A stretch of 33,541 nt of DNA from Candidatus Gastranaerophilales bacterium (lineage in GTDB: Bacteria; Cyanobacteriota; Vampirovibrionia; Gastranaerophilales; Gastranaerophilaceae). Positions 1 through 33,541 of this stretch are shown piece after piece (position 1 is the stretch's first letter; each line of letters begins with the position of its first letter). Made by a program: the position numbers and the translations under genes. The stretch lies in the NCBI GenBank assembly GCA_944323325.1, contig CALUSF010000007.1, positions 1 through 33,541 on the forward strand, read 5' to 3'. The notes beneath the pieces are model-generated. The model was given only the letters and a program-made list of their open reading frames with translations, had not been told where the DNA came from and did not search any database.

Positions 1-3000
1 TCTGAGATTTCCTTTTTCGGGAAAAGATCAACAAATTCTTGTACGATAACATAAAATGCAGGAGTTAAAGCCGCACCAAGAGTTGCCGCAGCTATCATAC
101 CGCCGAATACTGTTGAACCGACAGAAATTCTTGAATTTGCACCGGCTCCGTGAGCAAATAACATCGGCATAACACCGATAATGAATGCTAATTCCGTCAT
201 CATAATAGCTCTGAATCTCAAGTGCGCAGCTTTAATTGCGGCATCTTTTACACTGAGCCCGTATTTTTCATGCTCTTCCTTTGCAAATTCCACAATAAGA
301 ATTGACTGTTTTGCAGCCAGACCGACAAGTGTAATCATACCAACCTGCGAATAAATATCAAACGATTGATTAAGCATTAATTGGAATAACAAAGCACCAA
401 GAGCCGCAACAGGTGAGATTAACAATACGGCAATCGGAATAGTATAGCTTTCATATAATGCAACCAGAAACAGGTATACAAATATAAGCGCCATAGCAAT
501 AATCATTGTCGTCTGCCCCGATGCTTCTCTTTCCTGTGCGGAAGTACCCGACCAGTCAAAAGTTATATCAGACGGCAAAACATTCCGAGCTTCGTCTTCC
601 ATTGCATTCATAGCGTCGCCGGAACTCTTACCGGCGGCTTGCTGGCCTTGTATTTGAACCGATTTATATTGATTATACCTTGTAATTGATGCAGTACCGA
701 TTGCTTGCCTTAATTTAACTACAGACATCACCGGAACCATTACACCGTTATTATTTTTTACATAAATTCCGGATAAATCAGTCGCCTTATCTCTAAACTT
801 GCTCTCCGCCTGCAATTGGACCTTAAATACTCTGTCATATTTATTAAAGTCATTTACATAATACGTCCCGAGCATTGAAGATAATGTCGCATACAATTCC
901 TGCAAATCAATATTCTGTGCCAACGCTTTTTCGTAATCAATATCAACGATATATTGAGGCACGTTTGCCTGGAATGTCGTATAAACACTCGAAAGTGACG
1001 GGTTTTGATTAGCTTGTGCAATAAGTTTATTTGCCCAAACCTCTAACTCTTGCGGAGTATAAGTTCCCTTGGAAAGCATTTGAAACTCAAAACCGCCCAT
1101 CATACTCATACCGCTTATTGCCGGAGGAGAAAATGCAACTACAGAAGCCTCTTTAATACTAGAAGCTGCCGCTCTTATTTTATTAAGAATTGCAACATGA
1201 GACATATCAGTTGCTTGCCCTTTGAATTTTCTTACAATCCATTTTACGGGGCCGACATTCCTGTCCTCGTAATCATTTAACTGAATAATAATTGTAGACT
1301 GATTTGTCGAACCATTTCCGCCGAATACCGTAAGTCTCTCTTTATCAATTCCGTCAATATCTTTAATTAAATCCGTAAACTTTCTCGAAACCTCTTCTGT
1401 CCTTGCTAAAGAAGCACCGTCAGGAAGAGTAATTTGTGCGAGCAATACGCCCTGATCTTCATCCGGAATAAAACCTGTTGAAATTATTTTAAAGCTCAGT
1501 AAAGTTAGAACAAGAATAATTGCGTATGTTATAACTACAAGTTTTTTATCATATACAAACTTTTTAACATACTCCATATAAAAGTCTTCGAGCTTAGTAA
1601 ACATCTCATTAAACTTTTTAACAATAATTTCGGCTTTTTCTCCGATTTTAACAAAGATCGGATGTTTTTCTTTAAGCCCTTCATGACTTTGTCCGAGAAA
1701 GTGTGAACACATGGCGGGTGAAAGCGTCAAAGCACAGATTGCGGAAAGCGCAATTGATACCGCAATACAAACAGCAAACTGTTTATACATAATCCCTGTC
1801 ATACCGCCCATAAATATAATCGGCACAAATACTGCCATCAAAACAAGCGCCATTGCAACAAGTGCAAACCCTACTTCCTGCATAGTAAGCTGGGTTGCAA
1901 TAACTGCCGACTTTCCCTCTTCTATATGTCTTTTTACGTTTTCAATAACAACGATAGCGTCATCTACAACAACCGCAACAGCAAGAACCATTGCAAACAG
2001 GGTTAACAGGTTAATTGACATATCAAACGCTTTGAGTACAAAAAATGTACCGACCAATGACACCGGAATTGTTACACAAGGTACAAGCGTCGCCATGGCA
2101 TCGCCCAAAAACAGGAATATAATAAGGACTACAATAAACCCTGTTAAAAGAATCGTAAATTCAACTTCGTGCATTGATTCCTGAATATATTCGGCATCGT
2201 CTTTTACATACATTATTTTAATGCCGTTATCCATTTGGGCATTAAGTTCTTCGACTTTAGCCTTAACAGCCTTGGAAAGATTGATAACATTAGCATCCGG
2301 AAGCTGTGAAATCATAACGACGGCAGAGGGTTTACCGTTAACTAAGCCTAAATTGGAATAAGATTCGGCGCCAAGTTCAACACGTGCGATATCTTTTATT
2401 TTTACATTAGACCCATCCATATTTGAACGGATAATAATATTTTCAAACTGCGAGACATCCTCCAGACGACCCTGCGTTTTTAAAGTCAGCTGCAAAGCAT
2501 TCTTCTCATCTGTAGGAGGCTGCCCGAGCGCACCTGATGTAACCTGTGTATTTTGGTTGGTAATAGCACTTCTGACCTCACTCGTTGATATATTTAATCC
2601 GGCCATTTTCTGAGGGTCAAGCCATATTCTCATCGCATAGTTGCCGCTTCCGTATACATCAACATCCGCAACACCTTCAATACGCTTAAGTTCATCTTTG
2701 ATATATATAGAACCATAGTTTGTTAAATCCAATTGAGTCCAGTTTCCGGATTCAGGATAAAGGGTAAGGATAATTGCACCGGACCCGGATGTACGGCTTA
2801 TTGCGGTAACACCGGTTCTTTGAACGTCTTCCGGAAGCTGTGATTGAACCTGCTGAATTCTGTTTTGAACATTCATCAGGTTTATGTCTTTGTCAGAACC
2901 GACTTTAAAATACAATGTTAAAGAATAGCTTCCGTCATAACAGGTAGATGACATATAGGTCATATCCTCAACACCGTTGAGTTTATTTTCAAGAACGGTA

Positions 3001-3209
3001 GCAACAGATGATTCTATAACTTCCGCGCTTGCTCCCTGATAATTAGCCGAAACTCTTACCTGCGGAGGCGTAACATCCGGATAGCTTTCCTGTTTCAAGC
3101 TTAATATAGAAATTAAACCTAATATTACAATACATACAGAAATTACAAGCGCGAATCTGGGTTTTCTTATAAAAAAGAAAAGTTTTTCTTTATCAAATAT
3201 TTGTTTCAT
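1..3209 (-). CDS. RND multidrug efflux permease (HAE1/AcrB type), 3' end cut by the window
   Basis: Inner-membrane proton-driven drug exporter of the AcrB/MexB family, the pump of a tripartite efflux system. About 1069 codons are readable without a stop, which is already near full length (about 1040-1060 in the family), so little is missing. It opens [20 protein letters not shown], followed by the first membrane helix. The TM4 proton-relay Asp pair is visible in [14 protein letters not shown] near residue 413, and the second-half motif [16 protein letters not shown] matches the AcrB lysine region. The start overlaps the stop of the upstream membrane-fusion gene by one base (TAATG), so the two are translationally coupled and share one promoter. 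No outer-membrane channel gene is visible; it may follow beyond position 1 or lie elsewhere. The substrate cannot be inferred. Confidence 0.96.
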
Positions 3210-4354
3210 TATTTTTCACTCTGATTAGTTATAACCTTTAATTTTTGCCCTTCCGAAGAAATATTTTGTATACCGGACACAACAATAGTATCTTTTGTAT
3301 CAACACCGCTTTCCACAACCCAATTATTGTTAATATCGTCAGATACTTCAATATTCTTTCTTACGGCCTTATTATCTTCTACCGCCCATACATAATATCC
3401 GCTCATTGCATCACCTTTTGTACAAGCCTGCGGCACGGTTATATATTGAACTAACTTTGGAGCAACGAGTTTAACTTTCATATAAGCACCCGGAACAAGC
3501 CAAGCGCGTGAATTATCAAACGTAGCGCGCATACTTACGGAACCGGAATCCTGATCAATTTTATTATCGACAAAATTAATAGTTCCCACTTTGTCATACC
3601 AGCTTCCGTCGCTAAACTGAACTCTTACCTCAACATCTTTAAATTTATCACTCGCTTTCAGCAATTTAACAAAATCATCGCCCTTAAGACTGAAAGAAAC
3701 ATAAACGGGAGAAATACTTGCAACATTAACTAATGAACCGGATGTTGCAGTCACATAATTTCCTTCGGTTATATTAACTTTTCCGATTCTGCCGTCTATG
3801 GGAGATCTGATTGTCGTATACCCAAGGTTCACCTTTGAAAGTTCAAGCTGTTGAACCGCGGCATCCAATAATGCTTTATTCTGGTTTCTTGTAGCAAGAC
3901 TTGAATCAACATCGGAACGACTTATCAAATCTTCTTTTACCAGGGCATTAGCCCTGTTCCATTCCTGCTGAGCATTTGTATACAATGCCCGATACTGATT
4001 TACGGAAGCCTGTGCATTATTAACATTTAATTGATACTCTTTAGGGTCTATTTGAAAAAGAATTTGCCCTTTTTTAACAAAATCTCCCTCATTAAAATAT
4101 TTCTTTAATAAAAAGCCTGAAACACGAGCTATAACATCAATTGAATACTGTGCTTCGACTCGTCCTGTTGATTCTGCGGAAACATTAACCTCTTCAATAT
4201 GCGGATTATCAACAATAACTTCTTTGGGCATTCTCATAGCCTGCTGCTGCAAAAATCCGGTAATTACACCCGATAATTTATTATATGCAATAGGTACAAT
4301 AATTATAAGCAGTACTATTATACCTACCTGTTTTCTTGATAATTTCAATTTCAT
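3209..4354 (-). CDS. RND efflux periplasmic adaptor (membrane-fusion protein, AcrA type)
   Basis: Periplasmic adaptor linking the RND pump to an outer-membrane channel; 381 residues, typical for the family. One N-terminal membrane helix (about residues 9-28, [15 protein letters not shown]) anchors it and there is no lipobox cysteine, so it is not a lipoprotein. A barrel-sandwich (lipoyl-like) half follows ([20 protein letters not shown]), then an alpha-helical hairpin rich in Gln and Asn, the second lipoyl half ([13 protein letters not shown]), a beta-barrel domain and a membrane-proximal C-terminus. The start has a GGGAGCGAGG ribosome site directly before ATG. It is first in a two-gene operon with the permease and lies behind the palindromic promoter at 4398-4429. 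Confidence 0.95.
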
Positions 4355-4397
4355 TCCTCGCTCCCAATTCCCATAAATGGTAGAATATACTAACTTA

Positions 4398-4426
4398 ATC
4401 GTAATTTATCATTGTTGATTTGTCAA
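4398..4426 (-). promoter_or_regulatory. Sigma70-type promoter of the RND efflux operon
   Basis: On the minus strand there is a perfect TTGACA (4421-4426), a 17-base spacer and TACGAT (4398-4403, 4 of 6 to consensus). Transcription would start near 4391, about 37 bases before the adaptor ATG. The -35 hexamer lies inside a perfect inverted repeat (separate entry), so repression by occlusion is plausible. Confidence 0.6.
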
Positions 4427-4429
4427 CAA
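4412..4429. promoter_or_regulatory. Perfect inverted repeat, candidate repressor operator
   Basis: TTGTTGA and TCAACAA are exact reverse complements separated by TTTG, giving an 18-base palindrome that covers the -35 hexamer of the efflux operon. RND operons are commonly controlled by TetR or MarR family repressors bound to such sites; no regulator gene is visible next to it, so the cognate protein is unknown. Confidence 0.5.
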
Positions 4430-4470
4430 GCTCAACCGCTTTTCATATATATATAGTAAAATTTTGCTCT

Positions 4471-4506
4471 CAAAAGGCAAACCCTCGATGCACAACACAC
4501 CGAGGG
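4471..4506 (-). terminator. Rho-independent terminator after flagellin
   Basis: A 9-bp stem (4482-4490 with 4498-4506, one G-T wobble) closes a 7-base loop. Read on the minus strand it is followed by TTTGCCTTTTG. It lies 45 bases beyond the flagellin stop and separates flagellin from the efflux promoter. Confidence 0.7.
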
Positions 4507-4550
4507 CCATTGAAAGGACCTTTATTATCTCTGTTATACTATTCAGTTTA

Positions 4551-5678
4551 TTATATTAAGTTCAAAGCTATTGAAGGCATTTGGTTAGCCGTTGCTAACA
4601 ATGTCGCCGTTGACTGCTGCAGAATCTGATATTTTATGTAGTTGGAAGATTCTGTTGCTACATCGGCATCCTTAATTGTTGAATTTGCTTCAACCAGATT
4701 TTCTCTCTGAACATCCGTTGACTCAATTGCAGAATCCAATCTGTTCATATAAGCACCGATTTTTGTGCTTCTAAGAGAAATGTTATCAATAGCATTATCA
4801 ATTTGGTCAATAAATTCACGTGCTGAATTGTCATTTCTGTATATCGCCGCACACATTTGTTCTATTGATAAAGCTCCGCCGTTAATTGTTGCACTTGTGC
4901 CGCCCGCATATGTAATATCGCCGTTTTCTGCCAATGCTGCAGCCAATGCGGACTTATAATATGCATTCTGTATATATTGCACATTGCCATTTGCATCTAA
5001 AACAGGCTGTCCGTTTGCATCTAAAATACGTGCCTGATAAATAAATCCATTTGCTTCATCTTCAGTTGTTTTCGCCGTCAAGTCCATAAATCCTTGCGGA
5101 TTTCCGTCAGCACCAGCTATACCGGCAGAACCGAACCCGAAGATAACCGTAGATTCAGCACTTGCAAACAGGAATGCATCCATTTTGATAACGCACCTTG
5201 CATCCGAATACAAACCTACCTGCAGATTAATGTCTGTTGTCCGTGAACCATCCAATAGGTAAGTATCGTTAAAATCCGTAATCTGGCACAAACGGTTAAT
5301 TTCATCCATTCTCTGTACAACTTCGGTTGCGATTGCGTCTAATGAAGCTGAACCGTAAGTTCCGTTTGCTGCCTGCATCGTTAAGTCACGAATTCTTTGA
5401 AGGTAATCGTTAATAATATCCAAAATACCTTCCTGGGTTGTTAACATATCCAACCCCATTTGAGCGTTAGTCTCAATAATATCGTAACCGTTGATTTTAG
5501 CTTCCATACCGGCAGACACTGCATAACCGGCTGCGTCATCAGCTGCTGAGTTTATCCGGAAACCGGTAGATAATCTCTCCATGGCTGTGTTCATTCCCTT
5601 AGTTGCATCTCTAAGGTAAGATTGACAGGTTAATGACGCTAAGTTTGTGTTAATTGTAATCGTTGATGTCGCTGTCAT
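4551..5678 (-). CDS. fliC: Flagellin, filament subunit
   Basis: Structural subunit of the flagellar filament, exported through the flagellar type III system. It is 375 residues long with the classical conserved ends: ERLSTGFRINSAADDAAGYA at about 34-53, the D1 helix LQRIRDLTMQAANGTYG at about 93-109, and a C-terminal coiled coil ending SIALNLI. The central variable part is short (about 170-290). The ATG is preceded by AAAGGAA and a perfect sigma28 promoter lies about 46 bases upstream, so it is a late flagellar gene. Unusually for a flagellin it contains four cysteines (about residues 18, 131, 162 and 276). The Arg and Leu of the QRxRxL segment used in TLR5 recognition of enteric flagellins are kept. 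It is monocistronic, with its own terminator. Confidence 0.97.
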   Translation of the reverse strand: MTATSTITINTNLASLTCQSYLRDATKGMNTAMERLSTGFRINSAADDAAGYAVSAGMEAKINGYDIIETNAQMGLDMLTTQEGILDIINDYLQRIRDLTMQAANGTYGSASLDAIATEVVQRMDEINRLCQITDFNDTYLLDGSRTTDINLQVGLYSDARCVIKMDAFLFASAESTVIFGFGSAGIAGADGNPQGFMDLTAKTTEDEANGFIYQARILDANGQPVLDANGNVQYIQNAYYKSALAAALAENGDITYAGGTSATINGGALSIEQMCAAIYRNDNSAREFIDQIDNAIDNISLRSTKIGAYMNRLDSAIESTDVQRENLVEANSTIKDADVATESSNYIKYQILQQSTATLLATANQMPSIALNLI

Positions 5679-5723
5679 AATAAATTCCTTTCAATAAATT
5701 TATATTTTGCCTATCTACATAAG

Positions 5724-5750
5724 TTATCGGCAATAAAATAAAGAACTTTA
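5724..5750 (-). promoter_or_regulatory. Sigma28 (FliA) promoter of flagellin
   Basis: On the minus strand, TAAA (5747-5750), a 15-base spacer (5732-5746) and GCCGATAA (5724-5731). This is an exact match to the FliA consensus TAAA-N15-GCCGATAA, placed directly upstream of flagellin. Confidence 0.93.
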
Positions 5751-5970
5751 CAACTTTAGTTGCAGATTCATACATTTGGTGGAGAGTGTAACAAAATCAG
5801 CGTTTTCAGCCGTTAATTTCATATAATAAACTATGCAATTCATACTTTGGTTATAGAAATGCGTATTACTCCCAAAATATTTTTTAAAAATTAGCCATAC
5901 CATATAGCCGCCTGATGAATAACAAAATCTGTGCCAGCCTTGTATTTTTAAAATAAATAAGGAGAAAAAC

Positions 5971-6543
5971 ATGAAACTAGAACATTCTGAAACTCTTCAA
6001 TGCCTTGTTAATGCCTTTGCCGGAGAATCGCAGGCAAGAAACAGATATACGTTTTATGCAAAAGTTGCCAAACAGGAAGGGTTTGAACAAATAAGCCAGG
6101 TCTTTCTGGATACTGCAGAAAATGAACGCGAGCATGCAAAATTATTTTATAAACATATTCCAAATGCGGAACACCTAACTGTTACCGGCGCTTATCCGTT
6201 CTTTTTCGGAGATACATACGAAAATCTGAAAGCAGCATCATCAGGAGAGAGAGAGGAATGGGAAATTCTTTATAAAAATTCTGCCCAAACCGCAAAAGAA
6301 GAAGGATTTGACGATATTGCAAAACTTTTTTCGGGCATTGTTGAAATAGAAAAACATCACGCCCACAGGTTTGAAATTTTAGCCGAAAAATTAAAAGAAA
6401 ATACGTTATTCAAAAAAGAAGAAGTAACGCAGTGGATTTGCCGGAAATGCGGACATACCCAAATCAGCAAAGAAGCTCCCTGCAAATGTCCGGTGTGTGA
6501 ACACCCGCAAGGATATTTTGAAATACTTACCGAGCAATTCTAA
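5971..6543 (+). CDS. rbr: Rubrerythrin (first of two)
   Basis: Non-haem di-iron protein that reduces hydrogen peroxide in anaerobes, with electrons passed through a rubredoxin-like site. It has 190 residues. The four-helix ferritin-like domain (about 1-145) carries FAGESQARNRY, ENEREHAK and EIEKHHAHRF, which hold the iron-ligand Glu/His pattern. The C-terminal rubredoxin-like domain has two Cys-x2-Cys pairs (CRKC and CPVC, about 156-178). AGGAG lies 7 bases before the ATG. It stands alone and is convergent with the GH13 gene 31 bases away. The second rubrerythrin (24179-24718) is related but clearly diverged, so this is not a recent tandem copy. Confidence 0.95.
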   Translation: MKLEHSETLQCLVNAFAGESQARNRYTFYAKVAKQEGFEQISQVFLDTAENEREHAKLFYKHIPNAEHLTVTGAYPFFFGDTYENLKAASSGEREEWEILYKNSAQTAKEEGFDDIAKLFSGIVEIEKHHAHRFEILAEKLKENTLFKKEEVTQWICRKCGHTQISKEAPCKCPVCEHPQGYFEILTEQF

Positions 6544-6574
6544 CTTTAAAACAAATAATGTCCAAAGATGAAGT

Positions 6575-8602
6575 TTACAGTTTCAGCCATACAGCGCCGT
6601 AAGGTGCAATTCTCAGGTGCATTGTTCTGTTAGTTAAAGATATATCAACTTTTACATCGTCACCGTTTATAAGATTTTCTAATGAATGTATGTGACCGTC
6701 AGACTTGAGCACAACATCCACAGGTATTGTAACTTCTGCAATAAGCTTTTCATCAGAAAGATTATTAATAACCAGAATTTTTTCATCTTTATAACTTCTT
6801 ATATACGCAAAGTTGCTCGGAGAAGAAGTCTTAAGGAGAGTGAAATCTCCCCTTGACATAGAAGGCAGGCTCTTTCTTAATTCTATAAGGTTCTTAACTT
6901 TTTTATAAACCTTGCTGTTAAATTCATAATAATCTTTTGAAGAACCGTAGAAAAGTTTTGCCGGAACCGCACCGCGATTTATATCACGGCTGTCAAAATA
7001 GCTTAACAACTTAAATTTACTTGTTTTGTGTTTTTCGATTCTTTCTTTTTCACTCTTTTTTGCATTTTCAAAGTTATTTCTTACGCCGACCTCATCACCG
7101 TAATATATTATAGGAATTCCGGGCATAGACATCAAAATAGAAAAAGCCATTTCTATCCTGTCAGGATCATTATCTAAGAAGTTAGCAAGCCTGCCGCTGA
7201 CCCCCAGACCCTTTCTAAACTCTGCCCCTTTCGGTACTAACGCATTGTATATTATTTCTCTTGTTTCCGGATCTATCATTTCAAGAGTCAGTTCATCATG
7301 GACACGCAAAAAGACACCCCAGGAAGCCGTAGAAGGTATTTGCGGCGTAGCTTTATACGCATTAATAAAATGCTGTTTATCACCCGTAACCAAAGATGCC
7401 CATATTGCCGGCATATAAGGAAAATGATACGCAATTTGGAATTCATCCGTACGCTTTATTTCTTTTTCCTGTCCGTCAATTGTTGTTTTAAACCGGCGTT
7501 CTTTTCCGAAATAAGGTAATATGTCATTGGGATATTGGCACGCCTCTGCCTGAATTACCGTTCTTGGAGCCGTCATTTGAATATAACTGCTCAAAAGTTT
7601 TACAATCGCATGCGTTTTAGGCAAGTTTTCAGCAGTTGTTCCGTCTTCCTTTGATAAATACGGTATAGCATCCATCCTGAATATATCAATACCCATATTT
7701 GTCCAATAATTTATTGTTCCAAGCCAGTAGTATAATACATTGGGATTTTCCCAATTCATATCCAATTGGAAAGGATAAAAAGTATGATAAAAATAATAAT
7801 CCCTGCCGTTTAAAGTTACTTTTCGGTAATGATTTTCCGTAATTTCAGGGAAAATAAGTCTCCTTTTGGAAATTTTACCGTTTGCTTCTTTGTATTCGAC
7901 AATCGTACCGATTTTTTCATCTACATATTTTGTATACTCCGGCATTTTTTCTTTAACAACAAAATAATCTTTTTTGGTAACATCCCCTCTTAAAAATGCC
8001 TGAAACCACTCATGCTCATCCGACACATGGTTTAATACAAGATCCGATTTTATTTTAAATCCGTTTTTCCTTGCCTCAACTACAAATTCTTTAAATTGCG
8101 TTTTGCCGCCTAAATCCTCTCTTATATTTCGTGGATTTTTAACATCAAATCCTGAATCTGACATAGGCGAATCCGCAAAGGGAAGCAGATACAATGTCGT
8201 AACACCCAAATCCTTAAGATAATCAAACATTGCCGAAGTATCTCTGAAAGTATTGGGCTTTTCCGGAGAAACCACTCCGAATTGGTCTACGTAGAACATA
8301 TAAATAATTTCATCCTTATACCAATCATCAGCCCTTGTTAAATCTTCCTTTTTCAATTCTGCAGGACGTTTTTCTATAGATTTCTTGGCGATTTCCATTA
8401 CATTAGCATATATGTCTTTTGCGTCTCTTTCTCCGTAAATCTGAACAATACAGTTATATATCTCATTTTCAATACGTTTTGGAACAACAACACTTTCTTC
8501 CTGCGCGGAAACAGTCGTATTATCACCGGCTCCGGCTAAAGCCATATTATTTATTACCAATAAACCCAAAATTAAAAATACGGAAAATATTTTTCTAAGC
8601 AT
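6575..8602 (-). CDS. Secreted GH13 alpha-amylase family enzyme, trehalose-synthase-like
   Basis: A 675-residue protein with a Sec signal peptide (residues 1-23, cleavage after ALA), an N-terminal extension to about 90, then a GH13 barrel. The four GH13 regions are all present: DLVLNH (187-192), FRMDAIP with nucleophile D311, IQAEA with acid/base E353, and FLRVHDELTLEM with D436. The last segment and the following arginine-rich stretch up to MPGIPIIYYGDEVG resemble trehalose synthase (maltose alpha-D-glucosyltransferase) more than ordinary amylases. Known trehalose synthases are cytoplasmic, so the signal peptide is odd, and hydrolysis or transglycosylation of external alpha-glucans is equally possible. 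A beta-sandwich-like C-terminus follows. AAGGAG lies about 10 bases before the ATG. Confidence 0.9.
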   Translation of the reverse strand: MLRKIFSVFLILGLLVINNMALAGAGDNTTVSAQEESVVVPKRIENEIYNCIVQIYGERDAKDIYANVMEIAKKSIEKRPAELKKEDLTRADDWYKDEIIYMFYVDQFGVVSPEKPNTFRDTSAMFDYLKDLGVTTLYLLPFADSPMSDSGFDVKNPRNIREDLGGKTQFKEFVVEARKNGFKIKSDLVLNHVSDEHEWFQAFLRGDVTKKDYFVVKEKMPEYTKYVDEKIGTIVEYKEANGKISKRRLIFPEITENHYRKVTLNGRDYYFYHTFYPFQLDMNWENPNVLYYWLGTINYWTNMGIDIFRMDAIPYLSKEDGTTAENLPKTHAIVKLLSSYIQMTAPRTVIQAEACQYPNDILPYFGKERRFKTTIDGQEKEIKRTDEFQIAYHFPYMPAIWASLVTGDKQHFINAYKATPQIPSTASWGVFLRVHDELTLEMIDPETREIIYNALVPKGAEFRKGLGVSGRLANFLDNDPDRIEMAFSILMSMPGIPIIYYGDEVGVRNNFENAKKSEKERIEKHKTSKFKLLSYFDSRDINRGAVPAKLFYGSSKDYYEFNSKVYKKVKNLIELRKSLPSMSRGDFTLLKTSSPSNFAYIRSYKDEKILVINNLSDEKLIAEVTIPVDVVLKSDGHIHSLENLINGDDVKVDISLTNRTMHLRIAPYGAVWLKL

Positions 8603-8644
8603 AAATTATCTACTCCTTGGGAATCATTTTACCATCTAAAAATT

Positions 8645-8674
8645 CAAAAAGCCATACGAAAAATCGTATGGCTT
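8645..8674 (-). terminator. Rho-independent terminator after the NPF protein gene
   Basis: A perfect 9-bp stem GCCATACGA/TCGTATGGC (8651-8659 with 8664-8672) with a 4-base loop, extended by A-T pairs. Read on the minus strand it is followed by TTTTTG. It lies 34 bases past the stop of the 80-residue gene and before the GH13 start. Confidence 0.85.
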
Positions 8675-8706
8675 AAAATTAGGGTAAATAAGGTATATCT
8701 TTGAGC

Positions 8707-8949
8707 CTATACCTCGATAAACAGCCTTCTTCCCACAATATTAGGCTGATTATTATAATATCCCGCAAAATACCCTCCGGGAACGGGTTTATTTTGTCCG
8801 TAATTTGCGAACGGATTACTCGTAACAAATGGATTACCGGTCGGCTGTGCAAACGGATTGGAAGTTGCACGCGCCGAAACGATACCGCCTGTTTGTACGG
8901 TAGAATTAGATGTTAAAACTTTTGATAAAATATTTACGATTCCTGCCAT
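8707..8949 (-). CDS. Small NPF-repeat protein under a sigma28-type promoter, unknown function
   Basis: An 80-residue protein not recognised as any described flagellar component. A short hydrophobic start (MAGIVNILSKVL) is followed by a Ser/Thr/Gln-rich stretch with three Asn-Pro-Phe motifs (31-33, 39-41 and 45-47, each within SNPFA, GNPFV or SNPFA). A Gly/Tyr/Asn-rich segment and a basic-hydrophobic tail (GRRLFIEV) complete it. There is no signal peptide and no cysteine. AAAGGT lies before the ATG, a sigma28-type promoter lies about 55 bases upstream and a clean terminator lies downstream, so it is a complete single-gene unit. Its promoter and position beside hook genes suggest a late flagellar role (for example a secreted accessory, cap or junction factor, or a chaperone), but that is inference only. 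Confidence 0.8.
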   Translation of the reverse strand: MAGIVNILSKVLTSNSTVQTGGIVSARATSNPFAQPTGNPFVTSNPFANYGQNKPVPGGYFAGYYNNQPNIVGRRLFIEV

Positions 8950-9004
8950 ATCGGTTTACCTTTCTATATGGAGTTTAATAACTTTTGACAAGAAGTCAAT
9001 ATAT

Positions 9005-9031
9005 TTAACGGCAATTATTCTCTAAACTTTA
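9005..9031 (-). promoter_or_regulatory. Sigma28-type promoter of the NPF protein gene
   Basis: On the minus strand, TAAA (9028-9031), exactly 15 bases (9013-9027), then GCCGTTAA (9005-9012), 7 of 8 to the FliA -10 element. Spacing is identical to the flagellin promoter in this window. A small inverted repeat, TTGAC/GTCAA at 8985-8999, lies in the leader. Confidence 0.8.
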
Positions 9032-9064
9032 CAAATTTTTATAAAACATCGACTATATGTATTA

Positions 9065-9106
9065 TTTTTAAAAATAAAAGGAATTAACGCTAAGCTTAAT
9101 TCCTTT
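9065..9106 (-). terminator. Terminator after the minus-strand flagellar cassette
   Basis: A perfect 11-bp stem AAAGGAATTAA/TTAATTCCTTT (9077-9087 with 9096-9106) with an 8-base loop. On the minus strand it is followed by TTATTTTTAAAAATA. It lies 64 bases past the stop of the FlgE/F/G-like gene and ends the FliJ-FliK-hook-protein operon. Confidence 0.8.
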
Positions 9107-9169
9107 ATAAAACGGAGTTTAAGTAAGTGATAAACCTTATTGGAACTTTTAAAACAAAGTTCAAAAAAA

Positions 9170-10006
9170 CTATTGCGTAGCCATTTCCATAGCCGATTGC
9201 AGCAAGTCTTTATTAGATTTAATAAGTGCATTTACAAGTTCCATCTGAACTTTTGCCTGTTGATAATCCGCCATGTTATTTTTAAAATCCGTATTTGCCT
9301 GTTCTAATAATCCTGAACGAATTTCGCCGCGGCCGACAACCGGCTTACCGGATTCGGGTGTTTCAACATAAACACCGTCCTTTACTTCATACAAGCCGTT
9401 TGGATTATGGAAGTTTGCAGTTGCTATTTTATATAAAGGTACTGAACGGTTACCGCCGTCGGCCTTTCCGTATATTGTTCCGTCATTTTTAATTTCATAC
9501 TCGTCATACTTTCCTAAAAATTTACCGTTATTCGGATCAATCCATAGTTTTATATTAGTAGTCGGAATACTCAACGCTCCGCCTTTTAACGCCGTATCCT
9601 GGTACAAATCGGCACTGATGGATTTCGTACCTGACATTATTTCACCTTTATCGTTAAGAATATACCCTTGAACAGTAGCACCGTTTGCTGCTCGGTATAC
9701 ACCTTCTCCGTCAAATGTAAATTCACCCAGACGAGTATAAGAAACACTTCCTTCAGGAGATCTTAAGACAAAGTATCCGGTTCCTTCAAAAAACAAGTTC
9801 TCATTAGATGTCCCGGGGGTAGATTTTCCTTGTCCGAGGTTCTTAATATTGTTATCAATAACGGCTCCGCCAAGAAATGTTTTGAACGTAACTTTATTTT
9901 CTCTGAAACCCGGTGTATAGGCGTTTGTTAAGTTATCCGCCAATACGTCCATCCAGAGGGTAGTCGCTTTTTGAGTGTTAATTGCGGTTGTGTAAATGTC
10001 ATTCAT
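9170..10006 (-). CDS. Flagellar hook-basal body protein, FlgE/FlgF/FlgG family
   Basis: Axial flagellar protein of 278 residues, the size of the rod proteins FlgF and FlgG rather than a hook FlgE. It has the family N-terminus (DVLADNLTNAYTPGFRENKV, about 20-39), the middle motif GTGYFVLRSPEGSVSYTRLGEFTFD and a C-terminal helix (about 235-275, MADYQQAKVQMELVNALIKS) of the kind that packs with the N-terminal helix in the rod or hook. Its start overlaps the FliK-like stop by 8 bases, with AAGGG as ribosome site, so translation is coupled. It is last in the minus-strand FliJ-FliK operon and ends before a strong terminator. Whether it is FlgF, FlgG or a divergent second hook protein cannot be settled by reading. 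Confidence 0.88.
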   Translation of the reverse strand: MNDIYTTAINTQKATTLWMDVLADNLTNAYTPGFRENKVTFKTFLGGAVIDNNIKNLGQGKSTPGTSNENLFFEGTGYFVLRSPEGSVSYTRLGEFTFDGEGVYRAANGATVQGYILNDKGEIMSGTKSISADLYQDTALKGGALSIPTTNIKLWIDPNNGKFLGKYDEYEIKNDGTIYGKADGGNRSVPLYKIATANFHNPNGLYEVKDGVYVETPESGKPVVGRGEIRSGLLEQANTDFKNNMADYQQAKVQMELVNALIKSNKDLLQSAMEMATQ

Positions 10007-11219
10007 CTTTACGTCCCTTCTTTTGGTTATCTTTTTCGTCTTGTTTTTGTTTACGTTGATTTAATTCATCGTACTCAATATTGCTTTCATCAAATTTTTG
10101 TCTGAGAAGCGGAAGGTTTTCTTTAAGGTACGCTTCCGCAACTTGTGAACTTGGAAGGAAATCCGCAGAGATTTTTCCTTCCCTGCCTACTTTTATAATG
10201 ACAGAAATGTTATTGTCAAAATCTATTCTTACAGGCTGGTTATCTTTCATTGATTTAGCAATTAAATCGGCTAGAGTCTGGGAAACTTTTGCTGATTGTA
10301 TATTCTTTGCATTTACTTCTGCAGCACCTTTTTCAACAAGATTGACAAAGAAATCCACATCGGATTTATCCATTATTACATTGTCATATTTAACAACGGT
10401 TTCAACGGTTATATTGGTCTTTGTATCAACTCTTTTTACACCTTCCGCATTAATAACCGTTTTCGTATCACTCTTTATTTGTTTTTCATCTTCTTGTTGA
10501 TTTTGTTCGGAGAGCATCATATTTCTGTTTGCAATTGCAATATTTTCATTCATTGTAGAAAGAATTTCACGCTCTTCTTTTAAGTCCGCCTCATTAATGC
10601 TTAATTTCATTTCCGCTTTTTCATTATTCATAAAATTGCTAAACGGCTGCTCACCTGTATTAAAATTCATGTTCAGATTCATTTGCGGAGTAAGCTGCTG
10701 TTCTTTTACGTCCTGAATGTTCATATCATTATTAATCAAAGTATTTTCCTCTTTATTATTTATTGGCGGTTTAGTCGGAATAAAGTTTTCATCTTTTTTA
10801 AAATCATTGCCAGATTCTGCCTGATTTTCATTAGGATTTAACTTGTTATTTATTTCATTGACCATATTTTGGAGCCCGTCGTAAATACTTTCCAAACCTT
10901 TGTCTTCATTATCTTCTTTTTTTTCAGAATCAGAAGACTTGTCATTTAAATTTTTATCCGACTCCTTATTTTCATCAGCCTGCTCAGCTTTTTCTGTTTT
11001 CAAATCGTCTTTTTCTTCAACCGTATTATCAGCTTTATCATCATTTGAAGCACTTTCTTCAACTAATGATTCTTCTGCTTCTTCAGTTTCACTCTTTTTC
11101 AAACTCTTTAACTCTTCTGCAAATTTTGCAGATGATTCGTCAGTTTGTACAGCAGACGATGCCCTTGTCGTACTTACAGGCGTTGATGATGTGATTTGTG
11201 ATTTTGCTTCAATATTCAT
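9999..11219 (-). CDS. fliK: FliK-like flagellar hook-length control protein (first copy)
   Basis: 406 residues. The first 300 are disordered, Glu/Lys/Asp/Asn-rich and low in complexity (about 45-115 strongly acidic), as in FliK molecular rulers. The C-terminal region about 310-385 has the FliK substrate-switch fold pattern: VRIDFDNNISVIIKVGREGK, then FLPSSQVAEAYLKENLPLLR and a final strand. The usual LxPExLGxV core is less well kept than in the second FliK at 15400-16776. It begins one base after the FliJ-like stop and overlaps the next gene by 8 bases. The tail is highly basic and charged (QKQDEKDNQKKGRKDE). Function is inferred from domain pattern and context. Confidence 0.75.
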   Translation of the reverse strand: MNIEAKSQITSSTPVSTTRASSAVQTDESSAKFAEELKSLKKSETEEAEESLVEESASNDDKADNTVEEKDDLKTEKAEQADENKESDKNLNDKSSDSEKKEDNEDKGLESIYDGLQNMVNEINNKLNPNENQAESGNDFKKDENFIPTKPPINNKEENTLINNDMNIQDVKEQQLTPQMNLNMNFNTGEQPFSNFMNNEKAEMKLSINEADLKEEREILSTMNENIAIANRNMMLSEQNQQEDEKQIKSDTKTVINAEGVKRVDTKTNITVETVVKYDNVIMDKSDVDFFVNLVEKGAAEVNAKNIQSAKVSQTLADLIAKSMKDNQPVRIDFDNNISVIIKVGREGKISADFLPSSQVAEAYLKENLPLLRQKFDESNIEYDELNQRKQKQDEKDNQKKGRKDE

Positions 11220-11220
11220 T

Positions 11221-11703
11221 TTATTCCGTCTCTATTCGTTTTAACTGTGCTTCTAACTCTTGTTCCTCGGCTTCTTCTCTGGAGTGAATAAAAAACCGCT
11301 GTACGCCTATTTCAGAAAATTGTTTTAATTCTATTGCCTTTTGTTCTTCCAGGTATGCCTCTTTTTGTTTTTCCTTATGTTTTTCTAAAACTTTTACCGC
11401 TTGTTCCAGCTTAACCAGTTTACGCTGTTCCTCTTCTAAAATTGCCTGTAAACGCTGCCGTTCTTGTTCTAAGGCATCCGCCTTATCCCATAAGTGGTGG
11501 AGATAATTGTCATAATATTCCATCATTCTGAAATCAGCGGTTCTTTTATTCTTGATTGTTTGTTGAATTTCTGCTTCATTTTGCCGGATTTTTTCTTCTG
11601 CTATATATACATCCTGCTGCGCTTTTTGTACAACTAACAGTTGTTCTTCTTTTTTTCGGATACGAAAATCAAGTATTTTTTGCAGTCTGTATACAAAGGG
11701 CAT
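11221..11703 (-). CDS. fliJ: FliJ-like flagellar export coiled-coil protein (first copy)
   Basis: 160 residues, almost entirely a charged coiled coil, beginning with the FliJ signature F-x-YRLQKILDFR at residues 3-14. FliJ is the central stalk of the flagellar type III ATPase complex and cycles export chaperones. The ATG is supported because the signature starts at once after it; the ribosome site (GTGAGA) is weak. It heads the operon FliJ-FliK-hook protein. A second FliJ of similar length at 14954-15397 heads the mirror-image cassette on the other strand; the two share the N-terminal signature but little else. Confidence 0.82.
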   Translation of the reverse strand: MPFVYRLQKILDFRIRKKEEQLLVVQKAQQDVYIAEEKIRQNEAEIQQTIKNKRTADFRMMEYYDNYLHHLWDKADALEQERQRLQAILEEEQRKLVKLEQAVKVLEKHKEKQKEAYLEEQKAIELKQFSEIGVQRFFIHSREEAEEQELEAQLKRIETE

Positions 11704-11762
11704 AATATATTCTCACATTTGTATTCTGACAGATATTCAACTTTTTTAATACATCTATTTGT

Positions 11763-11791
11763 ATGATTAATTATTTTTTCAAAATTGTCAA
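11763..11791 (-). promoter_or_regulatory. Possible sigma70 promoter of the minus-strand flagellar cassette
   Basis: On the minus strand a perfect TTGACA (11786-11791), 17 bases, then AATCAT (11763-11768, 4 of 6). The start would be about 53 bases before the FliJ-like ATG. No sigma28 element was found here. Confidence 0.4.
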
Positions 11792-11826
11792 AAATAATAC
11801 TTAAGAACTATGTAAAAAGGGTTCAA

Positions 11827-11854
11827 TTCAAGTTAAAATATTACATATTACGAT
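11827..11854 (+). promoter_or_regulatory. Weak promoter candidate for the two-helix FKG protein
   Basis: TTCAAG (11827-11832), 16 bases, TACGAT (11849-11854). The -35 is poor. The same -10 hexamer TACGAT occurs in the efflux and aldolase promoter candidates of this window. Confidence 0.3.
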
Positions 11855-11878
11855 ATTAAAGAAAGTGTGTGTGAGATT

Positions 11879-12298
11879 ATGATTCAAGCTGTGAATGCCT
11901 TTACTCCTAAGGTATTATTTAAGGGGCATGAAAATATTAATCCCGTAAATCGAAAAATGGAAAGACGCATTGCCGTTATTAATTCTGCCGGTATTTCCGG
12001 TGTAATAGGAGCCGTTACTGCAATTATCACAAGGAATTATACTTCTTCTTGGAAAAACGCAAGTTTATTAGGTCTTGGTGCCGGTTTAATCACAATGGTT
12101 GTAGTCTGTCCAAAACTCCTTTACCGTGCGGGAGTTAGAGCTTATACAAAGGAAAAAGAGCTGGAAGTATTTACAAAAGAAAAAGAAGTTCAAAAAAAAC
12201 TGCTTGCGGATGTTGATGAAGCCATAAATACTCATGGAGACGACTTACAAGACAAAATTGAAAATTATGCCAAAGCAACTTGCCACAAAGGCTGTTAG
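11879..12298 (+). CDS. Two-helix membrane protein with N-terminal FKG motif, unknown function
   Basis: 139 residues from the ATG at 11879, chosen because GTGAG lies just before it; an in-frame GTG at 11867 would add four residues. An N-terminal segment with Phe-Lys-Gly at 14-16 precedes a basic stretch (NRKMERR). Two membrane helices follow (about RIAVINSAGISGVIGAVTAI and SLLGLGAGLITMVVVCPKLL), then a soluble charged helix of about 50 residues. The FKG context resembles the N-terminus of the AAA+ protein at 31281-32777. Not a recognised family. Its stop overlaps the stop of the convergent gene by 3 bases, and no terminator is visible between them. Confidence 0.75.
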   Translation: MIQAVNAFTPKVLFKGHENINPVNRKMERRIAVINSAGISGVIGAVTAIITRNYTSSWKNASLLGLGAGLITMVVVCPKLLYRAGVRAYTKEKELEVFTKEKEVQKKLLADVDEAINTHGDDLQDKIENYAKATCHKGC

Positions 12299-12732
12299 CC
12301 CATAGGAGTATGCTTGCCGAATCCAAACCCCTCTTTTAAAACAGTATAAAGACCGCTGATTACAAGTCCCCAAGCACCGGCCTTTGCCCATCTGCCTTTA
12401 CCGGCAAGTGCCAGAGATGCACAGGTTACGGGAATAAGATTTTTACCTAATGAATCAAAAAATCCCGTTAATGCACCTTTTATTTTGCCGTAAATATTTA
12501 CAAGCGGTGTATTCATACGAAAATCCTTAACTCTTTTTTGTATAGCATTATCTACAAAGCTCTCCCTGTCAAGAGTCCTTGAAGTATCGTGCAAACGTAT
12601 AAAATGATCCGCCTCAAGGTTTTGGGCAACCCTTCCGGACATATCACCGCCGATTTTGACCGCGTCATACAGAACCGCGCCCATTCCGACGACACCTGCT
12701 GTTTTACATGCTATATTTGCTACTATTCCCAT
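12295..12732 (-). CDS. Small hydrophobic protein, unknown function
   Basis: 145 residues. An Ala/Gly-rich N-terminal helix (about 3-25, AGVVGMGAVLYDAV) and two C-terminal hydrophobic stretches (about 95-130, LIPVTCASLALAG and AGAWGLVISGLYTVL) flank a charged middle. There is no signal peptide, so this is likely an integral or peripheral membrane protein. It starts 2 bases after the stop of the HEAT-like gene, with AAAGG inside that gene's last codons, so the pair is an operon. It shares a tail-to-tail stop overlap with the two-helix gene. No family recognised. Confidence 0.75.
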   Translation of the reverse strand: MGIVANIACKTAGVVGMGAVLYDAVKIGGDMSGRVAQNLEADHFIRLHDTSRTLDRESFVDNAIQKRVKDFRMNTPLVNIYGKIKGALTGFFDSLGKNLIPVTCASLALAGKGRWAKAGAWGLVISGLYTVLKEGFGFGKHTPMG

Positions 12733-12734
12733 CT

Positions 12735-13640
12735 TTACTGTACCTTTGTTTTATTTGTTGTTTTTGAAACATTTCGGACCTCTTTGCCTGCAGACATCTT
12801 TAGTAAAATATCCGCTGCCTGCAAAACATCTTCTTTATCCGCATTCGGATTTACCTGAATCTTTTGAAGCAGCTGCACCGTATAATCATTACCGCTTGCA
12901 AGTCTAGAAGAGAATGCGCTCAACGAAGCTATTCTGACTAATTTTGAAGGGTCCTGAAGCATTTTATTTAACAGAGCATTTAACGCTGCATCATCATATC
13001 TTCTTTTATCTTCATCCAATCTGGTTAAAATTTCTTTTGATGCCATTAAACGAATTTCATCGTCAGGATTGTTTAAATAATTTTCCAGAGATTTGATATA
13101 TTCATCCGTAAGCGGTATTATATCAGACTTTTCTTCATTTTTTTTCTCAGATTTTATTTGTGCTTCGCGCTCATTGAGGTTATTAATTATATCCGTAGAC
13201 TTTGTCATATCCTCTTGTTTTGCGCCTTCGAAAACATCAGACACGCCATCAGAACTTACCGGAAGGGCTTGTTGAATTTCCTGGGGATTAACCGCGGATT
13301 TTTCCGCAGAACCGGCAGACAATTTCTGTAAACCATCGTTTTCAGACTTTCTTTCCCCTGTAGGCACACCCGCTTGATAATTATAATTATTCAAATAATA
13401 TTGAGGAGGGTAAGCAGCCGGCGTTGTTTGAGGAGCAGTTTGGGGATGTAATTCCTGTATAGCCTGCGGATTATTCTCCGGGCTCGTCATATAATACTGC
13501 TGTGACGCAGGGTAAATCTGACCGTCCCTTGCAGGATTACAGATTCCGTACCCGTTAGCACCGGCATATACCGCCGGATTTGCAATTTGTATCGTTACTC
13601 CCGAATAGTTCGGCTGAGGATTAATCATCGAATTTGTCAT
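12735..13640 (-). CDS. HEAT-like repeat protein with disordered Pro/Gln/Tyr-rich N-terminus
   Basis: 301 residues from the ATG at 13640, preferred because AAGGTGG lies about 10 bases before it; a longer reading to 13856 has no ribosome site and would cross the divergent aldolase start. Residues 1-115 are Pro, Gln, Asn and Tyr rich (PAAYPPQYYLNNYNYQAG), likely disordered. Residues 130-180 are charged. Residues 180-290 form paired helices (LENYLNNPDDEIRLMASKEI, LLNKMLQDPSKLVRIASLSA) typical of HEAT/Armadillo scaffolds. It is probably a protein-interaction scaffold with an unknown partner. It is in an operon with the small hydrophobic protein. Confidence 0.78.
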   Translation of the reverse strand: MTNSMINPQPNYSGVTIQIANPAVYAGANGYGICNPARDGQIYPASQQYYMTSPENNPQAIQELHPQTAPQTTPAAYPPQYYLNNYNYQAGVPTGERKSENDGLQKLSAGSAEKSAVNPQEIQQALPVSSDGVSDVFEGAKQEDMTKSTDIINNLNEREAQIKSEKKNEEKSDIIPLTDEYIKSLENYLNNPDDEIRLMASKEILTRLDEDKRRYDDAALNALLNKMLQDPSKLVRIASLSAFSSRLASGNDYTVQLLQKIQVNPNADKEDVLQAADILLKMSAGKEVRNVSKTTNKTKVQ

Positions 13641-13698
13641 ACCACTTTCCACCTTCTGTTGTACACTTATATATATAAAGTAAAGTCCACAATAAAAA

Positions 13699-13727
13699 TT
13701 GCCAGTTTGCAACATTTTTGTTACGAT
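13699..13727 (+). promoter_or_regulatory. Possible promoter of the HMGL-type aldolase
   Basis: TTGCCA (13699-13704), 17 bases, TACGAT (13722-13727). Transcription would begin near 13734, leaving only about ten bases of leader, which overlaps the AGAGG ribosome site; the call is therefore tentative. Confidence 0.35.
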
Positions 13728-13743
13728 ATGTAAAGAGGTTTTT

Positions 13744-14592
13744 ATGGGAATTAAAGTTTTAGACTGCACACTAAGAGACGGCGCGTACGTTGTTAATTCT
13801 TTATTCGGGAAAGAAACAATTAAAGATATTATAACAAGCCTGCATTCTGCCGGCATTGATATAATAGAATGCGGATGGCTTAAAGATTGTTCATATAATA
13901 AAGATTCTGTATTTTATAATACACCGGAAGATTTAAAAAATTTATCTTCTGATTTTGCACTTATGTTTGACTACGGGAAATACAATATTAATAAACTAAA
14001 TAAAACCTGCAGCAGCATAATTATAAGAATAGCATTCCATAAAAACAACCTTGATGAGATTTCATTTGCGACCGAACAGATTAAAACAAAAGGATACAAA
14101 GTTTTTTTACAACCTTCTTATATAACGGAATATTCGGAAAAAGAGATTGAGAATTTATGTAAAAGGGCTGATTTCATAAATGCTGATGCGGTTTATATAG
14201 TCGATTCTTCAGGCTCAATGTATCCGGAAGATTTGGCAAGGATTATTCCGGTATTTAATGAAAATGTAAGTAAAAATATAGAAATCGGCTTTCATTCTCA
14301 TAACAATATTCAACTGTCTTTCGGACTTGCAATCCAATTTATTAATACGTTAAAGACACGAAATATAATCGTTGATTCCTCTCTCTGCGGCTTAGGACGC
14401 GGTGCGGGAAATATAAAAACCGAACTCTTGGCGGAATATCTTAATAAGAGTGAAAAACACTATGATACAATAATTATCCAAAAATGTATTGATAAAAACA
14501 TTTTGCCGTTATATAAAAAATACAATTGGGAATACACCCCGCAGCTCGGACTAAAAGGAATTAAGGGGCTTCACCCTAACGAAGAATTGTAA
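13744..14592 (+). CDS. HMGL/pyruvate-carboxyltransferase family aldolase, short form
   Basis: 282 residues from the ATG at 13744 (AGAGG 5 bases before it; a longer TTG reading has no such site). This is a TIM-barrel metal-dependent aldolase related to 4-hydroxy-2-oxovalerate aldolase and isopropylmalate synthase. DCTLRDG (6-13) carries the metal Asp and catalytic Arg. IGFHSHNN (181-188) carries the two metal His. SLCGLGRGAGN (213-223) is the family glycine loop. Members usually run beyond the HPN segment; this one stops six residues after the H of GLHPNEEL, so it lacks the C-terminal helical domain. The ORF is otherwise intact, with no frame break seen. The substrate is unknown. It stands alone, diverging from the HEAT-like operon. 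Confidence 0.82.
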   Translation: MGIKVLDCTLRDGAYVVNSLFGKETIKDIITSLHSAGIDIIECGWLKDCSYNKDSVFYNTPEDLKNLSSDFALMFDYGKYNINKLNKTCSSIIIRIAFHKNNLDEISFATEQIKTKGYKVFLQPSYITEYSEKEIENLCKRADFINADAVYIVDSSGSMYPEDLARIIPVFNENVSKNIEIGFHSHNNIQLSFGLAIQFINTLKTRNIIVDSSLCGLGRGAGNIKTELLAEYLNKSEKHYDTIIIQKCIDKNILPLYKKYNWEYTPQLGLKGIKGLHPNEEL

Positions 14593-14953
14593 AAAACTCA
14601 AAAAAATTTTTATACCAATGTAGTGCCAACGTTAAGGTTTAATGTATTATATTACCCAAAATCAACAATATACAAAAGCTATGAATAATTTTGCACCAAA
14701 TCCGGGTGAATTTGTACAAAAATCCGGAATTGTTTCGCTATATACAGAAAATGCCGAAAACTTTTCTTTTCTTCTTTTACAAATACAAATAATACAAACG
14801 TGTTTTAGATGCCGCACCCCATCTTTACCCCTTTCACCCCTTCCCCCTTTGATTTATTTCAAAAATTTCAACCATATAAACGATGGTAAGCATGCCGTCA
14901 TGCTGTAAAGTATTAGAGGTACTAAATGTATCATTTTGGTGAGGTAGGTAAAA
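14593..14953. other. Intergenic region before the plus-strand flagellar cassette
   Basis: 361 bases without a convincing gene; an 88-codon reading here has no ribosome site and unlikely composition. It holds an A/T-rich start, a long pyrimidine-biased stretch with C runs (about 14819-14850), TATAAA at 14875-14880 without a well-spaced -35, and a palindrome AGCATG-CCGT-CATGCT (14889-14904) about 50 bases before the FliJ start. No sigma28 element with correct spacing was found. The promoter of the flagellar cassette should be here but is not clear. Confidence 0.5.
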
Positions 14954-15397
14954 TTGAAGAAATTCAAGTTTCGATTGCAGGTCGTTCTTGATATGCGAGA
15001 AAAAGAACTTGAGCAAAAGCAAATGGAAATGGCAAAAATTGTTTCTGCACTAAATCAACAGCAAGAAAAGCTTCAAAATATTTTACACGCACAGAGCCAA
15101 AATTCCGAAAAGCTTGACACACTCTATAATTCCGGAGAACTCGACATTGTTCAAATAGAAGCCCATCGAGACTTTGGTATAAAACTTGCCGGCGATATCA
15201 AAAATCAGGAAAGAATTATTGATAATACGAAAGCAATTCTCAAAAGGAAACAAATGGAGGTACAAGAGGCTTACAAAAAGGTAGAAACGCTCAAAAAGCT
15301 TAAAGAAAAGCAGGAGAAAGAGTTTTACAAAGAATTCCTGTATCAGGAAATGAAAGAAATTGATGATATTACATCCGCAAGATTTAACATAGGATAA
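14954..15397 (+). CDS. fliJ: FliJ, flagellar export coiled-coil protein (second copy)
   Basis: 147 residues, charged coiled coil throughout, beginning with the FliJ signature KFKFRLQVVLDMREKE. The start is a TTG: an in-frame TAG lies three codons upstream (14945-14947) and the next in-frame ATG is at codon 14, past the signature, so TTG is the only start that keeps it. GAGGTAGG lies just before it. It is the first gene of the cassette FliJ-FliK-FlgD-FlgE; FliK starts two bases after its stop. Confidence 0.87.
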   Translation: MKKFKFRLQVVLDMREKELEQKQMEMAKIVSALNQQQEKLQNILHAQSQNSEKLDTLYNSGELDIVQIEAHRDFGIKLAGDIKNQERIIDNTKAILKRKQMEVQEAYKKVETLKKLKEKQEKEFYKEFLYQEMKEIDDITSARFNIG

Positions 15398-15399
15398 AA

Positions 15400-16776
15400 A
15401 TGACAACAGCAGTTCTAAACAATCTAAATAATACTTTTAAAAATACAGTTGAAAGTCCGGCAAATCGAAATACGTTTGCAAAAAGCAATGATTTTCAAAA
15501 GCTTTTGGATAAAACAAGCGGAAAGCAGGAGACAACATCTTTTTATTCCAAAACTGATAACAATAAAATGAATAAAACTTCCGATACTGATTCATCCGTT
15601 GTACATAATCAGCAAGAAACAGATAAAAAACAACCGGAAAATGATAGTAATATATCAGAAAAAAATGAGACTGAAAACAAAACAACAGAGAATAATGTAG
15701 ATAAAAACAACGCTGCGGATAATCAGCCTCAAGATATTAACAAAGAAGAAAACAGTACGAACAGTACAGATAAAGCTGAAAATTCTTTAGACGGAGAGTA
15801 CATTACAGATTGGGAACTTTTATCAAATATTACAGATGTTAAAACCGATACAACGGAAGAATCTTCAGATGAAACTGAAACAGCGGGAGACAATACCGAA
15901 ATGAAAACCAATATCACAAAAGAAATAGTACAAAATATTATTCCGCCAGAAAATTCTCTTCAAAATACAAAAATTCCTGAAAATGACACAACCGAAAATC
16001 AGGAAACTTTAGAGATAACCTTCGATAAAAGTTCATTAAACACAACCGCGGAAAGTCTTACAAAAAATATAACAGCGCAGGAAAGCCAGACAGTTAATAA
16101 CATTACAACAAAAACCGAAAACGATGAAACTGAAGGCAAAACTCTTGAAGAATTAGTTGATGAAGAAACATTAAACGAGTTAAATATAGAATCAGTAGAG
16201 ACTGAAACAAGCAGCAGCGGAGATAATAGTTCAGATTTAATGCAGAATCAAAGTCCGCAGGAACAAGGTGTAAAAGCAATGCTTCAAGCAGATGCGGATT
16301 TTACGGTTGAGATGAAAACAGAAATTAAACCGACAAACGTTCAAACTGCTAAGCCTTCTGCTGCAGAAACCAATCCGAGTAAAATTCTTGAACAGATAAG
16401 CAAGCAGCTTGAAGGATTAAATAACGGTTCAAAAGTTAACATCGTATTAAATCCGGAGTCTTTGGGCAAAGTATCTGTTCAGTTAATTAATACTAAAGAA
16501 GGTTTGTCCGCACAATTCACCGTTGCAACCCAAGATGCAAAAAATCTTCTCATGAAAGGGCTTGACGGTTTAAAAGATACACTGGTATCACATGGCGTAA
16601 GCGTAGATACTGTTACAGTCAAAATGAATGACACACAAAAAAGTGAATATAATCCCGATTGGACCGAAGAGGAAGGCTCAAGAGGCGGTAACAAAGAACA
16701 AGAACAAAGAAAAGAACATCATGATGAAAAACAATTTGAACAGATGATATCTTTTGCACAAAATGATGAAACTTAA
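15400..16776 (+). CDS. fliK: FliK, flagellar hook-length control protein (second copy)
   Basis: 458 residues. Residues 1-320 are a Thr/Asn/Glu/Lys-rich disordered ruler. The C-terminal substrate-switch domain (about 325-410) carries the canonical core VNIVLNPESLGKVSVQLINT followed by LSAQFTVATQDAKNLLMKGL, which is closer to the standard FliK consensus than the minus-strand copy. The tail is Glu/Gln/His-rich. FliK stops hook growth and switches the export gate to filament substrates. It lies between FliJ and FlgD, the usual order. Confidence 0.93.
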   Translation: MTTAVLNNLNNTFKNTVESPANRNTFAKSNDFQKLLDKTSGKQETTSFYSKTDNNKMNKTSDTDSSVVHNQQETDKKQPENDSNISEKNETENKTTENNVDKNNAADNQPQDINKEENSTNSTDKAENSLDGEYITDWELLSNITDVKTDTTEESSDETETAGDNTEMKTNITKEIVQNIIPPENSLQNTKIPENDTTENQETLEITFDKSSLNTTAESLTKNITAQESQTVNNITTKTENDETEGKTLEELVDEETLNELNIESVETETSSSGDNSSDLMQNQSPQEQGVKAMLQADADFTVEMKTEIKPTNVQTAKPSAAETNPSKILEQISKQLEGLNNGSKVNIVLNPESLGKVSVQLINTKEGLSAQFTVATQDAKNLLMKGLDGLKDTLVSHGVSVDTVTVKMNDTQKSEYNPDWTEEEGSRGGNKEQEQRKEHHDEKQFEQMISFAQNDET

Positions 16777-16794
16777 AACACGGGAGAGAAGTTT

Positions 16795-17319
16795 ATGAGT
16801 ACCATAAGCAGCGAAATAACAGCAATGCAGAATCAAACTGCATACAATCAAACAGATGTCGGAAGAACAACAAGCACAGACACAAGTGATGCAAATATGT
16901 TTTTAACACTTATGCTGCAACAATTACAAAATCAGGATCCGACCCAGCCTACAGATAATACGGAATGGCTTGCACAGTTGGCACAATATTCAACATTGGA
17001 ACAAATGACACAGATGAATGAAGGCTTTGAAGATTGTATGAGTTATCTTTCAGCACTATATTCTGACATTGCCGCAAATGCAGAAATTACACAAACACTA
17101 TCCATGATTGGTAAAGAAGTTACAATAAAAATACCTTCAGAAAAAGAAGGAGAAGAAGATACAGTTGTCAGCGGAATCGTCACTGAAGCAAGCTTTGAAG
17201 ACGGAACCGGCAAAGTAAAAGTTAACGGTGAATATTATTCAATAGCTAATATTGTATCAATAAGAGAAGAAGGTTCTTCGGATACAGTAAGTGACAGCAC
17301 CGACCAAAATGCTGCATAA
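16795..17319 (+). CDS. flgD: FlgD, flagellar hook-assembly scaffold
   Basis: Hook-capping protein required for hook polymerisation. The 174 residues include the FlgD signature FLTLMLQQLQNQDPTQPTDN and then LAQLAQYSTLEQM (about 35-72). The C-terminal part (about 100-160) is one short beta domain rather than the larger Ig/tudor pair of the enterobacterial protein (231 residues), as in other short FlgDs. GGGAGAG lies 6 bases before the ATG, 18 bases after FliK. Confidence 0.95.
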   Translation: MSTISSEITAMQNQTAYNQTDVGRTTSTDTSDANMFLTLMLQQLQNQDPTQPTDNTEWLAQLAQYSTLEQMTQMNEGFEDCMSYLSALYSDIAANAEITQTLSMIGKEVTIKIPSEKEGEEDTVVSGIVTEASFEDGTGKVKVNGEYYSIANIVSIREEGSSDTVSDSTDQNAA

Positions 17320-17382
17320 TCAAAAATTTAACCTTAGTAAAAACAACAAAAATACAAGTTACCGGAAGAGAGGAGAGAACTA

Positions 17383-18681
17383 ATGTCACAAGCATTACAT
17401 ACGGCAAGTACAGGCATAAATGCCGGACAATCACAAATCAATGTTATTGCAAATAACGTTGCCAACATTAATACTACAGCCTTTAAATCAGCGAACATGA
17501 CTTTTGAAACGCTATATTCAAGGAACTTATCATACGGAAGTGCAGCCACAAACGAAGGCGGCGGAACTAACCCTAAACAAATAGGTCTTGGTGTAAAAAT
17601 CGGCGGTATTACCAGAGATTTTTCATCCGGCGACTTTGTAAGCACAGGCCGTGATATGGACTTAATGATATCCGGTAACGGCTTTTTTGTAGTTCAGGAT
17701 TCAGACGGTAAATTATACTATACCCGTGACGGTGTGTTTAGTACAGACTCTGAAGGAAATATTGTTACACAATCCGGGATGAAAGTTGTTGCAGCAGACT
17801 CTCCGTATTCAAATGCGAGTTCAGGTGAGACGGTAAAAGTCCCTAAAAACTTAAGTGCTACTGTCACCGGCGACCCAAATTTAGCGACTAAAACACTAAG
17901 TCAATTAAACAATGCAAAAATAAACACTGGTACTATTGAGGTAACAGTCGGCGGTCGGCAGTATACACTTACAGTACCAGAAGGAGATCCCACTGTACAA
18001 AGTATTATAGATTCATTTAACCAAACTCTTGACGGAACCGGAGTAAGTTTCAGCATTACCGGAGACGGAAGAATTTCATATACCGGAGACATTACATTTG
18101 ATTCCGCAGAAAGTAATTTTATAGGTGAAACCGGCTTAGGTAACAGCAATCCGTCCGATCAACTGAGTCAGGTTGTAACATTACAGGAAATGGTAAATTA
18201 CAATGACCCTAATGCTATTACATTAATGTCAACAACTGTTGACGAAAACGGGATTATAGCTGCAACATACAGCGACGGTTCAATTTTAACCCAATATGTC
18301 GATGATACTTATTCCGTACATTGGAAATATACGACACCGGAAGGTATTACCATACGCGGGAATGATGTAAGTGCAGTCGGATCATCAATCGAGGAATCTA
18401 ATTTCGTAATTGAACTTGCCACAATGGTTAATGAAGAAGGCTTGGTATCCGTGAACAATAACCTGTGGGAATGGGGAGCCGACGTAGGAGAAGTCTATTA
18501 CGGTATGGCCGGCGAAGTTTCATTCGGTTCAATTGAATCCGGCGGTTATGAAGGTTCTAACGTAGATATTGCCGCAGAATTAACAAACATGATTACGGCC
18601 CAGAGAATGATTCAGATGAATTCGCGTGTATTCTCAACAGCAAGCAGTATCATGGAAACTTTGGCATATCTCGGACAGTAG
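17383..18681 (+). CDS. flgE: FlgE, flagellar hook protein
   Basis: Structural protein of the hook, 432 residues. It has the axial-protein N-terminus (GINAGQSQINVIANNVANIN), the motif DLMISGNGFFVVQDSDGKLY (about 92-111), a large central surface domain and the C-terminal FlgE signature ESGGYEGSNVDIAAELTNMI with QRMIQMNSRVFSTASS. AGAGGAGAG precedes the ATG. It is last in the cassette; a palindromic terminator candidate lies about 100 bases on. Confidence 0.96.
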   Translation: MSQALHTASTGINAGQSQINVIANNVANINTTAFKSANMTFETLYSRNLSYGSAATNEGGGTNPKQIGLGVKIGGITRDFSSGDFVSTGRDMDLMISGNGFFVVQDSDGKLYYTRDGVFSTDSEGNIVTQSGMKVVAADSPYSNASSGETVKVPKNLSATVTGDPNLATKTLSQLNNAKINTGTIEVTVGGRQYTLTVPEGDPTVQSIIDSFNQTLDGTGVSFSITGDGRISYTGDITFDSAESNFIGETGLGNSNPSDQLSQVVTLQEMVNYNDPNAITLMSTTVDENGIIAATYSDGSILTQYVDDTYSVHWKYTTPEGITIRGNDVSAVGSSIEESNFVIELATMVNEEGLVSVNNNLWEWGADVGEVYYGMAGEVSFGSIESGGYEGSNVDIAAELTNMITAQRMIQMNSRVFSTASSIMETLAYLGQ

Positions 18682-18778
18682 GGGGTTAGGTGAATAAGTG
18701 AATAAGAGTTTATAAAGCACATAGAAAAGCTAGAATTATTTATAACATTATTAGACTTAGTCATTCAGTCACGTTTTC

Positions 18779-18796
18779 AAAAAGGCATGCCTTTTT
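18779..18796 (+). terminator. Candidate terminator after flgE
   Basis: A perfect 18-base palindrome AAAAAGGCATGCCTTTTT: a 7-bp stem with a CATG loop and its T tract in the 3' arm, followed by AAAAATTTC. It is about 100 bases past the flgE stop. The stem is short, so confidence is moderate. The first 95 bases of this 313-base gap (18682-18778) hold only an 8-base direct repeat, TGAATAAG twice. Confidence 0.5.
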
Positions 18797-18873
18797 AAAA
18801 ATTTCTTTGAAAAATCTTGTCAAATTCTTAACAAAAAACTAAAAACTTCACAAAACTTAACATTTCAAACATG

Positions 18874-18904
18874 GTCGAAATCCATGTGAAACATGGGTTT
18901 CGGC
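18874..18904. repeat. Long inverted repeat before yggS
   Basis: CGAAATCCATGT (18876-18887) and ACATGGGTTTCG (18891-18902) pair over 12 positions with one G-T wobble around a 3-base loop, extendable by two more pairs. The octamer AAACATGG occurs twice (18868-18875 and 18889-18896). No T tract follows in either direction, so it does not look like a terminator. It may be a protein-binding site or an RNA hairpin; its function is unknown. Confidence 0.55.
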
Positions 18905-18943
18905 ATGATTTGAAAAATCGTGAAAGTTGTTACAAATCGGGAG

Positions 18944-18973
18944 TTGTACACCGTATAATTTCTGGTATATAAT
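18944..18973 (+). promoter_or_regulatory. Promoter of yggS-sepF
   Basis: A perfect TATAAT (18968-18973) preceded at 18 bases by TTGTAC (18944-18949). A second TATAAT lies at 18954-18959. The start would be near 18980, about 15 bases before the ATG. Confidence 0.55.
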
Positions 18974-18994
18974 ATAAATGAGGGTTGGGGAGAA

Positions 18995-19699
18995 ATGTTA
19001 ATACCATCACAAAACTGGAACGAAGAAATAGCAGTAGATTCAGCTTTGGTAAAAACAAATCTTCAGGAAATCCAAAAAGATATCGCACATTCTAAAGTTA
19101 AAATAGTCGCAGTAACCAAATATTTCGGAATAAATGCAATAAAAGCGGGATATGAAGCAGGGATTAGGAATTTTGGAGAATCGAGAGCCGTAGATGCTAT
19201 AAGAAAAATTGAGCAGCTGCCTCCCGAGATCAGAGAGAATTCCGTATTTCACTTCATAGGGCACTTGCAGTCAAACAAAGCGGAAAGAGTCGTAAAGCAT
19301 TTCGATGTAATCCAATCCGTTGATTCGCTTAAAATCGCAAGTGTTATTTCCAAAGCGGCCTGTACGTTAAATAAGAGAGAGAAGATTTTATTACAAGTCA
19401 ATAATGCGGGCGAAGTGCAGAAATTCGGATATACAAAAGAGCAGTTGAGAAGAGAGCTCGGCGAGATTCTTAAATTAGATGGTATAGAGATTGTCGGTTT
19501 AATGAACATAGCACCTTTAAACGCATCTGAGACAGAGCTGACAAAATTGTTCAGTGACATTAGAGAGTTTCGCGACGGTCTGGAAGCAGAATTTAATATA
19601 AAGCTTCCGGAATTATCAATGGGGATGAGTGATGATTACAAAGTAGCGCTTAAAGAAGGCGCAACAATGATACGAATAGGAAGAAAGTTATTTAAGTAG
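18995..19699 (+). CDS. yggS: YggS/PLPBP family pyridoxal-phosphate homeostasis protein
   Basis: Fold-type III PLP-binding protein that buffers pyridoxal phosphate and has no known enzymatic turnover (PipY in cyanobacteria). 234 residues with the family marks: VAVTKYF with PLP lysine K42, NFGESR (58-63), FHFIGHLQSNK (84-94), and LSMGMSDDY with the phosphate-binding end TMIRIGRKLF. GGGGAG precedes the ATG. It is directly followed by sepF 17 bases on, an arrangement shared with Cyanobacteria and many Gram-positives. Confidence 0.96.
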   Translation: MLIPSQNWNEEIAVDSALVKTNLQEIQKDIAHSKVKIVAVTKYFGINAIKAGYEAGIRNFGESRAVDAIRKIEQLPPEIRENSVFHFIGHLQSNKAERVVKHFDVIQSVDSLKIASVISKAACTLNKREKILLQVNNAGEVQKFGYTKEQLRRELGEILKLDGIEIVGLMNIAPLNASETELTKLFSDIREFRDGLEAEFNIKLPELSMGMSDDYKVALKEGATMIRIGRKLFK

Positions 19700-19716
19700 A
19701 ATATAATGGAGGAGAA

Positions 19717-20229
19717 ATGGCATTATCAGAAGGATTAAGAGGATTCGTAAATTTTTTCACAAAAAGTTTTAATGACAACGGAGATGACGACGCATTTATG
19801 GACTTAGTTGACCGTGAAGGCGATTATGATACAGACGGAACTTTGGCGTTAGATTCAATATACAATACAAAGGTTAGCAACAGGCCGGAACGTTCATTTG
19901 AAAGAGAATCAAAAGTTGTTTCTCATCCGAATTCTTATAAATCCGGAGAGGTAACAGTTATTGAACCCCGTTCTTTTTCTGAGTCAGCACAAATAGTGAA
20001 AAAGTTAATTGACAAAAAGACTGTTATTTTGCACTTAGACTTACTTGATAAAGAACAATCCCAAAGAACGATTGATTTTGTTTGCGGTGCGGCTCATGCG
20101 TTAAACGGTACGGCACAAAAAATCAGCGATATGGTATTTATCTTTGCACCTAACAATGTTTCTTTATCAGTTGAAAACAGCGCTATGCAAAGTAAATTTG
20201 CAGAATCTTTATGGAATAAACCGCTGTAA
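19717..20229 (+). CDS. sepF: SepF, Z-ring membrane tether
   Basis: Cell-division protein that links FtsZ to the membrane. 170 residues: an N-terminal amphipathic helix (residues 4-17, SEGLRGFVNFFTKS) for membrane binding, an acidic linker, and the SepF core (about 75-160, VTVIEPRSFSESAQIVKKL, VILHLDLLDKEQSQRTIDFV, GTAQKISDMVFIFAP). AGGAG precedes the ATG. Cotranscribed with yggS. Confidence 0.94.
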   Translation: MALSEGLRGFVNFFTKSFNDNGDDDAFMDLVDREGDYDTDGTLALDSIYNTKVSNRPERSFERESKVVSHPNSYKSGEVTVIEPRSFSESAQIVKKLIDKKTVILHLDLLDKEQSQRTIDFVCGAAHALNGTAQKISDMVFIFAPNNVSLSVENSAMQSKFAESLWNKPL

Positions 20230-20241
20230 TTGGTTGAGGAG

Positions 20242-20310
20242 TTTAGAAGTTCAGAGGTTTAGGAGAATTTAAAAATTTCCTCTCGACTTATAAACCAATA
20301 AACTTCTAAA
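20242..20310. repeat. Nested inverted repeats downstream of sepF
   Basis: TTTAGAAGTT (20242-20251) is the exact complement of AACTTCTAAA (20301-20310). Inside it GGTTTA (20256-20261) pairs with TAAACC (20291-20296), and the centre has AATTT/AAATT. Together they can fold as one imperfect 69-base hairpin in the 3' untranslated region of yggS-sepF, before the terminator. Confidence 0.45.
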
Positions 20311-20367
20311 ACAAATAAGAAGTATGAAAATTTTAATAATATATTGATTTGTGATAGTTGGATTTTC

Positions 20368-20396
20368 AGGGTGCTTTTGCACCCTTTTTATTTTTA
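20368..20396 (+). terminator. Strong terminator after sepF
   Basis: GGGTGC-TTTT-GCACCC (20369-20384) with a flanking A-T pair, followed by TTTTTATTTTT. Confidence 0.92.
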
Positions 20397-20429
20397 TAAA
20401 ACCTTCTTTTTTTCGAGTACTTCAACCTG

Positions 20430-20458
20430 TTGAAATTAGTTCTTGTAAATGATACACT
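20430..20458 (+). promoter_or_regulatory. Promoter of the 4-alpha-glucanotransferase gene
   Basis: TTGAAA (20430-20435), 17 bases, then an extended -10, TGATACACT (TACACT at 20453-20458). It lies about 28 bases before the start codon, right after the sepF terminator. Confidence 0.55.
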
Positions 20459-20486
20459 CAATAAAGAAGATAAGGAGTAAAAATTT

Positions 20487-22355
20487 ATGGTCTGTTTAAC
20501 ATCACAAAAAATTGATACAAAACTTGTATCAGAAGCTTTAAAAGTATTAGGAAAAGAGAACTTTGCTTTAATTATTCACGGAAGCAGCTTCCCTTCAAAG
20601 GAAGGTGAAGACACCGGATTTGGTTCATTCAATTCAAGCGCCGGCCATGATTTAATAGACTATGTCCATGGTATTTTTAATGCGCTTCAGCTCGGTCCGG
20701 CAGGCAAAACTAAAAGCTCGGATTCATCCCCTTATACAGGAACAATTTTTTCGGGCAATCCGCTTTTTATAGATCTCAAGCAGTTGACTGAAAAGAAGTG
20801 GGATAATATCCTTTCCCAAGAAACGTTTGAAAAAGTTGTCGCGGGTAATCCGAATCAAAACCAAGGCAGAACAGCATATTCTTATATTACAAAAGCACAA
20901 AATGACGCTTTAAAAGAAGCCTGGGGAAACTTTAAAGATATTCACGGGGGACTCTTGGGCTCTCCGCTGAAAAAAGAGTTCGAAAAATTCAAAAAAGAAA
21001 ATTCACAATGGTTAGACAATGATTCATTATACGAAGCACTGTCAATCGAAAACAACAATGATTTTTGGTATACCTGGGAAAATGAAACAGATAAGAATTT
21101 GATGAACCCAAAATCAGATGAAGAGAAAAAAATCTATGCAAAACGCATTGAAGAAATAAAAAATAAATACTCTGACGAGATTGAATTCTACAAATTCTGC
21201 CAGTTTGTACTGGAAGTTCAAAATGAAGAAACAAAAAAATACGCCTTATCAAAAGGTATAAAAATGATAGCGGATCGTCAGGTTGCATTCTCCGACAGAG
21301 ACGCCTGGGCATATCAGTCATTATTCCTTGAAGGCTGGTATTTGGGCTGCCCGCCTGATTATTTTTCAAAAGACGGTCAAGCTTGGGGCTTCCCGGTAAT
21401 GGATCCGGATAAGATGTTTAATTCCGACGGTTCACTGGGCGAAGGCGGAAAGCTCATGAAAAACCTTTACAAGAAGATGTTTAAAGAAAACCCCGGCGGT
21501 GTCAGAATCGATCATATAGTAGGTTTAATTGACCCTTGGGTTTACAAAGTAGGCAAAAAGCCAAAATGTGAAGAAGGTGCCGGAAGATTATATTCTTCTC
21601 CCGAGCATCCGGAGCTTTCAAGATACGCTATTGCAAAAGAATCGGATTTGGACTTAACTCTTGAAGCTGATAAAGAAAAGCGTGTAAAAACTTTATCCGA
21701 AGAACAAATTAAGCTTTACGGCCGTTTTGTTGAAAAAATTGTAATCGAAGCTGCAAAAGAATGCGGCTTGGATAAAAACGCAATTGTCTGCGAAGACTTA
21801 GGTACATTAACAAACCCGGTAGATGCCGTCATGAAGAAATATGAACTGCAGGGAATGAGACTGACTCAATTTGTAGTTCCGGAAAGACCTGACCATCCGT
21901 ACAGATGTAAAAACATCGGACCAAATGTTTGGACTATGGTCGGAACACATGATAATAATCCAATTGAAATGTGGGCAGAAAGTATGATTAATACCCATGA
22001 AGGTTATTTGCACGCAAAAAATCTTGTAGAAGATTTATTTGCGGAAGCAGAGAACAAAGACGACATTATTGTAAGGTTAACAAAGGATAAAGACTACTTG
22101 AAATTTGTAAAAATAACAGAGATTTTTGCATCAAAAGCAAAAAATATTCAAATGTTCTTTACCGATTATTTCCAGATTAATGATGTTTATAACAGACCTG
22201 GCACTTCAGGCGACCAAAACTGGTCACTTAGACTGCCTAACAATTATAAAGAACTTACACCTATTGATTTGCACGCAATTTTAAAAGCCGCAATAATATC
22301 AAGAGGAAAAGAGTTCGCATCAAAACATGCAAGTTTAATTGAAAAATTAAGCTAA
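20487..22355 (+). CDS. malQ: 4-alpha-glucanotransferase (GH77, amylomaltase)
   Basis: Cytoplasmic disproportionating enzyme that transfers alpha-1,4-glucan segments between maltodextrins, in glycogen or maltodextrin metabolism. 622 residues, longer than the usual 500, with a highly charged insertion about 150-230. GH77 motifs are complete: GCPPDYFSKDGQAWGFPVMD (287-306), GGVRIDHIVGL with nucleophile D342, IVCEDLG with acid/base E436, and GTHDN with D489. AAGGAG lies about 10 bases before the ATG. It has its own promoter and a strong terminator, so it is monocistronic. No signal peptide. Confidence 0.95.
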   Translation: MVCLTSQKIDTKLVSEALKVLGKENFALIIHGSSFPSKEGEDTGFGSFNSSAGHDLIDYVHGIFNALQLGPAGKTKSSDSSPYTGTIFSGNPLFIDLKQLTEKKWDNILSQETFEKVVAGNPNQNQGRTAYSYITKAQNDALKEAWGNFKDIHGGLLGSPLKKEFEKFKKENSQWLDNDSLYEALSIENNNDFWYTWENETDKNLMNPKSDEEKKIYAKRIEEIKNKYSDEIEFYKFCQFVLEVQNEETKKYALSKGIKMIADRQVAFSDRDAWAYQSLFLEGWYLGCPPDYFSKDGQAWGFPVMDPDKMFNSDGSLGEGGKLMKNLYKKMFKENPGGVRIDHIVGLIDPWVYKVGKKPKCEEGAGRLYSSPEHPELSRYAIAKESDLDLTLEADKEKRVKTLSEEQIKLYGRFVEKIVIEAAKECGLDKNAIVCEDLGTLTNPVDAVMKKYELQGMRLTQFVVPERPDHPYRCKNIGPNVWTMVGTHDNNPIEMWAESMINTHEGYLHAKNLVEDLFAEAENKDDIIVRLTKDKDYLKFVKITEIFASKAKNIQMFFTDYFQINDVYNRPGTSGDQNWSLRLPNNYKELTPIDLHAILKAAIISRGKEFASKHASLIEKLS

Positions 22356-22367
22356 AATAATTAATAC

Positions 22368-22405
22368 AAAAGAAATCCCTCTAAAATTAGAGGGATTTCT
22401 TTTTT
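22368..22405. terminator. Bidirectional terminator
   Basis: A perfect stem AGAAATCCCTCTA/TAGAGGGATTTCT (22371-22400) flanked by AAA on the left and TTTTT on the right. It serves the glucanotransferase gene on the plus strand and the convergent exported-protein gene on the minus strand. Confidence 0.93.
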
Positions 22406-22420
22406 GCATATATAAGTTTT

Positions 22421-23134
22421 TTATTTATTGCAAACACTGAATTCATCTATCAGCAATGCATATACAGCTTCGCCCTTTTTAGCCTTGTAGTGGCAGCCCG
22501 GAGTTATCAAACCCGTTACAAAACCGACACCGCAGCCTATCGGAATACCTATAGCAAGCCCCGTACCGATTTTTGCCGGGTTAGGAATAAAAGCAAAGCC
22601 GACACCGGCACCTGCACCTACTATTCCTAAAGTCAAGGTGGAAAGTGTAAGCTTTCCGGCCGTTGTCCAAGGTCCTTCTTTCAATTTGCAATCCTTAGTG
22701 AACGGTCTTGCTTTAATATCTATACAAGTATTATCCGGTAAAATAATTTGTCTGAAAATTAGACTTACACGAGCGTTTTTGTTGAACCATTTCGGCTTTT
22801 CAACATTAATGACTTCCGCAGTAATTTTTGTTCCGCAGGGAAGAATCAAAGTTCCTTCACAAGTATAAAGAGCCTGCGGCACTACAAAGTGAACGATATC
22901 CCCCGCTTGTGAACATTTTGAGAAGTATTTTTCATCAAATACAAATTGAAGAACGTTTCCTTTTTCAACGGTTTTTCTGAGATTCGTAATCGTTACAACA
23001 TTACAAGGCGCTTTTTTATGAACATCAAGATGCTCTACAGCAGTAGTTTTTTCAGCACATTCTGCCAATACGGGAACCGTGTTTAAACCCAATATAGCAA
23101 GTGTAAAGAACAGGGAAAGTATTTTTTTATACAT
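22421..23134 (-). CDS. Exported cysteine-rich protein with glycine-zipper segment, unknown function
   Basis: 237 residues with a clear Sec signal peptide (1-24, cleavage after VLA). The mature part holds ten cysteines. A beta-rich domain (about 45-150) includes LILPCGTKITAEVINVEKPK and IILPDNTCIDIKA, a pattern like the LPxGTxI-type barrels of secretion and conjugation proteins. It is followed by a long Gly-rich hydrophobic segment (about 168-212) of the glycine-zipper type, then a short C-terminal strand. This suggests an envelope or periplasmic protein anchored in a membrane. AAAGGAG precedes the ATG and a near-consensus promoter lies upstream. Not assigned to a family. Confidence 0.82.
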   Translation of the reverse strand: MYKKILSLFFTLAILGLNTVPVLAECAEKTTAVEHLDVHKKAPCNVVTITNLRKTVEKGNVLQFVFDEKYFSKCSQAGDIVHFVVPQALYTCEGTLILPCGTKITAEVINVEKPKWFNKNARVSLIFRQIILPDNTCIDIKARPFTKDCKLKEGPWTTAGKLTLSTLTLGIVGAGAGVGFAFIPNPAKIGTGLAIGIPIGCGVGFVTGLITPGCHYKAKKGEAVYALLIDEFSVCNK

Positions 23135-23164
23135 AACTACACTCCTTTAGATTTTTCTTCACAA

Positions 23165-23193
23165 AGTATAACCTATTTGGATATAAATTTCAA
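23165..23193 (-). promoter_or_regulatory. Promoter of the exported cysteine-rich protein gene
   Basis: On the minus strand TTGAAA (23188-23193), 17 bases, TATACT (23165-23170); both hexamers match consensus at 5 of 6. Confidence 0.75.
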
Positions 23194-23197
23194 TAGA

Positions 23198-23226
23198 TTG
23201 ATTTTTATACCTGTTTAGGTTAAATT
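23198..23226 (+). promoter_or_regulatory. Possible promoter of the EamA transporter, leaderless arrangement
   Basis: TTGATT (23198-23203), 17 bases, TAAATT (23221-23226). The start would be about 23233, only a few bases before the ATG at 23236, and no Shine-Dalgarno sequence is present. It is divergent from, and abuts, the promoter at 23165-23193. Confidence 0.4.
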
Positions 23227-23235
23227 TGGCACTAT

Positions 23236-24114
23236 ATGAAGAGACGTGTTACGGGAATAATCTCAGGCGCAGTTGCTGCCGTAAGTTACGGTACAAATCC
23301 TCTGTTTGCACTTCCGCTATACGCAGCAGGCATTGGAACTAATTCCGTTTTATTTTACAGGTATTTTTTTGCAGTTATAATTTACGGTTTATGGTTAAAA
23401 ATCCATAAAAAAATGTCATTGAAAATTCACCGCCAAGAAATATTACCGTTGTTTTTTCTCGGTATTTTCTTTTCGCTTTCTTCGCTGACATTATTTGATG
23501 CATTTAGATATATAGATGCGGGAATTGCCTGTACAATACTGTTTATCTATCCCGTACTTGTCACTGTTATAATGGGGATTTTTTTCAAAGAAAAAATTTC
23601 CAAAACGGTTATTACATCAATATTTTTAATTTCTGCGGGCATAACTCTTTTGTATCACGGAAAAGACGATGCAACACTTAGTTTGCACGGAGTGATTTTA
23701 GTTTTGCTTTCGGCACTTTTGTATGCACTTTATATCGTGGGAGTTAAAAATATCAAAACCGTAAGACACCTTAACGGTTCAAAACTCAGTTTTTATGTAA
23801 TGTTATTCGGACTCTTTGTTTATATTGTCAATCTTAAATTTTGTACGCTCCTCCAGCCGTTAGACAAACCCTTATTGTGGCTTTATACTTCAGGGTTGGC
23901 ACTTTTACCAACAATAATTTCTATTGAAGCGATTACAATTTCCATAAAGCTTGTAGGCTCTACAACTGCCGCAATATTAGGCTCACTTGAACCTCTTACC
24001 GCAATATTTTTCGGAGTTTTGATTTTTCACGAAGAACTTACGCCAAGAATAATATTTGGTATAATAATGGTTCTTTCCGGTGTAATTTTAATTATTGCAA
24101 GAAAAAATAAATAA
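23236..24114 (+). CDS. EamA/DMT family transporter
   Basis: Inner-membrane drug/metabolite superfamily permease, 292 residues, with about ten hydrophobic helices arranged as two EamA repeats (1-145 and 150-290). The second repeat ends with the family pattern GSTTAAILGSLEPLTAIFFG, then FGIIMVLSGVILII and a basic cytoplasmic tail. Substrate unknown; relatives export amino acids or metabolites. No ribosome site is visible before the ATG. Its stop codon lies inside the left arm of the terminator stem. Confidence 0.93.
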   Translation: MKRRVTGIISGAVAAVSYGTNPLFALPLYAAGIGTNSVLFYRYFFAVIIYGLWLKIHKKMSLKIHRQEILPLFFLGIFFSLSSLTLFDAFRYIDAGIACTILFIYPVLVTVIMGIFFKEKISKTVITSIFLISAGITLLYHGKDDATLSLHGVILVLLSALLYALYIVGVKNIKTVRHLNGSKLSFYVMLFGLFVYIVNLKFCTLLQPLDKPLLWLYTSGLALLPTIISIEAITISIKLVGSTTAAILGSLEPLTAIFFGVLIFHEELTPRIIFGIIMVLSGVILIIARKNK

Positions 24115-24150
24115 GATTCAGCTATGTTAAACCGAATCTTATAATATTTT
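24111..24150. terminator. Terminator after the EamA transporter
   Basis: ATAAGATTC (24111-24119) pairs with GAATCTTAT (24134-24142) across a 14-base loop, followed by AATATTTTTT. The stem overlaps the stop codon. It is convergent with the rubrerythrin gene that ends at 24179. Confidence 0.65.
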
Positions 24151-24178
24151 TTGGCTTTTTTCTGTATCCTAAATCTTA

Positions 24179-24718
24179 TTAATAATTTTTTGCTTTCAGC
24201 ATAAAATAGCTTCTCGGATGCTTGCAAACCGGACAAATTTCAACAGCGGAAGTTCCTGTATATGTAAATCCGCAGTTGGCGCATTCCCAAACGACGGGTT
24301 CGTCTTTTTTGAATACTTCATCCTTTTTGATATTTTCTAAAAGCTTCCTATATCTTTCTTCGTGCTCCTTTTCAATTTTTGCTACGTTTTCAAACAGAAG
24401 AGCAATATCGTTAAACCCTTCTTCTCTTGCTTCTTTTGCAAAATTTGCGTACATATCGGTCCATTCATAATTTTCGCCGGCAGCAGCATCTTCAAGATTT
24501 TCGGGAGTTGCCCCGATTGAACCGCCGTGTAACAATTTAAACCAAATTTTTGCGTGTTCTTTTTCATTATTTGCAGTTTCTTCAAAAATTCTTGCAATAT
24601 GAACGTATCCATCCTTCTTTGCTTGAGAAGCATAATAAGTATACTTATTTCTTGCTTCTGATTCTCCTGAAAAAGCCTTTTGGAGATTTGCTTCTGTTTT
24701 TGAACCTCTTAATTCCAT
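24179..24718 (-). CDS. rbr: Rubrerythrin (second of two)
   Basis: Peroxide-reducing di-iron protein of 179 residues. The ferritin-like domain has [28 protein letters not shown] and [14 protein letters not shown], and the C-terminal rubredoxin-like site has CANC and CPVC (about 142-166). It is closer to the standard rubrerythrin consensus than the copy at 5971-6543. AAAGGAG precedes the ATG. Monocistronic, with an extended -10 promoter overlapped by a small inverted repeat, possibly an operator for a peroxide- or metal-responsive regulator. Confidence 0.96.
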
Positions 24719-24743
24719 ATAAAACTCCTTTCTTTAAATTTAT

Positions 24744-24756
24744 ATTATAACATAAT
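24744..24756 (-). promoter_or_regulatory. Extended -10 promoter and inverted repeat of rubrerythrin 2
   Basis: On the minus strand, TGTTATAAT gives a perfect TATAAT (24744-24749) with the TG extension; the -35 is poor. ATTAT-AAC-ATAAT (24744-24756) is a perfect 5-3-5 palindrome over it. It does not fit the PerR 7-1-7 box well. Confidence 0.5.
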
Positions 24757-24778
24757 AAATTTGTGCTACCATGTTGGT

Positions 24779-26008
24779 ATGAATTTATTCACGCAACTAG
24801 AAGAAACAAATCGTCAAACGCCTTTAGCGGAGATTATGAGACCCAAAACATTGGATGAATTTCTCGGCCAGTCTAATGTTGTAGCACCGAATTCACCGCT
24901 TCTAAATCTTTTAAAAACACAGCGCCTGTTTTCACTTATTTTGTGGGGAACACCGGGATGCGGCAAGACAACTCTTGCCAGACTAATTGCAACAAAAGTA
25001 AATGCACAGTTTATAGAACTTTCCGCAGTGACTTCCGGCATCAAAGAAATTAAAGAGACCGTGGAAAAAGCCCGCGAAGCCCTTAGAGCAGGACAAAAAA
25101 CAATCCTGTTTATTGACGAAATTCATCGCTACTCGAAAACGCAACAAGACGCACTTTTGCCTCACGTCGAAAACGGAACGGTATTTCTTATAGGCTCAAC
25201 CACCGAGAACCCTTCTTTTCAGGTTGTTCCGGCGCTTCTTTCCAGAGTACAGGTAATAAGACTTAATCCTATTAATGATGTTAGTATGGCCAAAATAATT
25301 AACCGCGGATTCGAATATCTTGAAAAAAACTATCAGCCGATACAGTATGACGAAGAAGTCACCAAATTTATTGTAAATAATGCAAGAGGAGATGCAAGAT
25401 GCGCACTCAATCTTGTTGAAAATTCTTATTTTGCAAGTAATTTTTCTAATGATACGAGACTTTTAACCGTTGATATTTTAGAGAGTATTACACAAAAAAG
25501 AAATACCAGATATTCAACCCAAGAACATTATGACTGCGCATCAGCATTTCAAAAGAGTCTGCGCGGCTCCGACCCGAATGCCGCAATATATTATCTGGCT
25601 AAAATGATAGAAGCAGGTGAAGATCCCCGTTTTATTGCAAGAAGGCTTATCGTTTGCGCAGCGGAAGACGTCGGAACCGCAGACCCTAACGCTATGAATA
25701 TAGCTGTTAATGCCTATCGGGCCGTAGAAATCATAGGGCTGCCCGAAGGCAGAATTCCGCTTGCAAATGCAGTTGTATATGTTGCAAAAGCACCTAAATC
25801 AAATAAAGCTTGTGTCGCAATAGACCGAGCTCTTGCAGATATCCAAGCCGGAAACGATTTTCCGCCTCCGATGCACTTGAGAGATGCTCACTATAAGGAT
25901 GCTAAAAAATACGGCTTCGGAGAGGGTTATATTTACACTCACGACGCACCTGACGTTGTTCAGCAATTTATGCCGGATGAACTCGCAGACAAAAAGTACT
26001 TGGATTAA
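24779..26008 (+). CDS. rarA: RarA/MgsA replication-associated recombination ATPase
   Basis: AAA+ clamp-loader-like ATPase acting at stalled replication forks. 409 residues from ATG 24779; a TTG reading six codons upstream adds nothing conserved. Walker A is GTPGCGKTT (K63), Walker B is ILFIDEIHR (D113, E114) and sensor 1 is LIGSTTENPSF. The C-terminal MgsA domain has FQKSLRGSDPNAAIYYLAKM and EDPRFIARRLIVCAAEDVG. No Shine-Dalgarno is visible; TGCTACCAT (24764-24772) could be an extended -10 that places the start at the ATG, giving a leaderless message. Its stop lies 2 bases from the stop of the convergent GH57 gene. Confidence 0.95.
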   Translation: MNLFTQLEETNRQTPLAEIMRPKTLDEFLGQSNVVAPNSPLLNLLKTQRLFSLILWGTPGCGKTTLARLIATKVNAQFIELSAVTSGIKEIKETVEKAREALRAGQKTILFIDEIHRYSKTQQDALLPHVENGTVFLIGSTTENPSFQVVPALLSRVQVIRLNPINDVSMAKIINRGFEYLEKNYQPIQYDEEVTKFIVNNARGDARCALNLVENSYFASNFSNDTRLLTVDILESITQKRNTRYSTQEHYDCASAFQKSLRGSDPNAAIYYLAKMIEAGEDPRFIARRLIVCAAEDVGTADPNAMNIAVNAYRAVEIIGLPEGRIPLANAVVYVAKAPKSNKACVAIDRALADIQAGNDFPPPMHLRDAHYKDAKKYGFGEGYIYTHDAPDVVQQFMPDELADKKYLD

Positions 26009-26010
26009 TT

Positions 26011-28539
26011 CTACGCTTTGCCGACTAACGCCTTATTAAACATCTGTTTGTAATAATCCATATTTATATTCAGGTTTTCTCCGATATCAAAAAGCATTAC
26101 AAGCAAATCTCTGTCCGCCTGACAAGTTATATTCTGGATAAGTTCCGCAATATTAGTAACTATTTTAGAGAAATAATAGCTCTGGGCTTCCGCAATATCA
26201 ACTTTAATTTCAAGCTTTGCAATACAATCCAAAAGTTCAAGCGTAGCTTCAACCTGCTGTAAATCCAATGCATAAGAAAGCCTGTTAATATTCTGGGCAA
26301 CTTTTTTGCTGAAAATTTTTGAAGTAGGAGTTTTATCAATTTCAATACCGATTCTCTTCGCTTCAAAATTTATGTCAGAAGCTTGTTGAATTATATCGCT
26401 GTCCAAAAATCCGCGCGAATCCGCAAACAAATCATTAAACTGCTTAGTAAGTACATACTGCGCCGAAATTTTAAACTCTTTCGGAATTTCAAGCCCCAAT
26501 GTCTGCATTTGATAAATTGAGCCTTTACCCTCGTTATACATAGATTCGTATGTATTCGCAAATATTTGCAGCTTGCCTTTAAGCATTGTTTGGAGGATTT
26601 TGCGTCTTTCTTCAATAAATATATCTTTTAATGTAAAGTATTCAGAACCGAAATAACTGTCTATTGAACGTATTATCTCCGTTAAAGGAGAAACAAGGTA
26701 CGTTCTTACAAGTTCTTTTTGAATATCAAGAAATTCTTCATCCGTTGAGTATTCTTTTATCGCACATTGGAAATCTCCGCCCGAGAATTGGAGCAAAACA
26801 AAAATCATATTTGATTTTTCAAGTGTAACTTTTGACTCAACTTCAATATGACCGGTTACTAGTTTCGAATTTCCCTTTGTAACACTTTTGTACGAATGTT
26901 TTCTGATTTTATAACAGTACACATTTTCTTCATCTTCAATATCAGTGTACATTGAAGATATTGCCCAGAGGCTCACAATTTGTTTTGCCGTAACAACAGA
27001 CGGTTTAACAAATTTTTCGTACACATCCTTTCCGGTTCCAAACTCCGGAATATTACTTTTTGCTTCTTTTAATATTTCCAAAAACGGAGTTTCTAAATCT
27101 TTTCTGACAAAAGACTTAGCAAGCTGCATTACACGCGCCGCATATTTCATAATTTGAACGGTTTCAATACCGGAAATCTCCGAGAAAAACCAACCGCAGC
27201 TCGTATACATAAGCATTGCCTGCCTTTGAATTTCAAGAAGCTCCATAGCTTTTACTCTTTGCTCTTCGTCCAAACCTTCGACAAAATACTCATCCTGAAA
27301 ATTCTTAACACTTATATCACTTCTGTCCATAATAACTGAAATATAATTATCACGAGCATCTTGAGGATTCTTAAAATATTTTTTCCCCTGTCTTTGATAA
27401 AGTGCCGTCATTTCGTCTCTCAAAAAGTCAAGAGCGTTTCTCAGCGGCTTTCTCCATTTCTGATTCCATCCGGGATGACCGCCGGTTGAACATCCGCAAT
27501 CTTCACACCATCTGCCTACACCATGGAAACAGCTCCATGAAGAAACAGGTTTAATTTCTACTTCCCAGTCACTCCTGTATTTTTCGAGGTATTCCGCATA
27601 ATTCGTTACCGTAAATCCGGCATCTTTAACCTTTAATTTCATCGCATAAGCAAGCGCCATATCGCCGAATTTTGTGTGGTGTCCGTAGCTTTCTCCGTCT
27701 GTTGCAATATGTACGAGCTGGGGATAATTTCTTAAATCCGAAATTCCGTCTTTCAGCCTGTTAACAAATTTATTACCGTCGGTTAAAAGTTCATCAAAAG
27801 CTACAGATCGGGAAATAGCTCCGTCGTAGAAAAATAAATCAATAAACTTGCCGGGGGCGGATTTAATATAATATCTGTAAGAACGCGCAGGGTCAATATT
27901 ACCCCAGCTTACATCCTGCCAGGTATTTTCGCCCTCTTTGCGAATTTTTTGCGCCTGATACGGGGATAAAATAGTAAACTTTATATCATTTTCGACAAGA
28001 ACTCTTAATGTATCATCATCTACCGCCGTTTCAGCAAGCCAGATACCTTCCGGTTTTCTGCCGAAACGGTATTCAAAATCTTTAATACCCCATTTAACTT
28101 GAGTCTGCTTATCCCTTTCATTTGCAAGAGGCATAATCATATGGTTATATACCTGAGCAATGGCATTTCCGTGGCCGGAATGAGCGCGTCTTGAATTTAT
28201 ATCAGCTTTTATAACCCTTTCATACGCAAGCGGCGCAAACTCTTCCATCCAGGAAAGAAGTGTAGGCCCGAAGTTATAGCTTATGTATTCGTAGTTATTT
28301 ACAACATTAAGAATTTTATTTTTGGAATCAACAATTTTTGATACAGAATTCGGATTATAGCACTCAGCATTAATTCGCTCATTCCAATCATGGAAAGGCT
28401 GTGCACTATCTTGCTGTTCTATTGCTTCCAACCATGGATTCTCTCTTGGCGGCTGGTAAAAATGACCGTGAACAGTCAGAAATACTTTTTTTTTGTCTTT
28501 ATCCTTTTCCTGTTTCAATTCTGTTTTATTGTCCGGCAT
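26011..28539 (-). CDS. GH57 glycoside hydrolase with DUF3536-type C-terminus
   Basis: 842 residues, cytoplasmic (no signal peptide). The GH57 barrel begins VFLTVHGHFYQPPREN (about 19-34). The conserved PEGIWLAETAVD gives candidate nucleophile E170, and HIATDGESYGHH gives candidate acid/base D281. The rest (about 330-842), including SCFHGVGRWCEDCGCSTGGH and the long helical tail, matches the DUF3536 type of GH57 protein. GH57 enzymes act on alpha-glucans (amylase, branching or transferase activity); the exact reaction of the DUF3536 type is not established. The start follows the upstream exported-protein stop by 3 bases, so they form an operon. It is convergent with rarA, with 2 bases between the stops and no terminator. 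Confidence 0.93.
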   Translation of the reverse strand: MPDNKTELKQEKDKDKKKVFLTVHGHFYQPPRENPWLEAIEQQDSAQPFHDWNERINAECYNPNSVSKIVDSKNKILNVVNNYEYISYNFGPTLLSWMEEFAPLAYERVIKADINSRRAHSGHGNAIAQVYNHMIMPLANERDKQTQVKWGIKDFEYRFGRKPEGIWLAETAVDDDTLRVLVENDIKFTILSPYQAQKIRKEGENTWQDVSWGNIDPARSYRYYIKSAPGKFIDLFFYDGAISRSVAFDELLTDGNKFVNRLKDGISDLRNYPQLVHIATDGESYGHHTKFGDMALAYAMKLKVKDAGFTVTNYAEYLEKYRSDWEVEIKPVSSWSCFHGVGRWCEDCGCSTGGHPGWNQKWRKPLRNALDFLRDEMTALYQRQGKKYFKNPQDARDNYISVIMDRSDISVKNFQDEYFVEGLDEEQRVKAMELLEIQRQAMLMYTSCGWFFSEISGIETVQIMKYAARVMQLAKSFVRKDLETPFLEILKEAKSNIPEFGTGKDVYEKFVKPSVVTAKQIVSLWAISSMYTDIEDEENVYCYKIRKHSYKSVTKGNSKLVTGHIEVESKVTLEKSNMIFVLLQFSGGDFQCAIKEYSTDEEFLDIQKELVRTYLVSPLTEIIRSIDSYFGSEYFTLKDIFIEERRKILQTMLKGKLQIFANTYESMYNEGKGSIYQMQTLGLEIPKEFKISAQYVLTKQFNDLFADSRGFLDSDIIQQASDINFEAKRIGIEIDKTPTSKIFSKKVAQNINRLSYALDLQQVEATLELLDCIAKLEIKVDIAEAQSYYFSKIVTNIAELIQNITCQADRDLLVMLFDIGENLNINMDYYKQMFNKALVGKA

Positions 28540-28542
28540 AAC

Positions 28543-29058
28543 CTATTTTACTCCGTTATTATCATCTGTATCAGGGGCTTTTTTAGTAATTGTAAGCTGT
28601 TTTACGTCAACCCAGGTATCTCCGAGAGCATCAGAGAATACGACACCCTTTATTTCTACCTCATCGTTCGTTTTTAAATCTATAAATTTTTCAGCCTCGG
28701 TTCTGGTTAAAAATAATTTCATTTCCGAGAGAGGAATATCATGCGTTGTATCATCTCTCTTAATTAAAAAAGAAATATAATCATCCGAAGATCTGAATGC
28801 AGGTTTATAATCTAAGCCAAGTGTAGAAAACTTGTCAAACTTAGCTTTCATAAGCACGGTTTTGTTCAAATAACTTGACGGAGCATTTACAACCATCAAA
28901 GGTGAAACTTGATAAACCTTATTTGTACTGCTTGCTGCAGCCTGCAATGTTTGAGTCGGCTGTGCTTCCGCCTGTTCGATATAAACAGCGCTCGTTGTTA
29001 ATATTACGGCACTTAATCCGGCCAGCATCAAAGATCTAATATATTTAAAATATCTCAT
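28543..29058 (-). CDS. Exported OB-fold-like protein, unknown function
   Basis: 171 residues from the ATG at 29058. A longer reading from 29085 is rejected: it lies at or upstream of the expected transcription start and lacks a ribosome site, while AGAGAGGG precedes 29058. The signal peptide is residues 1-32 (cleavage after AEA). The mature domain (about 60-160) has alternating strands, LNKTVLMKAKFDKFSTLG, YISFLIKRDD and DEVEIKGVVFSDALGDTWVD, like bacterial OB-fold (tRNA-anti-like) periplasmic proteins. It is first in an operon with the GH57 gene; the functional link is unclear because the enzyme is cytoplasmic. Confidence 0.8.
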   Translation of the reverse strand: MRYFKYIRSLMLAGLSAVILTTSAVYIEQAEAQPTQTLQAAASSTNKVYQVSPLMVVNAPSSYLNKTVLMKAKFDKFSTLGLDYKPAFRSSDDYISFLIKRDDTTHDIPLSEMKLFLTRTEAEKFIDLKTNDEVEIKGVVFSDALGDTWVDVKQLTITKKAPDTDDNNGVK

Positions 29059-29083
29059 TTCGTATACCCTCTCTTTAATCGAC

Positions 29084-29112
29084 ATTGTAACATACTCTTA
29101 TATAATTGTAAA
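29084..29112 (-). promoter_or_regulatory. Promoter of the OB-fold/GH57 operon
   Basis: On the minus strand TTTACA (29107-29112), 17 bases, TACAAT (29084-29089) with a TGT extension. Both hexamers are 5 of 6. The expected start near 29077 settles the downstream ATG as the gene start. Confidence 0.75.
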
Positions 29113-29145
29113 TTTTTAAGCTTCTTGCATTTATATATTATTTTC

Positions 29146-29154
29146 TGATATGAT
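29146..29154 (+). promoter_or_regulatory. Extended -10 element of the sigma factor gene
   Basis: TGATATGAT with TATGAT at 29149-29154 (5 of 6) and a TG extension; the upstream TTGCAT at 18 bases is weak. The start would be near 29161, two bases before the ATG, with no Shine-Dalgarno sequence. Confidence 0.45.
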
Positions 29155-29162
29155 TGTATTAT

Positions 29163-29801
29163 ATGAAAGATTTAGATACCATAAACAGAGAGCGAAAGAG
29201 TCGGGATAATCTTTCCAAATATAAAGAATTAATAGAAACTATATCAAAAGTTGAGTACAAAAAATTTTCCAATCTTGGTTTGATAGAGCTTTCAGAGGTA
29301 ATCAGCCTTGCAAATTATACAGTATACTATTTGTTAAATAACAGCAAAAAACAAGACCTGTATAATACGGCATACCTTACAAAGGCAATAAAGTGGGCTA
29401 TAAGGAACGAAATGCGCCGCCGTTATAAATGGTACGTTATGAAAGATCAGGAAACCGAACAGGAAAAAATTAAAGATGCAGTTTATAAGACAATTTTATC
29501 AATTGAAGAAATGGCCGACGCTGATAATCCGACTGTAATTAAGGATTTACACAGAACCCCGGAAGAAAAAGCAGAAATTGTTGAATTAAAACACAGAATA
29601 TGCGAAATAATGAAAAAACTTTCTCAAAGAGAGCAGGATTTGATTGAGGCAAAATATTTTTATGACAAAAAGTTAAAAGATATTTCCGCAGAATTTAATA
29701 TTTCGCAGTCAAGAATTTCAAGAATTATACAAAACGCTTTGGATAAAATAAAAAAAGAACTATTAAAACAGGAAGAAGTAACGGATGAAAACAATATTTG
29801 A
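29163..29801 (+). CDS. Sigma-70 family RNA polymerase sigma factor, alternative type
   Basis: 212 residues from ATG 29163. A region-2-like part (about 35-92) includes AYLTKAIKWAIRNEMRRRYK, resembling the core-binding and -10-melting helix of group 3 sigma factors. After a charged linker, region 4 (about 148-203) is clear: MKKLSQREQDLIEAKYFYDK followed by the helix-turn-helix DISAEFNISQSRISRIIQNA. Size and layout fit a group 3 factor (sigma28 or general-stress/sporulation-like) rather than an ECF factor. Two sigma28-type promoters in this window need a FliA; this gene is a candidate but nothing ties it to them. It overlaps gcvPB by 17 bases. Confidence 0.85.
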   Translation: MKDLDTINRERKSRDNLSKYKELIETISKVEYKKFSNLGLIELSEVISLANYTVYYLLNNSKKQDLYNTAYLTKAIKWAIRNEMRRRYKWYVMKDQETEQEKIKDAVYKTILSIEEMADADNPTVIKDLHRTPEEKAEIVELKHRICEIMKKLSQREQDLIEAKYFYDKKLKDISAEFNISQSRISRIIQNALDKIKKELLKQEEVTDENNI

Positions 29802-31206
29802 AAAATCATCGGGAGTGGACGGTATCGGAGTCGGTGAATACACATTAGGAGATTTTTTGCCTAAAGAATTTTTACGGGAAGGCAAAATAGGGCTTCCACA
29901 ATTGAGTGAACTTGATGTTATGAGACATTATAAAGAACTCGGAGACCGGAATTTTTGCATTGAAAAAGGATTTTATCCGCTTGGTTCCTGTACAATGAAA
30001 TATAATCCGAAAGTTAATGAACTTCTTGCCTCGCTTGAAGGTTTTACGAATCTTCATCCTCTTCAGACTGACGAAGACTCTCAAGGGGCTCTGGAATTAA
30101 TGTATAATTTACAGGAAGCGTTAAAGAAAATTACAGGTATGGATGCGATTACATTGCAGCCTGCCGCGGGGGCTCACGGTGAGCTTACGGGAATGATGAT
30201 TATAAAAAAATATTTTGAAACCCGCGGAGAAACCAATCGCAAAAAAGTTATAGTACCGGATTCCGCACACGGAACAAACCCTGCCAGCGCAAAAATGTGC
30301 GGCTTTGATATTGTTGAAGTAAAATCAAATTCACGCGGGCAGGTTGATATAGAAGAATTACAAAAACTTCTTGATAAAGATGTTGCGGCAATTATGATGA
30401 CAAACCCAAATACTCTCGGTATTTTTGAAGAGAAAGTTCTGGAAATTTCAAAAATAATGCATGATAACGGTTCGCTTCTCTATTATGACGGCGCAAACTT
30501 TAATGCGGTTATGGGCTGGACAAATCCGGCACTTATGGGTTTTGATGTTGTGCATTTAAATTTGCATAAAACTTTTTCAACACCGCACGGCGGAGGAGGT
30601 CCAGGAGCCGGTCCCGTAGGAGTTGTTGAAAAGCTTAAAGATTTTTTGCCGGCGCCGGTTATAGTTCTGGAAGACGGAAAATATAAAAGAAACTACAATA
30701 TAAAACATTCTATCGGCCAAGTAAGAAGTTTTTACGGCAATTTCGGAGTACTCGTCAGAGCTTATGCGTACATTCTTATGATGGGCAATAATCTCAAAAT
30801 CGCAAGCGGAGATGCCGTGTTAAATGCAAATTACCTGAAAGAAAAGTTGAAAGGTGTATACGAATTACCATATGATGAACCGTGTATGCATGAATTTGTA
30901 CTTTCAGGCGAGAAACAACATCATCTTGGAGTCTCAACTCTCGGTATTGCAAAACGTTTGATGGATTACAACTGCCATCCGCCGACGGTTTATTTCCCGT
31001 TGATTGTACACGAGGCATTAATGATAGAACCGACAGAATCAGAATCTAAAGAGGTTTTGGATAACTTTGCGGAAGTAATGTTAAAAATTGCACGCGAGAT
31101 TGAAGAAAATCCGGAGGAAGTTTTAAAATCCCCTCAAACAACTCCAATTAAGCGTGTTGATGAAACACTCGCAGCAAGACATCCGGACTTAACATTTAAA
31201 GAATAA
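29785..31206 (+). CDS. gcvPB: Glycine dehydrogenase (decarboxylating) subunit 2, P-protein beta
   Basis: PLP-dependent half of the glycine cleavage P-protein, which decarboxylates glycine and passes the aminomethyl group to lipoyl H-protein. 473 residues, typical of the split two-subunit form. FYPLGSCTMKYNPK (63-76), QPAAGAHGELTG (125-136), PDSAHGTNPASA (158-169) and the PLP lysine K262 in HLNLHKTFSTPHGGGGPG are all present. GGAAG lies before the ATG inside the sigma factor's last codons. The partner subunit gcvPA is normally next to it but is not in this window. Confidence 0.97.
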   Translation: MKTIFEKSSGVDGIGVGEYTLGDFLPKEFLREGKIGLPQLSELDVMRHYKELGDRNFCIEKGFYPLGSCTMKYNPKVNELLASLEGFTNLHPLQTDEDSQGALELMYNLQEALKKITGMDAITLQPAAGAHGELTGMMIIKKYFETRGETNRKKVIVPDSAHGTNPASAKMCGFDIVEVKSNSRGQVDIEELQKLLDKDVAAIMMTNPNTLGIFEEKVLEISKIMHDNGSLLYYDGANFNAVMGWTNPALMGFDVVHLNLHKTFSTPHGGGGPGAGPVGVVEKLKDFLPAPVIVLEDGKYKRNYNIKHSIGQVRSFYGNFGVLVRAYAYILMMGNNLKIASGDAVLNANYLKEKLKGVYELPYDEPCMHEFVLSGEKQHHLGVSTLGIAKRLMDYNCHPPTVYFPLIVHEALMIEPTESESKEVLDNFAEVMLKIAREIEENPEEVLKSPQTTPIKRVDETLAARHPDLTFKE

Positions 31207-31211
31207 GAACA

Positions 31212-31246
31212 AAAATGCGTCTGTTAACTTAAAACAGGCGCATTTT
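31212..31246. terminator. Terminator between gcvPB and the AAA+ gene
   Basis: AAAATGCGTCTGTT (31212-31225) pairs with AACAGGCGCATTTT (31233-31246) over 14 positions with one G-T wobble and a 7-base loop. A-rich and T-rich flanks suit both directions. Confidence 0.85.
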
Positions 31247-31280
31247 AAATATATCGACTGCAGAATTGTTCTGACAGAAA

Positions 31281-32777
31281 TTAATTATTATAGCCGATTT
31301 TTCTTCTTGTATTAGATGTTTTATCTTTCAGAAAATCATCGAGAGCCTTATCAAAATCTTCCTGCATAATTTTAAACTGCCTTATATCTTGCGGAATAAA
31401 TGTCCCGTCTTCCATTTTCTGAAAAATTCCCGCTCTTATATAGCCGTTATTATGAGCTTCATTTATTATATGTTTTGTATCGGCGCCGGTTGCACCAACG
31501 CTCAATAATTTATTAAGCATTTCATCTTTTTTAATATTCTCATCTAACGGTTTATTTTTAGTCTGGATATCAAAAATTTCTCTGAGTGCATCCAAATCCG
31601 GCGGAGCAACTTCATAATGTTTTCCGAATCTGCCTGAACGAATAATGGCCTTATCTAATGCCTTATAATTATTGGTTGCACCGACAACAAACACATTTTC
31701 ACCCTCATTATCAATATCTGTCATAAGAGTTAAAATCTGGTTAACGACTTTATTTCCGTACTCATCTTTACTGTCGCGGCTTCTTGCAACGGCATCAAAC
31801 TCATCAAGAAAAATTATCGTCGGCTGGTTTTCTTTTGCTTCCGCAAAAAGTCTTCGCCAATTTGCTTCCGATTCACCAACCCATTTTGATTCTAAATCCA
31901 ATCCGTTAAGCGATATAAAATTTGCACCGGCTTCATTCGCCAAAGCTCTTGCTATATGGGTCTTACCGGTTCCGGGCAAACCGTACAAAATAAAACCGTG
32001 ATTAAGCTCCATATTTTCATACGCATCCGGATACTTGAGCGGATATATAATATCTTTTTTTAAGGAATCTTTAAGCTCTTTATACCCTCCAACCTGAGCA
32101 AACGTTACCGGAGAAGATGTTTTGCGCGTTCCCTGTATAAGATTGGAAATAGTTTTTTTATTCAAGCTGGAAAGTTTTTGACTGACTTCTTTATCATAAT
32201 CAAACGCTCTGGCAAAGTTTTTCCTGAACATACTTAAATCAGTCTTGGATTTATCCTTAATTTTTAACGGCACGCCGTTTACCATAAGTATATCATCCTG
32301 AAGAACATAAAAACTTTCGTGCGGTTTTAAAGAATAAGTTTTGTTATTTGAAATTAACCCTACTTCAAAATCATTTAAATTTATAACCTCTCTATCTCCG
32401 AGCGGATTTTTTATAAAACCCAGATTCCCCCCGAGATTATCATCCTCTATAAAAAAGCTGCGTTTAATTGCATTTTTTACCAAATCCGAATCTTTGTACA
32501 TACCTTTGGCGCATTCGTTTAAATTTCTGCCTACAAGAATTAAATCTCCGAGTTTAAAATTTTGAAACAGGGATGCTAAGCGGTCCTCAAGAGGAATTTT
32601 TTTCACCAAATCCAAAGAAGTGTTCGGAATACCCTTAAAATTTACAGCCGCATAATTATGATTTTTATCCATAAGACGCAAATCCGTACTTTGAGAGACT
32701 GTCGTATTGCACTTTGTTTTTTCTGCTTTTGGGATGTAGGTCCGGTAGTTCCGGGTAGTTACGGGATTGATTCTCAT
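31281..32777 (-). CDS. CDC48/FtsH-like AAA+ ATPase with novel N-terminal domain
   Basis: 498 residues from ATG 32777, preferred because a perfect AGGAGG lies 8 bases before it; a longer reading to 32849 would run through the leader hairpin. Residues 225-420 form a single classic AAA domain: FAQVGGYKELKDSLKKDI, Walker A GLPGTGKT (K272), pore loop KWVGESE, Walker B IIFLDEFDA (D325, E326), sensor ATNN and Arg fingers near R380 and R383. The N-terminal 220 residues contain an FKG motif (47-49) and a beta-rich segment (about 75-175) of unknown fold. It has no membrane helix and no protease domain, so it is probably a protein unfoldase or remodeler. The client is unknown. Confidence 0.9.
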   Translation of the reverse strand: MRINPVTTRNYRTYIPKAEKTKCNTTVSQSTDLRLMDKNHNYAAVNFKGIPNTSLDLVKKIPLEDRLASLFQNFKLGDLILVGRNLNECAKGMYKDSDLVKNAIKRSFFIEDDNLGGNLGFIKNPLGDREVINLNDFEVGLISNNKTYSLKPHESFYVLQDDILMVNGVPLKIKDKSKTDLSMFRKNFARAFDYDKEVSQKLSSLNKKTISNLIQGTRKTSSPVTFAQVGGYKELKDSLKKDIIYPLKYPDAYENMELNHGFILYGLPGTGKTHIARALANEAGANFISLNGLDLESKWVGESEANWRRLFAEAKENQPTIIFLDEFDAVARSRDSKDEYGNKVVNQILTLMTDIDNEGENVFVVGATNNYKALDKAIIRSGRFGKHYEVAPPDLDALREIFDIQTKNKPLDENIKKDEMLNKLLSVGATGADTKHIINEAHNNGYIRAGIFQKMEDGTFIPQDIRQFKIMQEDFDKALDDFLKDKTSNTRRKIGYNN

Positions 32778-32807
32778 TGTGTTTTCCTCCTGATATGTAT
32801 ACAAAAC

Positions 32808-32846
32808 AGGCTTGTAATTCTTTTTCTTTTCTGAATTTACAAGCCT
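32808..32846 (-). promoter_or_regulatory. Hairpin in the AAA+ gene leader, possible attenuator or terminator
   Basis: AGGCTTGTAATTC (32808-32820) and GAATTTACAAGCCT (32833-32846) form a 13-bp stem with one bulged base and a 12-base loop. On the minus strand it is followed by GTTTTGT, a weak T tract, and then by the AGGAGG of the AAA+ gene 19-24 bases further. It could end the short upstream transcript, attenuate the AAA+ message, or cap it. Confidence 0.55.
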
Positions 32847-32862
32847 CAAGCTTTAATTATTT

Positions 32863-32892
32863 TTTATAGATACCGCCTAAAATCTTTGTAAA
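32863..32892 (-). promoter_or_regulatory. Possible proximal promoter of the AAA+ gene
   Basis: On the minus strand TTTACA (32887-32892), 18 bases, TATAAA (32863-32868), both 5 of 6. It would start the message near 32856, just before the hairpin. It overlaps the end of the small ORF. Confidence 0.45.
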
Positions 32893-32933
32893 TTCGCTCT
32901 GTAAGACACCACGCTAATATGCGATAGATTCAT
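32877..32933 (-). CDS. 18-codon small ORF in the AAA+ leader
   Basis: MNLSHISVVSYRANLQRF then TAG. GAGG lies 7 bases before the ATG and a near-perfect promoter lies about 80 bases upstream, so it has the signals of a translated ORF although it is very short. Its order of residue types resembles the first 15 residues of the AAA+ protein downstream (MRINPVTTRNYRTYI): identical at M1, Y11 and R12, conservative at seven more. It may be a leader peptide, an independent small protein or a decayed gene start. Unproven. Confidence 0.45.
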   Translation of the reverse strand: MNLSHISVVSYRANLQRF

Positions 32934-33021
32934 CTTAAATCCTCGGCACAAAAACGTGTTGTTTAGAAGCAAATATTGTTTAGACAATGTATATCCCTTT
33001 AATATTAATTGTAACTTTTAC

Positions 33022-33050
33022 ACTATATAGTATGTTTCAAATTTTGTCAA
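33022..33050 (-). promoter_or_regulatory. Strong sigma70 promoter upstream of the small ORF and AAA+ gene
   Basis: On the minus strand a perfect TTGACA (33045-33050), 17 bases, TATAGT (33022-33027, 5 of 6). The start is expected near 33015, leaving about 240 bases of leader before the AAA+ ATG. Within that leader, TTGTTTAGA (plus-strand reading) occurs twice (32959-32967 and 32976-32984), the second inside a small palindrome ATTGT-TTAG-ACAAT. Confidence 0.8.
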
Positions 33051-33109
33051 TAACCCGGCTTAACATTGCTTAACAGAGTGAGGTTTAAGAAAAAATCAAA
33101 TATTCAATA

Positions 33110-33514
33110 TCATTTTTGAATTTTATTATGCAAATACATTTCAAAACTTTTATCTTCGACTTTGTATCCGCAGCCTTCGTGCAATTTCCCGGGATATGAG
33201 ATTTTTTTTGCAGGATAATTTCTGCACATTTTAAGACGCTTGTCATAAACAGAACACAAACCTTCTTCGGTTACATATTTACAGGCAAATATCAAATTAC
33301 CGTCCTCGTCTTTACCCCTTATATAAAACCTTCTGTATGCGGGAAACAAAAACTGCATTATTTTAAAATCCGTGGTTGTATACGTATCAAAGCTGTACAT
33401 ATACCTGCAGCATTTTCCGCATTTCAAACATTTGCCGGTAATCTTGTACTCCATTTTTTCGGGAACAAAATACGATAAAATTTCGTTTTTTAAAATTGTC
33501 AAAAAACTTAACAT
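33110..33514 (-). CDS. YkgJ family cysteine-cluster protein
   Basis: 134 residues of the UPF0153/YkgJ family, which binds zinc or an iron-sulfur cluster through conserved cysteines; its biochemical role is not established. The pattern is complete: GKCLKCGKCCRY (Cys 29, 32, 35, 36), FACKYVTEEGLCSVYDKRLK (Cys 78, 87), MCRNYP (Cys 97) and EGCGY (Cys 115). The N-terminal helix (1-17) is hydrophobic. The AGGGGA ribosome site is about 15 bases before this ATG; a start at Met21 would keep all cysteines. No terminator is clear between it and the promoter at 33022-33050. Confidence 0.88.
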   Translation of the reverse strand: MLSFLTILKNEILSYFVPEKMEYKITGKCLKCGKCCRYMYSFDTYTTTDFKIMQFLFPAYRRFYIRGKDEDGNLIFACKYVTEEGLCSVYDKRLKMCRNYPAKKISYPGKLHEGCGYKVEDKSFEMYLHNKIQK

Positions 33515-33541
33515 TGTATTAAAAAAAATCCCCTATATTAT

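Follow-up and report, generated by a model that had tools for sequence, protein, structure and literature searches.

Organization of the NPF locus

The window, by which we mean the whole stretch of 33,541 nucleotides of Candidatus Gastranaerophilales DNA that was analysed, carries on its minus strand a short gene with regulatory signals of its own:

8649-8674, minus strand: intrinsic terminator of the NPF gene (folding energy)
8707-8949, minus strand: NPF protein gene, 80 amino acids (homologues, pN/pS, structure model)
8959-8965, minus strand: ribosome binding site AGAAAGG of the NPF gene (from the sequence; kept in the genus)
8974-8999, minus strand: operator-like element at NPF, TTGACTTCTTGTCAAAAGTTATTAAA (orthologues and window scan, 20.6 bits)
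9005-9031, minus strand: sigma28-type promoter of NPF, TAAAGTTT-N11-GCCGTTAA (consensus match, genus-wide conservation)

The protein is termed NPF here for its three Asn-Pro-Phe motifs, which occupy residues 31-33, 39-41 and 45-47 of the ORF translation. The ORF is a real gene, because pN/pS among 18 genomes of the window's genus is 0.26 for the whole protein and falls to 0.046 in the C-terminal 31 residues. The C-terminus is thus shown to be under extreme purifying selection. The protein consists of a short N-terminal helix, a disordered linker with the NPF motifs, and the near-invariant C-terminus YGQNKPVPGGYFAGYYNNQPNIVGRRLFIEV. In the AlphaFold model (pLDDT 53, too low for a fold search), residues 3-12 form a helix and residues 62-71 possibly a hairpin, the remainder being disordered. 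NPF had no matches in Pfam, NCBIfam, PADLOC and the PDB sequences, and a search of PHROGs gave a single weak match (E 0.027) to a family of unknown function. No viral relatives were found by sequence search.

The terminator (11 pairs and a T-tract, -17.3 kcal/mol, z -7.6) and the promoter belong to the NPF gene alone. The sequence-only reading of this DNA had described the 80-residue protein with its three motifs, its terminator and a sigma28-type promoter, and all of these are borne out by the present analysis.

The sigma28-type promoter

The NPF promoter sequence, TAAAGTTTAGAGAATAATTGCCGTTAA, agrees with the Escherichia coli sigma28 consensus in 15 of 16 positions. The flagellin promoter of the window (5724-5750) also has one mismatch, so that to call it perfect was slightly generous. 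The strict sigma28 pattern occurs once in the 33.5-kb window, and in none of 100 shuffles. Among 50 distinct NPF upstream regions of the genus, 44 have a box with at least 12 of 16 matches, a score that the shuffled control reaches in 0.1% of cases, and 41 have a spacing of 11. On the genome scale, TAAAGTT-N12-GCCG is found 34 times in the own genome, where the reversed control has 5 occurrences; three further members of the genus have 18-29, against control counts of 1-5. Judged by this sequence conservation, the NPF promoter of the window's genus is shown to have become sigma28-type.

The sigma28 box at NPF is limited to a few related genera, and because most other genera have a TATAAT -10 at that place, it is best regarded as a clade-level state. 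The FliA/WhiG sigma factor itself is widespread, with matches to TIGR02479 over the cut-off in 276 of 288 genomes of the family, the one of the own genome at E 2e-68. The sigma28 promoter class is kept in genus g34 even by genomes without flagellin (12 sites versus 0 and 7 versus 2 in the control), and in flagellin-less G034 such promoters lie upstream of NPF and of the ASQAR-type genes described below. Since both the sigma factor and the promoter class persist in genomes without flagellin, sigma28 does not imply motility in this lineage. As for the flagellin genes examined in the genus (L076-L105), the sigma28 box is clear only at the LTCQ-type, as at 4551-5678 of the window, and most other paralogues are without it.

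Distribution of NPF

The family sample comprised 288 genomes, from records titled Candidatus Gastranaerophilales, many of rumen or gut origin. NPF was matched in 278 of these, in three of them weakly, so that 275 have a clear homologue (E below 1e-10). The gene is present mostly once per genome, and in a single copy in nearly all. NPF is hence near-universal in the family, and its presence is not tied to flagellin: clear homologues are found in 117 of the 119 flagellin-bearing genomes and in 158 of the 169 flagellin-less ones. Further families of the order carry NPF too (E 1e-24 to 1e-32). More distant relatives, from other families of the class, end in YGVNRPLK..MFLGYRDNKALYGGSRLFILY. No match was found outside the class in the phylum sample. 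According to these sequence searches, NPF is confined to the non-photosynthetic cyanobacterial class that contains the Gastranaerophilales.

In the class sample, NPF was never found without an FlhA, which is encoded in each of the 202 NPF-positive genomes, and none of the 54 FlhA-less genomes has NPF (Fisher p 6e-36; the co-occurrence is confounded by phylogeny). The converse does not hold throughout, since no convincing NPF homologue was found in the FlhA-positive families f7, f8 and f9 of this sample. The NPF gene lies near flgE2 in about half of the 18 genomes of the genus and elsewhere in other genera. As its neighbours vary from genus to genus, and the genes of the export machine do not adjoin it outside the window's genus, gene adjacency is weak evidence, and a shared gene neighbourhood was rejected as an argument for the role of NPF.

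An operator-like element shared with export genes

The sequence-only reading did not mention the conserved element at 8974-8999, which lies 5 nt downstream of the NPF -10. Its consensus, TTGACTT-N11-TCATTAAA, has rigid spacing and is conserved family-wide: of 70 NPF loci from various genera, most have a recognisable copy, and NPF upstream regions in other families of the order show it as well. The element is an imperfect inverted repeat (TTGAC...ATTAA), and its place just downstream of the -10 suggests a putative repressor operator.

A position matrix built from NPF upstream regions outside the window's genus was used to scan the 33.5-kb window. It picked out two strong sites only, at NPF (20.6 bits) and at the fliJ2-fliK2-flgE2 operon (18.6 bits), against maxima of 12.3 and 12.6 bits in the reversed control. 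The second site and its operon are as follows:

9170-10006, minus strand: flgE2, hook/rod-like, second system (76% identical orthologue in flagellin-less G034)
9999-11219, minus strand: fliK2, FliK-like, second system (orthologue in G034)
11221-11703, minus strand: fliJ2, FliJ-like, second system (64% identical orthologue in flagellin-less G034)
11766-11791, minus strand: second copy of the operator-like element, TTGACAATTTTGAAAAAATAATTAAT (upstream of fliJ2, 18.6 bits)

A search of 12 genomes for the exact pattern TGACT-N13-CATTAAA gave 32 sites, versus 5 in the reversed control. Its targets include NPF, fliJ2 (in G032 and in flagellin-less G014), flgF2 (in the own genome and in flagellin-less G007), and genes for a protein family that starts with MGMAASQAR. 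With a matrix built without g34, 15 sites of at least 20 bits were found in 1.67 Mb of the flagellin-less genome G034, versus one in the control. As these 1.67 Mb are a part of the genome, the regulon listed for it is incomplete. The 15 sites include those before the genes for NPF, an ASQAR protein and an SLT lytic transglycosylase, and also for HD-GYP-like and EF-hand-like proteins and small orphans. Weaker sites (17.9-19.0 bits) precede fliE-fliF-fliH-flhA2 and more ASQAR genes. Since this regulon includes genes without an evident tie to secretion, such as those for HD-GYP, EF-hand and MBL-fold-like proteins, it is wider than the second export system.

In genera g34 and g40, TGTAAAGTTTTGTAAA and near variants upstream of NPF (L028, L029, L032) match the cyanobacterial HLR1 consensus on the other strand, as defined for RpaB (PMC11633204). 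A reading as an RpaB site suits these two genera and may serve as a lead, but it leaves the GCCG and the g1 spacing unaccounted for.

A second flagellar-type export system

The hook-like gene flgE2 is the next gene upstream of NPF in the window. The fliJ2, fliK2 and flgE2 genes of the window all have orthologues in the 1.67 Mb of flagellin-less G034. In the same 1.67 Mb, no orthologues of the window's fliJ1, fliK1, flgD and flagellin were found, flgE1 gave only a cross-match to flgE2, and rod genes were not found. It is this split that, by orthology, assigns the hook-like gene next to NPF to a second system rather than to the motility flagellum.

FlhA profile scores also fall into two kinds, around 860 bits in most flagellin-bearing and around 730 bits in flagellin-less genomes, and flagellin-bearing G033, G064 and G092 have both. 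The second kind, FlhA2, is 84-95% identical among five genomes compared, is only 37-40% identical to flagellar FlhA, and separates from it with full support; by these sequence comparisons it is a separate, highly conserved lineage. The genes around flhA2 in flagellin-less genomes are fliE, which passes the curated cut-off, fliF, fliH and an unknown gene. The ORF after flhA2 in G033 was read as fliI, from its sequence rather than from a profile. In flagellin-less G007, flgF, flgG, flgB and flgC have the operator-like element upstream. The gene set of the second system thus comprises FlhA2, FliE/F/H/I, the rod proteins FlgB/C/F/G and FliJ2/FliK2/FlgE2, and its gene content shows that the predicted system persists in flagellin-less genomes. 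Loci of this system were seen at L317:5081-11067, L322:7839-10111, L320:7859-15016 and 9170-11703 of the window.

A literature search did not find a description of a second flagellar-type export system, which therefore appears to be undescribed. Partial flagellar gene sets of Gastranaerophilales have been judged unable to build a functional flagellum (PMC4040986). Our data suggest that part of these sets is instead a separate, strongly conserved secretion system with its own regulon.

Two further protein groups were observed. The MGMAASQAR proteins (300-640 amino acids; L164:1572-3008, L277:1578-3023 and several in G034) are conserved at both termini and variable in between, a flagellin-like layout, and are found behind both promoter classes. 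They have no match in Pfam and are candidates for export or for a filament. The unrelated proteins encoded at 11867-12298 (plus strand, VLFKGHENIN) and 31281-32849 (minus strand, VNFKGIPN) of the window have in common a short xFKG motif near the N-terminus, possibly a lineage-specific sorting tag.

Possible roles of NPF

We give even chances that NPF is among the late proteins of the second, flagellum-derived system, as an accessory or as an exported one. The link rests on the element that is common to NPF and second-system genes, and on the joint presence and absence of NPF and FlhA. NPF could, for example, be an assembly factor, a plug or a substrate. It would be made together with the second machine under a repressor-like regulator; its N-terminal helix and NPF linker would be flexible, and its C-terminal block would provide a docking site. 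The mixed regulon, the position of NPF away from the machine's genes outside the genus, and the three families with FlhA but without convincing NPF all speak against such a role. More tentatively, and at somewhat less than an even chance, NPF may be a dedicated component or export product of a flagellin-less second machine in nearly all Gastranaerophilaceae, in which case the FliA-type sigma factor would work for the machine and for the ASQAR-type proteins as its late products, and not for motility.

It is possible, if rather unlikely, that NPF has a general and probably essential function, in the cell envelope or in housekeeping, and that a regulator is all it has in common with the second system. 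The gene is near-universal and free-standing, in a place that varies between genera, and the mixed regulon is the main argument for a co-regulated but unrelated protein. Such a protein would not be expected to go missing from every FlhA-less genome of the class sample, nor to be singled out, with just the second-system operon, by the window scan.

We consider it improbable that NPF is a non-homologous analogue of FlgM, that is an anti-sigma factor which acts on the FliA/WhiG-type sigma factor and is itself small, disordered and exported. Its size, disorder and conserved C-terminus, the sigma28 promoter in the genus, and the near-universal co-occurrence with this sigma factor and the export apparatus would all fit, and the role seems unfilled, in that no FlgM-like motif was found in the 1.67 Mb of G034. 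However, NPF matches no FlgM profile in Pfam or NCBIfam, the weak model places a possible hairpin rather than helices near the C-terminus, and most genera have an NPF promoter of another type.

The proposal of the sequence-only reading, by which NPF would be a late protein of the motility flagellum with a structural or motor role, is similarly improbable, despite the promoter in the genus and the flagellar genes nearby. The proposal expected NPF in flagellated genomes only, and the promoter always to be kept with it. Neither expectation agrees with the data, because homologues abound in flagellin-less genomes and most genera lack the sigma28 box; moreover, the hook-like gene that adjoins NPF is one of the second system. 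What survives of the proposal is the link to flagellar-type machinery, though not to the flagellum proper. What is new here is accordingly the second system and the connection of NPF with it, and not a new flagellar protein. Finally, NPF triplets are ligands of EH domains and many of the records come from rumen or gut, but the suggested significance for eukaryotic hosts finds no support and is most improbable, as the motif count varies from one to three among homologues with only the middle motif nearly constant; many genera of the family have just one, and one is kept in the distant homologues from other families of the class.

Most of the Gastranaerophilales, which are relatives of cyanobacteria from the gut, are uncultured. 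As a near-universal member of the regulon, NPF can serve as a concrete marker in the search for what the second machine secretes. The findings are also a warning that motility should not be read from sigma28 or flagellar genes in this group.

Comparison with known systems

NPF resembles the sigma28 (FliA) dependent class-3 flagellar genes in its TAAAGTTT-N11-GCCGATAA promoter, its own terminator and the genome-wide promoter class to which it belongs. Unlike these genes, it is present without flagellin and has a TATAAT -10 in most genera, and genomes that lack flagellin retain both the sigma factor and the promoter class. FlgM is a disordered protein of about 80-100 amino acids that is linked to the FliA-type sigma factor and to the export system. 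NPF is likewise small, disordered and tied to such a sigma factor and export system, but it is without profile similarity to FlgM, and its C-terminal block is weakly predicted as a hairpin.

Buchnera aphidicola is reported to keep flagellar basal bodies (PMC8109811), and the non-flagellar type III secretion system to be derived from the flagellum (PMC3459982). As in these two cases, ring, export-gate and rod-type genes occur in the second system apart from a motility filament. In contrast to both, it is a second, paralogous system that in many genera coexists with a flagellin-bearing one, that is near-universal in the family, and that has its own FliK, FliJ and FlgE and an element in common with NPF.
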